Source: an uncultured Albidovulum sp.
GTDB lineage: Bacteria; Pseudomonadota; Alphaproteobacteria; Rhodobacterales; Rhodobacteraceae
Assembly (NCBI GenBank): GCA_913064775.1
Contig: CAJYAD010000012.1
Location: forward strand, 62,001-126,000
Length of the DNA: 64,000 bases
Direction of reading: 5' to 3'
Of the stretch, positions 1 through 64,000 are shown piece after piece (positions within the stretch are counted from its first letter, which is position 1; the number at the start of each line of letters is the position of its first letter). The position numbers and the translations under genes were made by a program. The notes beneath the pieces are model-generated. The model saw only the letters and a list, made by a program, of their open reading frames with translations. It ran no database searches and was not told the DNA's origin.

Positions 1-274
1 CGTCCATGCGGATATTGGTGCCCTCGACCCGGCAGCCGGCCTGGCGCAGGATCTCTACCGCCTCGGGGTTGAGAAATTCGATGCCGATCTCTTTCAGGAT
101 ACGCATCGCGCCGCGATGGATCGCCTCGACGCCGGACTCGTCCAGCGGCTCGACCGGCCGGTCGGGATTGAGCGGGATGCGCCAGGGCATCTGCTCGATC
201 GCCGCATGTCCTGCGCGGGTCTGGTGTCCCGCCCGCCCGCCCGTCCGGCGGCGCCGCGTTGCCGTTTCGCTCAT
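1..274 (-). CDS. MttB-family (trimethylamine:corrinoid) methyltransferase, 5' part
   Basis: The first 91 codons of a minus-strand gene whose remainder lies beyond the left edge. It begins MSETATRRRRTGG, a basic N-terminus typical of alphaproteobacterial MttB homologues, followed by a helix around GAMRILKEIGIEFLNPEAV that matches the start of the MttB domain. Family members move a methyl group from a quaternary or tertiary amine to a corrinoid protein. Non-pyrrolysine homologues use glycine betaine and similar compounds, and the pyrrolysine position cannot be checked here. A corrinoid-reactivating ferredoxin gene lies at 49177-51213 in the same window, which fits. Family call fairly sure, substrate unknown. 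Confidence 0.75.
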   Translation of the reverse strand, partial: MSETATRRRRTGGRAGHQTRAGHAAIEQMPWRIPLNPDRPVEPLDESGVEAIHRGAMRILKEIGIEFLNPEAVEILRQAGCRVEGTNIRMD

Positions 275-369
275 GCGCAATCTCCTGTGGCTGGGCACAG
301 GAAACCATGGGTGGGGCCGGCAATCTTTTCCTTTGCGACGGATTTCGTCGTTTTCAGACGTTGGCGCGC

Positions 370-1065
370 TCAGGCGGCAAGGGAATCCAGCCAGCGCGGC
401 AGATGGCCGATGTCGGGCAGCACCACCTCGGCCAGCGGGGCCAGCTCGGCCTCGCCCGCCAGACCGGTCAGCACCGCGACGGTGCGCATGCCAGCCGCGC
501 GGCCGGCGATCAGGTCATGCAGGCTGTCGCCGACCATCAGCACCTGCGCGGGATCCAGGTCGAAACGATCGGCAAAGGCCAGCAGCATGCCGGGGTTCGG
601 CTTGCCGCCATGGCCGGAATCGAAGCCCGCGATGAAATCGAAATAGGAGGTGACGCCAGCCGATGCCAGATGCGCCTGCGCCGCCACCTCGCTGTCGTTC
701 GTGGCCACGCCGAGGCGCAGGCCGCGGGCGCGCAGCCCGGTCAGCAGCGGCGGCAGCGGCAGTGCCGCGACCTGAGGCGCCCCGGCCGTGAGCACGTTCA
801 TGCGCGCGATCAGGCTGGCCGGCGTCTGCCCGGGCAGATGCGGCAGCAGCGCCTCGGCCACCTCTTGCGACGTATGGGCGATGACGATGGAATCGGGGTT
901 GAACCGCCCCTCTGCCAGATCATAGCCCAGCACCATCGCCAGCCGCCCCGCACGCAGGCTATCGCCCCGCGCCAGTTCCAGCAGCAGGCCTTCGGTCCAA
1001 TCGCGCCACGTCGCGTTGAAATCGAACAAGGTGCCGTCCTTGTCGAACAGAATGCCCGTGATCAT
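370..1065 (-). CDS. HAD-superfamily phosphatase (phosphoglycolate phosphatase-like)
   Basis: A 231-residue HAD hydrolase. Motif I is DKDGTLFDF with nucleophile D8 and acid D10, the motif III lysine lies in GGKPNPG, and motif IV is VGDSLHD. The insert between motif I and the core suggests a helical C1 cap. The longer frame upstream is not used: the ATG at 1063-1065 is preceded on the minus strand by GGGAGGACATC, a strong ribosome binding site. Such enzymes hydrolyse small phosphate monoesters in the cytoplasm, and the substrate is not readable from sequence. It lies 95 bp upstream of the MttB homologue on the same strand, so co-transcription is possible. It is divergent from the MarR gene. Confidence 0.85.
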   Translation of the reverse strand: MITGILFDKDGTLFDFNATWRDWTEGLLLELARGDSLRAGRLAMVLGYDLAEGRFNPDSIVIAHTSQEVAEALLPHLPGQTPASLIARMNVLTAGAPQVAALPLPPLLTGLRARGLRLGVATNDSEVAAQAHLASAGVTSYFDFIAGFDSGHGGKPNPGMLLAFADRFDLDPAQVLMVGDSLHDLIAGRAAGMRTVAVLTGLAGEAELAPLAEVVLPDIGHLPRWLDSLAA

Positions 1066-1180
1066 GATGTCCTCCCGGTCGGCAAAACGCGGCCCGACCG
1101 CCCCCAGCATCGCCCGGCACGGCGGCCAATGCAACGCCCGCGCGATTGACAGAGTGCGGAGGATCAGGAACAGAGAGCCG

Positions 1181-1630
1181 ATGACAGAAGGTTACCGGCT
1201 TCACCAGTCCCTGCTTTATCAGCTGACTCTGACCTCGCGGTTGCAGGAACGCCGGCTGGAAGAGGGCTTGCGCCGGCATGGGCTGACGCGGGCCACCTGG
1301 TGCGTGCTACTGGCGCTGCATGTCGAGGGGCTGACCCGGCCCTCCGAGATCGCGGAATTCATCGGCATCGACCGCACCGCGATCTCGCGGGCGCTGCGGC
1401 AGATGGAGGCGGCGGGTTGGATCGCGCGCTCGGGCGGCACCACCGACCGGCGCACCACCCGGGTCGAGATCACCCCCGAAGGCGCGGCGCTGTGCGAACG
1501 TGCCGCCCCGGTGGCCGAGGAAAACGCCCGCCACTTCCTGTCGAAACTGCCCGAAGAGGGCGCCCGCGCGTTGCAAGAGCTGATGGCCCGCCTGCGCGAG
1601 GGCGAAGAGCACAACCTGCCGCGATTCTGA
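1181..1630 (+). CDS. MarR-family transcriptional regulator
   Basis: A 149-residue protein with the MarR winged helix. Recognition helix segment IDRTAISRALRQMEAAG lies around residues 65-81 and the wing, RSGGTTDRRTTRVEITPEG, follows it. Length is normal for the family. The start is the ATG at 1181. The longer frame would run back over the divergent HAD gene and has no MarR-like sequence. MarR proteins are dimeric repressors that often respond to phenolic ligands and commonly control the adjacent divergent gene, here the HAD phosphatase, across a 115-bp gap. No ligand can be assigned. Confidence 0.9.
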   Translation: MTEGYRLHQSLLYQLTLTSRLQERRLEEGLRRHGLTRATWCVLLALHVEGLTRPSEIAEFIGIDRTAISRALRQMEAAGWIARSGGTTDRRTTRVEITPEGAALCERAAPVAEENARHFLSKLPEEGARALQELMARLREGEEHNLPRF

Positions 1631-1712
1631 GGCGCGCCGGGCCGGGCCCCGCCGGCCCTTTCCCCGGGCGGCAAAGCGCCTATACTGCCCGGCAACAGCC
1701 CCGAGGCAGCGA

Positions 1713-2738
1713 ATGGCAGCGACGAACGATACCTCCCCGGGACAAGCCCAGGCGCCCCGCCCCTTCAACATCCTGATCATCGCCCAGGCCGGCCGCCTTC
1801 AATACGAGGCGCTGCTGTTCGTGGCCTCGCTGCGCGCCACCAACCCCGATTTCCCCGGCCGCCTGTTCATCGCCGAGCCGCAGCCCGGCCCGCTTTGGCC
1901 GAAGGATCCACGCATCAGCGATCCGCAGATCCGCGAGATGCTGGAAAGCCTCGGTGCCAGCTTCCTGCCGTTCGAGAGCCGCCATTTCGGCGCCGACTAC
2001 CCCTATGGCAACAAGATCGAGGCGCTGACCGCCCTGCCCCCGGACGCGCCCTTCGTGTTCTTCGACACCGACACGCTGATCACCGGCGATCTGGGCAGCC
2101 TGGGCTTCGATTTCGACCGCCCCGCGGCCTCGATGCGCCGCGAAGGCACCTGGCCCGAGATTGAGCTTTACGGCCCCGGCTACGGCGCCACCTGGAAATC
2201 GCTCTACGACAAGTTCGGGCTGGATTTCGCGCCCACGCAGGACCTCAGCCAGCCCGACGAATACTGGGGACGCTACCTCTATTTCAACGCGGGTTGGTTC
2301 TTCCACCGCGATGCGCAGGCCTTCGGTCAGCGATTCCTCGACTATGCGCTGGCGATTCGCGACGACGGGCCCGAGGAAATCGTCTGCCAGTCGCTCGATC
2401 CCTGGCTCGATCAGGTCGCGCTGCCGCTGGTGATCCATTCCTTTGGCGGCGGGCGGCCGGGGCCAGAGCTGGCGGGGCTCGACGGCGATGTCACCTGCCA
2501 CTACCGGCTGCTGCCGCTGCTTTACGCACGCGAAAGCGACCGGGTGGTCGAGGTGCTGGAAGAGATCGCCGCCCCGAACCCGATGAAGAAGCTGCTGCGC
2601 GGCTCGGACGCGGTGCGCAAGCTGGTCTATCAGGACAAGGGCGCCCGCATCCGCGCGCTGTTCGACCGCGACGCGCTGCCCCGGCGCGAGCAGATGATCC
2701 GCAACAGGATCAAACGCGAAAACCTCTGGCTGCGCTAA
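1713..2738 (+). CDS. Putative GT-A-fold glycosyltransferase-like protein
   Basis: A 341-residue soluble protein. After a short disordered N-terminus a beta strand FNILIIAQAGRLQYEALLF opens an alpha/beta fold, and FFDTDTLI supplies a DxD motif at D118-D120, typical of metal-dependent nucleotide-sugar transferases with a GT-A fold. YPYGNKIEAL upstream of it resembles the sugar-nucleotide-contacting lysine segment of GT8-like enzymes. I do not recognise a named family beyond this and no donor or acceptor can be proposed. Its last codons overlap by 4 bp the end of the convergent GIY-YIG gene. No operon partner. Confidence 0.6.
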   Translation: MAATNDTSPGQAQAPRPFNILIIAQAGRLQYEALLFVASLRATNPDFPGRLFIAEPQPGPLWPKDPRISDPQIREMLESLGASFLPFESRHFGADYPYGNKIEALTALPPDAPFVFFDTDTLITGDLGSLGFDFDRPAASMRREGTWPEIELYGPGYGATWKSLYDKFGLDFAPTQDLSQPDEYWGRYLYFNAGWFFHRDAQAFGQRFLDYALAIRDDGPEEIVCQSLDPWLDQVALPLVIHSFGGGRPGPELAGLDGDVTCHYRLLPLLYARESDRVVEVLEEIAAPNPMKKLLRGSDAVRKLVYQDKGARIRALFDRDALPRREQMIRNRIKRENLWLR

Positions 2739-3064
2739 AGCGGCTCTGCCCCCAGATCCCCGCGCCAATGGGCAAGGCGCTCCTTCAGAAGCCGCTCTCG
2801 CGTCATCGCGCCAAGCTCGGGGTCGAGCGTCTCGAGCACCTCGAAGTCAAAGCCGTCGCCCCCCGCCGCCTGCCAGGCCCGGGCCAGCGCCGGCACCCGG
2901 CAACTGCCCGTGCGCAGGGTGAAGCGCAGCCGGTTCTCGGCCGCGTCCAGGGTCGGCGTCGCGCCCACCCAGACCGCGCCATCCGGCGCCCGGAAGGCAT
3001 AGACCCCCGCCGCGACCTTCCTCTCCTTCCACGCCGCCGCCGCGGCCTTGCGATCCACCGACAT
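2735..3064 (-). CDS. GIY-YIG nuclease-like small protein
   Basis: A 109-residue protein. The GIY half-motif appears as GVYAFRA near residue 20 and the YIG half as VWVGAT about ten residues later, followed by an arginine-containing helix (AENRLRFTLR), as in bacterial stand-alone GIY-YIG domains. The C-terminal part (FEVLETLDPELG, RERLLKERLAHW) matches the small GIY-YIG proteins of proteobacteria. The catalytic tyrosines are partly substituted, so nuclease activity is uncertain. It is divergent from the DUF2239 gene, and the two share a mirror-symmetric upstream region, implying joint control. Confidence 0.65.
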   Translation of the reverse strand: MSVDRKAAAAAWKERKVAAGVYAFRAPDGAVWVGATPTLDAAENRLRFTLRTGSCRVPALARAWQAAGGDGFDFEVLETLDPELGAMTRERLLKERLAHWRGDLGAEPL

Positions 3065-3132
3065 CTCTTGCCTCTTGCTAATATTACCCGGGCGATATAT
3101 TTGACCCGGATGAAATTAGCAAGGAGCGAAAG
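3065..3132. promoter_or_regulatory. Mirror-symmetric divergent promoter
   Basis: This 68-bp gap reads almost the same on both strands. Each gene is preceded by a TATAT-like segment, then CCCGG, then ATTAGCAAG, then nine purine-rich bases, then ATG. The perfect arms are CTTGCTAAT at 3074-3082 and ATTAGCAAG at 3115-3123. The arm on the plus side runs into the AAGGAG ribosome binding site of the DUF2239 gene. The pattern suggests two facing promoters with operator half-sites bound by one dimeric regulator, which I cannot name. Confidence 0.6.
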
Positions 3133-3657
3133 ATGGAGCGTTGCGTGACCGCCTTCCGCGCGGGCCGGCGGGTTGCCGCGGGCGGGATGGCCGAAGTGGC
3201 GAAGGCGCTGGCCGGGCAGGATCCGGCGCTGGTCATCGACGATACCACCGGCGGGGTGGTGGATCTGGACCTGAGCGGCGGCGCGACGGCGATCGCAGCG
3301 CGCTATGCGCCCGCGCCGCGCGGCCCGGGGCGGCCGAAACTGGGGGTGGTGGCGCGCGAGGTGACCTTGCTGCCGCGCCACTGGGAATGGCTGAACGCCC
3401 AGCCCGGCGGCGCCTCGGCCAGCTTGCGCAAGCTGGTCGACGCCGCCCGCCGCGCGCCCGAGGCCCGGCGCCGCGCCGCGCAGGATGCCGCTTATCAAGC
3501 CATGCAGGCCCTGGCGGGCGATCTGCCGGGCTATGAAGAAGCGCTGCGCGCCCTTTTCGCCAGTGACGAGACGGCCTTCGCCGCGCGCATCGCGGATTGG
3601 CCCGGAGACCTGCGCGCCTATGCGCTGCAGCTTGCCCGGGGTGACGCCGCGGGGTGA
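3133..3657 (+). CDS. DUF2239 family protein
   Basis: A 174-residue protein of unknown function. The opening (TAFRAGRRVAAGGMAEVA) and the segment IDDTTGGVVDLDLSGG match DUF2239. The middle has a conserved-looking GRPKLGVVAREVTLLPRHWEWL block, followed by a helical C-terminus rich in Ala and Arg. No catalytic motif or membrane segment is visible. The start ATG at 3133 has AAGGAG six bases upstream. The gene is divergent from the GIY-YIG protein and their mirrored promoter suggests coordinated expression and perhaps a shared role. It is followed by a hairpin and a dispersed intergenic repeat. Confidence 0.8.
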   Translation: MERCVTAFRAGRRVAAGGMAEVAKALAGQDPALVIDDTTGGVVDLDLSGGATAIAARYAPAPRGPGRPKLGVVAREVTLLPRHWEWLNAQPGGASASLRKLVDAARRAPEARRRAAQDAAYQAMQALAGDLPGYEEALRALFASDETAFAARIADWPGDLRAYALQLARGDAAG

Positions 3658-3698
3658 GCCGCGCCCGATGCCGGTTCGGGCGAGGTGACAAAAAGGAT

Positions 3699-3788
3699 GC
3701 GAGGGGCCAGCCCCTCGCGCTCCCCGGGATATTTTCGCCAGAAAGAAAGGAGGGACGGAATTCTATCTTCTTTCTGGCCCAAATATCC
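3699..3788. repeat. Dispersed intergenic repeat, copy 1 (paired inverted arms)
   Basis: A GC-rich hairpin (arms GCGAGGGGC 3699-3707 and GCCCCTCGC 3710-3718) is followed by GGATATTT...CCAGAAAGAAAG at 3727-3749, and then by the same core inverted at 3767-3788. It lies downstream of the DUF2239 gene and upstream of metY. The composite can fold as a long imperfect stem and may end transcription of DUF2239. Confidence 0.7.
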
Positions 3789-3899
3789 TCGCCGAAGGCA
3801 AGAAACCTGACGCGGCCCGCCTGCCCGCGCCGGCTCAGCCGTGTTGTGCGCCGTCCCGGCCCGCCCTAGGCTTGGCCCAAGCTTTTGAGGGAGGCCCAG

Positions 3900-5186
3900 A
3901 TGAACAAGACCTACGGTTTCGACACCTTACAGATCCATGCCGGCGCACGCCCCGATCCGGCCACCGGCGCGCGGCAGACGCCGATCTACCAGACCACCGC
4001 CTATGTGTTTCGCGACGCCGACCATGCCGCCGCGCTCTTCAACCTGCAGGAGGTGGGATATATCTATTCGCGCCTCACCAACCCCACCGTCGCCGTGCTG
4101 CAGGAACGCATCGCGACGCTGGAGGGCGGCGTCGGTGCCATGTGCTGTTCGTCAGGGCACGCCGCGCAGATCATGGCGCTGTTTCCGCTGATGGCGCCCG
4201 GGCGCAATGTGGTGGCGTCGACCAGGGCCTACGGCGGCACGATCACCCAGTTCGGCCAGACGATCAGACGCTTCGGCTGGTCGGCGAAATTCGTCGATCT
4301 GGACGATCTGGACGCGGTGAAAGCCGCGATCGACGACGACACCCGCGCGATCTTTTGCGAGACCATCGCCAACCCCGGCGGCTATGTCACCGATCTGGAT
4401 GCGATTTCCGCCATTGCCCGCGACGCGGGCCTGCCGCTGATCGTCGATAACACCAGCGCCACGCCCTACCTCTGCCGCCCGATCGAACATGGCGCGGCCC
4501 TTGTCGTGCATTCGACTACCAAATACCTCACTGGCAATGGCACCGTCACCGGCGGCGCGGTGGTCGACAGCGGCACCTTCGACTGGTCGGCAAGCGACAA
4601 GTTCCCTTCGCTTTCCCAGCCCGAGCCCGCCTATCACGGGCTGAAGTTCCATGAGACCTTCGGCTCCCTCGCCTTCACCTTCCATTCGATCGCCGTGGGG
4701 CTGCGCGATCTGGGCATGACGATGAACCCCCAGGCCGCCCATTACACCCTGATGGGGATCGAGACGCTGAGCCTGCGCATGGCCCGCCATGTCGAGAACG
4801 CCCAGAAGATCGCCGAATGGCTGGAGGCCGATCCGCGGGTGACCGAGGTCACCTATCCGGGCCTTGCATCCTCGCCCTATCATGCGCGGGTGCCGAGGAT
4901 CTGCCCGAAGGGCGCGGGGGCGCTATTCACCTTCGGGGTCAAGGGCGGCTACGACGCCTGCGTCAAGCTGGTCGACAGCCTGGATCTGTTCAGCCATGTG
5001 GCGAACCTGGGCGACACGCGCTCGCTGGTCATTCATTCGGCCTCGACCACCCACCGGCAGTTGAGCGAGGACCAGCAGCGCGCCGCCGGCGCCGCGCCCG
5101 AAATGGTGCGGCTTTCGATCGGGATCGAGGATGCCGACGATCTGATCGCCGATCTCGATCAGGCGCTGGCCAAGGCGACGGCCTGA
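3900..5186 (+). CDS. metY: O-acetylhomoserine sulfhydrylase / aminocarboxypropyltransferase
   Basis: A 428-residue PLP enzyme of the Cys/Met metabolism family. It should convert O-acetylhomoserine plus sulfide (or methanethiol) to homocysteine (or methionine) in the cytoplasm. Visible signatures are the N-terminal FDTLQIHAGA, the substrate-site TNPTVAVLQERIATLEGG, DNTSATPYLCRP, and the PLP lysine in HSTTKYLTGNGT. The C-terminus carries SLVIHSASTTHRQ and VRLSIGIED, characteristic of the OAH sulfhydrylase branch. Length is normal. Start ATG 3900 has GGGAGG at 3889-3894; the longer frame lacks support. Monocistronic, ending at a hairpin shared with the convergent SIMPL gene. MetZ (O-succinylhomoserine) activity is the main alternative. 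Confidence 0.9.
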   Translation: MNKTYGFDTLQIHAGARPDPATGARQTPIYQTTAYVFRDADHAAALFNLQEVGYIYSRLTNPTVAVLQERIATLEGGVGAMCCSSGHAAQIMALFPLMAPGRNVVASTRAYGGTITQFGQTIRRFGWSAKFVDLDDLDAVKAAIDDDTRAIFCETIANPGGYVTDLDAISAIARDAGLPLIVDNTSATPYLCRPIEHGAALVVHSTTKYLTGNGTVTGGAVVDSGTFDWSASDKFPSLSQPEPAYHGLKFHETFGSLAFTFHSIAVGLRDLGMTMNPQAAHYTLMGIETLSLRMARHVENAQKIAEWLEADPRVTEVTYPGLASSPYHARVPRICPKGAGALFTFGVKGGYDACVKLVDSLDLFSHVANLGDTRSLVIHSASTTHRQLSEDQQRAAGAAPEMVRLSIGIEDADDLIADLDQALAKATA

Positions 5187-5208
5187 GCGGGGCCGGTGCG
5201 GGGCCGGT

Positions 5209-5232
5209 GCGGGGCCTGACCGCAGGCCCCGC
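5209..5232. terminator. Bidirectional hairpin between convergent genes
   Basis: Arms GCGGGGCCT (5209-5217) and AGGCCCCGC (5224-5232) form a perfect 9-bp stem with a six-base loop, in the 47-bp gap between the stops of metY and the SIMPL gene. No clear U-tract follows on either strand. It is preceded by two tandem copies of GGGGCCGGTGC. Confidence 0.5.
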
Positions 5233-5233
5233 C

Positions 5234-5977
5234 CTATTGCGCCAGCGCGTAAGTCACCGTCACATCTGCGGAAAAGCTGACCTCTCCGCCCGCGATCGGC
5301 ACCGGGGATGCCCCGGCCGCGGCCATCCGCAGCATCGGCAAGGGGCGCGGGCCGCTACCGCTTTCGGAAATCGAGAGCACCCGGCCAAGCTTGACCCCCG
5401 CGGCCTCGGCCATCAGCGCGGCCTTGCGATGCGCGTCCTTCACCGCCTGGGCGCGGGCCGCGTCCTGCAGCGGGCCGGGGCTGGACAGGCTGAATTGCAG
5501 CCCGTCGATCGTGTTCGCGCCGGCCTTCACCAGCCCATCCAGTACCCCGCCCAGCGCATCGAGCTTGCGCACCCGGACGGCGACGTTGTTCGCGGCCGCA
5601 AAGCCCACGACCTGCCGCGCCGCGCCCTCGGTCGGGCGGCTCCAGCGCGGCCCGAGCGACAGGCCCGAGGTCTGCATGTCGCGCGCCGCGATCCCCGCCG
5701 TCTTCAGCGCCGCGAAGACCCGGTCCAGATCACGGCTGTTCAGCGCCATCGCCTGGGCGGCGGTCTTCGCCTCGGTCGTGACGCCCAGGGTCACCACCGC
5801 CATGTCGGGCGCGGCGCTGACCTCGGCCTGGCCGGTCACGGTGATCCGCCCCGGCGTCGCCGCACCCGCCGACTCGGCCCGTGCCGGCATCGCGGCCCCC
5901 AGCCCCGATGTCAGCCCCAGGACCAGCCCGAGGGTCAGCCCTGCTGTCCCTGCCCGCATTCGTTTCAAGATCCGCAT
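5234..5977 (-). CDS. SIMPL (DUF541) domain periplasmic protein
   Basis: A 247-residue protein with an N-terminal signal peptide (basic MRILKRMRAG, hydrophobic LTLGLVLGLTSGLGAAM, cleavage near ARA-ES). It is followed by a full SIMPL domain beginning ITVTGQAEVSAAPDMAVVTL and ending with a strand FSADVTVTYALAQ. Members are exported proteins linked to oxidative stress defence or outer-envelope functions, such as E. coli YggE; biochemical activity is unknown. Divergent from the long PilM/PilP-like gene across 150 bp and convergent with metY. Confidence 0.85.
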   Translation of the reverse strand: MRILKRMRAGTAGLTLGLVLGLTSGLGAAMPARAESAGAATPGRITVTGQAEVSAAPDMAVVTLGVTTEAKTAAQAMALNSRDLDRVFAALKTAGIAARDMQTSGLSLGPRWSRPTEGAARQVVGFAAANNVAVRVRKLDALGGVLDGLVKAGANTIDGLQFSLSSPGPLQDAARAQAVKDAHRKAALMAEAAGVKLGRVLSISESGSGPRPLPMLRMAAAGASPVPIAGGEVSFSADVTVTYALAQ

Positions 5978-6127
5978 TGGCGCCTCCCTTTTCGCCGCCA
6001 GCTTCCCCCAGGCGGGCGCCCCGCCGCAAGCCCCGCGCGGCTTCCGTTCGGCGGTTTCCTGCTATAGGAAAGGATGAGGCCCGGCGGCGACTCCCGAGGG
6101 CGGGCCGACCTGTGCTAGAGCCATGCG

Positions 6128-8770
6128 ATGAAACCCGGTTTCGCCCTGAAATTGTCGAGCGAAGGCATCGTGCTTTTGCACCGCGCAATCCGCGGCTGGC
6201 TGGTCGTGGGCGAAGCCGCGCCGGATGACCCCAAGCTTGGCCAGGCGCTGGCCTATCTGCGCCGCACCGCGCGGGATCTGGACCCGCACGGCCTGACGAC
6301 CAAGCTGATCCTGCCGCAAGACCAGATCCTCTATGCCAACATCACCGCGCCCGGCCGATCCGAGGCGCAGCGCCGCGCGCAGGTGGCCGCCGCGCTGGAA
6401 GGCCGCACCCCCTATGCGCTGGACGAAATCGTCTTCGACATCGCTGGCGAAGGGCCGGAGTTGCAGGTCGCCGCCGTGGCGCGCGAGACGCTGCAAGAGG
6501 CCGAAGCCTTCGCGACGCAACACGGGTTCAATCCGGTGTCCTTCGTGGCCCTCCCCGATCCCGGCAGCTTCGACGGAGAGCCGTTCTTCGGCCAGACCGA
6601 GGCCTCTGCGAAGACCCTGGGGAAGGCCGCCAAGGTTGCCCGCGACGATGCGGCGGTGACCATCGTGGGCAGGGCTGTGCTGCCGCGCACCGAGAATACG
6701 GCGGCGGATGCGGCGCCGAAAACCGCCGTGACCGCGGCAAAGGCGGACGCGCCGCCCCCCAAGCCCGCCGCCAAGCCGGCCCCGCAAGATCTGGTCGCGC
6801 CGGCGACCGCCCCCCCCGAGGACCAAGACATGGGAATGCTGAAGGCCGCGGCAAAGGACGGGGCCCGAAACGAGGGGGCGCACAAGGCCGCAGATGCGAC
6901 CCCCAGCACCGAAGCCGAGGCGCCCAGGCTGCCGCTGCACAATGCCCTGACGCCAACGCCCGATCGCAAGGCCGAGGCGCCCGGGGGCGAGCCTGCCCCC
7001 GACGATCCGGCAGAGGCCGATACGCAGGCCGATACGCTGGCAGGAGCGCTGGCGGCCAATATGGCCAAGTCGCTGACCGAGGTCTCTGGCGGACGCGTGA
7101 CCTTTGCCTCACGCCGCCAGTCGCTGCGCGAAGCCGCCGCCGCACCCGAGACTGCCGCGCCGGACACCCCGTCGCCGGATACCTCCGCGCCCGATGGCGC
7201 CAGCGCTGACGCATCCGGCCGCGGCAAGCCGCCCACCCGCCGCAGGCCGCCCCAACCCTCGACACCTCCGGCTCAGCGCCGTCCAGTGGCACGCCCGGCC
7301 TCCCCGCTTCCCGACCACGACGCCGTCGCCCCGGCGGCAGCGCCCTCAGCCTCCGCCCCGGTCGCAGAATCGGTCGCGGCATCGGTCGCCGAGCCTTGGC
7401 CAGCGCCGCTGCTTGCCGCCCCCGCCGACGGCGCCGGGGCGGCCGAGGAAAATCCCTTTCTGTCGATGATGTCTCGGCCGCAGCCGCGCCGGAACCCGCG
7501 CCTGGTGCTGATCGTACTGGCGGCAGCGACTCTGGGGCTGGTTGCACTGCTGGCACTGTGGTCGGTTCTGGTCTTCAGCAACCGCGAAACGGGGCCCGCC
7601 ACGACCCGCACCGCCGCCCAGCAGCCCCTGCGCGCCCCCCTGCCCGGGACGGCAACCCCGCGGATCACCGAGCCCAGCCCGCTGCCCGACCTGTCACTGC
7701 CCGCGCCGGTGCTGCCCAACCTCGGGCCGCTGGCCGCGCCCGGCGAAAGCCCTGCCGCCGCCCTCCCCAGCCCCGAGGCGCACGCCGCCGAGACACCACG
7801 CCTGGCCCCGCCGCAAGCGGCCGCGCGCGATGCCGGGCCCGGCGCCCTGCCCGCGGGCGCCACCCCGGCGATGCCGTCGGATCCGATCACCCGGCTGGTG
7901 CCCGCCACGATCCGCACCCAGAAAGCCCCGGCGCCATCGCGCCCGCCGGCCCCCAGCGCGCTGGGCACGATCCTACGGCCGGTCCCCGCGCCCGCGCCCC
8001 AAGCCGTGGGCGCCGCCGCGCCGCGCATCGCCCCCGCCGCGCCCGAATCCCGCGACGCGGCCCTTCGCGCGCCGATCAATCCCCCCGCCTATGGCACCAA
8101 ATTCGATCTTGGGCCTGACGGGCTGGTCGTGCCGACCGCCAAGGGCGCCCGCACCCCCGACGGCGCCGTGGTCTACGCGGGCCGGCCGCCCGTGGTGCCG
8201 CCGCCCCGCCCGGGTAGCCCCGCCGCCGCCGCCCCCGCACAGGGTCAGCCAGAGCAAGCTCAGACCGCCCCGCAACCCGCCGCCCCGCAACCCGTCCCAG
8301 CGCCCGAGAAGTTCCCGGGGGCCAGCCGACTGGCCGTCGCCTCGTCTTTGGTGCCGCCGCAGCGGCCGGCGGATTTCTCGAAGATCGTTGCCGCCGCCCT
8401 GGCCGCAGCCCAGGCCTCGCGCGCGGCCTCGACAGCATCGGTGGCGACGGCGCCCACCGATTCCGGCGCGGTCGAATCCCAGGATGCCGAGCCAGAGCCC
8501 ACAGCCGTCGCGCCGCGCATTCCCACCAGCGCCTCGGTCGCGAAACGCGCGACGGTGAAGAACGCGATCAGCCTGAACCGGCTAAGCCTGATTGGGGTCT
8601 TTGGCGCGGAATCGCGGCGTCAGGCGCTGGTGCGCACCTCGCGGGGGAAGATCGTCAAGGTGAAGGTGGGCGACCGGCTGGACAGCGGCCAAGTGTCCGC
8701 CATCGGCGAGCATGAGCTGTATTACGTCAAGAACGGCCGCAACATCCGCCTGACCATGCCCAAGGGCTGA
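6128..8770 (+). CDS. Pro/Ala-rich single-pass protein with PilM/GspL-like and PilP/GspC-like ends
   Basis: An 880-residue protein. Residues 1 to about 150 form a cytoplasmic segment (LILPQDQILYANI, VAAALEGRTPYALDEIVFDI) that resembles the start of PilM/GspL actin-like domains. About 300 residues of Ala/Pro/Glu-rich linker follow. One transmembrane helix lies near residues 458-482 (LVLIVLAAATLGLVALLALW). Then come about 320 residues of Pro/Ala-rich linker and a compact C-terminal domain (LNRLSLIGVFG...RQALVRTSRGKIVKVKVGDRLD...GQVSAIGEHELYYVKNGRNIRL). That domain reads like the HR domain of PilP/GspC. Such long proteins in Rhodobacterales are often mislabelled translation initiation factor IF-2. 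No secretion or pilus genes are adjacent. Function unknown; an inner-membrane to periplasm scaffold is my inference. Confidence 0.6.
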   Translation: MKPGFALKLSSEGIVLLHRAIRGWLVVGEAAPDDPKLGQALAYLRRTARDLDPHGLTTKLILPQDQILYANITAPGRSEAQRRAQVAAALEGRTPYALDEIVFDIAGEGPELQVAAVARETLQEAEAFATQHGFNPVSFVALPDPGSFDGEPFFGQTEASAKTLGKAAKVARDDAAVTIVGRAVLPRTENTAADAAPKTAVTAAKADAPPPKPAAKPAPQDLVAPATAPPEDQDMGMLKAAAKDGARNEGAHKAADATPSTEAEAPRLPLHNALTPTPDRKAEAPGGEPAPDDPAEADTQADTLAGALAANMAKSLTEVSGGRVTFASRRQSLREAAAAPETAAPDTPSPDTSAPDGASADASGRGKPPTRRRPPQPSTPPAQRRPVARPASPLPDHDAVAPAAAPSASAPVAESVAASVAEPWPAPLLAAPADGAGAAEENPFLSMMSRPQPRRNPRLVLIVLAAATLGLVALLALWSVLVFSNRETGPATTRTAAQQPLRAPLPGTATPRITEPSPLPDLSLPAPVLPNLGPLAAPGESPAAALPSPEAHAAETPRLAPPQAAARDAGPGALPAGATPAMPSDPITRLVPATIRTQKAPAPSRPPAPSALGTILRPVPAPAPQAVGAAAPRIAPAAPESRDAALRAPINPPAYGTKFDLGPDGLVVPTAKGARTPDGAVVYAGRPPVVPPPRPGSPAAAAPAQGQPEQAQTAPQPAAPQPVPAPEKFPGASRLAVASSLVPPQRPADFSKIVAAALAAAQASRAASTASVATAPTDSGAVESQDAEPEPTAVAPRIPTSASVAKRATVKNAISLNRLSLIGVFGAESRRQALVRTSRGKIVKVKVGDRLDSGQVSAIGEHELYYVKNGRNIRLTMPKG

Positions 8771-8771
8771 C

Positions 8772-8805
8772 CGGCCCGCGCGGGGGTGCCCCCATGCACG
8801 GGCCG
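8772..8805. terminator. Hairpin between convergent genes
   Basis: Outer arms CGGCCCG (8772-8778) and CGGGCCG (8799-8805) enclose an inner GGGGGTGCCCCC (8782-8793). It fills the 46-bp gap between the long membrane protein gene and hppD and could serve both. Confidence 0.45.
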
Positions 8806-8816
8806 AAGCCGCCGCG

Positions 8817-9911
8817 TCAGCTGGCCTTCAGCACGCCGCGGTCGATCTGGTCTTGCTCGATCGACTCGAACAGCGCCTTGAAGTTGCCTTCGCCGAAGCC
8901 GTCATCGCCCTTGCGCTGGATGAATTCGAAGAAGATCGGCCCGATCACGGTGCGCGAGAATATCTGCAGCAGGATCCGCGTCTCGCCGCCGCCCACGACG
9001 CCTTCGCCGTCGATCAGGATGCCGTATTTTTCCATCGCATCCAGCGGTTCCTGGTGGTCCTTCACCCGCTCGGCGCTCTGCTCGTAATAGGCCTTCGGGG
9101 GTTTGGGCATGAATTTCACACCCTTCTCGGCGATCGCGTCGACCGAGGCATAGATGTCCTCGGTCCCCACCGCGATATGCTGGATGCCCTCGCCGTTGTA
9201 GCGCTTGAGGTATTCGACGATCTGGCCGGTCTCGCCGCGGTCCTCGTTGATCGGGATGCGGATTCGGCCATCGGGCGAGGTCAGCGCGCGGCTGAGAAGG
9301 CCCGAGAACTTGCCCTCGATGTCGAAGAAGCGGATCTCGCGGAAGTTGAAAATGTCGCCGTAGAACTTGAACCAAGCATCCATGTTGCCCTTGTGGACGT
9401 TGTGGGTCAGGTGGTCGAGGTAGAAGAAGCCCTCACCGCGCGGCTTCGACTGCTGCAGCCAGTCGAATTCGGCGTTGTAGGGCGAGGTGTCGTAATAATT
9501 CTCGATGAAATAGATCAGGCTGCCGCCGATGCCGACGATCGCGGGCACCTCCATCGCCTTGCCCGGGCCCTCATAGGGCTGAGCGCCCTTCGATACGGCA
9601 TGGTCAAAAGCGTGCTGCGCATCGGCCACGCGCCAGCCCATCGAGGGCGCGCAGGGGCCGTGCTCGGCGATGAAATCCGCCGCATGGGTGCCGGGTTCGG
9701 CGTTCAGCAGATAGGTGATGTCGCCCTGCTGCCACAGCTCGATATCCTTGCTCTTGTGGCGCCCGGTCAGGGCATAGCCCATGCGCGCGAAGGTCTCGCG
9801 CAGCTTTTCCGGTTCGGCATGGGCGAATTCGACGAATTCGAAGCCGTCGGTGCCGGCGGGGTTCTGATCGGAAATGGTCGCCCGGGGGGCATTGTGCGGG
9901 AAAGGTCCCAT
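8817..9911 (-). CDS. hppD: 4-hydroxyphenylpyruvate dioxygenase
   Basis: A 364-residue non-haem Fe(II) dioxygenase that converts 4-hydroxyphenylpyruvate to homogentisate in tyrosine catabolism. The predicted iron ligands are all present: H167 (LDHLTHNV), H245 (GIQHIAVGT) and E329 (FFEFIQRKG). The C-terminal helix region FGEGNFKALFESIE is the usual lid. Start ATG 9909-9911 is preceded by AGGAGG; an upstream in-frame ATG would add 16 unrelated residues. It is divergent from an Lrp/AsnC regulator, a common arrangement for this gene, with inverted repeats between them. The downstream homogentisate genes are not in the window. Confidence 0.95.
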   Translation of the reverse strand: MGPFPHNAPRATISDQNPAGTDGFEFVEFAHAEPEKLRETFARMGYALTGRHKSKDIELWQQGDITYLLNAEPGTHAADFIAEHGPCAPSMGWRVADAQHAFDHAVSKGAQPYEGPGKAMEVPAIVGIGGSLIYFIENYYDTSPYNAEFDWLQQSKPRGEGFFYLDHLTHNVHKGNMDAWFKFYGDIFNFREIRFFDIEGKFSGLLSRALTSPDGRIRIPINEDRGETGQIVEYLKRYNGEGIQHIAVGTEDIYASVDAIAEKGVKFMPKPPKAYYEQSAERVKDHQEPLDAMEKYGILIDGEGVVGGGETRILLQIFSRTVIGPIFFEFIQRKGDDGFGEGNFKALFESIEQDQIDRGVLKAS

Positions 9912-9957
9912 GGGACATCCTCCTGTTCCTTGCGCTGCCCCCATCATGCGCCTGAAC

Positions 9958-10046
9958 ATGCGGAATTTGCGCGCATTCTAGGGCAGGCCATGCTATGGAC
10001 ATGCGGGAAACCGTCACGAATTAGATAAACTACGCGAGAATTCCGC
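9958..10046. promoter_or_regulatory. Inverted repeats in the hppD/Lrp divergent gap
   Basis: GCGGAATT (9960-9967) and AATTCCGC (10039-10046) are perfect inverted repeats about seven helical turns apart. ATGCG (9958-9962) pairs with CGCAT (9972-9976) as a second dyad. The right arm abuts the start codon of the Lrp gene. Spaced dyads of this kind suit multi-site binding by Lrp/AsnC octamers, giving hppD control plus autoregulation. Confidence 0.45.
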
Positions 10047-10505
10047 ATGACGCTGGACCCGACCGATTCCCGCATCCTGACCGCCCTGCAGCGCGACGCC
10101 CATCTGACGGCCGAAGCGCTGGGCAAGGTTCTGAACCTGTCGCCCAGTCAGGCCGGGCGCCGCCGACAGCGCCTCGAATCGGAGGGCTACATCCGGGGCT
10201 ATGCGGCGCGGCTGGATCCGGGGCTTCTGGGCCTGACGGTGCAGGCCTTCGTGCAAGTCGAGATGGCAACCCATGCCCCGAATGCCGCAAAAGCGTTCCA
10301 TACGCTGATTGCCGCGCGGCCCGAGGTCATAAGCGCATGGACGCTGACCGGCACCGCGGACTATCTTCTGCGGGTGTATTGCGAAGATCTGGCGGCGCTG
10401 AACCGGCTGATCCATCAGACGCTGCTGCCGCATCCCTCCGTCGCGCGGGTGCACAGCCAAATCGTCATGGATCAGTTCAAGCCCGACGCCCCCCTGCCGA
10501 CCTGA
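10047..10505 (+). CDS. Lrp/AsnC-family transcriptional regulator
   Basis: A 152-residue regulator. An N-terminal helix-turn-helix (DSRILTALQRDAHLTAEALGKVLNLSPSQAGRRRQRLESEGYI) is joined to a RAM/ligand-binding alpha-beta domain (VQAFVQVEM...VISAWTLTGTADYLLRVYCEDLAALNRLIHQ). Lengths and order are standard. Placed divergently from hppD, it most likely controls tyrosine degradation in response to an aromatic amino acid, by analogy with similar pairs. It is followed after 7 bp by a Kef-type antiporter, so the two may share a transcript. Confidence 0.9.
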   Translation: MTLDPTDSRILTALQRDAHLTAEALGKVLNLSPSQAGRRRQRLESEGYIRGYAARLDPGLLGLTVQAFVQVEMATHAPNAAKAFHTLIAARPEVISAWTLTGTADYLLRVYCEDLAALNRLIHQTLLPHPSVARVHSQIVMDQFKPDAPLPT

Positions 10506-10512
10506 GGAGACC

Positions 10513-12426
10513 ATGGAAACCCCGCTTTATCTTGCCAGCCTCTATCTGCTTAGCGCCGTGATTCTGGTGCCGCTTGCGGTACGGCTGGGGCTTGGCTCGG
10601 TGCTGGGGTTCCTGGCGGCGGGGATCCTGATCGGGCCGGTGATGGGGCTGACCGGGCATGAGGCTGGCAATCTGCAGCATGTGGCCGAATTCGGCGTGGT
10701 GATGATGCTGTTCCTGATCGGGCTGGAGCTGGAGCCAAGGGTCCTGTGGGCGATGCGGCACAAGCTGATCGGGCTGGGGGGCTTGCAGGTTCTGGGCACC
10801 GCGGCGGGGGTGATGGCGGTGGGCATCGCGCTGGGGCTGACCTGGAAGATGGCGCTGGCGGTGGGGTTGATCCTGTCGCTGTCGTCGACCGCGATCGTGC
10901 TGCAGACCCTGAATGAGCGGAACCTGATGCGCACTAATGGCGGGCGCTCGGCCTTTGCGGTGCTGCTGACGCAGGACATCGCGGTGGTGCCGATGCTGGC
11001 CTTCCTGCCGCTTCTGGCCTACGGGATCTCGCCCGAGGCGCTGCTGAAGATGCTGGGGGCCAGCAAAGCGGCCGCGGGCGACCATCCGGCGAATGCGGTT
11101 CTCAGCCTGGTGCAGGATCTGCCCGGCTGGGGGGTGACGCTGGTGACGCTGGCGATCGTCGCCGCGATCGTGCTGGGCGGGCATTATCTGACGCGGCCGG
11201 TGTTTCGCTTCGTCCATGCAGCCCATCTGCCCGAGATCTCGACCGCGATCGCGCTGCTGATCGTGCTGGGCATCGCGTTTCTGATGACGCTGGTGGGCCT
11301 GTCGCCGGCGCTTGGCACCTTCCTGGCGGGCGTGGTGCTGGCGAACTCGGAATTCCGGCATCAGTTGTCGGCCGATATCCAGCCCTTCAAGGGCCTCTTA
11401 ATGGGGCTCTTCTTCATCACCGTGGGCGCGGGGATCGATTTTCAGGTGCTCGCGGCCGACCCGTTGCTGATCCTTGGCCTGACACTGGGGGTGATGGCGC
11501 TGAAGCTTGGCGTTCTGCTGGCGCTGACACCGATCTTCGGCATCAAGGGCCGCGACCGCTGGCTGTTCGCGCTGTCGCTGGCGCAGGCGGGGGAATTCGG
11601 CTTTCTGCTGGTGGGCTTTTCGGTGCAGCAGACGGTGCTGCCGCGGCCGCTGGGCGATATCCTGCTGCTGGTGATCGGGCTGTCGATGCTGCTGACACCG
11701 CTGCTGTTCGTGGCCCAGGCCCGGATCGGCCGGCGCTTCACCGAAAAGGCGGGCGCCGATCAGGCCGCGGACGAGATCGACGTGAAGGGCACGGTGATCA
11801 TCGCCGGCATCGGCCGCTTCGGTCAGGTGGTCAACCGGCTGGTGCGGATGAGCGGCATCCAGACCGTGGTGCTGGATGCCGACATGGCCGCGGTGCAGCT
11901 GATGCGCCGCTTCGGGGTCAAGGGCTTTTACGGCGACCCGACCCGGCCCGAACTGCTCGCCGCCGCCGGGCTGCACGAGGCCGAGGTGCTGGTGGTCGCG
12001 GTCGACAACCGCGAGAGCGCGCTGAAGATCGTGCGCCACGCCCGGAATGAAAACCCCGGCATCCACATCGTTGCCCGCGCCCGCGACCGCGCAGATGTGT
12101 ATGAGCTGTACCAGGCCGGCGCCGACGACATCGTGCGCGAGACTTTCGACAGCTCGGTCCGCGCCGGGCGCTATGTGCTGGAGAATGCGGGCCTCACCGA
12201 ATACGAGGCCGCCAAGGTCACCCAGGCCTATTACCAGCGCGACCGCGCCTCGATCCGGGAGTTGGCCGAACTCTGGATCTCAGGGCAGCCCATCCATCTG
12301 AACGAGGCCTATGTCGCCCGCGCCAAGGAGCTGGACGCGGAACTCGAAGCCGCGCTGCTGGACGAGTTGGATGAGGACCACCCGCATAAGCAGCCCTCTG
12401 TCGGGGTTACTGTCGACGGCGGTTAG
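10513..12426 (+). CDS. Kef-type cation:proton antiporter (CPA2) with RCK_N domain
   Basis: A 637-residue inner-membrane protein. Residues 1 to about 400 hold 12-13 hydrophobic helices of the Na_H_exchanger fold (FLIGLELEPRVLW, SLSSTAIVLQTL, VLLTQDIAVVPML). Residues from about 428 form a cytoplasmic NAD-binding RCK_N domain (VIIAGIGRFGQVVNRLV, VKGFYGDPTRPELL). This is the KefB/KefC architecture, potassium efflux coupled to proton uptake, gated by nucleotide or glutathione adducts. No kefG/kefF-like ancillary gene is next to it. Start ATG 10513 lies just after GAGGAG. KefB and KefC cannot be told apart here. Confidence 0.88.
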   Translation: METPLYLASLYLLSAVILVPLAVRLGLGSVLGFLAAGILIGPVMGLTGHEAGNLQHVAEFGVVMMLFLIGLELEPRVLWAMRHKLIGLGGLQVLGTAAGVMAVGIALGLTWKMALAVGLILSLSSTAIVLQTLNERNLMRTNGGRSAFAVLLTQDIAVVPMLAFLPLLAYGISPEALLKMLGASKAAAGDHPANAVLSLVQDLPGWGVTLVTLAIVAAIVLGGHYLTRPVFRFVHAAHLPEISTAIALLIVLGIAFLMTLVGLSPALGTFLAGVVLANSEFRHQLSADIQPFKGLLMGLFFITVGAGIDFQVLAADPLLILGLTLGVMALKLGVLLALTPIFGIKGRDRWLFALSLAQAGEFGFLLVGFSVQQTVLPRPLGDILLLVIGLSMLLTPLLFVAQARIGRRFTEKAGADQAADEIDVKGTVIIAGIGRFGQVVNRLVRMSGIQTVVLDADMAAVQLMRRFGVKGFYGDPTRPELLAAAGLHEAEVLVVAVDNRESALKIVRHARNENPGIHIVARARDRADVYELYQAGADDIVRETFDSSVRAGRYVLENAGLTEYEAAKVTQAYYQRDRASIRELAELWISGQPIHLNEAYVARAKELDAELEAALLDELDEDHPHKQPSVGVTVDGG

Positions 12427-12445
12427 GGCGCCAGACGCCGCGCGC

Positions 12446-12578
12446 GGGGGCGCTGCCCCCTGCACCCCCGGGATATTTCCACCAGAAAGAAGAAGGATAG
12501 CCCTCCTTGCTTTCTCATTGGACAGCTTTCTCGCTGGTGCAAATATCCCACGGGGGTCCGGGGGTGTGAAACCCCCGG
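12446..12578. repeat. Dispersed intergenic repeat, copy 2 with flanking hairpins
   Basis: Between the convergent kef-like and thioesterase genes. GGGGGC/GCCCCC hairpin (12446-12460), core GGATATTT...CCAGAAAGAAG from 12471, the core inverted and diverged at 12526-12548, then hairpin CCGGGGGT/ACCCCCGG (12558-12578). The element is symmetrical, with a stem at each outer edge, and could terminate transcription from both sides. Confidence 0.7.
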
Positions 12579-12598
12579 CGCCGGCGGCGCAAATCGCC

Positions 12599-13093
12599 TC
12601 AGCCCTGGGGCGCGTCCATCATCAGGCAGGTGGTCGAGCCGGTGGCGTAGAGCTTGCCGTCCTTCACGCCGCGGATCGTGCCCTCGGCCACGCCGGTGGA
12701 ACGGCCGGCATGGCTGACCACGCCCAGCGCCTCGATCTCGACGCCCACGGGCAGGGCGCGGGTGATGTTGATCTTGTATTCCAGCGTCGTGTAGACGCGG
12801 CCCCTGGGCAGCGTGGTCATCACCGCGCAGGCCATGCAGCTATCCAGCAGGGTGCCGTACCAGCCGCCATGCACCCCGCCCATCGGATTGACATGGGCGA
12901 ATTCCGGCGTGCCGCGAAACGCCACGCGGCCGGGCTCGGCCTGGTGCAGGGAATAGTTCATCACCCCCGCGATCGGCGGCAGGGACAGCCGCCCCTCCAG
13001 CATCGCGCGCATGAAATCCAGCCCCGATTGCCCCACCAGATCGGCCAGCGAGGGAAGGTCTTCGGGGGTGTCTGCGGTAAATTGCCTGCTCAT
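12599..13093 (-). CDS. PaaI-family acyl-CoA thioesterase (hotdog fold)
   Basis: A 164-residue protein with the 4HBT/PaaI hotdog signature. NPMGGVHGGWYGTLLDSCMACAVMTTL gives the HGG loop and central helix with the acidic D, and TTLEYKINITRALPVG is the next strand. Family members hydrolyse acyl-CoA thioesters such as phenylacetyl-CoA derivatives. Start ATG at 13091-13093 (MSRQF); upstream codons in the frame do not resemble the family. Followed on the minus strand by a repeat element and preceded by metF on the same strand, 53 bp away. Substrate unknown. Confidence 0.82.
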   Translation of the reverse strand: MSRQFTADTPEDLPSLADLVGQSGLDFMRAMLEGRLSLPPIAGVMNYSLHQAEPGRVAFRGTPEFAHVNPMGGVHGGWYGTLLDSCMACAVMTTLPRGRVYTTLEYKINITRALPVGVEIEALGVVSHAGRSTGVAEGTIRGVKDGKLYATGSTTCLMMDAPQG

Positions 13094-13146
13094 TCGCGCC
13101 TCCAGTTGCGGCGCCAAACTAGCGGGCGCCGCCGTCGGCGCAATCG

Positions 13147-14013
13147 TTACGCCACGTTTTCCAGCACGACATCGGGCGCGACGCCCAGCGCGTGGCAGAC
13201 TTCGCGGGTCAGATGCGGACGATTGAGGGTGTAGAAATGCAGATCCTCCACCCCCTCCTGGATCAGCTTGTCGCACATCTCGGTGCAGATCGCGGTGGCC
13301 AGAAGATCCTCGCGCCCGTCGCGCTTGGCGGTGGCGAAGGCCTCGTCCAGGAACACCGGCACGTCGGCGCCGCAGCGCTGGGCGAAGCGCTTGGCGCCGT
13401 TCCAGTTCTCGATCGGCAGGATGCCGGGGATGACCGGGGCGGTGATGCCCTCTTTCGCGCAGAGATCGCGGAAGCGCAGGAAGGTGTCGGCCTCAAAGAA
13501 GAACTGGGTGATGGCGCTGGTGGCGCCGGCCTCGATCTTGCGCTTCAGCCAGCGCACGTCGGCCAGGGTGTCGGCGGCGTCGGGATGGGGTTCGGGATAG
13601 GCGCCGACGCGCAGGGTGAAATTGCCGGTGGCGGCCAGCGCCTCGATCAGCTCGACCGAGCTGGCGAAACCCTCGGGATGCGGGGTGAAGCGCTCGGCCC
13701 CCTTGGGCGCGTCGCCGCGCAGGGAGACGATTTCGGTCACCCCGGCCTCGGCATAGGATTTGGCGATCTCCAGCGTCTCGGCCCGGGTCGCCTCGACGCA
13801 GGTCAGATGCGCGGCCACGTTCAGGCCGAACTGCTTGCCGATCGCCGTCACCGCCTCATGCGTGAGGGTCCGCGTGGTGCCGCCAGCGCCATAGGTGACC
13901 GAGACGAAATTGGGTCTCAGCGGCGCCAGCGTCTGCACGGTTTCCCAAAGCCGGAAGCTTGCGTCCAGCGTCTGCGGCGGGAAGAACTCAAACGAAACGC
14001 GGGGGCTGGACAT
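13147..14013 (-). CDS. metF: Methylenetetrahydrofolate reductase
   Basis: A 288-residue flavoprotein that reduces 5,10-methylene-THF to 5-methyl-THF for methionine synthesis. Diagnostic stretches are VSFEFFPPQ at the N-terminus, FVSVTYGAGG, HLTCVEATR, EIVSLRGDAPKG, a flavin-site AITQFFFE, and the C-terminal HFYTLNRP. Length matches bacterial MetF without a regulatory domain. The ATG at 14011-14013 starts MSSPRV. It is divergent from a LysR regulator of the MetR type, with a MetR-like box between them. Confidence 0.95.
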   Translation of the reverse strand: MSSPRVSFEFFPPQTLDASFRLWETVQTLAPLRPNFVSVTYGAGGTTRTLTHEAVTAIGKQFGLNVAAHLTCVEATRAETLEIAKSYAEAGVTEIVSLRGDAPKGAERFTPHPEGFASSVELIEALAATGNFTLRVGAYPEPHPDAADTLADVRWLKRKIEAGATSAITQFFFEADTFLRFRDLCAKEGITAPVIPGILPIENWNGAKRFAQRCGADVPVFLDEAFATAKRDGREDLLATAICTEMCDKLIQEGVEDLHFYTLNRPHLTREVCHALGVAPDVVLENVA

Positions 14014-14059
14014 GGCAGGGACTCCGGTGATTTCGCCCCTTGTCGCAGATTTCCGAACG

Positions 14060-14072
14060 TGAGACAAATTCA
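14060..14072. promoter_or_regulatory. Candidate MetR box between metF and metR
   Basis: TGAGACAAATTCA matches the MetR consensus TGAA-N5-TTCA with one mismatch. It sits 47 bp upstream of the metF start and 34 bp upstream of the regulator start, in a region richer in A/T than its surroundings. Confidence 0.5.
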
Positions 14073-14106
14073 TAATATTCATCACCAACATGAGCCGGGC
14101 CACAAG

Positions 14107-15012
14107 ATGCATCTGGAACTGCGACATCTGCGCTCGATCCGGGCGATCCATGAGGCGGGCGGGCTGGCGCGTGCGGCCGAGATGATGAACATGACGCAAT
14201 CGGCGCTGTCGCATCAGATCAAGGGCCTTGAGGATCAGGCTGGGGTAGAGCTTTTTGCCCGCCGTTCCAAGCCCTTGCGGCTGTCGGCGGCGGGGCAGCG
14301 GCTGCTGCGGCTGGCGCTGAAGGTGCTGCCCGAGATCGACGCGCTGGGCGCCGAGTTCCGGGCGCTGCGCGAGGGCAAGGCGGGGCGGCTGCACATCGCG
14401 ATGGAATGTCATGCCTGCTTTGAGTGGCTGATGCCTTGCCTTGAGCATTTCCGCGGCGCCTGGCCGCAGGTGGATGTAGATATCCGCGCCCGCCTGGCGT
14501 TTGAGGCGCTGCCCGCATTGGTGCGCGAAGAGGTCGATCTGGTGATCTCGTCCGACCCTGAGGATCTGCCGGGGGTGCTGTTCCAGCCGCTGTTCGATTA
14601 CGCGCCGGTGTTCATCTGCTCGCCGCGCAACCCCTTGGCGCAAAAGCCCTATGTCGTGGCCGAGGATTTCGCCGACCAGACCTTGCTGACCTATCCGGTC
14701 GAGCGCACGCGGCTGGATGCCTTCACCGAATTGCTGACCCCGGCGCGGGTCGAGCCCTTGGCGATCCGGCAGGTCGAGCTGACGGCGATCATGCTGATGC
14801 TGGTGGCCTCGAACCGGGGCGTGGCGGTGCTGCCGGACTGGGTGGTGCGCTCGGTCCGCGGGCAGCCGGATTTCGTCACCCGCCCGGTGACCGAAAACGG
14901 CGCCACCCGGCGCCTTTATGCCGCGATCCGTGAAGAGGATGCGACCCAGCCCTGGATGGCGCATTTCCTGCGTCTGGCGCGGACCGAGCCGGTGAAGCTG
15001 CAGCGCGCGTAG
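14107..15012 (+). CDS. metR: LysR-family regulator, MetR-like
   Basis: A 301-residue LysR protein with an N-terminal winged HTH (LRHLRSIRAIHEAGGLARAAEMMNMTQSALSHQIKGLEDQ) and a periplasmic-binding-protein-like effector domain. The HTH, with SALSHQIK and ELFARRSKPLRLSAAGQRLL, is typical of MetR, and LHIAMECHACFEWLMP matches MetR, which senses homocysteine. Divergent placement from metF supports the assignment. Start ATG 14107 gives MHLELRHL. The plus-strand frame extends far upstream only as antisense to metF. Confidence 0.85.
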   Translation: MHLELRHLRSIRAIHEAGGLARAAEMMNMTQSALSHQIKGLEDQAGVELFARRSKPLRLSAAGQRLLRLALKVLPEIDALGAEFRALREGKAGRLHIAMECHACFEWLMPCLEHFRGAWPQVDVDIRARLAFEALPALVREEVDLVISSDPEDLPGVLFQPLFDYAPVFICSPRNPLAQKPYVVAEDFADQTLLTYPVERTRLDAFTELLTPARVEPLAIRQVELTAIMLMLVASNRGVAVLPDWVVRSVRGQPDFVTRPVTENGATRRLYAAIREEDATQPWMAHFLRLARTEPVKLQRA

Positions 15013-15089
15013 GCTTTCAGAACTGGGGCAATCTTCTTTTGCGGGAATGCAAGGCCCAGGTCCGCCCGCGCCGCAGGCGCAGGCCACGT

Positions 15090-15998
15090 TCACCCCATCT
15101 GCTGTCGCACGACGCGGGCAAGCCGGCCACGCAGCCAGCGATGCAGGGGCGAGGCATGGGTGCGCGCGGTCCATGTCAGCCCCAGCGGAAAGGCCGCCAG
15201 CACCGGGCAGGCGAACCGCCCTAGCCCAGCGCCGATATGCGCCCCCAGCCGTGCCGGCACCGTCGCCACCAGCCGCGTGCCCTTGACCAACTGCGCCACC
15301 CCCGCCGGGCTGGGCACCCGCATCGCCACCTCCAGCCGGTGACCCGCCGCCTCCAGCTCTTGCAGATAGCGCGAGCGCCAGCTGCCGTCATAGGTGATCA
15401 GGATATGGTCGAGCGCCAGATATTCCTTCAGCGTCGGCGCGCCGCCGGCGCAGGGGTGGGCGGCATCGGCGAGGCACAGGTAATGATCCTCGAACAGCGC
15501 CTCGGAATAGACGCCGGACCCGACCTCCTGCAACGGGCCCAGCAGCAGATCGGCCTCGTCCCCCAACAGCCGCTTGGGGCCGTCGCTGGAGGCGTTGGTG
15601 ATGGTCAGCCGGATCCCCGGCGCGACCTCATGCAGGCGGCGGGCGATGGCGGGGATCAGCAGCAGGCGCTCATAGTAATTGCAGGCGATGACCACCTCGG
15701 CCCGGGCGCGGCACGCGTCGAAAACCTCCGGCGTGGCAAGGTCGCGGTAGACGTCCAGCAATTGCGCCGCCCCCACCGCCAGCGCGTCGCAGCGCGGCGT
15801 GGCCACCTGCCGCCCGGCCTGTTTGACGAACAGCGGATCGTCGAACACCCGGCGCAGCTTGGCGATCGTGTAGCTGATCGCCGACTGGTTCACCCCCAGC
15901 GCCTCGGCCGTGCGGGTGAAGGAACCGCTGGCGTGCAGCCGGCACAGCACGTCCAGCGCGGCGAAGTCGACGGACAGAAGATCGGGCGGGTCGGACAT
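15090..15998 (-). CDS. LysR-family transcriptional regulator
   Basis: A 302-residue regulator with an N-terminal HTH (FAALDVLCRLHASGSFTRTAEALGVNQSAISYTIAKLRRVFDDPLFVKQ). The DPLFV(R/K) signature belongs to the NodD/NahR-like group. The effector domain contains LTITNASSDGPKRLLGDEADLLLGPL. It is divergent from a cytochrome P450 gene, with a perfect T-N11-A dyad in the gap, so it probably controls the P450 and itself. The inducer is unknown, although this subgroup often responds to aromatic compounds. Confidence 0.88.
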   Translation of the reverse strand: MSDPPDLLSVDFAALDVLCRLHASGSFTRTAEALGVNQSAISYTIAKLRRVFDDPLFVKQAGRQVATPRCDALAVGAAQLLDVYRDLATPEVFDACRARAEVVIACNYYERLLLIPAIARRLHEVAPGIRLTITNASSDGPKRLLGDEADLLLGPLQEVGSGVYSEALFEDHYLCLADAAHPCAGGAPTLKEYLALDHILITYDGSWRSRYLQELEAAGHRLEVAMRVPSPAGVAQLVKGTRLVATVPARLGAHIGAGLGRFACPVLAAFPLGLTWTARTHASPLHRWLRGRLARVVRQQMG

Positions 15999-16012
15999 GA
16001 TAAAATCAGGTT

Positions 16013-16025
16013 TTCAGATGCTGAA
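16013..16025. promoter_or_regulatory. LysR-type T-N11-A dyad (TTCAGATGCTGAA)
   Basis: A perfect 5-bp inverted repeat with a 3-bp centre starts with T and ends with A exactly 12 bases later, which is the classic LysR binding form. It lies 14 bp upstream of the LysR start and about 80 bp upstream of the P450 start. It sits in a relatively AT-rich segment with two nearby ATAAAATC-like motifs. Confidence 0.55.
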
Positions 16026-16104
16026 TATAAAATCTATCCGATTGCTTGATCTTCGACCAGAGGCTTACCCTCAATTCGAACATCCGGAGAGGAGGAGCCC
16101 CGCG

Positions 16105-17280
16105 ATGAAAGCCATTCCCGTGGATTCAAGGACGACGTTTGACGACCTGACGCGTGACCCCTACCCGATCTATCGGCGGATGCGGGCAGAGGCGCCAGTG
16201 ATCCGGGTCGAGTCCGTGAAACGCATCCTGCTGACCAGGGCGGCGGATACGAAATACGTCAAGGACACGCCGGCGCTGTTCAGCTCGGACGATCCCAACA
16301 CGCCGATGGAGCCGGCGTTTCAGGCGCATACCTTGATGCGCAAGGACGGCAAGGAGCACCTGCGCGAGCGCATGGCGATGGCCAAGGCCTATTCGCCCAA
16401 GGTGATCGCCTCGGATTGGGGGCCGCTCTACACCCGGATCGTCAACGATTACCTCGACCGCCTGCCCACCGACGAGGTGGTCGATCTGTTCACCGGCCTC
16501 TGCGCGCCCGCCGCCGCGCGGATCCTGGCGCATATTCTGGGCATCCCCGAGGCCACGGATGACGAGATGATCCGCTGGTCGCAGACGCTGATGGACGGGG
16601 CCGGGAACTTCGCCTGGCGGCCAGAGCCGTTCGAGCGCTCTGACCGCGCCAATGCCGAGATGAACGCGCTGTTCGACAGCCTGATCGCGCGGCACAGGGC
16701 AGAGCCCAACCCCTCGGCCTTTTCGGTGATGCTGAACTCCGCCGATCCGATCCCGATGAGCCAGATCTATTCGAACATCAAGATCGCCATCGGCGGCGGG
16801 TTGAATGAGCCGCGCGACGCGCTGGCCACCATCGTCTATGGCCTGCTGACCAACCCCGATCAGTTCGAGGAGTTGAAGCGCCGCGAATGCTGGGATCTGG
16901 CGTTCGAGGAGGGGGTGCGCTGGGTGGCGCCGATCCAGGCCAGCTCTCGCCTGGTGCTGGAGGATACCGAGATCCGCGGCATCCCGATCCCCAAGGGCGA
17001 GACGGTGATGACCATCCAGGCCTCGGCCAACCGCGACGAAGAGCTGTTCGAGGACGGCGAGGTCTATGACCTGTTTCGCAAGAAGGCGCCGCATCAGGCC
17101 TTCGGATCGGGTCCGCACCATTGCCAGGGGATGCATATCTCGCGGCTGACGGTGGGGGCGATCATGCTGCCGATCCTGTTCGAGCGTTTCCCGAACATGA
17201 CCTTGCCCGACCCCGACGCGGTGAGATGGAGCGGCTTCGGCTTCCGTGGCCCGCTGAACATGCCGGTGCGGCTGAACTAA
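16105..17280 (+). CDS. Cytochrome P450 with atypical I-helix
   Basis: A 391-residue soluble bacterial P450. The haem-binding loop is FGSGPHHCQGM with C340 as the thiolate ligand, and the K-helix ExxR is E269 to R272. The I-helix reads GGGLNEPRDAL (230-240), so the usual acid-Thr pair is replaced, with Glu at the Thr position and Pro after it. That may change proton delivery or favour unusual chemistry. Start ATG 16105 follows GGAGGAG at 16090-16096; upstream codons overlap the LysR gene. No ferredoxin or reductase gene is adjacent, so its redox partner is elsewhere. Substrate unknown, perhaps aromatic given its LysR neighbour. Confidence 0.88.
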   Translation: MKAIPVDSRTTFDDLTRDPYPIYRRMRAEAPVIRVESVKRILLTRAADTKYVKDTPALFSSDDPNTPMEPAFQAHTLMRKDGKEHLRERMAMAKAYSPKVIASDWGPLYTRIVNDYLDRLPTDEVVDLFTGLCAPAAARILAHILGIPEATDDEMIRWSQTLMDGAGNFAWRPEPFERSDRANAEMNALFDSLIARHRAEPNPSAFSVMLNSADPIPMSQIYSNIKIAIGGGLNEPRDALATIVYGLLTNPDQFEELKRRECWDLAFEEGVRWVAPIQASSRLVLEDTEIRGIPIPKGETVMTIQASANRDEELFEDGEVYDLFRKKAPHQAFGSGPHHCQGMHISRLTVGAIMLPILFERFPNMTLPDPDAVRWSGFGFRGPLNMPVRLN

Positions 17281-17303
17281 GGCGGTAACGGCTGTGGCCC
17301 CCC

Positions 17304-17331
17304 GGGGGGGCTACCCGTAGGGTGCCCCCCC
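17304..17331. terminator. Strong hairpin between convergent P450 and pxpA
   Basis: Arms GGGGGGGC (17304-17311) and GCCCCCCC (17324-17331) enclose an inner ACCC/GGGT pairing, giving a long near-continuous stem. It fills the 52-bp gap between the two stop codons. No obvious U-tract. Confidence 0.5.
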
Positions 17332-17332
17332 G

Positions 17333-18085
17333 TCAGAACCGCGTCACCGTGATCCCCGTGCCTTCCAGATGGCTGCGCACGCCGCGCGCCATGGCAACGG
17401 CCTCGGCGCTGTCGCCATGCACGCAGATCGTGTCGATCCGACAGGGGATGTGCTTGCCGCTGGCGGTGATGATCGCGCCGGCGCGCAGCATCTCGACCAT
17501 GCGCTTGCCGGCCGGCTCGGGGTCGTGCAGCACCGCGCCGGGTTTGCGGCGGTCGACCAGGGTGGCGTCGTCCTCATAGGCGCGGTCGGCGAAGATCTCT
17601 CCGGCCCAGCGGGCGCCCAGATCGCGCGCCACGGCCTCCATCGGGGTGGCGGCCAGAACCACCAGGATGATCTCGGGGTCGACCGCCAGCGCGGCGGAAT
17701 AGCAGGCGCGCGCGATCTCGGGCGCCTCGCTGGCCATGTTCGCCAGCGCCCCGTGCAGCTTCAGATGCCGCACGCGGCCGCCGGCACGCCGCGCCATCGC
17801 CTGTGCCGCGCCCAGCTGATAGGCGACCATATTGCCCAGCTCTTCGGTGGACAGCGACATCCGCCGCCGCCCGAAGCCCTGCAGATCGGCAAAGCCGGGA
17901 TGCGCGCCGATGCCCACGCCGCGCGCCTCGGCCCGGGCCATGGTCGCGGCCATCGTGCCCGGATCGCCGGCATGGAAACCGCAGGCGATATTGGCCGAGG
18001 TGACGACATCCAGAAGCGCCGCATCGTCGCCCATCACCCAGTGGCCAAAGCCCTCGCCCATATCGGAATTCAGATCGACCTGCAT
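17333..18085 (-). CDS. pxpA: 5-oxoprolinase subunit A (LamB/YcsF family)
   Basis: A 250-residue protein with the family pattern from the N-terminus: DLNSDMGEGFGHW, SANIACGFHAGDP, VGIGAHPGFADLQGFGRR, HLKLHGALANMA, and near the end ICVHGDS. PxpA works with PxpB and PxpC to hydrolyse 5-oxoproline to glutamate using ATP. No pxpB or pxpC gene is present on either side, which is unusual because the three normally cluster. The next genes upstream belong to a TRAP transporter operon on the same strand, about 150 bp away. Confidence 0.88.
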   Translation of the reverse strand: MQVDLNSDMGEGFGHWVMGDDAALLDVVTSANIACGFHAGDPGTMAATMARAEARGVGIGAHPGFADLQGFGRRRMSLSTEELGNMVAYQLGAAQAMARRAGGRVRHLKLHGALANMASEAPEIARACYSAALAVDPEIILVVLAATPMEAVARDLGARWAGEIFADRAYEDDATLVDRRKPGAVLHDPEPAGKRMVEMLRAGAIITASGKHIPCRIDTICVHGDSAEAVAMARGVRSHLEGTGITVTRF

Positions 18086-18234
18086 CAGCGTCCCTCCAGT
18101 TCATCGCCCCGGGCGAGGCCGCCGATCAGCCGACAGGACAGCAGATCGGGGGTCCCCCACGGATTTCGGATCCGATTGGTGCACCCTGCTGGCCTGGCTT
18201 GCAAGGGTCGCGCGCGGGTGAAGGCCGAAGGGGC

Positions 18235-18609
18235 CTAGCCGCAGGGGCGCAGCACGATCGGCGCGCCCGCCTGACGGCCAAGCGTGCGGCAGGACCTGCC
18301 GGGCCAGCCGCCCTGGCACAGATGCCACCCCCCCACCGTGGCGCCGGAGGCGGCCAGCACCAGCTCTGGCACCGGGCCGAGTGTCGGGGTCCAGACCCAC
18401 CAATCGCCCTTCAGCACCGCGCCGGGCCCCGGATCCATCCCCGCGCCCGAGCCCATGACGCGGGCCTCGGTCAGTTGCAGCCCCTTTGCGGTGACAGCAT
18501 AGGTTTCCGACCAGCCGGTCTTTTCCACCGAATGGGTCCAGCTCAGCGTGAACAGGGCCGAGGCCAGCGTCACCGCCTTGGCCCCGACCATCAGGCAGGC
18601 GGCACTCAT
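18235..18609 (-). CDS. DUF1850 domain protein of the TRAP operon
   Basis: A 124-residue protein. The N-terminus is hydrophobic (LMVGAKAVTLASALFTLSW) and the core, FTLSWTHSVEKTGWSETYAV, carries the HSVE-type pattern seen in DUF1850 proteins. Those proteins are routinely encoded beside TAXI-type TRAP transporters. Its ATG overlaps the TGA stop of the permease gene by 4 bp (ATGA), so translation is coupled. Role unknown; an accessory to the transporter is likely from context. Confidence 0.75.
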   Translation of the reverse strand: MSAACLMVGAKAVTLASALFTLSWTHSVEKTGWSETYAVTAKGLQLTEARVMGSGAGMDPGPGAVLKGDWWVWTPTLGPVPELVLAASGATVGGWHLCQGGWPGRSCRTLGRQAGAPIVLRPCG

Positions 18610-20723
18610 GCCGGGGCGCCCCCGCCCGAACCGGCCGCCTTGTTGCGCCGCCAGGCGATCAGCGCGAAGACCACGACCAGAGCAAAGCCGGCCTCGTCGG
18701 TCAGCGGCACGGCGGCGACCAGGGTGAAGGCCGCGGCCACGGCCAGCAACCGCTCCATCGCGCTTAGCCGCACCCCAAGCCAGCCGATCACCGCCGCGCC
18801 CCACAGCCCGATCGCCAGCACCGCCTTCACCACGACATAGGCGACCGCGGGGACATAGCCGATCTCCCCCGCCAGCGGCCCGCCGTCCTGCAGCATCAGC
18901 GCCGGCGTATAGACCGCCATGAAGGGGATGACGAAGCCGGCGGCGGCGACCTTGATCGCCTCCATGCTGATCTTCAGCCCCGATTCCCGCGCGATAGGGG
19001 CGGCGGCGAAACAGGCCAGCGCCACCGGTGGCGTCAGATCCGCCAGAATGCCGAAGTAGAACACGAACATGTGGCTGACGATCAGCGGCACGCCCAGCGC
19101 CAGCAGCGCCGGCCCCGCGATCGACGAGGTGATGATGTAGTTCGGGATCGTCGGGATCCCCATGCCAAGGATGATGCAGGTGATCATCGTCAGCACGAGG
19201 CTGAGAAACAGGTTCGACTTGCCGACGCTGACGATGTAGTCGCCGAAAGTGGTGGCGATGCCGGTCAGCGTCATGGTGCCGATGATCACCCCCACCAGCG
19301 CGCAGGCGATACCCACCGGCAGCGCGGTCTTGGCACCCTCGGCCAGGCTGTCGCGGCAGAGCGCCAGCGTCGCGCGCCCGCCCTTGACGAACAGGTTGAC
19401 CGCGACCAGCGCCGCCATCGCCGCGATGATCACCCGGATGCCGTATTCGAAGAACCCGGCGGCCACCACGCCCAGCCCGATCCAGAAGATATAGCGCAGC
19501 ACACCCGCCGGCAGCCCCAGCGCGATGGACCCGCCGAGAATCAGCATCACCGTCAGCGCCAATCCGATGGTGCCCGCGTAAAGCGGCGTGTAGCCGGTGA
19601 ACAGCAGGTAGACCAGCACGGCAAGCGGCAGCAGCAGGAACCAGCCCTCTTTCAGCGCCTTGCGGGGCGAGGGCAGATCGGCCTTGGCCATGCCGCGCAG
19701 CCCCCATTTGCCGGCCTCCAGATGCACCATCCAGAAGGCCGAGGCGAAATAGAGGATCGCCGGGATCAGCGCCGCCTTGACGACCTCGTGGTATTCGACG
19801 CCCAGCGTCTCGGCCATGATGAAGGCGACCGCGCCCATCACCGGCGGCATCAGCTGCCCGCCCATCGAGGCCGTCGCTTCCACGCCGCCGGCAAAGGCCG
19901 CGCGGTAGCCGAAGCTCTTCATCAGCGGGATGGTGAACTGACCGGTGGTCACCACGTTGGCCACGCCCGAGCCCGAGATCGTACCCATCAGCCCCGAGGA
20001 CACGACCGCCACCTTGGCAGCCCCCCCTTGGCGATGGCCGACAAGGCCCAGCGAGACATCGGTGAAAAGCCGGATCATCCCGGCCTTTTCCAGAAAGGCG
20101 CCGAACAGGATGAAGAGGAAGATGTAGGAAGATGAGACGTAGATCGGAATGCCGTAGATGCCTTCGGTGCCGAAGGCCATGTGGTCGATCACCTGGCTGA
20201 AGGCATAGCCGCGGGTCTCGAACGGGCTGGGCAACAGCTGGCCCCAGAAGCAATAGGCCAGGAAGAGGCCGGCGATAAGCGGCAGTGCCGAGCCCATCAG
20301 CGCATAGGCGGCGGCGAAGACCACGATCAGGACGGCCACGCCGATCAGCGTGTCGCCCATGGTCGGGTCACCGGCGCGCAGGATCAGCGGCGCATATTCG
20401 ACCCATTGATAGGCCGCAACGACCACCCCCAGCGCCGCCAGCCCCCAGGCCAGCGCCCGAAGCCCCGGCCCGCGCCGATGCACCAGCGCCAGGAACGGAA
20501 AGCCCAGCAGGCCAAGAAAGCCCACATGCACCGCGCGGATCACCTGACTGGGCAGGTTGGTCAGATGCGCCGCCGTGGCGATCTGGAACAGCGAGAAAGC
20601 CACCGCGATCCAGAACAGAAGCCGTCCCTCGATGCCACGCGGGAAGCTGCCCGCCAGCGGGTCGTGAATACCAAGGTCGGGATTCTTCCCGGCCAACTCA
20701 TGCGCCGTGTCGCCTGCCTGCAT
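18606..20723 (-). CDS. TRAP transporter fused 4TM/12TM permease
   Basis: A 705-residue inner-membrane protein combining the small DctQ-like and large DctM-like subunits, as is standard for TAXI TRAP systems. The first ~190 residues hold several hydrophobic helices. The DctM part follows, with signature loops SGLMGTISGSGVANVVTTGQFTIPLM, EATASMGGQLMPPVMGAVAFIMAE and MGIPTIPNYIITSSIAGPALL. It uses an ion gradient to import a ligand delivered by the binding protein encoded just upstream. A 47-bp spacer with a perfect hairpin separates the two genes. Ligand unknown; dicarboxylates and glutamate-like acids are known for the family. Confidence 0.92.
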   Translation of the reverse strand: MQAGDTAHELAGKNPDLGIHDPLAGSFPRGIEGRLLFWIAVAFSLFQIATAAHLTNLPSQVIRAVHVGFLGLLGFPFLALVHRRGPGLRALAWGLAALGVVVAAYQWVEYAPLILRAGDPTMGDTLIGVAVLIVVFAAAYALMGSALPLIAGLFLAYCFWGQLLPSPFETRGYAFSQVIDHMAFGTEGIYGIPIYVSSSYIFLFILFGAFLEKAGMIRLFTDVSLGLVGHRQGGAAKVAVVSSGLMGTISGSGVANVVTTGQFTIPLMKSFGYRAAFAGGVEATASMGGQLMPPVMGAVAFIMAETLGVEYHEVVKAALIPAILYFASAFWMVHLEAGKWGLRGMAKADLPSPRKALKEGWFLLLPLAVLVYLLFTGYTPLYAGTIGLALTVMLILGGSIALGLPAGVLRYIFWIGLGVVAAGFFEYGIRVIIAAMAALVAVNLFVKGGRATLALCRDSLAEGAKTALPVGIACALVGVIIGTMTLTGIATTFGDYIVSVGKSNLFLSLVLTMITCIILGMGIPTIPNYIITSSIAGPALLALGVPLIVSHMFVFYFGILADLTPPVALACFAAAPIARESGLKISMEAIKVAAAGFVIPFMAVYTPALMLQDGGPLAGEIGYVPAVAYVVVKAVLAIGLWGAAVIGWLGVRLSAMERLLAVAAAFTLVAAVPLTDEAGFALVVVFALIAWRRNKAAGSGGGAPA

Positions 20724-20742
20724 TCCTGCCTCCTAATGCGAA

Positions 20743-20762
20743 GGGGCGGCCGCAGCCGCCCC
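20743..20762 (-). terminator. Intercistronic hairpin between TAXI protein and permease genes
   Basis: Arms GGGGCGGC (20743-20750) and GCCGCCCC (20755-20762) form a perfect 8-bp stem with a four-base loop. No U-tract follows, so partial termination or 3'-end protection of the binding-protein message is more likely than a full stop. Confidence 0.5.
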
Positions 20763-20770
20763 GACCGGAC

Positions 20771-21724
20771 CTACTTGATGAGGCCTTTTTCTTTGTAGAA
20801 CTTCTCGGCCCCCGGGTGCAGCGGCAGCGGCATCCCCTTGATCGCATTGGCCAGTTTGATCTGCGCCGCCGCCTTGTGCGACGCTTCCAGCGTGCCGAGG
20901 TTGTCGAACAGCAGCTTGGTCATCTCATAGGCGGTCTCATCCGACACGCCCTTGCGGGTGACCAGGAAGTTCACCACCGCGACGGTCGGCACGTCAACGT
21001 CCTGTCCGTCGTAGGTGCCCGCCGGGATGGTCGCGGCGATATAGGGGGCGCCCAGTTTCGCGGTCACCTCTGCCGGTACCGCAACCACGGTGATCGCGAC
21101 CGAGGTCGACAGATCCTTGATCGAAGCCACGCCCAGCCCAGCCGATTGCAGCGTCGCATCCAGCTGGCGGTTCTTGATCAGTTCGACCGATTCACCGAAG
21201 GGCAGATATTCGGTCTTGGCGAAATCCTTGTAGCTGATCCCGGCGGCGGCAAAGATCTTGCGCGCGTTCAGCTCGGTGCCCGACTTCGGCGCGCCGACCG
21301 AGACGCGCTTGCCCTTCAGATCGGCCAGCGTCTTGATGCCGGAATCCTTCGAGGCGACGATCTGGATGTAGTTCGGATAGATCGCCGCAATCCCGCGCAG
21401 CTTGTCGAGCTTCTTCTTGAAGCCCGCCTCGGCGTCGCCTTCCCAGGCCAGTTTCACCGAATCGCCCAGCGCGAAGGCCAGCTCTCCCCGGCCCTGCTGC
21501 AGCAGGTTGAGGTTCTCGACCGAGGCCTTGGTGGATTGCACCTGAACCTTGGTGCCCTTCATGTTCTCGGAATAGATCTTCGAAAGCGCCACCCCGAGTG
21601 GATAATAGACCCCCGAAGTGCCCCCCGTCAGGATGTTCACGAATTGATCCGCGCGGGCGACCGCCGGGCTGAACAGCGATGCGGCGGCGACCAAGGCAAG
21701 GATCTTGCCCTTCAAACTTTTCAT
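20771..21724 (-). CDS. TAXI-family TRAP solute-binding protein
   Basis: A 317-residue periplasmic protein. The signal peptide MKSLKGKILALVAAASLF ends near ARA-DQ. The mature part opens FVNILTGGTSGVYYPLGVALS, the hallmark of TAXI proteins (TRAP-associated extracytoplasmic immunogenic). LADLKGKRVSVGAPKSGTELNA is the second conserved block. Start ATG 21722-21724 has GGGAGAAAG upstream; the longer frame's ATG would spoil the signal peptide. First gene of the operon with the fused permease and DUF1850. Confidence 0.92.
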   Translation of the reverse strand: MKSLKGKILALVAAASLFSPAVARADQFVNILTGGTSGVYYPLGVALSKIYSENMKGTKVQVQSTKASVENLNLLQQGRGELAFALGDSVKLAWEGDAEAGFKKKLDKLRGIAAIYPNYIQIVASKDSGIKTLADLKGKRVSVGAPKSGTELNARKIFAAAGISYKDFAKTEYLPFGESVELIKNRQLDATLQSAGLGVASIKDLSTSVAITVVAVPAEVTAKLGAPYIAATIPAGTYDGQDVDVPTVAVVNFLVTRKGVSDETAYEMTKLLFDNLGTLEASHKAAAQIKLANAIKGMPLPLHPGAEKFYKEKGLIK

Positions 21725-22124
21725 AATCTTTCTCCCGTAGAACAATGTCGGGCGCTCTGCGGCGCCCGGGCCTATCCAATTAGCCGGGGCAACACGCCCA
21801 TGTCACCGATTCTCACGTTTTCGGGAGGCATTTTCCAGTAACATTTTCCGCCGGGTGGCTTGCCGCCGATCCTTTGTGCGGAAATGCCGAACACAGATGA
21901 GATACCGCGAAAGCCGCGCGCCGACCCGTCGGAACAGGCCGAACTCAATGGGTCGCGACCGGCCCCTCCCCCCGGAAAGACCCGCTGCGGGCACGGGCGG
22001 TGCATGACTGGCTGGCATGCCGGCTTTGCTCTAGGCTGGCCCTGCCGCTTCAGGACAGCCCCATGACAGACCGCGCCCGCCATTGCCGCCTTCCCCGCCT
22101 TCCCCGCCGGACGGAGCGGGCAGC
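21725..22124. other. 400-bp divergent gap, no gene seen
   Basis: This stretch lies between the TAXI operon and a plus-strand LysR gene. I see no supported coding sequence. TTTCCGC (21845-21851) and GCGGAAA (21878-21884) form an inverted repeat 26 bp apart. The region should carry the promoters of both flanking units, and the LysR protein may regulate the transporter. Confidence 0.4.
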
Positions 22125-23039
22125 ATGAGCGCGCTGGGGCGCCTCGCGGTGCACGATCTGCGCCTGCTGCGCGCGCTGGTCGCGGTGGCGCGCACTGGCA
22201 ATGTCACCCGCGCCGCCGAGCTTCTGAACCTTTCCCAGCCGGCGCTGAGCGTGCAGTTGCGCAAGTTGTCCGACCTCACGGATCTCACGCTTTTCCAGCG
22301 CAGCGCCACGGGCCTTGGCCTGACCGCCGACGGCGCGACGCTGGCCGCCAAGGCCGAAACGGTGCTGGATGCACTGCAAGACTTCGACCAATTGCTGCAG
22401 ACGATGCGCAGCCAATTGCGCGGCACGCTGCGCATCGGCACGATCATCGACCCCGAATTCACCCGCCTCGGCGCGCTGCTGCAACGGCTGCTGGAAACCG
22501 CGCCGCAGGTCTCGACCTCGCTGCGCCACGGGGTCAGTGGCGAGGTGCTGGACCAGATCGGGCATGGCCAGTTGGACGTGGGCTTCTATCTGGGCGCGCC
22601 GCCCGAGGCCGCCCCGCCCCGCTTCCACGGTCGCCACCTGTCGCGGCTGCGCTACCGGGTGGTGGCGGCGCCACCGCTGGCGCAACGGGCACGGGGGATG
22701 GATTGGGCGCAGCTTGCCCGCCTGCCCTGGGTCGGCACGCCGCCGGCCTCGGTCCACAATCGGCTGCTGGAGGCGCGCTTCAAGGCCTGCGGCGTGGCGC
22801 AGAACGTGGTGGCGCAGGTGGATCAAGAGGCCTCGATGCTGGCAATGGCGCGCACCGGCGTGGGGCTAAGCCTGTGCCGCGATTCGATCGCCCTGCACGA
22901 GGCGCAATCGGGCAGCGTGGTGATCCTCGACCAGCCGCCGCTGGAAACCGAGCTGACCTTTCAATGCCTGGCCGCGCGCGCCGACGACCCGGTGATCGCC
23001 GCCGCCTTCCGCGCGATCGATCAGGTCTGGGGGACGTAA
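22125..23039 (+). CDS. LysR-family transcriptional regulator
   Basis: A 304-residue regulator with HTH VHDLRLLRALVAVARTGNVTRAAELLNLSQPALSVQLRKLSDLTDLTLFQRSATGLGLTADG at residues ~8-70 and a type 2 periplasmic-binding effector domain (LRGTLRIGTIIDPEF...HGQLDVGFYLG). Start ATG 22125 with GGAGCGGG upstream is preferred over a TTG at 22083 that would add proline-rich residues. It is divergent from the TAXI-TRAP operon and convergent with a GMC oxidoreductase, so the transporter is the most likely target. Effector unknown. Confidence 0.88.
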   Translation: MSALGRLAVHDLRLLRALVAVARTGNVTRAAELLNLSQPALSVQLRKLSDLTDLTLFQRSATGLGLTADGATLAAKAETVLDALQDFDQLLQTMRSQLRGTLRIGTIIDPEFTRLGALLQRLLETAPQVSTSLRHGVSGEVLDQIGHGQLDVGFYLGAPPEAAPPRFHGRHLSRLRYRVVAAPPLAQRARGMDWAQLARLPWVGTPPASVHNRLLEARFKACGVAQNVVAQVDQEASMLAMARTGVGLSLCRDSIALHEAQSGSVVILDQPPLETELTFQCLAARADDPVIAAAFRAIDQVWGT

Positions 23040-23078
23040 GACCCCCGCCCTGCCCGGCCCCGCCCCGACCCGCGCCGT

Positions 23079-24749
23079 TCAGGCGTCTTCCAGGATGAAG
23101 CCCGCGGCCTTTTCGGCGATCATCAGCGTCGGCGAATTGGTGTTGCCCGAGGTGATCCGCGGCATCACCCCGGCATCGGCCACCCGCAGCCCGCGCACCC
23201 CGCGCAGGCGCAACCGGCTGTCGACCACCGCCATCGGATCGTCGTCTCGGCCCATCTTCGTGGTGCCCACCGGATGGAAGATGGTCGAGGCGATATCCCC
23301 CGCCAGCCGTGCCAGTTCCTCATCGGTCTGGTATTGGGCGCCGGGCTTCCATTCGACAGGCTTGTATTGCTTCATCGCCGGCTGTGACATGATCTTGCGC
23401 ACATGGCGCAGGCTTTGCGCGGCAACCAGACGGTCCTCATCCGTGGACAGGTAATTCGGCGCGATCTTCGGCGCGTCGGCGGGGCTGGCCGAGCCGATCT
23501 GCACCGTCCCGCGCGAGGTCGGGTTCAGGTTGCACACGCTCGCGGTGATCGCGGGGAAGGTATGCAGCGGCTCGCCAAAGGCATCCAGGCTGAGCGGCTG
23601 GACATGGTATTGCAGGTTCGCATGCGCCCTGGACGGGTCCGACCGGGTGAAGGCGCCCAACTGGCTGGGCGCCATGCTCATCGGGCCCGAACGGCGCAGC
23701 GCGTATTCCAGCCCGAACATCGCCCGGCCCGTCAGCGTGGCGGCCAGCTTGTTGAGGGTCCGCGTGCCCTCGACCTTGAAGATGGTGCGGATCTGCAGAT
23801 GGTCTTGCAGGTTACTCCCGACGCCGGGGATGTCGCGCCGGGGGGGGATGCCGTGACCTTGCAGCAGATCGGCGGGGCCCAGACCCGAAAGCTGCAGGAT
23901 CTGCGGCGTGCCGATCGCACCCGCCGACAGCACCACCTCACGCCGGGCCGCGACGGTTACCTCGCCGCGCCCGGCGACGCGGATCCGCGCCCCGGTGCAG
24001 CGCAGCCCGCCGTCGGCATCCTCTTCCAGGGTCAGCCGCTGGACATGGGCCTCGGTCCAGATCGTCAGGTTGGGGCGGCCCTTCGCCGGCCGCAGGAAGG
24101 CTTTTGAGGCATTCCAGCGCCAGCCCGAGCGCTGGTTCACATCGAAATAGCCCACGCCCTCATTGTCGCCGGTGTTGAAATCGTCGGTGCGCGGCACGCC
24201 AGCCTGCTCGGCCGCCTCGGCAAAACTGTCGAGCACGTCCCAGCGCAGGCGCTGCTTTTCCACCCGCCATTCGCCGCCATGGCCGTGCAGGTCGGAAAAC
24301 CGCATGTTGCGGCGCGAGGCCGGATCCTCGCCACCATCCAGACGGTAGTGATCCTCATGCGCCTTGAAGGCAGGCAGCACGTTGTCCCAGGCCCAAGCGG
24401 CATCGCCGGTCGCCTCGGCCCAGCCGTCGTAATCGCGGGCCTGGCCGCGCATGTAGATCATGCCGTTGATCGAAGAACAGCCGCCCAGCGTCTTGCCGCG
24501 CGGATAGCGCAGGGCACGGCCGTTCAGCCCCGGCTCGGCCTCGGTGTTGAAAAGCCAGTCGGTGCGGGGGTTGCCGATGCAATAGAGATACCCCACCGGA
24601 ATGTGGATCCAAGGGTAATTGTCGCGCTTGCCCGCCTCCAGCAGCAACACGCGGCGACCCGGATCGCGACTCAGGCGGTTGGCCAGCAGACAGCCCGCCG
24701 TGCCCGCGCCGATCACGATATAGTCGAAGCTTTCGGCCTGATCCTGCAT
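23079..24749 (-). CDS. GMC-family FAD oxidoreductase (choline dehydrogenase-like)
   Basis: A 556-residue flavoenzyme. The FAD dinucleotide fold is [18 protein letters not shown] near residues 10-27. The GMC signature region is [19 protein letters not shown], and the second signature, [16 protein letters not shown], is present. The C-terminal catalytic motif is [10 protein letters not shown] with H, then [16 protein letters not shown]. It oxidises an alcohol, with electrons passed to a quinone or O2. Sequence is close to choline and other alcohol dehydrogenases of proteobacteria, but there is no betaine aldehyde dehydrogenase beside it, so I do not call it betA. Convergent with the LysR gene. 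Confidence 0.85.
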
Positions 24750-24962
24750 CGCTCTCTTCCCTCATCCCCGCGCGCGGCGGCGGCGCGCCTCAGCTCGCGG
24801 TTTACCCCAGGTCGGGGCCGCAGCCCAATAAAACCGTTGGGGCGCATTATTAGCGGCGTTAATGATGCCCCGCCCGCGGCGAAGGGCGCAAGCCACGCCT
24901 GGGGGCTTCCGATCCCGCGCCGCATTGGCTATCCCGGACAGGACGCATCAAGGGAGAGCCAC

Positions 24963-25712
24963 ATGACCCGCCGCAAACTTGCCGCCGGAAACTGGAAGAT
25001 GAACGGGCTGGGCGTAAGCCTGGCCGAGATCGACGCGCTGGCCCTGGCCTATCCCGACCCGAGCTGCGAAGTGCTGATCTGCCCGCCCGCCACATTGCTT
25101 GCGCGCATGGCCGACCAGCTGGCCGGCCACCCGATCGTGGTGGGCGGCCAGGATTGCCACGCCGCCGCCTCGGGCGCCCATACCGGCGACATCTCGGCGG
25201 CAATGCTGCACGACGCGGGCGCCGATTATGTGATCCTTGGCCATTCCGAGCGCCGCGCCGACCATGCCGAGACCGACGCGATCGTCCACGCCAAGACCGA
25301 AGCCGCGCTTGCCGCTGGCCTTGGCGCCGTGGTCTGCGTCGGCGAGACTGAAGCCCAGCGCGACGCCGGCCAGACGCTTGAGGTGATCGGCACCCAGATT
25401 GCCGGCTCGCTGCCCGAGGGCATGCGCGCCGAAACCCTGGTCGTGGCCTATGAGCCGGTCTGGGCGATAGGCACCTGCCGCACGCCGTCGCTGGCGGAAA
25501 TCGCCGAGGTCCACGATTTCCTGCGCTCGACCCTGATCAGCCGCTTCGGCAAGGCGGGTGAGGCAATGCGGCTGCTCTACGGCGGCTCGGTCAAGCCCGG
25601 CAACGCGGCCGAGATCTTCGCGACCTCCAACGTCGACGGCGCGCTGGTCGGCGGCGCCGCGCTGAAGGCCACCGATTTCGGCGCGATCATCGCAGCCCTT
25701 GAAGCCGCCTGA
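24963..25712 (+). CDS. tpiA: Triosephosphate isomerase
   Basis: A 249-residue TIM-barrel enzyme interconverting dihydroxyacetone phosphate and glyceraldehyde-3-phosphate. Catalytic residues are all present: N10 and K12 in [10 protein letters not shown]94 in LGHSERR, and E164 in [10 protein letters not shown]. The phosphate-binding loop LLYGGSVKP is near the end. Length is normal. The start ATG 24963 follows AAGGGAGAG. It stands alone and ends against der, which comes from the other strand. Confidence 0.97.
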
Positions 25713-25751
25713 TCTTCATCTTGGAAAAAATACTCCCGCCGGAGGCGTCTT
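25713..25751 (-). terminator. Terminator-like site for der, variant of the dispersed repeat
   Basis: On the minus strand a short stem, CTCC/GGAG (25733-25744), is followed by TATTTTTTCC, a recognisable U-tract, then CCAAGATGAAG. The CCAAGATGAAG tail also occurs inverted in the repeat at 51396-51415, linking this site to the dispersed family. Confidence 0.45.
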
Positions 25752-27224
25752 TCAGCCGTCGGCGGGCCCCTTGCCCAGATGTTTGCGCAGGCGCGAGGGC
25801 GTGGTGTATTTCTTGTTCTTGAACGGATTCTTGTCGCCCTGTCCGCGCAGCGTCAGCCGGATCGGCGTGCCCGGCATGTCAAAGCTTTCACGCAGCCCGT
25901 TCACCAGATAGCGCTTGTAGCTTTCGGGCATTTCCTTGGGATGCGAACACATCACCACAAAGCCCGGCGGACGGGTCTTCACCTGAGTCGCATAGCGCAG
26001 CTTGATCCGGCGGCCCCCCGGCGCCGGCGGCGGATGGGCCTGGGTCATCACCCCCAGCCACTGGTTCAGCCGCGCCGTCGGCACCCGCCGGTTCCAGATC
26101 TCATGCGCCTTCAGGATCGCCTCGTGCAGCCGGTCAAGGCCGCGGCCCGTCTGGGCCGAGACCGTCACCAGCGGTGCCCCGCGCAGCTGCGGCAGGAGAC
26201 GGTCGAACATCTCCTTCAGCTCCTTCAGCTTGCCCTGCTTGTCGTCCTCGAGATCCCATTTGTTCACCGCCACGACGACGGCGCGGCCCTCGGTCTCGGC
26301 ATAATCCGCGATCCGCAGGTCCTGGCTCTCAAACGGGATCTCCACATCCAGAAGCACCACGACGACCTCGGCGAAACGCACCGCGCGCAAACCGTCAGAG
26401 ACGGACAGCTTCTCGACCTTGTCGGTGATCTTGGCGCGCTTGCGCATGCCGGCCGTGTCGAAGATCCGGATCGGCGTGTCCAGCCATTCGGCACCGACCG
26501 AGATCGCATCGCGGGTGATGCCGGCCTCGGGGCCGGTCAGCAGGCGGTCCTCGCCCAGAATCTTGTTGATCAGGGTGGACTTGCCCGCGTTGGGTCGGCC
26601 GATCACCGCGATCTGCAGCGGACGCGCCTGCGTCGGGCGCAGACGCGCGCCCTCTTCCGCGTCGTCGCTTTCATCCTCGGCGACATCCACGTCGACTTCC
26701 GGCGCCTCGGCCTCGGCGCGCTCGGCATAGCGGTCGGCCAACGGCTGCAGCATGCGGTAAAGGTCGTCCATCCCCTCGCCATGTTCGGCCGACAGACGCA
26801 GCGGTTCGCCCAGACCCAAAGCATAGGCTTCCAGCACGCCCTCTTCGCCGGCGCGGCCCTCGGCCTTGTTGACGCCCAGGATCACCCGCTTGCCCTGACG
26901 GCGCAGGATCTCGGCAAAGCCCTGATCCGCCGCCGTCACGCCCGCGCGCCCGTCGATCAGAAACAGTGAAATATCGGCCATCTCGACCGCGCGCTCGGTC
27001 AGCCGCCGCATCCGGCCCTGAAGGCTGTCGTCGGTGGCGTCCTCCAGCCCCGCCGTGTCGATCACGGTGAAGCGCAGATCGCCCAGCTTCGCGTCACCCT
27101 CGCGCAGGTCGCGGGTGACGCCGGGCTGGTCGTCGACCAACGCCAGGCGCTTGCCGACGAGTCGGTTGAATAGCGTGGATTTGCCCACATTGGGGCGCCC
27201 CACGATGGCAAGGGTAAAGGACAT
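25752..27224 (-). CDS. der: Ribosome-assembly GTPase Der (EngA)
   Basis: A 490-residue protein with two tandem GTPase domains, unique to Der. The first P-loop is GRPNVGKS (9-16) with DTAG and NKAE, and the second is GRPNAGKS (209-216) with DTAG and NKWD. An acidic linker ([18 protein letters not shown]) separates them. The C-terminal KH-like domain holds [16 protein letters not shown], and the protein ends with a basic tail. Der acts in maturation of the 50S subunit. It is the third gene of a yfgM-bamB-der block, the same order as in enterobacteria, with a 48-bp spacer from bamB. Confidence 0.97.
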
Positions 27225-27272
27225 GAGCCCGCTCCGATCTGGTCGAAGCCGTCCGCCTACACCGGAACGCGC

Positions 27273-28601
27273 CTAGCGGAAAGCCCGAAGTTTGCCGTCT
27301 TCGGTGACGATATACAGTGTCCGGTTGGCAACCACCGCATTCGTCGTGGCCCCGTCACCGATCGGCCGGTTCGCGATCAGCTTGCCCGAGGCCGGGTCGA
27401 AGACCATGAAATTGCCGTCCGACGAGGGCACGATCAGCCGGTTTCCGGCCAGCAGCGGGCCGAAGTTGACATAGATGTCGCGGCGCCGCTTGTCCTTGCG
27501 GTAGGGCTTGTAATAGGGCAGCTGCGCCTTCCACACCACCGCGCCGGTCGAGGCGTTCATACGCACCAGCTTCATCTCGTCCGAGACGAAGTAGAGCTGC
27601 CCGCCCACCGGCCAGACCGGACCCAGCGTGCCCTCGGGCGAGGTCCATTTCGCCTGCCCCGAGGCCAGATCATAGGCGCCGATGCGGCCGGTCGCGTTGC
27701 CGACATAGATGGTGCTGCCGTCAATCACCGGATCGCCGGCGATATCCGAGATCTGGGCATAGACATGGCCCAGCCGGCGGCCGGCGACATTGGCCGTCCA
27801 CAGGATCGTGCCGCCACTGGCCAGGGCGCCGATCATCTCGTCGCTGGAGAAGGGGAAGACCACCGTACCGCCCGCCACCGCCGGCGCCGGGCCGCCGGTC
27901 AGGCTGCCGATCGAGGGCGTGCCCTGCACCGTCCAGCGCACCTTGCCATCGGCGGTGTCGATCGCCCAGGCGGCGGCATCGCGCGAGGTGACATAGACGG
28001 TATTGCCGCTCACGGTGGGGGCGCCGGTCGCGGGCGCGTCGAACTTCTGCCGCCACAGGATGTGGCCCGAGGCCGGATCCATCGCCACCAGCTCACCGAA
28101 GGCCGAGGTCACGAACAGCTTGCCGTCGCCGTAAGCCAGCCCGCCGCCCGACACGAGGCCCGCACGCGCCCCCGGCGGGGTGATGTCGGTCGACCAGGCG
28201 GTCTTGCCCGCCGTGGTGGTGGCGGTCACGGTGGCCTCGGAATCGAGGGTGAAGATGCGCCCGCCGGCAACCACCGGATCCGAGGTGATCTTGTGGCGCT
28301 TGTCGTCGCCGCGCCCGATCGAGGCCGACCACAGCGGCGTCAGCGAAGTGTCCAGCGCCGGTTGCGCGATCAGATGGGCGGGGCTGCCGTTGCGTTCGGT
28401 CCACTGGGCATTCACCCGCGGCGCGGGCAGCCGCACCGGCACGTTATGGGGGGCGTAATCGCCCGGGGGCGGCCCGGCCTCGCCCGCGCCGACGACGCTG
28501 CGCGGATCCAGGCGCTCGCCCTTCAGCGGGATCTTCTTGGGCGCGCAAGACGCCAGAAGGGCGACGCAGGCCAGACAGAAAACGGCATGGTTCAGCTTCA
28601 A
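27273..28601 (-). CDS. bamB: PQQ-repeat beta-propeller lipoprotein, BamB-like
   Basis: A 442-residue outer-membrane-assembly lipoprotein. The start is a TTG at 28599-28601, chosen because AGGAG lies 7-8 bases upstream and it opens directly on a lipoprotein signal ending in the lipobox LLASC (lipidated Cys19). No ATG fits. The mature protein contains repeated blades with PQQ-like motifs (GKTAWSTDI, GHILWRQKF, GKVRWTVQG, GTILWTANV, GQAKWTSPE, GAVVWKAQL), consistent with an eight-bladed propeller. BamB assists outer-membrane protein insertion by BamA. Gene order with yfgM and der supports the call. Confidence 0.88.
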   Translation of the reverse strand: MKLNHAVFCLACVALLASCAPKKIPLKGERLDPRSVVGAGEAGPPPGDYAPHNVPVRLPAPRVNAQWTERNGSPAHLIAQPALDTSLTPLWSASIGRGDDKRHKITSDPVVAGGRIFTLDSEATVTATTTAGKTAWSTDITPPGARAGLVSGGGLAYGDGKLFVTSAFGELVAMDPASGHILWRQKFDAPATGAPTVSGNTVYVTSRDAAAWAIDTADGKVRWTVQGTPSIGSLTGGPAPAVAGGTVVFPFSSDEMIGALASGGTILWTANVAGRRLGHVYAQISDIAGDPVIDGSTIYVGNATGRIGAYDLASGQAKWTSPEGTLGPVWPVGGQLYFVSDEMKLVRMNASTGAVVWKAQLPYYKPYRKDKRRRDIYVNFGPLLAGNRLIVPSSDGNFMVFDPASGKLIANRPIGDGATTNAVVANRTLYIVTEDGKLRAFR

Positions 28602-28654
28602 GGCCCGGCTCCTCAATTTTCCGTCGGTTCGGGGGGGGGCGCCTGCCACCACCG

Positions 28655-29311
28655 TCAGCCCGCCGCCGTGGGCGCGCCGCCCAGGGCCACAATCATCTGC
28701 GTGGCGCGCTGACGCAAGCCCGGCGTGACGCCCGCATCCTGCGCGATCTTGGCGAATTGCGCGATCGCGTCCTTGGTCTTGCCCGCCTTCACCGCCATCA
28801 GCGCCAGTTGTTCCAGCGCCAGCGGCCGATAGGGCCGGCCCGGCTGGCTGAGCGCGGCCAGCACCTGATTGCGCTGATCGGCGCTCATCGCGTCGCCGGC
28901 CAGGGTGACCTTCTTCAGCAGCGCCAGATCGCGAAAGGCGCGCGGCAGGGTGTTGTCCCCCGCCACCGCATCAAGCCGCGCCAGCGCCGCCTTGGTGTCG
29001 CCGGCCTTCTCGGCCTCGGCGGCGGCCAGAAGATCGGCCACGGCGACCTGCGCGCCCTGCGTCTTGATCGCGGTCAGCGCCTTGTAGACCGCCTCGGGCT
29101 TGTCCTTGGACTGGGCGGCCAGCACCGCATCGCCGAAGGCCTGGGCCGACGCCTTCTGCTGCGCCGCGCTATATTCCTTCCACGCCGCGCCGCCGACCAG
29201 CAGCACGACGGCAAGGATCGCGATCCAGCCATATTTGCGGAACGCGGCGAAGAGCTTGTCGCGGCGAACCTCTTCGGTGACTTCGTCGATGAAACTGTCG
29301 ACTTCGCTCAA
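28655..29311 (-). CDS. YfgM-like membrane-anchored tetratricopeptide protein
   Basis: A 218-residue protein: cytoplasmic N-terminus (SFIDEVTEEVRRDKLFAAFRK), one transmembrane helix near residues 27-45 (YGWIAILAVVLLVGGAAW), then a periplasmic alpha-helical part with TPR-like helices (AAEAEKAGDTKAALARLDAVAGD, LALEQLALMAVKAGKTKDAIAQF). It matches YfgM/tetratricopeptide repeat-like proteins that bind SecYEG and periplasmic chaperones. First gene of the block with bamB and der. The 53-bp spacer to bamB contains the bamB ribosome binding site. Confidence 0.85.
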   Translation of the reverse strand: MSEVDSFIDEVTEEVRRDKLFAAFRKYGWIAILAVVLLVGGAAWKEYSAAQQKASAQAFGDAVLAAQSKDKPEAVYKALTAIKTQGAQVAVADLLAAAEAEKAGDTKAALARLDAVAGDNTLPRAFRDLALLKKVTLAGDAMSADQRNQVLAALSQPGRPYRPLALEQLALMAVKAGKTKDAIAQFAKIAQDAGVTPGLRQRATQMIVALGGAPTAAG

Positions 29312-29867
29312 CTTCCAGCCTCCTGCCTTTGGCCCCGTCTTACACGCAAGCCCGCGCCCTTGCCAAGCCCCGCGCCGGGGCGCGAAACGCTTCCTTTGCG
29401 CGCGCTGCCGCAGGCGGGCCCGCAGGTGGGCCGCGCTGGGCGCAAACCGGCCCCGCGCGGCGCAACCGTGGCTTGAGCACGCCTTGTCCGACGAACAGGG
29501 CGCCCAGCGCGCAGACGAGGCCCGCCGCGCGGCCGCGCGGCGGGGGCGTCAATTTTCGTCGCGAAATTCGGCGACCGCCCGATGATCAGCCCAATATTGC
29601 GGCACGCCGGTCGGTCACGCCGCATCGCGCGCCCGTGATCAACGATTTTGTGTAGAGCGTAACACCTGGCCCGCCCAAGCTTCACCTGACCGGCACCCAT
29701 GAAAACGGGACGCCCGGTCGTCAATAGTGCGGCGCGATGGCGATGGGCTTGGACACTCGACCTCCACCGCGCCGGGTGCAACAGGGTTGCCGGTCAAGAC
29801 TACGCTCTCCCCCGCTGCGGGGAAAGCCTTGATCCTTCATGGCCGGGCCGAAGAGGGACAGAAAATC
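29312..29867. other. 556-bp divergent gap upstream of urtA, no gene seen
   Basis: Between yfgM (minus) and urtA (plus). I find no supported coding sequence and no tRNA. The segment 29552-29569 holds an imperfect palindrome (AATTTTCG, T, CGCGAAATT). A sigma-54 promoter, expected for nitrogen-controlled urea uptake, was sought, but no GG/GC pair with correct spacing and flanking bases was convincing. The gap is long enough for nitrogen control sites or a small RNA. Confidence 0.35.
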
Positions 29868-31178
29868 ATGACGAACATGAACCGCCGCCAGATGCTGCTG
29901 ACCGGCGCCGCCATGGCCATGCCGCTGGCCGCGCCAGGCATTCTGCGCGCCGCCGACAGCGACACGATCAAGCTGGGCATCCTGCATTCGCTGTCGGGCA
30001 CGATGGCGATTTCCGAGACCACGCTGAAGGACACCATGCTGATGCTGATCGCCGAGCAGAACGCCAAGGGCGGCGTGCTGGGCAAGAAGATCGAGCCGGT
30101 GGTGGTGGATCCGGCCTCGAACTGGCCGCTGTTCGCCGAAAAGGCGCGAGAGCTTCTGACCGTCGACAAGGTCGCCGCGATCTTCGGCTGCTGGACCTCG
30201 GTCAGCCGCAAGTCGGTGCTGCCGGTGGTCGAAGAGCTGAACGGCCTGCTTTACTACCCGGTGCAATATGAGGGTCAGGAAAGCTCGAAGAACGTGTTCT
30301 ACACCGGCGCCGCGCCGAACCAGCAGGCGATCCCGGCGGTGGATTACTTCCTCAATGAGCTGGGCGTGCAGAAATTCGCGCTGCTGGGCACCGATTACGT
30401 CTATCCGCGCACCACCAACAAGATCCTCGAGGCCTATCTGCAACTGAAGGGCATTAAGAAGGAAGACATCGTCATCAACTACACCCCCTTCGGTCAGTCG
30501 GACTGGTCGAAGATCGTGGCCGACGTGAAGGCGCTGACCGCCGACGGCAAGCAGGTGGGCGTGATCTCGACCATCAACGGCGACGCCAACATCGGCTTCT
30601 ACAAGGAACTCGCGGCCTCTGGCATCACCGCCGACGACATCCCCGTGGTGGCCTTCTCGGTCGGCGAGGAAGAGCTTTCGGGCCTTGGCAAGGGCGATCT
30701 GCAGAACCTGGTGGGCCAGCTTGCCGCCTGGAATTATTTCGAGAGTGTCGACACCCCCGAGAACGCGGCCTTCATCAAGGCCTGGCACAAGTTCACCGGC
30801 GACCCGAAGCGCGTGACCAACGACCCGATGGAGGCCCATTACATCGGCTTCAACATGTGGGTGCAGGCGGCGACGCAGGCGAAATCGGTGGCCAGCGACG
30901 CGATCCAGGAGGCGATGATCGGCCAGAAGTTCCCCAACCTGACCGGCACCACCGCCGAGATGCTGACCAACCACCACCTGACCAAGCCGGTGCTGATCGG
31001 CGAGATCCGCGCCGACGGCCAGTTCGACGTGGTCAAGAAAACCGCGCCGGTGCCGGGCGACGCTTGGTCGGATTACCTGCCGGAATCGAAATTCCTCATC
31101 TCGGACTGGAAGGGAAAACACTGCGGCATGTACAACACGCAGACCAACACCTGCGTGCAGATCAAGTCGAACTACTGA
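29868..31178 (+). CDS. urtA: Urea ABC transporter substrate-binding protein
   Basis: A 436-residue periplasmic binding protein. The N-terminus NRRQMLLTGAAMAMPLAAPG resembles a Tat-type signal (RR plus hydrophobic stretch), with cleavage near RAADS. The mature protein begins TIKLGILHSLSGTMAISET and contains ELNGLLYYPVQYEGQESSKNVFYTGAAPNQQ, diagnostic for UrtA over other branched-chain-type binding proteins. ATG 29868 is taken as start because GAGGGA lies upstream; ATG 29877 is an alternative. First gene of urtABCDE, separated from urtB by a perfect hairpin. Confidence 0.95.
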   Translation: MTNMNRRQMLLTGAAMAMPLAAPGILRAADSDTIKLGILHSLSGTMAISETTLKDTMLMLIAEQNAKGGVLGKKIEPVVVDPASNWPLFAEKARELLTVDKVAAIFGCWTSVSRKSVLPVVEELNGLLYYPVQYEGQESSKNVFYTGAAPNQQAIPAVDYFLNELGVQKFALLGTDYVYPRTTNKILEAYLQLKGIKKEDIVINYTPFGQSDWSKIVADVKALTADGKQVGVISTINGDANIGFYKELAASGITADDIPVVAFSVGEEELSGLGKGDLQNLVGQLAAWNYFESVDTPENAAFIKAWHKFTGDPKRVTNDPMEAHYIGFNMWVQAATQAKSVASDAIQEAMIGQKFPNLTGTTAEMLTNHHLTKPVLIGEIRADGQFDVVKKTAPVPGDAWSDYLPESKFLISDWKGKHCGMYNTQTNTCVQIKSNY

Positions 31179-31185
31179 TCCGCAG

Positions 31186-31209
31186 GGGGCGGGCCCAGCC
31201 GCCCGCCCC
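31186..31209 (+). terminator. Intercistronic hairpin between urtA and urtB
   Basis: Arms GGGGCGGGC (31186-31194) and GCCCGCCCC (31201-31209) form a perfect 9-bp stem with a six-base loop, directly after the urtA stop and without a U-tract. Likely a partial terminator or message stabiliser that raises UrtA over the membrane subunits. Confidence 0.55.
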
Positions 31210-31227
31210 ACCCAAGGAATATCCTTC

Positions 31228-33171
31228 ATGATCCGCACCCTCCTTGCCGCGGTGCTGGCGCTGACGCTGGCCTCGGGCCTTGCGCGCGCCGAGGCCGTCG
31301 GCGACATCCTCGACACCAACAAGGCGCTGGTCGAGCACGCCTCGCGCCTGACGATCGGGCCGGTGATCGACAAGCTGGCGGCCTCGGGCGATCCGCGCGC
31401 CGAGACGCTGCTGAAGGCCTGGGGCGACAAGCTGCTGGGCCTGCGCAAGTCCGATGGCGCCTTCGTGCTGCTGAAGCGCAAGGGCGCCGCGTATCAGTTG
31501 ACGCAACCGGACGGCACCGATGTTGGCATGGCGAAGCGAAGCGATATCAATATCTTGCGCCCCAATGCCGGGGTGCGGCGGCTGATCGACGGGGCGCTGG
31601 TGGAATTCCAGCTTTCCAGCCCCGACCTGAAGACCCGGACCGAGGCGCTGTCGATCATCGACCACCACCCCGAGGCGGGACAGCTGAAGCCGCTGGAGGC
31701 CTCGCTGAAGGCCGAGACCGACCCGGCGCTGAGGGCGCGCAAGGAGCGGCTGTTGCGGCTGCTGACCATCCGCTTCGGCGAGAATTCCGCAAAACGCATC
31801 GCCGCGATCAACAGTTTCGGCGCCGATACCGGCCTCGACCTGCGCGGCACGCTGAACCCGCTGCTGGATACCCACCGGATCATCGCCAAGGCCGGCGAAA
31901 AGCCCAAGGGCAACATCGACCGCCCGCTGATCCCGGGCAAGACGATCACCACCGAGGCCGCCTATGACCTGCTGGTCGCGCGCGGCGAGGCGCCGGCGCG
32001 GCAGACCCCGACCGCCCGGCGCCAGGCGCTGGAGGCCCATATCGAGGGCGGCAAGGTCGGCGGCATTCCCCTGGCGCAACTGTCCGACCCGGAAGCCCGC
32101 GACCGCGCCTATGCGGCGCTGGAAAAGGCCGGCCAAGTGCCCCGGGCCGCGACCACGCGCGAGGTCCGCGCCGCAGTCGCCGCGCATGACTACTGGGTCG
32201 TCTACGCCGAGGCCGATCCGGCGATGACCACAGCCGCAAAGGCCGCGCTGGCGAAGATCGCGGTGAAGGTCGACGCGATGCAGGCGCTCGATCTGCTGCT
32301 AGAGGCGCTGTCGCTGGCCTCGATCTACTTCTTGGCGGCGATCGGGCTGGCGCTGACCTTCGGGGTGATGGGCGTCATCAACATGGCGCATGGCGAATTC
32401 ATCATGATGGGCGCCTATACCGGCTATGTCGTCCAGCAGATCATCCCGAATTACACGCTCTCGCTGATCGTGGCGCTGCCGCTGGCCTTCGCCGTCACCT
32501 TCGCCGCCGGCGTCGCGATGGAGCGGCTGGTGGTGCGCCACCTCTACAAGCGCCCGCTGGAAACCCTGCTGGCCACCTTCGGCGTGTCGATCGCGCTGCA
32601 GCAGCTTGCCAAGAACATCTTCGGCACGCAGGCCCGGCCGCTGACCTCGCCCGATTGGCTCGATGGCGCCTGGGTGCTGAACGACGTGGTCTCGATCAGC
32701 TATATAAGGATCGCGATCTTCGTGCTGGGGCTGGTGTTCCTATGCCTGTTCCTGTGGGTGATGAAACGCACCCGGCTGGGGCTGGAATTGCGCGCGGTGA
32801 CGCAAAACCCCGGGATGGCGGCCTCGATGGGGATCAATCCCGACCGGATCAACATGCTGGCCTTCGGGCTGGGATCGGGCATCGCCGGGAGCGCCGGGGT
32901 GGCGCTGGGGCTTTACGCCAAGGTCACGTCCGAACTGGGACAGGATTACATCGTGCAAAGCTTCATGACGGTCGTGGTCGGCGGGGTCGGCAACATCTGG
33001 GGCACGCTGGCGGGCGCCGCGCTGATCGGCTCTCTGCAAAAGGGGATCGAGTGGCTGAACCCCTCGAACACGCTGGCCGCGCAGACCTACATGATCCTGT
33101 TCATCATCCTGTTCATCCAGGTCCGGCCGCGCGGCATCATCGCGCTCAAGGGCCGCGCGGCGGGGGATTGA
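31228..33171 (+). CDS. urtB: Urea ABC transporter permease UrtB with N-terminal extension
   Basis: A 647-residue protein. The N-terminus MIRTLLAAVLALTLASGLARAEA looks like a signal peptide. It is followed by ~330 residues of helical, probably periplasmic sequence (DILDTNKALVEHASRL, EARDRAYAALEKAGQ). The branched-chain-type permease domain spans residues ~350-647, with about eight membrane helices (GVMGVINMAHGEFIMMGAYTGYV, VVVGGVGNIWGTLAGAALIG). The extended form is common in proteobacterial UrtB. It forms the membrane channel with UrtC. AAGGA precedes the ATG at 31228, and 3 bp separate it from urtC. Confidence 0.95.
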   Translation: MIRTLLAAVLALTLASGLARAEAVGDILDTNKALVEHASRLTIGPVIDKLAASGDPRAETLLKAWGDKLLGLRKSDGAFVLLKRKGAAYQLTQPDGTDVGMAKRSDINILRPNAGVRRLIDGALVEFQLSSPDLKTRTEALSIIDHHPEAGQLKPLEASLKAETDPALRARKERLLRLLTIRFGENSAKRIAAINSFGADTGLDLRGTLNPLLDTHRIIAKAGEKPKGNIDRPLIPGKTITTEAAYDLLVARGEAPARQTPTARRQALEAHIEGGKVGGIPLAQLSDPEARDRAYAALEKAGQVPRAATTREVRAAVAAHDYWVVYAEADPAMTTAAKAALAKIAVKVDAMQALDLLLEALSLASIYFLAAIGLALTFGVMGVINMAHGEFIMMGAYTGYVVQQIIPNYTLSLIVALPLAFAVTFAAGVAMERLVVRHLYKRPLETLLATFGVSIALQQLAKNIFGTQARPLTSPDWLDGAWVLNDVVSISYIRIAIFVLGLVFLCLFLWVMKRTRLGLELRAVTQNPGMAASMGINPDRINMLAFGLGSGIAGSAGVALGLYAKVTSELGQDYIVQSFMTVVVGGVGNIWGTLAGAALIGSLQKGIEWLNPSNTLAAQTYMILFIILFIQVRPRGIIALKGRAAGD

Positions 33172-33174
33172 GCC

Positions 33175-34401
33175 ATGGACTTTCTGCGCAAGAATCCTTC
33201 CGTCCTGTGGTTCCTGGCGATCCTTGCGGTCTTCACCCTGGCGGTGACGCTGATGGCGCCGGGGACCGGATCGGGGGCGATCTCGACCTCCTTCGTCAAG
33301 ACCTTGGGCAAGACGCTGTGCCTGGCAATGGTGGCGCTGGCGATGGATCTGGTCTGGGGCTACGCGGGGATCCTGTCGCTCGGGCACATGGCGTTCTTTG
33401 CCATCGGCGGCTACATGATCGGCATGTGGCAGATGTATGCCCGCACCGAGGAGATCGTGATCACCTCGCTGGCGCAAAGCCCGATCCCGCCCACCGCGAC
33501 CGAAATCCACCAGGGCATCGCCAGCCAGATCTTCGGGGTGGTGGGGTCGTCGCACATGCCCGAGATCTGGTATTTCGCCCATTCCCTGCCTGCCCAGCTG
33601 GCGCTGGTGGTGCTGGTCCCTGCCCTGCTGGCGCTGGTCTTCGGCTGGCTGGCGTTTCGCAGCCGCGTGGCGGGGGTGTATCTGTCGATCCTGACACAGG
33701 CGATGACGCTGGCACTGGCGCTGTGGCTGTTCCAGAATGATAGCGGCCTGCGCGGCAACAACGGGCTTTCGGGGCTGCAAAACATCCCCGGGCTGGGCAA
33801 GGTGGCGCAGGAAACCCTGTCGGTCTGGTTTTTCTGGGCCTCGGCGCTGGCGCTGGCGCTGGCCTATCTGCTGCTGGCCTGGGTGGTGTCGGGCAAGTTC
33901 GGATCGGTCATCCGCGCGATCCGGGATGACGAACAAAGGGTGCGCTTCCTGGGCTATCCGGTCGAGGGGTTCAAGCTGTTCGTCTTCGCGCTGACGGCGG
34001 TGATCGCGGGCATCGGCGGCGCGCTCTACTACCCGCAGGCGGGGATCATCAATCCGGCGGAACTGGCCCCGATCGCGTCGATCTATCTGGCCGTCTGGGT
34101 CGCGATCGGCGGGCGCGGGCGGCTTTACGGCGCGGTGATGGGGGCGGTCATCGTGTCGCTGCTGTCGTCGTGGTTCACCGGGGGCCGCGTGCCCGACGTG
34201 CCGCTTGGCTTTGCCACGATCCACTGGGTCGACTGGTGGCAGGTGCTGCTGGGGCTGGCCTTCGTGCTGGTCACGCTGTTCGCGCCGCGCGGTCTGGGCG
34301 GGCTGGTCGATCTGGTCACCGGCCTGCACCCGCCCCGGCGCCACGGCGCGGCCCTGGGCCCCGACAGCGGATCGCTGCAGGAGAGGGAGGCGCAGGAATG
34401 A
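33175..34401 (+). CDS. urtC: Urea ABC transporter permease UrtC
   Basis: A 408-residue inner-membrane permease of the branched-chain amino acid/urea type. It has about ten hydrophobic segments, with the conserved DLVWGYAGILSLGHMAFFAIGGYMIGMW, the UrtC-specific NDSGLRGNNGLSGLQ, and the coupling region IRAIRDDEQRVRFLGYPVEGFKL. It pairs with UrtB in the translocation pore. Its TGA stop overlaps the ATG of urtD by 4 bp, indicating translational coupling. Confidence 0.95.
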   Translation: MDFLRKNPSVLWFLAILAVFTLAVTLMAPGTGSGAISTSFVKTLGKTLCLAMVALAMDLVWGYAGILSLGHMAFFAIGGYMIGMWQMYARTEEIVITSLAQSPIPPTATEIHQGIASQIFGVVGSSHMPEIWYFAHSLPAQLALVVLVPALLALVFGWLAFRSRVAGVYLSILTQAMTLALALWLFQNDSGLRGNNGLSGLQNIPGLGKVAQETLSVWFFWASALALALAYLLLAWVVSGKFGSVIRAIRDDEQRVRFLGYPVEGFKLFVFALTAVIAGIGGALYYPQAGIINPAELAPIASIYLAVWVAIGGRGRLYGAVMGAVIVSLLSSWFTGGRVPDVPLGFATIHWVDWWQVLLGLAFVLVTLFAPRGLGGLVDLVTGLHPPRRHGAALGPDSGSLQEREAQE

Positions 34402-35138
34402 ACTCGCTTCTGGAGGTCTCCGGCGTCTCGGTCAGCTTCGACGGCTTTCGCGCGATCAACAACCTGTCGTTCCAGATCGGTCCGGCCGAGCTGCGCGCGG
34501 TGATCGGCCCGAACGGCGCCGGCAAGACCACCTTCATGGACATCGTCACCGGCAAGACCCGCCCCGATGCGGGCCGGGTGCTGTTTGGCGAGAAATCCAT
34601 CTCGCTTCTGAAACGGTCCGAGGCCGAGATCGCCCGCATCGGAGTGGGCCGCAAATTCCAGCGCCCCACGGTGTTCGAGGACCAGACCGTCACCGACAAC
34701 CTGATGATGGCGCTGAAGGCCGCGCGCGGGCCCTGGAAGGTGCTGTTCTGGCGCCCCGGCGCGGCCGAGCACGCGCGGGTCCGCGAACTGGCGGCGCGGG
34801 TCGGGCTGGCGGAGGCGCTCGCCCGCAAGTCGGGCGAGCTGAGCCACGGCCAGAAGCAATGGCTGGAGATCGGCATGCTGCTGGCGCAGGAACCCCGCCT
34901 TCTGCTGGTCGACGAGCCCGCCGCGGGCATGACCCTGGCCGAACGCGAACAGACCACGGCGATGCTGGTCGATCTGGCAAAAACCCGCGCCGTCGTGGTG
35001 GTCGAGCATGACATGGAATTCGTGCGGCGGCTGGGCTGCAAGGTGACGGTGCTGCATGAGGGATCGGTCCTGGCCGAGGGCTCGATCGACCATGTCACCG
35101 CCGACCCGCGGGTCATCGAAGTATATCTGGGGCGCTGA
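34398..35138 (+). CDS. urtD: Urea ABC transporter ATPase UrtD
   Basis: A 246-residue cytoplasmic ATPase. Walker A is GPNGAGKT (37-44), the signature LSHGQ (148-152), Walker B LLLVDEP (168-174), and the switch histidine lies in VVVEHDMEFV. The LIV/urea clade feature GVGRKFQRPTVFEDQTV is present. Start at ATG 34398 with overlap to urtC; upstream codons of the open frame lie inside urtC. Its stop overlaps the urtE start (TGATG). Confidence 0.95.
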   Translation: MNSLLEVSGVSVSFDGFRAINNLSFQIGPAELRAVIGPNGAGKTTFMDIVTGKTRPDAGRVLFGEKSISLLKRSEAEIARIGVGRKFQRPTVFEDQTVTDNLMMALKAARGPWKVLFWRPGAAEHARVRELAARVGLAEALARKSGELSHGQKQWLEIGMLLAQEPRLLLVDEPAAGMTLAEREQTTAMLVDLAKTRAVVVVEHDMEFVRRLGCKVTVLHEGSVLAEGSIDHVTADPRVIEVYLGR

Positions 35139-35836
35139 TGATGCTGGAATGCCAACGACTTACGCTGCATTACGGGGGCTCGCAGATCCTGCACGGGATC
35201 GACCTGCAGGCCCGCGCGGGTGAGGTCACCTGCGTCATGGGCACCAATGGCGTGGGCAAGACCAGCCTGATGAAAGCGCTGGCGGGGACGCATCCGCGAT
35301 CTGCCGGCAGGCTGCGGCTGGGTGGCGAGGATCTGGGCCGGCTGCCGGCCCAGGCGATGGCGCGCAAGGGGCTGGCCTATGTGCCGCAGGGGCGGATGAT
35401 CTTTCCGCTGCTGACGGTACGCGAGAACCTGGAAACCGGCTTCGCCCTGCTGCCCCGGGCCGAGCGTCAGCTGCCCGACGAGATCTACGACCTCTTCCCG
35501 GTGCTGCGCGAGATGGGCCACCGAAGGGGGGGCGATCTGTCGGGCGGGCAGCAGCAGCAGTTGGCGATCGCGCGGGCGATGATCACCCGGCCCCGGGTCT
35601 TGCTGCTGGACGAGCCGACGGAAGGCATCCAGCCCAACATCATCCAGCAGATCGGCCGGGTGATTGAGCTGCTGAAGGCGCGCGGCGACGTGGCGATCGT
35701 GCTGGTCGAGCAATATTTCGATTTTGCCTATGGGCTGGCCGATGCTTTCTGCGTGCTGAAACGCGGTCAGGTGGCGCTGGCCGGGCGCAAGGACGCGCTT
35801 GACCGCGCGGCGCTGAAGCAAAGCGTTTCGGTCTGA
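35138..35836 (+). CDS. urtE: Urea ABC transporter ATPase UrtE
   Basis: A 232-residue ATPase, the second of the urea transporter. Walker A is GTNGVGKT (35-42), the signature LSGGQ (134-138), and Walker B VLLLDEP (154-160). The sequence YVPQGRMIFPLLTVRENLETGF and LDEPTEGIQPNIIQQI match LivF/UrtE proteins. It starts at ATG 35138 overlapping the urtD stop; a second ATG follows directly at 35141. Last gene of the operon. No urease genes are adjacent, so urea hydrolysis must be encoded elsewhere. Confidence 0.95.
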   Translation: MMLECQRLTLHYGGSQILHGIDLQARAGEVTCVMGTNGVGKTSLMKALAGTHPRSAGRLRLGGEDLGRLPAQAMARKGLAYVPQGRMIFPLLTVRENLETGFALLPRAERQLPDEIYDLFPVLREMGHRRGGDLSGGQQQQLAIARAMITRPRVLLLDEPTEGIQPNIIQQIGRVIELLKARGDVAIVLVEQYFDFAYGLADAFCVLKRGQVALAGRKDALDRAALKQSVSV

Positions 35837-35936
35837 GGTGTTGCGCCCCTGAGGGGGGCTGCGCACGCCCCGCTTGCGCGGCGTTAACCGCGCCTTGGCA
35901 TCTTGCGCGGTGAAATTGCCAACGAGGACCGAGCGC

Positions 35937-36785
35937 ATGGAAAACACCGCCAATCTGGGCCTGCCCTTCATCGAGCCGAACCAGGCCCAGAAACATGTCA
36001 CCCATAACGAGGCATTGCGCATTCTTGACGCGCTGGTGCAGATCGGCGTGGCGGGTCGCGGCGCCGGCAGCCCGCCCGCCAGCCCGATCGCGGGCGAGCG
36101 CCATATCGTCGCCGCAGCCGCCAGCGGGCTTTGGGCCGGACATCCGCAGGAGCTTGCGGTGTTCGTCGAGGGCGTGTGGATCTTTCATCCGCCGCAGGAG
36201 GGCTGGCTTGTCTGGGTCGAGGACGAGGCGCGGCTGGTGGTGTGGACCGGGGCGTCCTGGGATCTGGTGGTGCCTGCGGTGACAGGGGCCGCGATGTTCG
36301 GCATCAACGCGGGGGCGGATGCGACCAACCGGCTGACGGTGAAATCGGATGCGGTGCTGATCTCGCATGATGACGTGACGCCGGGGTCGGGCGACGCGCG
36401 GCTGGTGGTGAACAAGGGCGCCCCGGGCAACACCGCCTCGATCCTGTTTCAAAGCAACTGGTCGGGGCGGGCCGAATTCGGCTGCACCGGCGACGACAAC
36501 TGGCATGTGAAAGTGTCGGCAGACGGCGGCACCTGGCACGAGGCGCTGGTGGTCGCGGGGGCAAGCGGCGATGTCGGCATCGGCACGGCGGCACCGTCGA
36601 CGACGCTGGATGTCGCGGGGCCGGTGCGGATCGGCAGTTTCACGGTGGCCGCCCTGCCCGATCCGGTGGCCGCGGGGGCCGGTGCGATGGCATTCGTCAC
36701 GGATGAGTTGGGCGGCGCGGTGCCGGCGTTTTCAGATGGGGCAGCCTGGCGTCGGGTGACGGACCGGGCGGTGGTGAGCGTCTAA
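35937..36785 (+). CDS. DUF2793 domain protein (phage/GTA spike-like)
   Basis: A 282-residue protein. Residues ~5-110 match DUF2793: NLGLPFIEPNQAQKHVTHNEALRILDALVQIGV, then PIAGERHIVAAAASGLWAGH and EGWLVWVEDEARLVVWTGASW. The rest is beta-rich, with repeated Gly/Ala turns (ASGDVGIGTAAPSTTLDVAGPVRIGSF) of the kind found in fibre and spike proteins. DUF2793 occurs in phage-like and gene-transfer-agent-associated proteins of Rhodobacterales. Here it stands alone with no capsid or tail genes near. Start ATG 35937; no transmembrane segment. Confidence 0.8.
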   Translation: MENTANLGLPFIEPNQAQKHVTHNEALRILDALVQIGVAGRGAGSPPASPIAGERHIVAAAASGLWAGHPQELAVFVEGVWIFHPPQEGWLVWVEDEARLVVWTGASWDLVVPAVTGAAMFGINAGADATNRLTVKSDAVLISHDDVTPGSGDARLVVNKGAPGNTASILFQSNWSGRAEFGCTGDDNWHVKVSADGGTWHEALVVAGASGDVGIGTAAPSTTLDVAGPVRIGSFTVAALPDPVAAGAGAMAFVTDELGGAVPAFSDGAAWRRVTDRAVVSV

Positions 36786-36814
36786 TCCGCAAAAGCGCGC
36801 GGCGCACGCGAAGG

Positions 36815-36864
36815 CCCGGCGGGGGGCGCCCCCCGCCGGGATGGATATTTTCACCAGAAAGAAG
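36815..36864. repeat. Dispersed intergenic repeat, copy 3, with 26-bp palindrome
   Basis: A perfect 26-bp GC palindrome (36815-36840) is followed by the core GGATATTT...CCAGAAAGAAG at 36843-36864. It lies between the convergent DUF2793 and small membrane protein genes. The palindrome can fold into a very stable stem and would terminate or protect both messages. Confidence 0.7.
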
Positions 36865-36882
36865 CGGTGTCTTGGTTGGGGC

Positions 36883-37065
36883 TTAGCCGCCGCGCACCAG
36901 GCGCCAGAGGCTGGCCATCACGCCGAAAGCCACGCCAGAGATCGCGGCGACAGCAAGGGCCGCGTGCAATTCGATACCGCTTCCGGCCTCGGCTCCGAAG
37001 GCGAGCGCGGCGAAAAGCAAGGCTCCGCTGGCGATCTGCAAAGCTCTGGGGGACTGTCGGCGCAT
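36883..37065 (-). CDS. Small two-helix membrane protein
   Basis: A 60-residue ORF supported by an AGGAGA ribosome binding site five bases before its ATG (37063-37065). It contains two hydrophobic helices, ALQIASGALLFAALAFGA and LHAALAVAAISGVAFGVMASL, joined by a short acidic turn, with positive residues at both ends. This implies an inner-membrane hairpin with both termini inside. I do not recognise a family. It faces the dispersed repeat downstream and lies 129 bp from the LysR gene on the same strand. Confidence 0.6.
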   Translation of the reverse strand: MRRQSPRALQIASGALLFAALAFGAEAGSGIELHAALAVAAISGVAFGVMASLWRLVRGG

Positions 37066-37194
37066 TGGCGTCTCCTGGTGTGAGTCGGTGGTTCCCTTTG
37101 CCTATTATCCACCAATTGAGGCCGGCTGCGACCCGTCAGATGAAACTCTTGCCGCGCGGCCCGATGGGCACCACGGGACGGCAGCTCCGGAGGA

Positions 37195-38076
37195 TCACGA
37201 TTGCTGCGGCTCCGCCTTTGATGAAAGCCATCGCAACACGGCTTCGGTCGCCGGATTGCGATTGGACCGCCGTTGCGCCAGCAGGTAAAAATCCTGTTTC
37301 CCATCGAATGTCTCTGGGATGACCTGCACCAGAGTGCCGGCGGCGAGGTCGCGGGTGACGAGAAACCGGCTGACCAGCGCGATCCCCTGCCCCGAAAGCG
37401 CCGCGTCGATTGCCAGCGAGGTCTGGCTTAACCGCATCCCGCGCCCGCTTCGATCTTCGATTTTCAGGGCCCTGAGGAACCCCGGCCACAGATCATGCGC
37501 ATCGTGCAGCTTGGGAAGCTGCGCCAAGGCCTCGGAATAGAGGGGCAGCGTTTGCCCCGAGGATAGCGACGGGGCCGCCACCGCGATGATTTCCTGTCGG
37601 AACAAGCGGATGGCGTCGAGTGCTGCGCCAAACGGCGGCTGACCCTGTCGCACCGCCAGATCGACCCCGTCACTATGAAAGCTTGATACCCTCTCGGTCG
37701 CCAGAACGCGCAGGTCGATGTCGGGATGCGCCCGGGAAAATTCCGGCAGGTTCGGGATCAGCCATTTCGCCGCGAAGGTGGGCGTGACGCTGACCAGAAC
37801 CTTGCCCGGCTCGGGGCGCAGCGTGCGGGTGGCCGCGCGCAGCTCCTCAAACGCCTCTGCGACTTGAGCGTGGTAGCTGCGCCCGAGCGCGGTGAAGGCC
37901 AGCCCCTTCGGCACTCTCTCGAACAATGTGACGCCAAGCTGCGCCTCCAGCAGCCGCACCTGCTGGGCAACCGCGCCCTGGGTCACGCCCGTCGCCTCGG
38001 CTGCGGCGCGGAAGTTCAGGTACCGGCCCGCCACGTCGAAAGCACGCAGGGCGTTGAGGGGCGGAAGCTGATCCAT
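37195..38076 (-). CDS. LysR-family regulator (GcvA-like group)
   Basis: A 293-residue regulator. The N-terminus PPLNALRAFDVAGRYLNFRAAAEATGVTQGAVAQQVRLLEAQLGVTLFER is the GcvA-type HTH, and the effector domain carries VSVTPTFAAKWLIPNLPEFSRAHPDIDLRV and DLAVRQGQPPF. GcvA-like regulators typically control one divergent enzyme or transporter gene, and here that is an SDR oxidoreductase. A perfect inverted repeat just upstream of its start codon is a candidate autoregulatory site. Effector unknown. Confidence 0.9.
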   Translation of the reverse strand: MDQLPPLNALRAFDVAGRYLNFRAAAEATGVTQGAVAQQVRLLEAQLGVTLFERVPKGLAFTALGRSYHAQVAEAFEELRAATRTLRPEPGKVLVSVTPTFAAKWLIPNLPEFSRAHPDIDLRVLATERVSSFHSDGVDLAVRQGQPPFGAALDAIRLFRQEIIAVAAPSLSSGQTLPLYSEALAQLPKLHDAHDLWPGFLRALKIEDRSGRGMRLSQTSLAIDAALSGQGIALVSRFLVTRDLAAGTLVQVIPETFDGKQDFYLLAQRRSNRNPATEAVLRWLSSKAEPQQS

Positions 38077-38078
38077 TG

Positions 38079-38099
38079 GCCAGTAGTATCCCTACTGGC
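38079..38099. promoter_or_regulatory. Inverted repeat operator GCCAGTAG-N5-CTACTGGC
   Basis: A perfect 8-bp dyad with a 5-bp centre starts 3 bp from the LysR start codon and 76 bp from the SDR start. Its position over the LysR leader suggests autorepression, and control of the SDR is possible. The spacing is not the classic T-N11-A form. Confidence 0.55.
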
Positions 38100-38174
38100 A
38101 GAACACATCAATTCTGAAGCGAAAATCGCTCTCAAGAGCAGTACACTTGAGGCAACACAGAGATGGAGGGTGAA

Positions 38175-38879
38175 ATGTCAGTAGAAAAAGTTGCGCTCGT
38201 CACCGCAGGCGGCAGCGGCATGGGGGCCGATGCGGCCCGCCGTCTGGCCGCGGACGGGTTCCGCGTCGGCATCCTGTCATCCTCGGGCAAGGGCGAGGCG
38301 CTGGGGGTCGAACTGGGCGGCTTCGGCGTCACCGGATCGAACCGCTCGACCGAAGATCTTGCAGCACTTGTGCAGGGCGCGCAGGAGCGTTGGGGGCGGG
38401 TCGACGTTCTGGTCAATTCTGCCGGGCATGGCCCGAAAGGTCCGGTGCTGGAAATCCCCGACGACGACTGGCATCTGGGCATGGAGGTGTATCTGCTGAA
38501 CGTGATCCGGCCCACGCGGCTGGTGACGCCGCTGATGCAGGCGCAGGGCGGTGGGGCGATCATCAACATCTCGACCTTCGCCGCGTTCGAGCCCGATCCG
38601 CTGTTCCCGACCTCGGGCGTGTTTCGCGCGGGCCTTGCCGCCTTCGCCAAGCTTTATGCCGACAAATACGCCGCGCAGAATATCCGGATGAACAACGTCC
38701 TGCCCGGTTTCATCGACAGCCTTCCCGAGACCGAGGACCGCAAGGCGCGCATCCCGTTGGGGCGATATGGCCATGCGGGGGAGGTTTCCTCGCTGATCGC
38801 ATGGCTTGCGTCCGAGGGGGGCGGCTACATGACCGGCCAGAACCTTCGGGTCGACGGCGGGCTGACGCGCGCCGTCTGA
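38175..38879 (+). CDS. SDR-fold protein lacking the usual Tyr-xxx-Lys
   Basis: A 234-residue Rossmann protein of the short-chain dehydrogenase family: ALVTAGGSGMGADAARRLAADGF (cofactor loop), VDVLVNSAGHGP (NAG-type motif), and GGAIINISTFAAFEP (Ser strand). Where classical enzymes have YxxxK, this one reads TSGVFRAGLAAFAKL, aligning Ser and Arg with the catalytic Tyr and Lys. The C-terminal MTGQNLRVDGGLTRAV is normal. It may be a divergent reductase, or have a binding role. Start at ATG 38175, preceded by GGAGGG; ATG 38163 contains that ribosome site and is rejected. Divergent from a LysR gene. Confidence 0.8.
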   Translation: MSVEKVALVTAGGSGMGADAARRLAADGFRVGILSSSGKGEALGVELGGFGVTGSNRSTEDLAALVQGAQERWGRVDVLVNSAGHGPKGPVLEIPDDDWHLGMEVYLLNVIRPTRLVTPLMQAQGGGAIINISTFAAFEPDPLFPTSGVFRAGLAAFAKLYADKYAAQNIRMNNVLPGFIDSLPETEDRKARIPLGRYGHAGEVSSLIAWLASEGGGYMTGQNLRVDGGLTRAV

Positions 38880-39062
38880 CCGCGACCGGACGGTGCGACG
38901 CGGCTCATATCACCGGGACACCGCGAAACGACCGCGCGACGCCTTGCGCGACGCCCATCCGCGTCGCGAAATCTTGCGCCCCGGGGGCTGGATCTTGCCG
39001 GGGGGCACGCTATTTTTCGCTGTGCTGACAATGGGTTTGGGCAGGCGGGAGCAAAGCGGCGG

Positions 39063-40478
39063 ATGGGTGACGTTCAGGAAGATCCGGGCCGGGCCGCAAG
39101 ATCCCGACCCGCCCCGTTCGTCCACGCCGACGGATTGCCCAGACCACGGCGGCAATTTGCCTGGGTCGCGATCATCCTGGGGCTGACGCTGGCGGTGTTG
39201 GACGGCACCATCGCCAATGTCGCCCTGCCCACCATCGCCCGCGATTTCAACGCCCCCGCGGCGGTTTCAATCTGGATCGTCAACGGCTATCAGCTGGCGA
39301 TCGTGGTGGCGCTGCTGCCGCTGGCCTCGCTGGGCGAGATCTTCGGCTACCGGCGGGTCTATCTGGGCGGGATCGCGCTGTTCACCCTGGCCTCGGTCGG
39401 CTGCGTGATGTCGGATTCTCTGGCCACACTGACCACCGCGCGGGTGGTGCAGGGGCTGGGCGCGGCGGGGTTGATGAGCGTCAACACCGCGGTGCTGCGC
39501 TACGTCGTCCCGCGTGAGCGTTTCGGCGCGGCGCTGGGGATCAACGCGCTGGTCGTCGCCATTGCCGCCACCGTGGGGCCGGTGCTGGCCGGAGCGATCC
39601 TCAGCCGGCTAAGCTGGCAATGGCTGTTCGCGATCAACATCCCGCTGGGGGTGCTGGCGCTGGCGGTGGGCTGGCCGAGCCTGCCGCTGTCCGATCGCTC
39701 GGACCACCGGTTCGACTGGATCAGCGCCGGGCTGAGCGCGCTGTCGCTGGGGCTGGTGATCTCGACCATCGATTCGATCGGACATGCGCTGAGCTGGTTC
39801 TTGGTCGCGGCTCAGGTCATCGCCTGCGTGACGGGCTTCGTTCTGCTGGTGCGGCGGGAATCGCAGGTGGCGCATCCGATGCTGCCGGTCGATCTGCTGC
39901 GCATTCCGATCTTCAGCCTATCGGTGGCGGCCTCGATCGCGGCCTTCACCACGCAGCTTCTGGCCTTTGTCGCGCTGCCTTTCCTGTTTCAGGTGCGCAT
40001 GGGTTTCCCGCCCGAGATGGTGGGCCTGCTGATGATGCCCTGGCCGTTGGCGATCGCCTTCGCCGCGCCGATCTCGGGGCGGCTGTCGGACAGCCGGTCG
40101 CCCGCCCTGCTGGGCGCCGGGGGCATGGTGATGCTGGCGGTGGGGATGGTGCTGCTGGCGGTGCTGCCCGCGCATCCCAATATCTGGGATATCGCCTGGC
40201 GGATGGCGGTGTGCGGGGTGGGCTTTGGCCTGTTTCAGGCGCCCAACAACCGCACCATGGTGGGCACCGCGCCGAAGGAACGATCCGGCGCGGCGAGCGG
40301 CGTGCTGGGCACCGCGCGGCTGACCGGGCAATCGGTGGGGGCGGCGCTGGTCGCCTTGATGCTGGCGCGGTTCGGGATGATCGGATCGGTCTACGCGCTG
40401 TACCTCGGCGGCGGAGCTGCGATGCTGGCGGCGCTTTTCAGCCTCTCACGTCGTTCGATGTGGCGCGCGCCGTCCTGA
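39063..40478 (+). CDS. MFS transporter, drug:proton antiporter type (DHA2-like)
   Basis: A 471-residue membrane protein with about 12-14 helices. The first helix carries LAVLDGTIANVALPTIARDF, the motif D1 of EmrB/QacA-type exporters. The second carries VNGYQLAIVVALLPLASLGEIFGYRRVYLGG (motif A). ARVVQGLGAAGLMSVNTAVLRYVVPRE and GINALVVAIAATVGPVLAGAI (motif C region) complete the pattern. It should expel a hydrophobic drug or metabolite. The ATG at 39063 gives a 30-residue cytoplasmic lead. It overlaps the convergent DUF2189 gene by 41 bp at the 3' end. Confidence 0.9.
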   Translation: MGDVQEDPGRAARSRPAPFVHADGLPRPRRQFAWVAIILGLTLAVLDGTIANVALPTIARDFNAPAAVSIWIVNGYQLAIVVALLPLASLGEIFGYRRVYLGGIALFTLASVGCVMSDSLATLTTARVVQGLGAAGLMSVNTAVLRYVVPRERFGAALGINALVVAIAATVGPVLAGAILSRLSWQWLFAINIPLGVLALAVGWPSLPLSDRSDHRFDWISAGLSALSLGLVISTIDSIGHALSWFLVAAQVIACVTGFVLLVRRESQVAHPMLPVDLLRIPIFSLSVAASIAAFTTQLLAFVALPFLFQVRMGFPPEMVGLLMMPWPLAIAFAAPISGRLSDSRSPALLGAGGMVMLAVGMVLLAVLPAHPNIWDIAWRMAVCGVGFGLFQAPNNRTMVGTAPKERSGAASGVLGTARLTGQSVGAALVALMLARFGMIGSVYALYLGGGAAMLAALFSLSRRSMWRAPS

Positions 40479-41271
40479 GCGGGCGGGGTTCCGGTTCGAG
40501 CGCCCGGCGGTAGAGGTGCCAGCTGGCGTGGCCCAGCACCGGCAGCACGATGAACAGGCCCAGAAAGCCCGGGATCATCCCCAGAAACAAAAGCGCCGCG
40601 CAGAGTGCGCCCCAGATCAGCATGGTGCCGGGATTGGCAAGGCAGGTGGTCACGCTGGTGATCATCGCGGTGACGAAATCGACCTCTCGGTCGAGCAGCA
40701 AGGGCAGGCTGACCACGGTGATCGAGAACAGCAGCCCCGCGAAAACCGCGCCCGCGAGCGTGCCGAAACCCAGCATCATCAAGCCATTGGCGGTAAGGAA
40801 CACCTCCCACGAGGAGGTGATGTTGGTCATGGTCGAGACGCCGAGAAACAGCGCGAAGATCATGTGCGACAGGAAGTTCCAGAACAGAAAGAAGATCACG
40901 ATCACCGCCGCCATCGAGGGGATCTGGCGATCCTTCTGGCGAAACACCACGCGCAGGATCCCGGCCATGTTGGTACGCTCGCCCCGTTCCAGCCGGTGGC
41001 TGACCTCATAAAGCCCAACCGCGGCGAAGGGGGCGAGGATCGGAAAGCCCGCCGCCGCTGGCAGGCTGACCCAGAGATGGCCGGAAATCGCCAGAAGCCA
41101 GACCAGCGCCAGCCCGCTGAGCACGAAGATCCCCGAGAACACCAGCCCGCAGCGCGGGGCGGTGCGGAAATCGCGCCAGCCCCGGCCGAGCGCCCAGGCC
41201 AGATCGCGCGGGCCGATCACCCGCACCACTGGAATTCCGGATGCCTGAAGCTGGGCCTCGTCGCGGGTCAT
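40438..41271 (-). CDS. DUF2189 integral membrane protein
   Basis: A 277-residue protein with about six membrane helices (LVFSGIFVLSGLALVWLLAI, LPAAAGFPILAPFAAVGLYEVS, MAAVIVIFFLFWNFLSHMIFALFLG, LTANGLMMLGFGTLAGAVFAGLLFSI, TMLIWGALCAALLFLGMIPG, FLGLFIVLPVLGHASWHLYR). The pattern LAPFAAVGLYEVSHRLERGE and the C-terminal GHASWHLYRRAL match DUF2189, whose function is unknown. The gene overlaps the end of the MFS gene. It lies downstream of prfB with a dispersed repeat between. Confidence 0.85.
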   Translation of the reverse strand: MTRDEAQLQASGIPVVRVIGPRDLAWALGRGWRDFRTAPRCGLVFSGIFVLSGLALVWLLAISGHLWVSLPAAAGFPILAPFAAVGLYEVSHRLERGERTNMAGILRVVFRQKDRQIPSMAAVIVIFFLFWNFLSHMIFALFLGVSTMTNITSSWEVFLTANGLMMLGFGTLAGAVFAGLLFSITVVSLPLLLDREVDFVTAMITSVTTCLANPGTMLIWGALCAALLFLGMIPGFLGLFIVLPVLGHASWHLYRRALEPEPRPLRTARATSNDVRG

Positions 41272-41403
41272 GCAATCCTCCGTGATGGAAGGCTACGGGA
41301 GGATGCGGGCGCGGGCAATATCCATGAGGGGTGCCAGCGGGCGCGTGGTGGAAAACCAAGGGGTTCGCCGGGTCGCCGAGATCCGGTTGCGGGCGCGGCG
41401 GGC

Positions 41404-41450
41404 GGGGGCTCTGCCCCCTGCGCCCCCGGGATATTTCGACCAGAAAGAAG
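41404..41450. repeat. Dispersed intergenic repeat, copy 4
   Basis: GGGGGC-TCT-GCCCCC hairpin (41404-41418) followed by GGATATTT...CCAGAAAGAAG at 41429-41450, downstream of prfB and upstream of DUF2189 in the 263-bp gap between these two minus-strand genes. Single orientation only. Confidence 0.7.
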
Positions 41451-41534
41451 GCGCGGTGTGGTCCTGCCCTTTCGAGATGCGGGCACCGGCTTGGGGGGCG
41501 GCGTCATGGCAGGGAGGTGGCGACTTTGCCGGCC

Positions 41535-42659
41535 TCAGCCCTCGGCGCGGGCTTCGGCGCGGCTCTTGCCCGAGACTTCGAGCGCCAGCGTCGCGGCCAT
41601 GAACGGATCGAGAGCGCCGTCCAGCACGCCCTGGGTGTCCGAGGTCTCATGCCCGGTGCGCAGATCCTTCACCATCTGGTAGGGCTGCAGCACATAGGAT
41701 CGGATCTGGTTGCCCCAGCCGGCCGAGCCCTTGGCCTCATGCGCCTCGTTGATCGCGGCGTTCCGCCGGTCCAGTTCCATCTGATAAAGCCGCGATTTCA
41801 GCGCCTTCATGGCGATGTCTCGGTTCTGGTGCTGCGACTTCTCGGACGAGGTCACGACGATGCCGGTCGGGTGGTGGGTGATCCGCACCGCCGAATCGGT
41901 GGTGTTGACGTGCTGGCCACCGGCGCCGGACGAGCGGTAGGTATCGATGCGGATATCGGCGGGGTTCACCTCGATATCAATGTTGTCGTCGACCACCGGA
42001 TAGACCCAGATGCTGGCAAAGGAGGTCTCTCGCGTGCCCTTGCCGAAGGGCGAGATCCTGACCAGCCGGTGCACGCCCGATTCGGATTTCAGCCAGCCAT
42101 AGGCGTTGTGGCCGGTGATCTTGTAGGCGCAGGACTTGATCCCGGCCTCAGAGCCGGCCTCTTCGGATTGCAGCTCGACCTTGAAGCCGCGCTTCTCGGC
42201 CCAGCGCACATACATCCTTTGCAGCATCTGCGCCCAGTCGCAGGCCTCGGTGCCGCCGGCGCCGGCGTTGATCTCGAGGAAGGTGTCGTTGGCGTCGGCC
42301 TCGCCGTCCAGCAGCGCCTCTAGCTCTTTCTCGGCGGCCTTGTCGCGCAGGCTTCGCAGCGCCTCCTCGGCCTCGGTGACGATCTCGGCATCATCCTCGG
42401 CCTCGCCCATCTCGATCAGCTCGACATTGTCGGACAATTCCTTGGCGATGCCCTGATAGGTGGCCAGCGCATCCATCAGGCCCTGACGGTCACGCATCAG
42501 CTTCTGCGCCCGGGCCGGATCGGACCACAGATCGCCATCCTCGATCAGCGCGTTGAATTCCTCCAGCCGGTGCGGGGCCGTCTCGATGTCGAGGCGCTGG
42601 CCCAGTAGGCTCAGGCTTTTCTCGATCTCGGAGACGATGGACTGGATCTCGGCGCGCAT
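41535..42659 (-). CDS. prfB: Peptide chain release factor 2
   Basis: A 374-residue release factor that recognises UGA and UAA. The stop-codon tripeptide SPF lies at 203-205 (RLVRISPFGKG) and the catalytic GGQ at 247-249 (SGAGGQHVNTTDSAVRI). The coiled N-terminal domain 1 is complete. There is no in-frame UGA or shift site near codon 26, so the programmed frameshift of E. coli prfB is absent here. Start ATG 42657-42659. It follows the gene for penicillin-binding protein 1A and the amidase, a conserved order in this family. Confidence 0.97.
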   Translation of the reverse strand: MRAEIQSIVSEIEKSLSLLGQRLDIETAPHRLEEFNALIEDGDLWSDPARAQKLMRDRQGLMDALATYQGIAKELSDNVELIEMGEAEDDAEIVTEAEEALRSLRDKAAEKELEALLDGEADANDTFLEINAGAGGTEACDWAQMLQRMYVRWAEKRGFKVELQSEEAGSEAGIKSCAYKITGHNAYGWLKSESGVHRLVRISPFGKGTRETSFASIWVYPVVDDNIDIEVNPADIRIDTYRSSGAGGQHVNTTDSAVRITHHPTGIVVTSSEKSQHQNRDIAMKALKSRLYQMELDRRNAAINEAHEAKGSAGWGNQIRSYVLQPYQMVKDLRTGHETSDTQGVLDGALDPFMAATLALEVSGKSRAEARAEG

Positions 42660-42761
42660 GGGGGCCCCTTCGGCTATCGCGGATTGGAAAGGTGAATCCG
42701 GTGACACGGTTCACGCGAAATGGACGATCGGTGATAACGCCATCGCCGTCCCCGGGCAAGC

Positions 42762-45362
42762 TTAGTAAAGCCCGCCCGAGTTGACCGTGCCGAAGGTCGC
42801 CTTGCCGGGCAGCACCTTGACCTTGCCCGACGAGGTGGTGACGGTCTGTTTCGGCCCGACCCCGCCATCGGTGGTCGGGTCGTTCTCGCCCGGCGTGAAC
42901 AGCGGCAGGTTCGACCCCATCTTGAAGCCGCCATCGACCACGCCGATGCCCAGACCCGGCGCATCCCCGTCACGGAAGTAGATCGACACCACATCGGGCC
43001 CGGTCGCGGAGGGATCCATCGCGGCGCCGGTGTAGCGGTCGATCTTGACGAAATGGCCGCCCGGCGGGACCGGGAAGGTGGTGCCGCCGTATTTCTTCAC
43101 CGCCTTTTGCATGAAGGCGTTGAACACCGGCGCGCAGAGCGTGCCGCCATAGGCGCCGCGGCCCAGCGAGCGCGGCGTGTCATAGCCCATGTAGCAGCCC
43201 GCCACGAGGTTGGTGGTGAAACCGATGAACCAGACATCCTTGGAATCGTTGGTGGTGCCGGTCTTGCCCGCCACCGGGACCGACAGGTTCACCCGGCCGG
43301 CCGCGGTGCCCGATTTCACGACCCCCTCCATCATCTTGATCAACTCGTAATCCGCGATCGGATCCAGCACGCGCTGGCGGTTCGATTCGATGGTGGGCGA
43401 CTGGCCGGGCGGCAGGTTCGGATCCTGGCAATCGGTGCAGATGCGCTGATCGTGGCGGTAGATCGTCTTGCCAAAGCGGTCCTGCACCCGCGACACCAGC
43501 GAGGGCGTCACCCGTTCGCCGCCATTGGCGATCATCGAATAGGCGCCCATCAGCTTGAACAGCGACGTCACCTGACTGCCCAACGCGTTGGCGATGTAAT
43601 GCTGCATCGGGTCGTAGACGCCGAAGCGTTCGGCGTAGCGCGCCACCGTGTCCATGCCGATTTCCTCGGCGATGCGGATGGTCATCAGGTTGCGCGAATG
43701 GATCAGGCCGGTGCGCATCGGCGTCGGTCCGTAGAACTTGTCCTCGGCGTTCTTGGGGCGCCAGATGCCCTGCGGCGTATCCACCGTGATCGGCGCGTCG
43801 ATCACGATCGTCGCCGGGGTGAAGCCGTTGTCCAGCGCCGCGCCATAGATGATCGGCTTGAAGGAAGAGCCGGGCTGACGTTCGGCCTGGGTCGCGCGGT
43901 TGAAGCTGGAATGCTGATAGGAGAAGCCGCCCTGCATCGCCAGCACCCGGCCATTGCGCGGGTCCATCGCCATGAAGGCGCCCTCGACCTGCGGGATCTG
44001 GCGCAGCGACCATTGCTGGAAGCTGCCGTCCTTGGCCCGGTCCGCCTTGACGAAAACCACATCGCCTGGCTTGAGCAGCGCCCCCACGTCACGCGCGCGG
44101 ACGGTCTTGCCGTCGGGTTCCTGCTTGCGGGTCCAGACCAGGTTCTTGTCGGTCAGCTGATGGCCCTCGGCGGCATTTTCCGGCACGCCCTCGATGCCGA
44201 GATCGGCGGTGGTCTTCTTGACCGAAAGCACCACGGCCGGATGCCAGCCCGGCACGTCGCGCGCCACGTCGGTATCTGCCAGCGCCGCGCGCCACTTGGT
44301 CTCGGTTCTCAGATCGGCCTCCGGGATCGTCTTGCCGGTGCCGCGCCAGACCCCTTTGCTGCGATCAAACTTCTCCAACCCGTGCCGCAGCGCCTCGGCC
44401 GCCCAGGACTGGGTCTGGGGGTCGACGGTGGCGCGGATGGTCAGGCCGCCGCCGAAGAATTCCTGCTTGCCGAAGGTTTCCGACAGCTCGCGGCGGATCT
44501 CGTCGGTGAAGTAGTCGCGCGGCGGCAGCTTTTCGCGGAAGGCAGGGAAATCGCCGTTCTGCACGCTGCGCAGGGGCTGATTCTCGGCGTTCCGGGCGAC
44601 TTCCTTTGTGAGGTAGCCGTTCAGATACATCTGGTTCAGCACATAATTGCGCCGGGCGGTCGCGGCCTTCTTGTCGCGCACCGGGCCCAGCTGCGAAGGC
44701 GCCTTGGGCAGCGCGGCCAGATAGGCCGCCTCATCCGGGGTCAGCTGGCTGAGCGTCTTGTTGAAATAGGTCTGCGCCGCCGCCGCCACACCGTAGGAAT
44801 TGGCGCCAAGATAGATCTCGTTCAGGTACAGTTCCAGCACCCGGTCCTTCGAGAAGGTCTGGGTGATCCGGTAGGACAGGATCAGCTCCTTCACCTTGCG
44901 CTCGATCGTCTTGTTGCCCGACAGCAGGAAGTTCTTCGCCACCTGCTGGGTGATGGTCGAGCCGCCGCGCACCCGTCGGCCGCCGGATTTGATGATCTCC
45001 AGCGCCGCCGCGGCGATACCCTGCACGTCGAAACCCGGATCGGTGTAGAAGGTCTTGTTTTCGGCCGAGATGAAGGCGTCCTTCACCAGCGGGGGGATGT
45101 CGCGGATCGGCGTGTAGATCCGCCGTTCATGGGCGAATTCATCGATGATCTGGCCTTCACCGTTATAGATCCGGCTGATCGTCGGCGGCGTGTACTGCGC
45201 CAGCAGCTCATAGCTGGGCAGGTCGCGCGAATACATCCAGAACGTCCCGACGCCAAGCAGGCCGCCGAACAGAAGGGACATGGTCAGGAAGGAAAAGACC
45301 GCACCGAAAAAGGAGAGTATTGCCCGGATCAAGGATCGCCCCACGTCAAAATTGCCCCCCAT
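42762..45362 (-). CDS. mrcA: Penicillin-binding protein 1A, bifunctional peptidoglycan synthase
   Basis: An 867-residue class A PBP. Residues ~10-43 form the membrane anchor. The glycosyltransferase domain has the catalytic Glu in SAENKTFYTDPG (E101) and GGSTITQQVAKN. An OB-like insert follows. The transpeptidase domain has SSFK with Ser499, then later KTGTTND. The enzyme polymerises and crosslinks peptidoglycan in the periplasm. Start ATG 45360-45362 (MGGNFD); earlier codons of the open frame are non-homologous arginine-rich sequence. Flanked by the amidase and prfB. Confidence 0.95.
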   Translation of the reverse strand: MGGNFDVGRSLIRAILSFFGAVFSFLTMSLLFGGLLGVGTFWMYSRDLPSYELLAQYTPPTISRIYNGEGQIIDEFAHERRIYTPIRDIPPLVKDAFISAENKTFYTDPGFDVQGIAAAALEIIKSGGRRVRGGSTITQQVAKNFLLSGNKTIERKVKELILSYRITQTFSKDRVLELYLNEIYLGANSYGVAAAAQTYFNKTLSQLTPDEAAYLAALPKAPSQLGPVRDKKAATARRNYVLNQMYLNGYLTKEVARNAENQPLRSVQNGDFPAFREKLPPRDYFTDEIRRELSETFGKQEFFGGGLTIRATVDPQTQSWAAEALRHGLEKFDRSKGVWRGTGKTIPEADLRTETKWRAALADTDVARDVPGWHPAVVLSVKKTTADLGIEGVPENAAEGHQLTDKNLVWTRKQEPDGKTVRARDVGALLKPGDVVFVKADRAKDGSFQQWSLRQIPQVEGAFMAMDPRNGRVLAMQGGFSYQHSSFNRATQAERQPGSSFKPIIYGAALDNGFTPATIVIDAPITVDTPQGIWRPKNAEDKFYGPTPMRTGLIHSRNLMTIRIAEEIGMDTVARYAERFGVYDPMQHYIANALGSQVTSLFKLMGAYSMIANGGERVTPSLVSRVQDRFGKTIYRHDQRICTDCQDPNLPPGQSPTIESNRQRVLDPIADYELIKMMEGVVKSGTAAGRVNLSVPVAGKTGTTNDSKDVWFIGFTTNLVAGCYMGYDTPRSLGRGAYGGTLCAPVFNAFMQKAVKKYGGTTFPVPPGGHFVKIDRYTGAAMDPSATGPDVVSIYFRDGDAPGLGIGVVDGGFKMGSNLPLFTPGENDPTTDGGVGPKQTVTTSSGKVKVLPGKATFGTVNSGGLY

Positions 45363-45534
45363 ATACGCACTCCCCCCCCTGGGGTCAAAACAAGAGCGCC
45401 CGCCCCCGCGCCGTTTTCCGCCACAGCACGTCACATGGGCGCGAGAAGGCGGGGCAATAGCGGGTAGCATCGGGGCGCGCGGGCGGGGCTACGCAGGCGG
45501 GGGCACCACCGGGCGGCAACAGGGCTTACCCGCG

Positions 45535-46773
45535 CTACTGGCGCAGCAGCGCCGCCTGGGCCGCGTCTTTCACCGCCCAGGCGCGGATGCCGCGCACGAT
45601 GGCGGCGACCATGCGGCTTTGCCAGGCCGGGTCTTCCAGCCGCTTGCGGTCGCGCGGCGAGGACAGAAATCCCAGCTCCAGCAGCGCCGAAGGGATGTCG
45701 GGAGAGCGTATCACCGAGAAATCGGCCTCTTCATGGGCCGGGTCGTGCATCCGCAGGCCCGCCTTCTCGATCGATGCGACCAGGGCGCTGGCAAGGGCGT
45801 CCGAGCGCGGCATGTTGTCGGTCTGCGCCATGCTCATCAGCAGGCCCGCGACGATGTCGTCGGTCCCCGACAGATCGACCCCCGACAGAAGATCGTCGCG
45901 GTTGTGATGTTCGGCCAGCAGCGCCGAGGCCCGGTTGGTCGCCTTGCGGGCCAGCGTATAGACGGTGGCGCCGCTGGCATGGCCGACCGGGATCGCATCG
46001 GCATGCAGCGACAGAAACAGATCCGCCCCGGCCTCACGCGCGACCGAAACCCGCGTTTCGAGCGGCACGAAGACATTGGCATCGCGCGTCATCACCACGT
46101 CGAACCCGCCAGCCCGCAGCAGCGCCTCGCGCAGTTTGCGCGCCACGGCCAGCACGATATTGGCCTCGTGCTCCTTGCCATAGACGGCGCCCGGGTCGAT
46201 GCCGCCATGGCCGGGGTCGATCACCACCATCAGCGGATGATCCCCGGTCTGGCGGCGCTTGGACATGCCGATCTGCGCGGGTTTCGGCAGGGTCCAGCCC
46301 GGCGGATCGGGGCGCGCGGCGACCTCGGCGAAGGCGGCCTCGGGCTCGGGGCGCAGTTGCAGATGCACGACGGCGCGGCCCGAGGCGCCCTGATCGGTGC
46401 GCATCTCGGCGGTCTTCACGCCGAAGGGGCCGTCCAGTTCCAGCACCAGCCGCGACCAGCCCGGCCGCAAGGGCCCGGCCCGCAGCGCCTTGATATGCAG
46501 GGAATGCGACAGCTCCGCGCGTGAGACACTGCCCCAGTCGACCTCTCGAAAATCGACCACCAGCCGGGCGGGATGATCCAGCACCCGGACCCGCCAGGGC
46601 ACCGGCTGGCTGATCGCCAGACGCACCGCGATGCCGTCACCCACGTCGGTGATGGCCGAGCCTTTGGCCTCGAACCGGGCCAGCCCCGACAGTGCCGGGC
46701 CGGCATGGGCGAAGGGCGCGGCCAGCAGCCACGCCAGAAAACCCAGCCTGAAGATCGCGAAAAGCCTGCTCAT
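45535..46773 (-). CDS. N-acetylmuramoyl-L-alanine amidase with AMIN domain
   Basis: A 412-residue exported enzyme. A signal peptide (MSRLFAIFRLGFLAWLLAAPFAHA) leads an AMIN domain (~residues 30-135; VVDFREVDWG, LVLELDGPFGV). The zinc amidase_3 domain follows: MVVIDPGHGGIDPGAVYG, KEHEANIVLAVA, LFLSLHADA, and LLELGFLSSPRD with the catalytic Glu. It cleaves the amide between MurNAc and the stem peptide during daughter-cell separation (AmiC-like). Neighbour of PBP1A, 172 bp away on the same strand, which supports a cell-wall operon. Confidence 0.93.
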   Translation of the reverse strand: MSRLFAIFRLGFLAWLLAAPFAHAGPALSGLARFEAKGSAITDVGDGIAVRLAISQPVPWRVRVLDHPARLVVDFREVDWGSVSRAELSHSLHIKALRAGPLRPGWSRLVLELDGPFGVKTAEMRTDQGASGRAVVHLQLRPEPEAAFAEVAARPDPPGWTLPKPAQIGMSKRRQTGDHPLMVVIDPGHGGIDPGAVYGKEHEANIVLAVARKLREALLRAGGFDVVMTRDANVFVPLETRVSVAREAGADLFLSLHADAIPVGHASGATVYTLARKATNRASALLAEHHNRDDLLSGVDLSGTDDIVAGLLMSMAQTDNMPRSDALASALVASIEKAGLRMHDPAHEEADFSVIRSPDIPSALLELGFLSSPRDRKRLEDPAWQSRMVAAIVRGIRAWAVKDAAQAALLRQ

Positions 46774-46893
46774 GCCCCGCCTGTTTTCACCATTCTAGCG
46801 CAAGCGGGGCGGTCGGGGAAAGGCCCGGGCGATAGCGGCCGATCACCTGTTGCGCAGCCGCGCTTGAACCGCGCGCTTGCCTCCACACCCCTG

Positions 46894-47619
46894 TCAAAGC
46901 CGCGCGACCACACCCTTGACCAGCACCGGCCCGATGGGCTGCCCGCTGCGCGCGCCTCCCGAGGGCTCAAGGCTGACCGCCAGCACCGCGCCCGGCGGCA
47001 GCATCGGCACTGCGGCGCGGTGCAGATGGCCGCGCAGCAGACCCAGCGATACCGGCGCCCCGGATTTGTCGATCAGCCACAATTCGTAATCATATCCCGG
47101 CCCCGCCGACGGCCCCGCGGCGCGGGTGACCTGCAATTCGCGGGTCTGCGGGCTCCAGTCCGCCGTGAAGACCAGCTTCACTCCGCGCTGTTCGAGGGTT
47201 GCCACGTAATGCGCCGGTGGCGGACGCAGCCCGCTGCTCTGCCAGCTTGCAAATACCACCAGCGTCACCACCAGCGCGACTGCCACCACCGCCGAAAGGA
47301 TCGCGATCATGCGGGCGGAGACCCTCTTTTGCGCGCGCTCCGGCGTGCCGAACCGGCGGGGCTTGATCGCCGGTTGCGGACCGGGCCCCCGAGACGGAGA
47401 CGGAGACAACGACGAAGACGGCGGGTCTTCGGCATCCGATCCGGCGAAATATTCCTGCCATTCGGCAACCCGCGCGGCGAAAACCGGATCGGCGCGGACC
47501 CGCGCCTCGGCCGCCAGCCGCGCGTCTTGCAACAGCGTGCCCAGCACATATTCGGCGGCGACAAGATCGTCCTCTTCGCCGCTTTCTCTGGGGTCGATAT
47601 GTCTTGGCGTATCGGTCAC
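46894..47619 (-). CDS. RskA-like membrane anti-sigma factor
   Basis: A 241-residue protein. An N-terminal anti-sigma domain (residues ~17-60: DLVAAEYVLGTLLQDARLAAEARVRADPVFAARVAEWQEYF) is followed by a Ser/Pro linker, one membrane helix (~104-125, MIAILSAVVAVALVVTLVVF), and a periplasmic RskA C-terminal domain (LEQRGVKLVFTADW, DYELWLIDKSG, LAVSLEPSGG). Start is GTG 47617-47619, whose GTGA overlaps the TGA of a tiny upstream ORF. No complete sigma gene precedes it, so it is an orphan or acts with the neighbouring sigma/anti-sigma fusion, to which its whole length is related. Confidence 0.8.
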   Translation of the reverse strand: MTDTPRHIDPRESGEEDDLVAAEYVLGTLLQDARLAAEARVRADPVFAARVAEWQEYFAGSDAEDPPSSSLSPSPSRGPGPQPAIKPRRFGTPERAQKRVSARMIAILSAVVAVALVVTLVVFASWQSSGLRPPPAHYVATLEQRGVKLVFTADWSPQTRELQVTRAAGPSAGPGYDYELWLIDKSGAPVSLGLLRGHLHRAAVPMLPPGAVLAVSLEPSGGARSGQPIGPVLVKGVVARL

Positions 47620-47711
47620 CGATCCAGGCGCTCGCGCAACTTGGTCAGGCCGCGAGGCGGCATGTTCCTTGCAACGCCGGGCGGAATGCGGTGCCGCGGA
47701 TCGGTGCTCAT
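47616..47711 (-). CDS. 31-residue ORF coupled to anti-sigma gene, possible sigma-factor remnant
   Basis: ATG 47709-47711 to TGA 47616-47618. Its stop overlaps the GTG of the anti-sigma gene and its start overlaps the stop of the previous tiny ORF, both by 4 bp. The C-terminal RGLTKLRERLDR resembles the very end of ECF sigma region 4, which normally overlaps the anti-sigma start in this way. It could be the leftover tail of a deleted sigma gene or a leader peptide for translational coupling. Confidence 0.4.
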   Translation of the reverse strand: MSTDPRHRIPPGVARNMPPRGLTKLRERLDR

Positions 47712-47779
47712 GCCCGCGGCCTTTGCGGGCTGCGGTTGCCCGTGCAAGCGGCTTCGGCCGCGATCGCTTTGATACCCAT
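47708..47779 (-). CDS. 23-residue leader-like ORF
   Basis: ATG 47777-47779 to TGA 47708-47710, with AAAGGA six bases before the ATG, the best ribosome binding site in this gap. It encodes MGIKAIAAEAACTGNRSPQR plus three residues. Its stop overlaps the next ORF by ATGA. I do not recognise it. Together with the 31-residue ORF it would carry ribosomes to the weakly initiated GTG of the anti-sigma gene. Confidence 0.35.
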   Translation of the reverse strand: MGIKAIAAEAACTGNRSPQRPRA

Positions 47780-47833
47780 GAAAAATCCTTTGCCCGCCGG
47801 GGCGCGGGCGTGGGCTGATTTGAACAGACACAA

Positions 47834-47855
47834 ACCGCCCCGGCAAGGGGGCGGT
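47834..47855 (-). terminator. Second hairpin downstream of the sigma/anti-sigma fusion
   Basis: Arms ACCGCCCC (47834-47841) and GGGGCGGT (47848-47855). On the minus strand the stem is followed by TTTGTGTCTGTT. Tandem with the hairpin at 47911-47938. Confidence 0.5.
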
Positions 47856-47910
47856 GGGATTCAACGGCCAATCCTTGCGGCGCGGGCACCCGCCCCCTGC
47901 CCCGCAACGA

Positions 47911-47938
47911 AAACGGCCCCCACGAGGGGGGGCCGTTT
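47911..47938 (-). terminator. Rho-independent terminator after the sigma/anti-sigma fusion
   Basis: Perfect 11-bp stem AAACGGCCCCC (47911-47921) and GGGGGCCGTTT (47928-47938). On the minus strand it continues TTTTCGTT, so it reads as an intrinsic terminator 28 bp past the stop codon of the fusion gene. Confidence 0.75.
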
Positions 47939-47965
47939 CGATTTCGCGATCCGCATGGCGCGGGT

Positions 47966-49177
47966 TCAGAGCCGCTGCACCTTGCCGGTCAGCAGCATCG
48001 GGCCCGAAGGCTTCATCGCCATGCCCCCGCCATTCGGCTCCAGCGTGACGCCGAGCTTGGCGTCGCGCGGGATGTCCGAGATCAGGGTGACGGCCTCTTC
48101 GCCCTTAAGCATCATCAGGGGCTGCACCGCACCATCGGCGCGCAACAGCCATATCTGATAATCCTTGCCCGGCACCGGCGCCGTGCCGCCGGTGCGCAGC
48201 ACCTCGAACTTGCGGCTGCCCGGATCCCAGGCGGCCGCGAAGATCAGCGGATCGCCATGCGTTTCCAGGGTTGCTGCGTATAGCTCGGGCGGCGCGGTGG
48301 TATCGCGCACCGCGACCGCCGTCAGCGCCGCGACCACGGCAATCGCCGCGACGCCGCCGAACATCGCCACCCCCATGCGCTTGAGGTTGGTTTGCTGCAC
48401 CGCCACCGGCGTGCCGAAGATGCGCGCCTCGATCAGGGTCAGCAGATCCGGCGCCGACACCGCCGCATAGGCGGCATTCAAGGGCGCCAGCCGTGCCCGC
48501 CATACCGTGACATGGGTGGCAAAGGCGGTGTCGGCCAGATTGGCCTGCCGCCGCTGCGCCATGCGCCGCTCTTCCAGGTTGAGCGAGCCCAGCACGAATT
48601 CCGCCGCCAACAGCCCGTCTTCCGAGCAATCGTCGCTGGGCACCACGACCCTGGGCAGGTCCTTCAGATCCCCGACCGAAGCGATCTGCCGGAACGTATC
48701 GTGCAGAAGTGGTCGGACCTCGTCTTCGGGCTTGCCGCAGGCCGCGGCGATCTCGGCATGGCTCAGCCCGCCCAGATAGGCCGCGGTGATCGCCTGAGCG
48801 CAGCGTGGCTCAACCCGCGACAGGCCTTCGGGGTGGCGCAGGTCGGATTCATGCGCCATGAACGCGGCCTCGGCGCCCGATCCGTCGGCAGGCACCGGGC
48901 CACGGGCGCGGCGCCGGTCGATGGCGCTGTCACGCGTCATGCAGATCAGGAAATCCAGCCCCCGCTCCCGTTCGGGATTGAACCGGCCGGCATGCAGCCA
49001 GATCCGGGTGAACAGATCCTGCACGGTCAGCTCGGCCTCGGCCTTGCTGCCCAGAATGCGCAGGGCAACCCCGTAAAGCTTGGCCGAAACGGTTCGGTAA
49101 AGCCCTCGGAACGCCTCGCGATCCTGCTGGGCGATTTTCAACAGAAGGCCCGCACTTGGGCCGGTTTGGTCAGTCAT
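47966..49177 (-). CDS. ECF sigma factor fused to membrane anti-sigma factor
   Basis: One 403-residue reading frame. Residues ~20-90 are sigma-70 region 2 (EAFRGLYRTVSAKLYGVALR, TVQDLFTRIWLHAGRFNP, MTRDSAIDRRRARG). Residues ~121-166 are region 4 (VEPRCAQAITAAYLGGLSHAEIAAACGKP). After a short linker, residues ~185-233 form an anti-sigma domain (LLAAEFVLGSLNLEERRMAQ...VWRARLAPL). A membrane helix follows at 269-290, then a periplasmic RskA C-terminal domain (YAATLETHGDPLIFAAAWDPG, YQIWLLRADG, LGVTLEPNGGG). Normally sigma and anti-sigma are separate overlapping genes. The ATG overlaps the stop of the RACo-type gene (TGATG). A frameshift or sequencing error joining two genes is the main alternative. 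Confidence 0.75.
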   Translation of the reverse strand: MTDQTGPSAGLLLKIAQQDREAFRGLYRTVSAKLYGVALRILGSKAEAELTVQDLFTRIWLHAGRFNPERERGLDFLICMTRDSAIDRRRARGPVPADGSGAEAAFMAHESDLRHPEGLSRVEPRCAQAITAAYLGGLSHAEIAAACGKPEDEVRPLLHDTFRQIASVGDLKDLPRVVVPSDDCSEDGLLAAEFVLGSLNLEERRMAQRRQANLADTAFATHVTVWRARLAPLNAAYAAVSAPDLLTLIEARIFGTPVAVQQTNLKRMGVAMFGGVAAIAVVAALTAVAVRDTTAPPELYAATLETHGDPLIFAAAWDPGSRKFEVLRTGGTAPVPGKDYQIWLLRADGAVQPLMMLKGEEAVTLISDIPRDAKLGVTLEPNGGGMAMKPSGPMLLTGKVQRL

Positions 49178-51213
49178 CAGCGCCTCCTCCTGCGACCGCC
49201 CTCCCGGTCGCTGCCGATGTTGAACGAGACATCCGGCAAAGGCACGATCGCATTCAGGTGGGGGAAGGGATCAGTGGCGTGCGGCAGCGCGTTCGCGTTG
49301 ACGAAATGCTCCTGAAACCTCGGTTCTATCGCCGTCTCCACCTTGTGAATGCCGCGTACCACGGCCTCGATCTCGCTGCGGGCTTCGGTGTTGCACAGGG
49401 CAATCCGTGCTCCCGTTCCAGCAGCATTGCCCGCCGAGATCACATTTTCAAGAGCGACGTCCGGGAACATGCCGATGGCCATTGCATGTTTGGGTGAAAT
49501 ATGCGCCCCGAATGCCCCCGCCAGCACCACCCGATCCACCGTGTCGATGCCCAGTTCGTCCATCAAAAGCCGCGCCCCGGCATAGAGCGCCGACTTGGCC
49601 AACTGGATCGCCCGGATGTCGCCTTGGGTAACATAGATTACCGGGCCGTTTTCGGCACTTCCGTCATGGATTAGATAGCTGTGCGTGCGTCCCTGGGGGA
49701 TCATGCGCTCGGTTCCGACCTGGGCTGCGGACCCGATCAGCCCCTTGGAATCGACGATGCCGGCCATGCGCATCTCGGCCACCGCCTCGATGATGCCAGA
49801 GCCGCAGATACCGGTGATGCCAGAGCCTGCGATGGCCTCCTGAAACCCCGGCCGGTCGGACCATATGTCGCAGCCGATGACGCGGAATCTGGGCTCCTTC
49901 GTGACCGGATCGATCTCTAGCCGCTCGATCGCGCCGGGGGCCGCGCGCTGGCCCGAGCTGATCTGCGCCCCCTCGAAGGCCGGCCCGGTGGGCGAGGAAC
50001 AGGCGACCACCTTCTCCTTGTTGCCCAAAAGCAGCTCGGCATTGGTGCCGACATCGACGATCAGCACCATGTCTTCGGATTTCTGCGGCTGCTCGGACAG
50101 TGCCACGGCGGCGCAATCGGCGCCCACATGGCCCGCGATGCAGGGCAGGAGGTAGATCCCGGCACGGTGGTTGATCGCCGTCAGTTCCAGATCCGGGGCC
50201 AGCAGGTCGAGGGCGCTGGACACCGCCAGCGCGAAGGGCGCCTGACCCAGCTCGACCGGGTCGATGCCCAGAAGCAGGTGGTGCATGACCGGATTGCAGA
50301 CGACGACCGCCTCGACGATCTGGGTGGCTTCGATCCCGGCCTCGGTGGCCAGATCCCCGGCCAGGCCATTCAGCGTGTCGCGCACCGCGCGGGTCATCTC
50401 GACATCGCCGCCGGGGTTCATCATCGCATAGCTCACCCGGCTCATCAGATCCTCGCCGAAGCGGATCTGCGGGTTCATCACCCCGGCCGAGGCCGCGACC
50501 GAGCCATTGCGCAGATCGACCAGATGCGCGGCGATGGTGGTCGATCCCAGATCGATCGCCAGCCCGTATAGCCGCCCCTCATAGAAGCCGGGCCAGATGT
50601 CGATCAGCCGGGGCTGGGCGTCGTGATTGCCCTGGCTCAACGCCACGGTCACCTTCCAGTCGCCCTTGCGCAGCGCGGGCTGCAACTGGCGCATCACGTC
50701 GAGGTTGGCGGTGATTTCGGGGATGTCCCACTGCGCCTGCAGCGCTGCCTTCAGCCGCTCCAGATCGCCGGTGGGGACATGCATGTCGGGTTCGGCCACC
50801 TCGACATAGTAAAGCCTTGTGGCGGGATGCATGACGATCACCCGCGTGTCGGCATCCTTGCGCACCACCTGCTTGTGGACCTGACTTTCGGGCGGCACGT
50901 CGATCACCACGTCGCCCATGATCTTCGCCTGACAGCCCAGACGCCGGCCTTCCTTGAGGCCGCGCACGCTGTTGTAGCGTTCCTCGACCGCGTTCCATTC
51001 GCTCAACGCGTCGGGCTTCACATGGACGCCGTGCTTGGGGAACTCGCCGTAACCCGGCGAGACCTGACATTTGGAGCAGATCCCGCGCATGCCGCAGACG
51101 GAATCGAGATCGACCCCCATCTGCCGCGCGGCCTGCAGCACCGGAGTGCCCCGGGCCACCCGGCCCCGCTTGCCCGAGGGCGTGAAGATCACCAGCGCGT
51201 CGTCGTCAGCCAT
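49177..51213 (-). CDS. Corrinoid-activating ferredoxin (RACo-type, DUF4445/ASKHA)
   Basis: A 678-residue protein. The N-terminal 2Fe-2S domain has cysteines C40, C46, C49 (SVCGMRGICSKCQ) and C94 (RRLGCQ). A linker domain follows, then an ASKHA-type ATPase (YGLAIDLGSTTIAAHLVDL, VLIVDVGTNAELLLGNK, CGSGIIEAVAEM, VVLAGAFGAHISPKHAMAIGMFP). Such proteins use ATP to reduce Co(II) to Co(I) and restore inactive corrinoid methyltransferases. In Rhodobacteraceae they go with MttB homologues, one of which begins at the left edge of this window. Start ATG 51211-51213 has AAGGAG six bases upstream; ATG 51226-51228 would place that site inside the coding sequence. It is coupled to the downstream sigma/anti-sigma gene. 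Confidence 0.88.
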   Translation of the reverse strand: MADDDALVIFTPSGKRGRVARGTPVLQAARQMGVDLDSVCGMRGICSKCQVSPGYGEFPKHGVHVKPDALSEWNAVEERYNSVRGLKEGRRLGCQAKIMGDVVIDVPPESQVHKQVVRKDADTRVIVMHPATRLYYVEVAEPDMHVPTGDLERLKAALQAQWDIPEITANLDVMRQLQPALRKGDWKVTVALSQGNHDAQPRLIDIWPGFYEGRLYGLAIDLGSTTIAAHLVDLRNGSVAASAGVMNPQIRFGEDLMSRVSYAMMNPGGDVEMTRAVRDTLNGLAGDLATEAGIEATQIVEAVVVCNPVMHHLLLGIDPVELGQAPFALAVSSALDLLAPDLELTAINHRAGIYLLPCIAGHVGADCAAVALSEQPQKSEDMVLIVDVGTNAELLLGNKEKVVACSSPTGPAFEGAQISSGQRAAPGAIERLEIDPVTKEPRFRVIGCDIWSDRPGFQEAIAGSGITGICGSGIIEAVAEMRMAGIVDSKGLIGSAAQVGTERMIPQGRTHSYLIHDGSAENGPVIYVTQGDIRAIQLAKSALYAGARLLMDELGIDTVDRVVLAGAFGAHISPKHAMAIGMFPDVALENVISAGNAAGTGARIALCNTEARSEIEAVVRGIHKVETAIEPRFQEHFVNANALPHATDPFPHLNAIVPLPDVSFNIGSDREGGRRRRR

Positions 51214-51327
51214 GAACCGCTCCTTCATCCTGCCCCTGTTCTAGGGGCCCGCGCGGGCGGTGCAATGGGCGAATGCGGCATCCCACGATCCATCCTCGCC
51301 GCTTCGGGCTGACTGAGGTGCCGCGGC

Positions 51328-51415
51328 GGGGGCGCTGCCCCCTGCCCCCCCGGGATATTTGGGCCAGAGTGAAAGCAGCAGGATCGCTGTTTGGACTTCA
51401 TCTTGGTGGGAATAC
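51328..51415. repeat. Dispersed intergenic repeat, copy 5 (paired inverted arms)
   Basis: GGGGGC-GCT-GCCCCC hairpin (51328-51342), core GGATATTT...CCAGAGTGAAAG at 51353-51375, and a diverged inverted arm at 51396-51415 that contains CTTCATCTTGG. It is downstream of pgi and upstream of the RACo-type gene, both on the minus strand, and may insulate the two units. Confidence 0.65.
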
Positions 51416-51446
51416 GCCGCGGCGGTCCGGGGGGCCCGGCGCCGGC

Positions 51447-53045
51447 CTACCCCCGCAGATAGTCGATCAGCATCCGGGTGGAGGCGTCCTTGGCGCCCGC
51501 GTCGGCGCCCTCTTCCAGCATCGGCACCAGCGTGGCGGCCAGTTCCTTGCCCAGTTCCACCCCCCATTGGTCGAAGCTGTTGATCCCCAGGATGACGCCT
51601 TCGACGAACACCCGGTGCTCGTAGAGCGCGATGATCTGGCCCAGCGTGAAGGGGGTCAGCTTGGGGTAGAGCAGCGTCGTCGAGGGGCGGTTGCCGGGGA
51701 ACACCCGGTGGCGCGCCTGACGCTCCAGCTCTGGCCCGGTCAGGCCGTCCTTCGCCAACAGCGCGCGGGCCTCGTCGAGCGAACGGCCGCGCATCAGCGC
51801 CTCGGATTGCGCCAGGCAATTGGCGGCAAGCAGGCGGTGCATCGGTGCCAGATCCGGTTCATGCCCCGCGCGCGCCAGCAGGAATTCGCAAGGGATCACC
51901 CGGGTGCCCTGATGGATCAGCTGATAGAAGGCGTGCTGGCCATTGGTGCCCGGCTCACCCCAGACCACCGGGCCGGAGGGCATCGCCAGCATGGTGCCAT
52001 CCATCGCCACCCGCTTGCCGTTCGATTCCATCTCAAGCTGCTGCAGATAGGCCGGAAGCCGCGCCAGGTGCTGGTCGTAGGGCAGCACCGCGCGGGTGGC
52101 GTGGCCGCAGATCTGGTTGTGCCAGATCCCCACCAGCGCCAGCAGCACCGGCAGGTTGTCGACGAAGGGGGTCGTGCGGAAGTGATCGTCCATCGCCCGG
52201 CCGCCGGCAAGGAAATCGTCGAACCGCTCGGGCCCGATGGCGATCATCAGGCTAAGGCCCACCGGGCCCCACATCGAATAGCGCCCGCCGACCCAATCGG
52301 CGAAACCGAAGACGCGTTCGGGCGGGATGCCGAAGGCGGCGGTCTTGCCTTCGGCGGTCGAGACGGCGGCGAATTGCGCCGCCGGATCCGCGACGCCTGC
52401 CGCCATCCAGTCGCGCGCGGCCTGCGCGTTGGCCATGGTTTCCTGCGTGGTGAAGGTTTTTGAGGCCACGATCACCAGCGTCGTCGCGGGATCGAGCCGC
52501 GCCAGCACGTCGTGGATATGGGCGGGGTCGACGTTCGAGACGAAATGCGCCCGCGGCCCGTCGGCATAGGGCGCAAGCGCGCGCGCGCCCATCGCCGGGC
52601 CCAGGTCCGACCCGCCGATGCCGATGTTCACCACATCGGTGATCGCCCCGCCCTGCCCGGTGAAGCGGCCCGCGCGCAGATCCCGGGCGAAGGTAGTCAT
52701 GCGGGCGTGGACCTCGCGTACCGCTGGCATCACGTCGGCACCGTCCACCGTGACGCTGGCATCGAGGTTGCGCAACGCCGTGTGCAGCACCGCGCGGCCT
52801 TCGGTCTGGTTGATCTTCGCGCCCGCGAACATGGCGTCGCGGCGGGCGGCGACGCCGGCCTCCTCGGCCAGTCGGATCAGCAGGGCGCGGGCTGTGGCGT
52901 CGATATTAGTCTTGGAGTAATCGAACAATACCTCGCCCATCCGGGTCGAGAAATCCGCAGCTCGATTATCATTTTCGAACAATTCCGCCAAGGGGCGGCT
53001 TGCCACCGACGCCTGATGCGCGGCGAGGTCATCCCAGGTGCTCAT
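51447..53045 (-). CDS. pgi: Glucose-6-phosphate isomerase
   Basis: A 532-residue enzyme interconverting glucose-6-phosphate and fructose-6-phosphate. Signatures: [48 protein letters not shown] (phosphoglucose isomerase signature 1 region), [18 protein letters not shown] with the catalytic Glu and His, and the C-terminal [15 protein letters not shown]. Start ATG 53043-53045 has GGAGG upstream. Third gene of zwf-pgl-pgi, 20 bp after pgl, all on the minus strand and likely one transcript. Confidence 0.97.
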
Positions 53046-53065
53046 CGATAGCCTCCGCTTGGCCG

Positions 53066-53737
53066 CTATTCGGCCCAATGGACCGTGGCATCGTCCAGTA
53101 CCGCGCGGATCGGCGCCTCGGCCACCGGCGTCTTCGCTGCCTTTTCCAGCGCCGCGCGCTTCTCGGGGCCGATGATCAGCACATGGATCTTCATCGCCTC
53201 TTTCAGCACCGCCGCCGACAGGGTGATCCGCGCCTCATTGGCGCCCGGCACCCGGATCGGCACCAGCGGCGGCGCGTCGGCGGCCAGCGCCGCTTCGGTG
53301 CCGTCCGCGCCCGGGATGATCGAGGCGGTGTGCATGTCGCCCCCCATCCCCAGCAGCAGCACCGAGATCGGCAGATGCGGCCGCACGGCCTCGGTCAGGT
53401 CGTCAAGCCGGGCCTCGGGCGTCTCGGCACCATTGTAGAGCGACACGAACTGCGCCGCCGCCGCCTTGTGCTGCATCAGCCGGCTGCGCACCAGCCGGGC
53501 GTTCGAGCGTGGCGCATCCTCGGGCAGCCAGCGCTCATCTCCCGGCAGGATCGAGACCCGGCCCCAATCCAGATCGATATCGCCCAGCACGTCGAAGACG
53601 GGCCCGGGCGTGGTGCCGCCGGGCACGCAGAAGGTGGCGCGTGGCTCTCGGCGCAGGAAATCCCCCAACTCCGAGGTCAGCTTGTCGGCCAGCGACAGGA
53701 ACAACATGTCCCGGTCCGGATATTCGACGAATTTCAT
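53066..53737 (-). CDS. pgl: 6-phosphogluconolactonase
   Basis: A 223-residue lactonase of the glucosamine-isomerase-like fold, DevB type. Key segments are [42 protein letters not shown], and [18 protein letters not shown] with the catalytic His. It hydrolyses 6-phosphogluconolactone made by Zwf. Its ATG overlaps the zwf stop by 4 bp (ATGA), so the two are translated together. The product feeds the Entner-Doudoroff or pentose phosphate route. Confidence 0.95.
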
Positions 53738-55203
53738 CCGCGTATCTCCCTCCAGCGGCGGCCATCGCGATGCATCAGCATCAGCGCATCCTCGGGCCCC
53801 GAAGAGCCCGGATCGTAGCCATGCGGACGCTCGCCGCGATCTTCCCAGGCGGCGATGATCGGGTCGGCCCAGGCCCAGGCGGCCTCGACCTCATCGCCGC
53901 GCATGAACAAAGTCTGGTTGCCCCGGATCACATCCATGATCAGGCGCTCGTAGGCGTCGGGGATGTCGGCCTCCTCCGACTGCAGGTCGGCGAAGGACAT
54001 GTCCAGCGGCATTTCGGTCAACCGCATGCCGCCGGGGCCGGGTTCCTTGATCATCACCGACAGCGTCATGCCCTCGTCCGGCTGCAGCCGGATCGCCAGC
54101 ACGTTCTCGCGCCAGGCGTCGTCTTCCTCGAAGATCGAATGCGGCGGCTCCTTGAAGGTGATCGCGATCTCGGAAATCCGATTGCGCAGCTTCTTGCCGG
54201 TGCGCAGGTAGAACGGCACCCCCTGCCAGCGCCAGTTCGAGATCCCCACCTTCAGCGCGATATAGCTTTCGGTGCGGCTGTGGGCGTTGTCGACGTCCTC
54301 GGTATAGGAGGATTCGGCCTTGCGCCCCTCGCGCGGGGGCATGCCGCGGTACTGGCCGCGGACGATCTCGTCATGGCTGACGCCGGTCAACGCCCGGATC
54401 ACCTTGAGCTTTTCGTCGCGCACGGCGTCGGGTTCGAACTTGTAGGGCGGCTCCATCGCGATCAGGCACAGAAGCTGCATCAGGTGGTTTTGCACCATGT
54501 CGCGCATCGCGCCCGAGCGGTCGTAATATTCGCCGCGCCCGCCGACGCCCACCGTCTCGGCCACGGTGATCTGCACATGATCCACATGCTGGGCGTTCCA
54601 GAGGGGTTCGAACAGCGAATTGGCGAAACGCAGCGCCATCAGGTTCTGGACGGTTTCCTTGCCCAGATAATGATCGATCCGGTAGATCTGGGTTTCGTCG
54701 AAATGCGCGGCAAGCGTGGCGTTCAGCGCCCGGGCCGAGGCCAGATCGCGGCCGAAGGGCTTTTCCACCACGATCCGGCAGCCGGCATTTGCGATGCCGT
54801 ATTCGTGCAGCTTGTCGGCCAGCGCCCCGAACAGCGACGGAGCCACCGAAAAATAGAAGGCCCGCACCACGCCGTCGCGCATCAAGGCCTTCAGCGCGTC
54901 CCAACCATCCGCGCCCTTGGCATCGGTCGCGACATAGGACAACCGCGCCAGGAAGGCCTGGATCTGGGCCTTGTCGCGATGTGCCGGCTCGATGAATTCG
55001 GCGATCGCCTCGGCCACGAAGGCGCGGTAGGCGTCTTCGTCCATCTCCGAGCGCGCGGCGGCGATGATCCGCGCGTCGTCGGGCATCTGGCCGGCGAGGA
55101 AGCGCCGGTAAAGCCCGGGCAGGATCTTGCGCCGCGCCAGATCGCCCGTACCGCCGAAGATTACCAGATCGAACGGATCGACCGGAATGACACGTGAGAC
55201 CAT
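53734..55203 (-). CDS. zwf: Glucose-6-phosphate 1-dehydrogenase
   Basis: A 489-residue NADP-dependent enzyme. The dinucleotide loop GGTGDLARRK lies at residues 17-26, EKPFG at 147-151, and the active-site signature RIDHYLGKE at 175-183 with the catalytic His. It oxidises glucose-6-phosphate to the lactone. Start ATG 55201-55203. A perfect LacI-type operator lies 33 bp upstream of the start codon, indicating sugar-responsive repression of the zwf-pgl-pgi operon. The regulator gene is not in the window. Confidence 0.97.
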   Translation of the reverse strand: MVSRVIPVDPFDLVIFGGTGDLARRKILPGLYRRFLAGQMPDDARIIAAARSEMDEDAYRAFVAEAIAEFIEPAHRDKAQIQAFLARLSYVATDAKGADGWDALKALMRDGVVRAFYFSVAPSLFGALADKLHEYGIANAGCRIVVEKPFGRDLASARALNATLAAHFDETQIYRIDHYLGKETVQNLMALRFANSLFEPLWNAQHVDHVQITVAETVGVGGRGEYYDRSGAMRDMVQNHLMQLLCLIAMEPPYKFEPDAVRDEKLKVIRALTGVSHDEIVRGQYRGMPPREGRKAESSYTEDVDNAHSRTESYIALKVGISNWRWQGVPFYLRTGKKLRNRISEIAITFKEPPHSIFEEDDAWRENVLAIRLQPDEGMTLSVMIKEPGPGGMRLTEMPLDMSFADLQSEEADIPDAYERLIMDVIRGNQTLFMRGDEVEAAWAWADPIIAAWEDRGERPHGYDPGSSGPEDALMLMHRDGRRWREIRG

Positions 55204-55731
55204 CTGCCCTCGCTTCCACTGCGTCGCGGGTGTTTGTTAGCGCTAACGGGTGTTGTTCTAGCCACGACGTCCGCAAGAGTCTAGCACCCCAGTCCGGGGC
55301 AGCAAGGGGTGGTTGGGGCCGCGACCGGCGAAGGCCCGCCTTCGGGGCGGTGGGGGCACGCGTTCGGGCATGCCCCGTTGGCGCCCGGCATGTGGCTTTA
55401 TATCGGAATGCCGAAAGCCCGCGAAAGCCTCAGCCCGCAACCAGGCCTTGACCTGTCAGCGCAAGCCTGACTCCATGAAGGCGTCGGTGAAAGCAGATGT
55501 ATACGACCCCGCCGCAAGACGGCTCATGATGGCATGCGACAGGTGCCCATGATTGCATGGAATGGCAGCTCATCACCCTTGCGTGGAATGTGCGCCGAAA
55601 ATCGTCCGGCGACGCACGGTGCCCACGATATTGCCGCAATAGTGTCGGAAAAACCGCCCCGTTGCGCGTCAGTCTTCCCAGAACGGCCAATTGGGATGCC
55701 GCGCGCAAAGCCGCCCGAAGGAGCTTAGATC
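55204..55731. other. 528-bp divergent gap between zwf and the histidine kinase
   Basis: Apart from the operator at 55236-55247 and the AAGGAG ribosome site of the kinase (55718-55723), I see no gene, tRNA or clear repeat here. It should hold the promoters of both flanking units. Confidence 0.4.
55236..55247. promoter_or_regulatory. LacI-family operator GTTAGCGCTAAC upstream of zwf
   Basis: A perfect 12-bp palindrome with the central CG step typical of LacI/PurR-family operators. It lies 33 bp from the zwf start codon, overlapping the expected promoter. In proteobacteria such sites near zwf are bound by sugar-sensing LacI repressors. Confidence 0.7.
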
Positions 55732-57597
55732 TTGCCCTGCTTCACCTCCCTGGATTTCGACTTTCCGGCCCTTGTGGCATTGGGCCTTCTGGTCGCGTTG
55801 ACCGCGATGCGGACCTGGATCTGGCGGCAACAGCGCTTCCCGGGAAAACAGGCGTTCAGCGCCGCCTATTTCGCCATGGCATGGTGGCTGCTCGCCGCCG
55901 GCATGGAACTCGCCTCGACCGGGCCGGGCTGCAAGCTGTTCTGGTCGCGCGCGGCCTGGCCCGGCATCGCGCTGCTGCCCACCGCCTGGGCGCTTTTCCT
56001 CTACGATTTCACCAACGGCGACGAACATCGGGATTACGACGGCCGCCAACGGCTGCGTCGGCTGGCCTTGTTGGCGACCGGGCCGGCGCTGATCGGGCTC
56101 TTGTCGCTGACCGACGGCTGGCATCACCTTTTCTACACCACCCAGACGCGGCCGATCATCGTCGACGGACGGATGTCGCTAATCTATGTCCACGGACCGC
56201 TGTTCTACGTCGCGGTGGTCTATAATTACCTGTGCATGATGGCCTCGCTCGCGATTGGTCTCAAGGCGATCTGGCGCAGCTCACCTGCCTTTCGCGGCTT
56301 CTTCGTCGTAATCCTGGGGATGACGGCGGCACCGATCGCCGGAAACCTTGCGTATATCATTGGCGGCTTCACCTTTTTCGGCGTCGACCCGACTCCGTTT
56401 CTGTTCTCGGTCGTCCTTGGCGCGCTCGGCTGGCTGGCGCTGAACAACCGGATGATGGATATCAACGGAATCGCCCGCTACATCCTGTTCTACGATTCCC
56501 GCGACCCGATCCTGATCACCGATCCCGACGCGATCCTGGTGGGCTATAACCCTGAGGCGCAGCGCATCCTTGGCGATGCCCTGCCCAAGATCGGTGCGCC
56601 GTTGTCGGACATGGCCGAACTTGGCCCCATCCTGGCCCGCCTGCGCGACATCGACCGCGGCGATGACATCGCTCCGATCCTGTGCGACGATCGCGCTTTC
56701 GACCCGCGGCTGCGACCGATCTTCAATCCGCTGGCCGCGACCAGGGCCTCGCTGGGCTGGCTGCTGACCCTGGTCGACATCACCGAGCAGCAGCACGCCG
56801 CCACCTCGCTGCGCCTCGCCGCCGAACGCGCCCAAGAGGCCAGCCAGGCGAAAACCCAGTTCGTGTCCACCGTCAGCCACGAGCTGCGCACACCGCTGAC
56901 CTCGATCCAGGGGGCGTTGCGGCTGCTCGATTCGCCGATGTTCGCCGACCTGAAGCCCGAGGCGAAGCGGATCCTGAGGATCGCGGTGAACAATGCCGAC
57001 CGTCTGCACGGGCTGATCGACGACCTGCTTGACCTGAACCGCATCGAGGCCGGGGCGATGACATTCAAGCGCGAACCGGTCGATCTGGTCGGCCTGCTGC
57101 AGGAGGCCGCCGAAGCGACCGAGGGCTACAGCAATTCCTTCTCGGTCTCGCTGCAATTGTCGCTGCTCGACACCCCCCTGTTGGTCAGCGGCGACTATGG
57201 CCGACTGATGCAGGTCATCGCCAACGTGTTGTCGAACGCCTTCAAGTTTTCGAGGCCGGGCGGCACGGTGACCGTGACGCTTGAACGCCGCGACGCAATG
57301 GCGCGGATTTCAATCATCGACGACGGGATAGGCATCCCAGAAGGCGCCGAGGACAAGGTGTTTGGCGCCTTCTGTCAGCTCGACGGCTCTGACACCCGCA
57401 AGGTAAGCGGTTCGGGGCTGGGCCTGAACATCGCGCGGCGGATCCTCGAGATGCACGAGGGCCGGATCGACTATCGCAGCGTCGCCGACAAGGGCACCAC
57501 CTTCTTCATCGACCTGCCGCTGCCCGAAGACGCGCCAACGGCAGAGCAAGATCCGGCCACGGTGACGCACAATAGCCTGGCGGCAAAGACTGCGTGA
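55732..57597 (+). CDS. Membrane histidine kinase with 7TM-type sensor and PAS domain
   Basis: A 621-residue kinase. Residues ~10-240 hold about seven membrane helices (LVALGLLVALTAMRTW, AWPGIALLPTAWALFLYDF, GPLFYVAVVYNYLCMMASLAIG), matching the histidine-kinase N-terminal 7TM region. A PAS-like domain follows (DPILITDPDAILVGYNPEAQRILG). The HisKA box VSTVSHELRTPLTSIQG has phospho-acceptor H383. The ATPase domain has IANVLSNAFKFS (N box), DDGIGIPEG and GSGLGLNIARRI. Start is TTG 55732 with AAGGAG eight bases upstream; no ATG precedes the first helix. No response regulator is adjacent. Confidence 0.85.
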   Translation: MPCFTSLDFDFPALVALGLLVALTAMRTWIWRQQRFPGKQAFSAAYFAMAWWLLAAGMELASTGPGCKLFWSRAAWPGIALLPTAWALFLYDFTNGDEHRDYDGRQRLRRLALLATGPALIGLLSLTDGWHHLFYTTQTRPIIVDGRMSLIYVHGPLFYVAVVYNYLCMMASLAIGLKAIWRSSPAFRGFFVVILGMTAAPIAGNLAYIIGGFTFFGVDPTPFLFSVVLGALGWLALNNRMMDINGIARYILFYDSRDPILITDPDAILVGYNPEAQRILGDALPKIGAPLSDMAELGPILARLRDIDRGDDIAPILCDDRAFDPRLRPIFNPLAATRASLGWLLTLVDITEQQHAATSLRLAAERAQEASQAKTQFVSTVSHELRTPLTSIQGALRLLDSPMFADLKPEAKRILRIAVNNADRLHGLIDDLLDLNRIEAGAMTFKREPVDLVGLLQEAAEATEGYSNSFSVSLQLSLLDTPLLVSGDYGRLMQVIANVLSNAFKFSRPGGTVTVTLERRDAMARISIIDDGIGIPEGAEDKVFGAFCQLDGSDTRKVSGSGLGLNIARRILEMHEGRIDYRSVADKGTTFFIDLPLPEDAPTAEQDPATVTHNSLAAKTA

Positions 57598-57901
57598 CAT
57601 AGAGCGGCGTCATCAACGCCAATGCTCACCGGAGCGTCGGCTGACGGATCAGCACAACCTTCTTCAGTAGGGCGCTGCGACAACCGGTTGGCCCGCCCGT
57701 CCCTGTCGATCAATTCCGCCCAGAGGCCGGGCGCGGCCGGTATCGAGGCTTCCGCCTGCCGCGTCGGTGACCGCTGCGACACCGCCCTGACGAAGACACC
57801 CTTGCGGCGCGTGCTTGCGCAGGCCCGCCCGACCGCGGGGCATTCGCTTGCGCCGCCGCCTGCGCGACCATGCCGATCAAGGGGCCTGACGCCAAGCCGG
57901 A
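57598..57901. other. 304-bp convergent gap, no gene seen
   Basis: Between the 3' ends of the histidine kinase and the TetR gene. Open frames exist on both strands but none has a ribosome site or protein-like sequence. No hairpin with a U-tract stands out. It could be the remains of a lost gene. Confidence 0.3.
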
Positions 57902-58543
57902 TCACTGGGTGGCCAGGGATCGCTTTTCCAGCATCAGCGCCTGAACGTCGTTGCGCAGGCGAAGCAATGCCACTGCCTGATCGATGTCATCGGAGGAGAT
58001 GAACTCGACGAACCGCGCGTTCTGGATATTGAACAGCGCCCAGCCAAGCTGCGTCGGGTCGCTGTCGGCGTCCCACAGGCCGGACGCCTGAAGCCGACGG
58101 ATCTCTTCGGCCAGAACCCCCACCAAGCGACGGTCGAGGTCGTGATAAAGCTTACCGAAACGTGGATCCTGGCCGTTGACCGAGGCGGCAATCACCTGGC
58201 GCCAGATCACCTTGTCCAGATGCTTCAGCGCGTGGGCGCAGATGATCGACAGAAACCGCAGCAGCAGATCGCCCGGATTTTTCGACTGGCCGATCAGCTC
58301 TTGCTGCATCGTGTTGAGAAGTTCTCGGTCGCTTTCCGCCACCAGCGCCAGAAGCACGCCAGACTTCGTGCCGTAATAGTTGTGCACCGTCACGCTGGAG
58401 ACACCGGCGATGTCCGCGATGGCTTCGATGGTGATGTTCTCGGGCCCGACGTCAAGGAACAGCTCTCGCGCCGCGGCAATAATCCGGGCGCGGCGGTCTT
58501 CTTTCTGCCGCTCGCGCAGGCCTGTCCTGGGTTTGACTGACAT
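57902..58543 (-). CDS. TetR-family transcriptional regulator
   Basis: A 213-residue regulator. The N-terminal HTH (ARIIAAARELFLDVGPENITIEAIADIAGVSSVTVHNYYGTKSGVLLALVAES) is standard. The C-terminal ligand domain contains FLSIICAHALKHLDKVIWRQVIAASV, and I do not recognise its subgroup. It is divergent from a seven-gene ABC transporter/hydrolase cluster over a 123-bp AT-rich gap, so it most likely represses that operon until a substrate appears. Confidence 0.88.
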   Translation of the reverse strand: MSVKPRTGLRERQKEDRRARIIAAARELFLDVGPENITIEAIADIAGVSSVTVHNYYGTKSGVLLALVAESDRELLNTMQQELIGQSKNPGDLLLRFLSIICAHALKHLDKVIWRQVIAASVNGQDPRFGKLYHDLDRRLVGVLAEEIRRLQASGLWDADSDPTQLGWALFNIQNARFVEFISSDDIDQAVALLRLRNDVQALMLEKRSLATQ

Positions 58544-58666
58544 TCCGTGACTGTCATGTGCCGGCGCCGGGATTGCAACCCATATTTTTGCTATATAAAA
58601 ATTTAAGTAGACTAAAAGTTTTTATGTCGTATCGTTTTTGTGACCGACATCGTCAGGAGATTCCCG
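58544..58666. promoter_or_regulatory. AT-rich divergent promoter of the TetR/ABC cluster
   Basis: Bases 58583-58637 are far richer in A/T than the rest of the window and hold an inverted repeat ATAAAAA (58595-58601) and TTTTTAT (58619-58625). This is the likely promoter and TetR operator region. The ABC gene has AGGAG at 58654-58658. No guanidine riboswitch motif was recognised. Confidence 0.45.
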
Positions 58667-59725
58667 ATGCCCAAACTCACTCTCGCAGCCACCCTTGTCG
58701 CGACCATGGCCCTGTCGGGCGGCGCCGCCTTCGCGGCCAAACAGGTCAACGTCGGCATCTGCGTGGCATGGCCCGGCTATTCGATGCTGGAGGTGGCCCG
58801 CCAGAAGAACCTGATCCCCGGCTACGATCTGAAGATCACCGATTTCGAAGATCCGCTTGCCGCGCATTCGGCGCTGGCGGCCGGGCAGATCGACGTGCTG
58901 GGATGCACGGCGGATTACACGCCAGTGGCCGTGGACGCCGGCTTGAACGAGGTTCTGGTGACCGATCTGAACCCCTCTTACGGGGTCGATCACATCGTCT
59001 TGGCGAAGGGCATGAAAGTCTCTGACCTGAAGGGCCAGAAGGTCGCCGCACCGCAGGCGTATATCGGCCAGTTGCTGATGGGCCTCTGGCTTGACCAGGA
59101 GGGGATCAAACCCAAGGATGTGACCTGGGTGAACCTCAATGCCGATAACGCGGTCGGCCCGATGCTTTCGGGCGATCTGGCCGCAGCCTACATGTACGAA
59201 CCCTGGATCTCGAATCTCGAGAAGGCCGCCCCCGGCACCACCTCAGCCGTCGACACGACCGATCCCGCCATGCTCAAGACCGGGATCTTCATGGATGCGC
59301 TGTATATGAACAAGGACTTCATCGCCGAGGACCGTCCCGCCGCCCTGGCCGTGCTGAAGGCCGAATGGGAAGGGCGCGGCTACTGGCACGCCCATGTCAA
59401 GGAGACCAATGCGCTGATCGCGAAGTTCCTGAAATGGCCCGAGGGCGACGTGGCCGCGGTGATCGGAACCGATGGCAAGTCCCTCAAGGGCGGGATCTAC
59501 GTTTTTGATTTCAACGAGGCCGCCCAGGTCTGCGGCGTGCTTGACGGCACGCCCCCCCTTGGCCTGACCAATGGCGAGCTGACGAAATCAGTCGCGCTGA
59601 CCAACGAATGGTGGATCAAGCTTGGCCTGATGAAGAACAAGATCGACCCTGCCAAGGGCGTCGACTGCAGCCTGATGGGCGAACTGGTGAAGGCTGGCTA
59701 CCGGCAGTCCTTTGCCGCGAACTGA
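58667..59725 (+). CDS. ABC substrate-binding protein, taurine/nitrate/sulfonate type
   Basis: A 352-residue periplasmic protein. Signal peptide MPKLTLAATLVATMALSG ends near AFA-AK. The mature start QVNVGICVAWPGYSMLEVARQKNLIPGYDLKITDFEDPLAAHSALAAGQIDVLGCTADYTP matches the SsuA/TauA/NrtA family (NMT1-like fold). These bind sulfonates, nitrate, thiamine precursors or guanidino compounds. ATG 58667 follows AGGAG. First gene of the cluster, followed by a hairpin before the permease. Substrate inferred from the downstream hydrolases. Confidence 0.85.
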   Translation: MPKLTLAATLVATMALSGGAAFAAKQVNVGICVAWPGYSMLEVARQKNLIPGYDLKITDFEDPLAAHSALAAGQIDVLGCTADYTPVAVDAGLNEVLVTDLNPSYGVDHIVLAKGMKVSDLKGQKVAAPQAYIGQLLMGLWLDQEGIKPKDVTWVNLNADNAVGPMLSGDLAAAYMYEPWISNLEKAAPGTTSAVDTTDPAMLKTGIFMDALYMNKDFIAEDRPAALAVLKAEWEGRGYWHAHVKETNALIAKFLKWPEGDVAAVIGTDGKSLKGGIYVFDFNEAAQVCGVLDGTPPLGLTNGELTKSVALTNEWWIKLGLMKNKIDPAKGVDCSLMGELVKAGYRQSFAAN

Positions 59726-59733
59726 ACCGACAG

Positions 59734-59760
59734 GGCCCCGTGCCGCGCGGCGCGGGGGCC
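59734..59760 (+). terminator. Intercistronic hairpin after the binding-protein gene
   Basis: Arms GGCCCC (59734-59739) and GGGGCC (59755-59760), extended inward by G/C pairing with a bulge, lie between the binding protein stop and the permease start. No U-tract; likely a processing or stabilising element. Confidence 0.4.
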
Positions 59761-59776
59761 AACATTGGAGGCGCAT

Positions 59777-60592
59777 ATGTCGAGCCCGAAACCGAACCGG
59801 CGCCGCCGCCTGCTTCAGGTGCGCACGCCGGTCTCTCCCATGCAGGCGCTGATCTCGTCGATCGGGATCTGGGTGGTCTTCTTCGGTGGCTGGATCTTCG
59901 CGACGTCCATGGGCTGGGTGAACCCGATCCTGGTGCCGTCGCCCGCGCAGGTGTTTCGCTCGATTTACCTCCTGTTCGCCAATGATGGCTTTGCAAGCGA
60001 CGTGCTGATTTCGGTGGGCCGGGTGCTCTTCGCCTTCGCGCTGGCCTGTCTGGTCGCGGTGCCCACGGGGGTGGCGATGGGGGCGTTTCCGGCGATCGAT
60101 GCGGTGCTCGCCCCCTTCGTGTCGGCCTGGCGCTACCTGCCGGCGCCGTCCTTCATCCCGATCCTCCTAATGTGGTTCGGCACCGGCGAGGAACCCAAGA
60201 TCGCGCTGCTGTTCCTGGGCGTCATCTTCTTCCTGATTACCCTGATCGCGGACCACACCAAGGAGGTGCGCAAGGAACTGATCGAGACCGCAATGACCCT
60301 GGGCGCCGGCCGTTCCATCACCGTCTTCCAGGTCATGCTGCCGGCGGTGCTGCCCAATATCCTTGTCGCCATGCGGCAGATGCTGGCCGTCGTCTGGACC
60401 TATCTGGTCATTGCCGAGATCGTCGCCTCGACCACCGGCATCGGCGCGATGATGATGCGCGCGCGGCGCTTCCTGCACACCGATCAGATCATGGGCGGCA
60501 TCATCGTGATCGGTGCGCTGGGGCTGATCTTCGACCGGCTGTTCGCGGTGCTGCACCGCCGACTTTTCCCCTATCTTCAGGACTCGCGTTGA
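59777..60592 (+). CDS. ABC transporter permease, taurine/nitrate type
   Basis: A 271-residue inner-membrane permease with about six helices (ALISSIGIWVVFFGGWIFATSMG, VGRVLFAFALACLVAVPTGVAMG, IALLFLGVIFFLITLIADHT). The coupling EAA loop reads ETAMTLGAGRSITVFQVMLPAVLPNI. ATG 59777 has GGAGG six bases upstream; the TTG at 59765 is rejected since that site would be inside the gene. Its stop overlaps the ATPase start (TGATG). Forms the pore for the ligand of the preceding binding protein. Confidence 0.9.
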   Translation: MSSPKPNRRRRLLQVRTPVSPMQALISSIGIWVVFFGGWIFATSMGWVNPILVPSPAQVFRSIYLLFANDGFASDVLISVGRVLFAFALACLVAVPTGVAMGAFPAIDAVLAPFVSAWRYLPAPSFIPILLMWFGTGEEPKIALLFLGVIFFLITLIADHTKEVRKELIETAMTLGAGRSITVFQVMLPAVLPNILVAMRQMLAVVWTYLVIAEIVASTTGIGAMMMRARRFLHTDQIMGGIIVIGALGLIFDRLFAVLHRRLFPYLQDSR

Positions 60593-61377
60593 TGGCCACA
60601 CCCCTAATGCAGATCGACCGCGTCTCGAAGAGGTTCGAGCTGTCCGGCGGGCGGACATTGACCGCGGTCAGCGATGTCTCCTTCTCGGTCGAGAAGGGCT
60701 CGATCTGTGCCCTGCTGGGCCCCTCGGGCAGCGGCAAATCCACCATTCTGCGGATGATCGCCGGACTGGAGACGCTTTCGAGCGGCGCGATCCGCCTGAA
60801 GGGACAGGACATCGACGGCCCCGGCCAGGACCGCGGCATGGTGTTTCAGGCCTATACCTCCTTCGACTGGCTTTCGGTCCGCAAGAACGTCGAATTCGGA
60901 ATGCGGATCAATGGCCTGTCAGCCAGGGAACGGCGCGAACGGGCCGAGCATTTCATCGACCTCGTGGGGCTTTCGAACTTCATCGACACCTATCCTTCGC
61001 GCCTGTCGGGGGGGATGCGCCAGCGCGTCGCGATCGCGCGCACGCTGGCCAACGCCCCGGAAGTGCTGCTGATGGATGAACCCTTCGGCGCCCTCGACGC
61101 CGAGACCCGCTGGCAGATGCAGGAATTGATGATCGAGGTGGCAGGGGCGTCCGGCACGACCATGGTCATCGTCACCCATGACATCGAAGAGGCGATCTTT
61201 CTGGCCGACAAGATCGAGTTCCTCTCCAGCCACCCGGGCCGGCTGCGCGAAGAGATCACCCCCGACTTCAAGCCCGCCGAACGCATTCGCAACAAGGAGC
61301 AGCTGCTTGAACTTGGCGGCTTCGCCGAGACCGAACGAAAGATCATGCGCTTGATGCGAGAGGAAGGACGGCATTGA
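60592..61377 (+). CDS. ABC transporter ATPase, taurine/nitrate type
   Basis: A 261-residue ATPase: Walker A GPSGSGKS (43-50), Q-loop GMVFQAYTSFDWLSV, signature LSGGM (138-142), Walker B VLLMDEP (158-164), and H-loop VTHDIEEA. The Q-loop variant FQ-YTSFDWLSV is typical of the nitrate/taurine group. ATG 60592 overlaps the permease stop. Its TGA overlaps the TTG start of the next gene by 4 bp (TTGA), so the catabolic genes are coupled to transport. Confidence 0.92.
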   Translation: MATPLMQIDRVSKRFELSGGRTLTAVSDVSFSVEKGSICALLGPSGSGKSTILRMIAGLETLSSGAIRLKGQDIDGPGQDRGMVFQAYTSFDWLSVRKNVEFGMRINGLSARERRERAEHFIDLVGLSNFIDTYPSRLSGGMRQRVAIARTLANAPEVLLMDEPFGALDAETRWQMQELMIEVAGASGTTMVIVTHDIEEAIFLADKIEFLSSHPGRLREEITPDFKPAERIRNKEQLLELGGFAETERKIMRLMREEGRH

Positions 61378-62132
61378 TACAGATTGATTATTCCGGCCGC
61401 ACGGTTGTCGTGACGGGGGCAAGCCGCGGCATCGGGCTTGGCATCGCGCGCGGCTTTGCCGAGGCCGGCGCACGCCTGCATCTGATCGCCGACGACCCCG
61501 CTGTCGAGGATAGCGCGCGCGAACTGGGCGCCACCGCGGCGCGGGCCGATATCGCGGTGAAGACCGATGTTCAGGCGGCGCTCGCCCCACTGTCGCGGAT
61601 CGATGTTCTGGTGAACAACGCCGGGCTCGAACTGATGACCCCGATCGAGGACGAGTCCGACGCGGTGACCGATGCCTTTCGCCGGATCGTCGAGATCAAC
61701 GTGATCGGCACCGGCCTGGTCACCACCGCCGCGCTGGCGCGGATGCCCGCCGGGGCCTCCATCATCAACACGGCCTCGATCTGGGGCCGCGTCGCCGAGC
61801 CGCGTTTCGGGGCCTATGTGGCGTCCAAACACGCGATCATCGGCCTCACCAAGACCTGGGCGCGAGAGCTGGGCCCTCGCGGCATCCGCGTGAACGCCGT
61901 CTGTCCGGGCTGGGTACGCACCCAGGCCTCGCTACGCTCGCTCGGTAGGATGGCGACAGAGGCGGGCGTGGCCGAAGCGACCCTGCTGGACGAGATCGTC
62001 GCGGGTCAGGCCCTGCCCGGCCTGATGGAGCCGCAGGACATGGCCGCGACCTATCTGTTCCTGGGCTCGGATCTGGCGGCAAACATCACCGGCCAGTCGC
62101 TGGGCGTGGATCGCGGAGAAGTGCCATGGTGA
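61374..62132 (+). CDS. SDR-family NAD(P)-dependent oxidoreductase
   Basis: A 252-residue classical SDR: cofactor loop TGASRGIG (14-21), NNAG, catalytic Ser in SIINTASIWGRV, and YVASK with Tyr and Lys intact, followed by ITGQSLGVDRGEVPW. Start is TTG 61374, inside the ATPase stop, with AGGAAGG upstream; no ATG gives a complete Rossmann strand. Part of the transporter operon. It oxidises or reduces a secondary alcohol or carbonyl of unknown identity. A second SDR overlaps its 3' end. Confidence 0.88.
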   Translation: MIQIDYSGRTVVVTGASRGIGLGIARGFAEAGARLHLIADDPAVEDSARELGATAARADIAVKTDVQAALAPLSRIDVLVNNAGLELMTPIEDESDAVTDAFRRIVEINVIGTGLVTTAALARMPAGASIINTASIWGRVAEPRFGAYVASKHAIIGLTKTWARELGPRGIRVNAVCPGWVRTQASLRSLGRMATEAGVAEATLLDEIVAGQALPGLMEPQDMAATYLFLGSDLAANITGQSLGVDRGEVPW

Positions 62133-62833
62133 GCCCGCTCAAAGGGAAACGCGCGCTGGTGACCGGCGCGGCAAGCGGCATCGGTCTGGCCTCGGCCCGT
62201 GCGTTGCAGGACGGGGGCGCCGAGGTTCTGGGACTAGATCTTGCGGCCAGCGACGGGGCCTTCCCGATCCTCGCCTGCGATCTGCGCGATGAGGCACAGA
62301 TAATCGCCGCCGTGGCTGAAGGCGCCCGACGTCTGGGCGGCTTCGACATCCTAGTGAACAACGCCGGGATCCTGGAGGAACAGCCGCTGGGCCAGCTGAC
62401 CAGCGCCCATATCGACCGGATGTTCGCGGTGAACGTGCGCGGGGCGATGCTGGTCGCGCGCGAGGTTCTGCCGCATCTGCCCAAGGGCGGGCGGATCATC
62501 AACATCGTGTCCGAACTCGCCTACCTGGGCCGCGCGGGCGCCTCGGTCTACGCCGCGACGAAGGCGGCCATGCTGGGTGCGACGCGGTCCTGGGCGCGCG
62601 AACTGGCCCCTGACATCCTGGTCAACGCCGTGGCGCCAGGGCCGACGGACACCCCCCTACTGGCGTTCGAGCAACTGACCGAGGCCCAGCGGGTCGAGGA
62701 AACCGCCAATCCGATCGGCCGCATCGGCCGCCCCGAGGAGGTGGCCGCGGCGGTGGTCTTCCTGGCGGGCCCGGGCGCCACCTTCTTCACCGGCCAATGC
62801 CTCGGCGCCAATGGTGGCGCGGCAATGAATTGA
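62126..62833 (+). CDS. SDR-family oxidoreductase (second copy)
   Basis: A 235-residue SDR with TGAASGIG (13-20), LVNNAGILEEQPLG, catalytic Ser in IINIVSELAYLG, and YAATK. C-terminal FFTGQCLGANGGAAMN. The ATG at 62126 lies 7 bp inside the preceding gene. The two SDRs differ substantially in sequence, so they are not a recent duplication. They may act on successive intermediates or form a heteromeric enzyme; which is not decidable here. Confidence 0.88.
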   Translation: MVSPLKGKRALVTGAASGIGLASARALQDGGAEVLGLDLAASDGAFPILACDLRDEAQIIAAVAEGARRLGGFDILVNNAGILEEQPLGQLTSAHIDRMFAVNVRGAMLVAREVLPHLPKGGRIINIVSELAYLGRAGASVYAATKAAMLGATRSWARELAPDILVNAVAPGPTDTPLLAFEQLTEAQRVEETANPIGRIGRPEEVAAAVVFLAGPGATFFTGQCLGANGGAAMN

Positions 62834-62837
62834 TGGA

Positions 62838-63629
62838 ATGCACATGGTAGATACGGTTTTTTTCGCAGAACTCACTTGGCCCGAGGTCGAAGCGCGCATC
62901 GCCGCGGGGGCGCCGGTGTTCCTGCCGCTGGGCGCCACCGAACAACATGGCCGGCACATGGCGCTGAATGTCGACGTGGTGCTGCCCACGTCCATTTCAG
63001 CCCGCGCCGCCGCCCGGACCGGTGGGCTGGTGCTGCCGGCGCTGGCCTATGGCAACCGCTCGCAACCCAAGACCGGCGGCGGGCCGCAATTCCCCGGCAC
63101 ACTTAACCTTAGCGCGCATACCTTCTCGTTGATCGTGCGCGACGTGATCTGCGAGCTTTATCGTCAGAACGTGCGCAAGATCGTCACCGTCAACGGCCAT
63201 TACGAGAACATCGGGCCGACGATCGAAGGGATCGAACTGGCACTGGATGCGATCGGCCGCGACCGGGCCCGGGATCTGGTGATCCTGCGCGTCGATCACT
63301 GGGAGATGGTGCGCCCCGAAACGCTCGCCCGGATCTTCCCCGACGGCTATCCGGGGATCGAGCTGGAACATGCCTCGGTGCTGGAAACCTCGATGATGAT
63401 GGCGCTGCGCCCCAAACTGGTCGACCTAAGCCGCGCCAGCCACGATGGCCCCGCCCGCTTCCTGCCCTACGACCGCTATCCCAAGCCCAGCGAAGAGGTG
63501 CCGCCCTCGGGCGTGCTGTCGCTGACCGAGGGGTCCTCGGCCGAGAAGGGCGAATGGCTGTTGGCCGATTGCGAGGCCGGCATCGTCGAGATGATCGAAC
63601 GGGAATTTCGGGAAAGGGTCGCGCAATGA
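62838..63629 (+). CDS. Creatininase-family amidohydrolase
   Basis: A 263-residue metal-dependent hydrolase. Metal-site segments are GATEQHGRHMALNVDVVLP (Glu, His, Asp), VNGHYENIGPTIEGIELAL and IELEHASVLETSMM. The NGHYEN form and the later DHWEMV, DLVDLSRA-like order and EKGEWLLADCEAGI resemble true creatininases more than MftE or FAPy deformylase relatives, which have NGHGGN. Substrate may be creatinine or another cyclic or amide guanidino compound. ATG 62838 or 62844 can start it. Coupled to the next gene by a 4-bp overlap. Confidence 0.82.
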   Translation: MHMVDTVFFAELTWPEVEARIAAGAPVFLPLGATEQHGRHMALNVDVVLPTSISARAAARTGGLVLPALAYGNRSQPKTGGGPQFPGTLNLSAHTFSLIVRDVICELYRQNVRKIVTVNGHYENIGPTIEGIELALDAIGRDRARDLVILRVDHWEMVRPETLARIFPDGYPGIELEHASVLETSMMMALRPKLVDLSRASHDGPARFLPYDRYPKPSEEVPPSGVLSLTEGSSAEKGEWLLADCEAGIVEMIEREFRERVAQ

Positions 63630-64000
63630 CCACGTTCCATCAACCGGTTGACGCGTCTGAAGTGCCGCGCTTCGCGGGGCAGTCCACCTTCATGCGCCTT
63701 CCCCTGGTGACTTCGGCGGAAGGTCTCGACATCGCGCTGGTGGGCATCCCCTGGGACGGCGGCACGACCAACCGGGCCGGCGCCCGCCACGGGCCGCGCG
63801 AGGTGCGCAATCAGTCCAGCCTGATGCGCCGCACCCATCACGTCAGCGGGGTAACACCCTTCGCGATCGCCAACATCGCGGATGTGGGGGATCTGTCGGT
63901 CAATCCGATCAACCTGATGGACGGGCTGGCCCGGATCGAGACCGGGATGGACGCGATCGTCGCGGCCGGTGCCATGCCGCTTTCGGTGGGCGGTGACCAT
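63626..64000 (+). CDS. Ureohydrolase (agmatinase/guanidinobutyrase-like), 5' part
   Basis: The first 125 codons of a gene running off the right edge. It begins MTTFHQPVDASEVPRFAGQ and continues FMRLPLV, LDIALVGIPWDGGTTNRAGARHGPREVRNQSSLMRR, and ends at the first metal ligand of SVGGDH. This is the pattern of guanidinobutyrase, guanidinopropionase and agmatinase, which use a Mn or Ni pair to release urea from a guanidino group. ATG 63626 overlaps the creatininase stop. The rest of the active site lies outside the window. Confidence 0.85.
   Translation, partial: MTTFHQPVDASEVPRFAGQSTFMRLPLVTSAEGLDIALVGIPWDGGTTNRAGARHGPREVRNQSSLMRRTHHVSGVTPFAIANIADVGDLSVNPINLMDGLARIETGMDAIVAAGAMPLSVGGDH

Follow-up and report, generated by a model that had tools for sequence, protein, structure and literature searches.

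Sigma factors of the ECF group and their anti-sigma factors are normally encoded by separate, overlapping genes, and a locus at which both lie in one reading frame raises the question of whether the sigma half can still serve in transcription. Such a frame had been pointed out, from the letters alone, in an earlier note on the window analysed here (64,000 nucleotides of contig CAJYAD010000012.1 from an uncultured Albidovulum sp.), where it was suggested, if real, to encode a one-component transmembrane sigma switch. Our analysis leads to a different, tentative answer: with a probability of about 45%, the product is a sigma mimic anchored in the membrane and capping the RskA anti-sigma domain (ASD) of the same protein, and thus a decoy rather than a switch.

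Domain content of the fusion gene

The gene (Table 1) is read from the minus strand and encodes the parts that had been described, namely sigma regions 2 and 4 (hereafter sigma2 and sigma4), an RskA-like ASD, a membrane helix and a periplasmic domain; the sigma regions and RskA_C are borne out by Pfam and the helix by hydropathy. Sigma70_r2 (residues 26-92) scores 39.3 bits against a cut-off of 24 and RskA_C (residues 276-394) 55.4 against 29.4; Sigma70_r4_2 (residues 119-159) barely passes, with 26.9 against 25.7. The Sigma70_r4 model remains under its cut-off (20.9 vs 24.1), and sigma4 of the fusion from Acidimangrovimonas sediminis, a relative introduced below, also falls short in Pfam (17.8 vs 25.7 bits). 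The general ECF model of NCBIfam is just reached (43.9 vs 42.9), and the NCBIfam anti-sigma model aligns to residues 190-385 under its cut-off (60.4 vs 100). The protein therefore has the two domains of an ECF sigma factor together with the ASD, single membrane helix and RskA_C domain of an RskA-type anti-sigma factor, which is here not encoded, as usual, by a separate gene beside that of its sigma factor. Its sole hydrophobic stretch, residues 270-290, carries a short Lys/Arg patch on the N side.

An internal start may, to judge from the codons around the junction, produce a free anti-sigma domain: codon 189 is ATG in Allgaiera indica, CTG in the window (with TTG at 190) and CTT in A. sediminis. 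A GTG at codon 178, common to the three fusions, was considered as such a start and set aside, no convincing ribosome site being visible by eye. A search of a phage collection returned one weak match, to residues 9-150 of the fusion; Rfam at gathering scores gave no match between 46500 and 53500, and neither did PADLOC.

Table 1. Features of the fusion locus, in coordinates of the window.
Feature	Coordinates	Strand	Details
Sigma–anti-sigma fusion gene	47966..49177	-	403 codons, ATG at 49177
Sigma region 2 (residues 26-92)	48902..49102	-	Pfam and alignment; residue 50 Leu replacing Asp/Glu, W76F, N83D
Sigma2-sigma4 (sigma3.2) linker (residues 91-118)	48824..48907	-	short, 28 residues; residue count
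Sigma region 4 (residues 118-166)	48680..48826	-	recognition helix T153E, S/T156P, W157L, R160D
Junction linker sigma4-ASD (residues 167-185)	48623..48679	-	lowest constraint among segments tested
Anti-sigma domain (ASD, residues 186-256), RskA type	48410..48622	-	
Transmembrane helix (residues 270-290)	48308..48370	-	hydropathy
RskA_C domain, predicted periplasmic (residues 293-403)	47969..48301	-	
Terminator-like hairpin right behind the fusion	47917..47931	-	consensus match only
31-codon remnant (both ends) of tandem ordinary sigma gene	47616..47711	-	by eye
Second, tandem RskA-type anti-sigma gene, no sigma partner adjoining	46894..47619	-	GTG start by eye
RACo-type corrinoid-activation/ASKHA protein gene	49177..51228	-	stop overlaps fusion start (TGATG), AGGAGG just upstream

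Conservation of the frame and selection

The frame is open, with no stop over residues 1-403, in all three genomes examined of the genus, that of the window included; the genus is here the grouping of the genome tool, and NCBI puts the two relatives, Allgaiera indica DSM 24802 and Acidimangrovimonas sediminis MS2-2, in two genera, both Paracoccaceae. Both relatives are public assemblies, and the DNA of the fusion agrees letter for letter with those records. The three fusions are 401-403 codons long and come from three separate assemblies that differ by 11-41% in the protein (identity to the window 100% in its own genome, 89% in A. indica and 59% in A. sediminis). The same unusual residues occur in all of them at sites 50, 76, 83 and 153, each fusion also having the TGATG overlap of RACo stop and fusion start behind AGGAGG. 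The fusion is therefore neither a product of chance nor an assembly slip, and the frameshift or sequencing error that the earlier note wished to see excluded is excluded by the recurrence of the open frame in three genomes out of three and by a dN/dS of 0.15 between the close pair.

Between the window and A. indica, the two closest species, the fusion is under purifying selection, with a dN/dS of 0.152 for the whole gene, 0.043 for sigma2, 0.095 for sigma4, 0.349 for the junction linker, 0.174 for the ASD and 0.244 for RskA_C; control genes over the same distance gave 0.103 (RACo), 0.125 (ordinary sigma paralogue), 0.22 (ordinary anti-sigma) and 0.185 (amidase). Within the fusion, constraint is thus strongest on sigma2, as would also be expected of a working sigma factor. 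Over the distance to A. sediminis the values rise to 0.435 (fusion), 0.239 (sigma2), 1.03 (sigma4), 0.368 (ASD) and 0.402 (RskA_C), so that constraint on sigma4 is shown only for the close pair. At this distance sigma2 evolves much as in the ordinary paralogue (dN 0.158 vs 0.121; dN/dS 0.239 vs 0.232), whereas sigma4 has a dN of 0.609 against 0.119, about five times as high. Such rapid change fits the loss of a DNA-related duty, and fits changed specificity or drift as well.

Origin from a RACo-linked gene pair

A RACo match was found in 188 of 198 genomes of the family, and the best 30 loci by score, one of them the window, were examined. In 11 of the 29 others there is an ordinary sigma gene, its domain starting 45-156 bases behind RACo, with a separate anti-sigma gene after it; the remaining 18 have no sigma gene at that place. 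The fusion occupies the place of the ordinary pair, 20 bases behind RACo, which argues for descent from it; a derivation from ordinary overlapping genes, already considered in the earlier note, is backed by this position, and the fusion probably arose from the RACo-linked two-gene pair. The neighbouring genes that were tested are RACo, phosphoglucose isomerase, an amidase and a penicillin-binding protein. That RACo stands directly before a SigK/RskA-like pair in 11 of these 29 best loci is an observation in its own right, and ties the reactivation of cobamide enzymes to an ECF sigma factor.

In phylogenetic trees the three fusions group together by their sigma halves (one clade, support 100/99), and the branch that carries them measures 1.35 changes per column, compared with a median of 0.22 for end branches; by their anti-sigma halves they likewise make up one clade (support 100/100; branch 0.84, end-branch median 0.42). 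The fusions join the Blastomonas rows in the sigma tree, a join flagged as one of long branches, and their deeper placement is unsure because long branches meet.

The same fusion, for which the earlier note had suggested looking in related genomes, is present in A. indica and A. sediminis and was not found outside the genus at the limits used, when one-frame matches over both domains were sought in samples of 394 genomes of the family (392 outside the genus) at E 1e-20, 385 of the class at 1e-15 and 398 of the phylum at 1e-12. Each sample includes the window's own genome, and at most four candidates per genome were scored, so that a distant fusion could escape. Several candidates were discarded along the way. 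In one genome (G789) the match over residues 10-399 is interrupted by one TGA; the full-length-looking matches of Blastomonas and Marinobacter resolve into two separate genes in the open reading frame lists of loci L054 and L058; and at L055-L057 the sigma frames end by themselves in the open reading frame table. A word search for the promoter motif of the ordinary sigma factor, run on the upstream regions of 35 sigma genes (a count that omits the rows from L054 onwards), was swamped by conserved sequence, taken to be the 3' end of RACo.

Behind the fusion lies a second, tandem unit whose state differs among the three genomes. In A. sediminis it consists of intact, overlapping ordinary sigma and anti-sigma genes (L020:5793-6431 and L020:5104-5808, both minus). 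A. indica has sigma region 2 joined directly to the membrane helix and RskA_C, with neither sigma4 nor ASD (L019:4758-5624, 288 codons), and the window retains the anti-sigma gene and a sigma remnant (Table 1). The membrane and RskA_C part of this unit has a dN/dS of 0.431 between the window and A. indica, against 0.244 for RskA_C of the fusion, and the broken unit ranges over 0.43-0.57 (four values, three of them against A. sediminis). With the tandem unit cut by deletions and the fusion frame intact, the fusion has evidently been kept where its ordinary neighbour was lost. All three genomes also encode an ordinary sigma/anti-sigma pair elsewhere. In the window's genome this pair adjoins, by eye, a fasciclin-like open reading frame (L021:1087-1635 beside L021:1784-3054), an arrangement comparable to the mpt83-sigK-rskA cassette (PMC7509140).

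Promoter-contact residues and linker of the sigma half

At the 55 columns conserved at 85% or more among 37 ordinary RskA-type sigma factors, the fusions depart 21 (window), 23 (A. indica) and 15 times (A. sediminis); among ordinary rows, the Marinobacter sigma reaches 15, four Blastomonas sigmas 10-11 and the next one 5. Six sites of promoter or core contact were compared more widely, namely 50 (acidic), 76 (Trp), 83 (Asn), 153 (Thr/Ala/Asn), 156 (Ser/Thr) and 160 (Arg). Residue 50 is the one that we take to face the RNA polymerase clamp. All six are changed in the window and in A. indica, and five in A. sediminis, while of 80 other ECF sigma factors (the 37 RskA-type ones and 43 found by profile in the fetched loci, their activity not being individually known) 70 have no change, nine have one and one has two. 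The 11 RACo-linked orthologues and four ordinary paralogues of the genus do not depart from the ordinary pattern at the nine sites compared for them, and their sigma2-sigma4 linker is 37-45 residues long. Of 11 DNA-contact positions, transferred by alignment from other sigma factors, the fusions retain the ordinary consensus at 3, 3 and 4 (window, A. indica, A. sediminis), and they thus lack most of the usual promoter-contact residues of sigma2 (-10) and sigma4 (-35).

The importance of such positions has been established elsewhere: sigmaH uses W81, I85 and N88 to melt and read the -10 element, S182 and R186 serve it for reading the -35 element, and alanine changes in either set are harmful (PMC6411747); in SigW, T168, T171, R172 and R175 touch the -35 element (PMC6713349). 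The linker is equally unusual. It counts 28, 28 and 27 residues in the fusions, compared with 37-46 in the 37 RskA-type sigmas, 35-56 in the 43 others and 47 in E. coli RpoE, and is thus shorter than in every one of the 80 comparison sigmas. In sigmaH the corresponding sigma3.2 linker threads the active-site cleft, and transcription is abolished by its deletion as well as by its replacement with a disordered loop of equal length (PMC6411747). A linker of 27-28 residues may be too short for transcription, and we infer, from the residues and the linker taken together, that the sigma half has lost its transcription activity. Not every change weighs the same: Mycobacterium tuberculosis SigK, an active sigma factor, has D at the equivalent of 160 and R at that of 83 in the alignment, so those two changes alone are not disabling, and W76F is conservative in that the aromatic ring is retained.

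SigK carries two redox cysteines (PMC7509140). Their positions in the fusion, 118 and 168, are both replaced in the window and A. indica and both kept in A. sediminis, and the three fusions need not work identically.

Anti-sigma-facing positions

A different picture emerges from the 15 contact positions that four sigma/anti-sigma crystal structures share (PMC7406223, Table 2). They were mapped through E. coli RpoE and transferred by alignment like the DNA contacts. The ordinary consensus is kept at 12, 12 and 11 of them (window, A. indica, A. sediminis), against a background of 65, 67 and 73 of the 134 sigma2 and sigma4 columns. When 32 ordinary sigma factors were each left out in turn, they kept 9-15 of the 15 anti-sigma contacts, 3-5 of 5 DNA contacts in sigma2 and 5-6 of 6 in sigma4. 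The contrast between anti-sigma and DNA contacts gives a Fisher p of 0.015 in the window, or 0.003 when limited to positions with at least 90% conservation. The fusions of the window and A. indica resemble each other too closely to count as two, and in A. sediminis alone the contrast is not significant (0.11 and 0.17, respectively). At the level of residues, then, the fusions have the pattern of a PhyR-like mimic, with anti-sigma contacts kept and DNA contacts lost.

Predicted structure

The AlphaFold2 model of the fusion, built on 16 sequences, has a mean pLDDT of 73.8 and a pTM of 0.63, the membrane region being poor. Its best solved match is SigK of the SigK-RskA complex (4nqw; Foldseek target TM 0.70), whereas ECF sigmas bound to RNA polymerase are listed by Foldseek at TM 0.30-0.42. 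The sigma arrangement of the model resembles that of RskA-bound SigK (Z 13.1, 3.9 A over 144 residues), a Z near 13 barely exceeding the tool's level of "common arrangement" for helical proteins. Five alignments over both domains of RNA-polymerase-bound sigmaH or sigmaL give an rmsd of 25-27 A, and the other polymerase-bound rows align sigma2 alone or little more. The sigma arrangement is accordingly predicted to be the inhibited one; the model was made with the ASD present, which need not be the cause of the closed arrangement.

Proposed mechanism and alternative explanations

Since most of the promoter contacts tested are lost, the linker is short and the anti-sigma contacts are largely kept, a working switch is less likely than a mimic. 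Of the one-component transmembrane sigma switch first envisaged, the fusion itself stands and the working sigma factor is the less likely part (3, 3 and 4 of 11 contacts, with the short linker). We propose that a SigK-like ECF sigma factor and an RskA-like membrane anti-sigma factor, in the gene order RACo-sigma-anti-sigma seen in other genera, were fused, probably once, in an ancestor of the genus. The sigma half would then have turned into a mimic, keeping its fold and the face gripped by the anti-sigma factor and losing most of its promoter-reading and promoter-opening residues. At rest the mimic would probably sit in its own ASD, giving a self-capped RskA in the inner membrane, and a periplasmic signal read by RskA_C, through cleavage or a change of shape, would uncap or release it. 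Elsewhere the genome encodes an ordinary SigK/RskA pair, whose partners could be bound by the freed ASD or competed for by the freed mimic. The usual logic would thereby be inverted, a prospect that we rate slightly short of even: the signal would expose an inhibitor or release a sigma mimic instead of freeing a sigma factor. We infer the capping in cis, the signal, the protease and the partner; the genome has one gene of Peptidase_M50, the site-2 protease family, so cleavage like that by RseP, which together with Prc activates fusions of the IutY type, is possible.

The strongest alternative, in our view an unlikely one that still deserves serious attention, is a tethered, working sigma factor like IutY, held by its own ASD and freed by proteolysis, the altered residues reflecting a changed promoter specificity. 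Apart from the precedent of IutY (PMC5411451; PMC8999054), the Peptidase_M50 gene would suit such a protein, as would the low dN/dS of sigma2 in the close pair (0.043) and the core positions Q53, D54, W60 and R90, which are kept or conservatively replaced. Release might even be dispensable: a truncated membrane RskA lifts SigK activity above that of SigK alone, and since RskA can activate SigK besides inhibiting it (PMC7509140), there is room for action while anchored. Against this stand the five or six changes at six promoter/core sites, when other sigmas have none to two, the acidic residues at the DNA-facing positions 83 and 153, a linker under that of all 80 others, and the roughly fivefold dN of sigma4 over the A. 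sediminis distance.

An improbable variant of mimicry would make the fusion a membrane-stored anti-anti-sigma factor, whose freed mimic would bind an ordinary or orphan RskA and so free a true SigK, by analogy with PhyR, which acts on NepR as an anti-anti-sigma factor. The contact pattern described above and the ordinary pair elsewhere in each of the three genomes are in keeping with it, and the E at the T153 position recurs, by eye, in two PhyR-like proteins (L090, L092); a third one (L098) has T there in a profile alignment. However, the attached ASD should outcompete any partner in trans unless it is destroyed, and in the window no intact sigma partner is encoded adjoining the fusion.

Decay is less probable still, and we hold it to be very unlikely that the gene is a drifting relic of an accidentally fused copy of the pair. 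The neighbouring tandem unit has indeed been cut by deletion, to a 31-codon remnant in the window and to a sigma2-membrane joining in A. indica, and the dN/dS over the A. sediminis distance is high (0.435, and 1.03 in sigma4). A relic would nevertheless hardly be expected to keep a frame of 401-403 codons open at 59-89% identity, a conserved ribosome site, a sigma2 dN/dS equal to the ordinary one over the A. sediminis distance (0.239 and 0.232), or, between the window and A. indica, values of 0.152 for the fusion and 0.244 for its RskA_C against 0.431 in the broken tandem part. Finally, an assembly error or frameshift uniting two ordinary overlapping genes, which the two separate genes at the RACo place in other genera of the family might bring to mind, has practically no chance of being correct, given the same open frame and the common residues 50, 76, 83 and 153 in three separate assemblies that are 11-41% divergent.

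Relation to known systems

The loci behind RACo can be ordered by synteny, with separate genes in other genera and the fusion in a single one, and along this series a transcription factor seems to give up its work on DNA and to retain its protein binding. PhyR is the established case of sigma mimicry, in the alphaproteobacterial general stress response, where anti-sigma binding has been kept and DNA reading lost; its sigma-like domain is coupled to a receiver domain, with neither an anti-sigma domain nor a membrane helix attached. The fusion would be like PhyR in its residue pattern, and differs in having no receiver domain (Pfam). The two are also far apart in sequence, PhyR giving no significant match to the RskA-type sigma profile, and were compared by eye.

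A sigma/anti-sigma fusion is not new as a kind: IutY (ECF243) of Pseudomonas putida has been shown by experiment to be one and to be activated by proteolysis (PMC5411451; PMC8999054), and members of ECF48, ECF52 and ECF53 and some of ECF36 are such fusions by domain structure (PMC8999054; PMC5826349). The present protein is like IutY in uniting a cytosolic ECF sigma, a membrane anchor and a periplasmic anti-sigma part in a single polypeptide (PMC5411451; PMC8999054). In the accounts cited, IutY belongs to iron cell-surface signalling, works with an outer-membrane receptor and releases an active sigma, whereas our fusion has an RskA-type anti-sigma factor, a sigma half without most of the promoter-reading residues tested and, among the neighbours tested, no receptor gene that would couple it to iron signalling of the IutY type. 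ECF52, ECF48 and ECF53, with SCO4117 of Streptomyces coelicolor, also carry an anti-sigma-like domain and a membrane helix behind an ECF sigma (PMC5826349; PMC8999054); unlike the fusion, they are described there as actinobacterial, with a zinc-finger ASD, and the outer part of SCO4117 as proline-rich and carbohydrate-binding.

In searches of the open-access literature, most subscription papers lying beyond this scope, we came upon neither an RskA-type fusion nor a fused sigma mimic, nor PhyR-type mimicry combined with a membrane fusion of the IutY type. Closest in sequence family, for both halves, is SigK-RskA (ECF18/ECF19), which shares RskA_C and provides the closest solved structure (4nqw); it differs in being normally two genes, with an active sigma and redox cysteines, the fusions lacking these cysteines except in A. 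sediminis. If the sigma half is active, the protein would correspond to IutY among RskA-type systems and would read a new promoter code. If it is inert, annotating such proteins as sigma factors misleads, and gene fusion would be a route to regulatory decoys such as PhyR.
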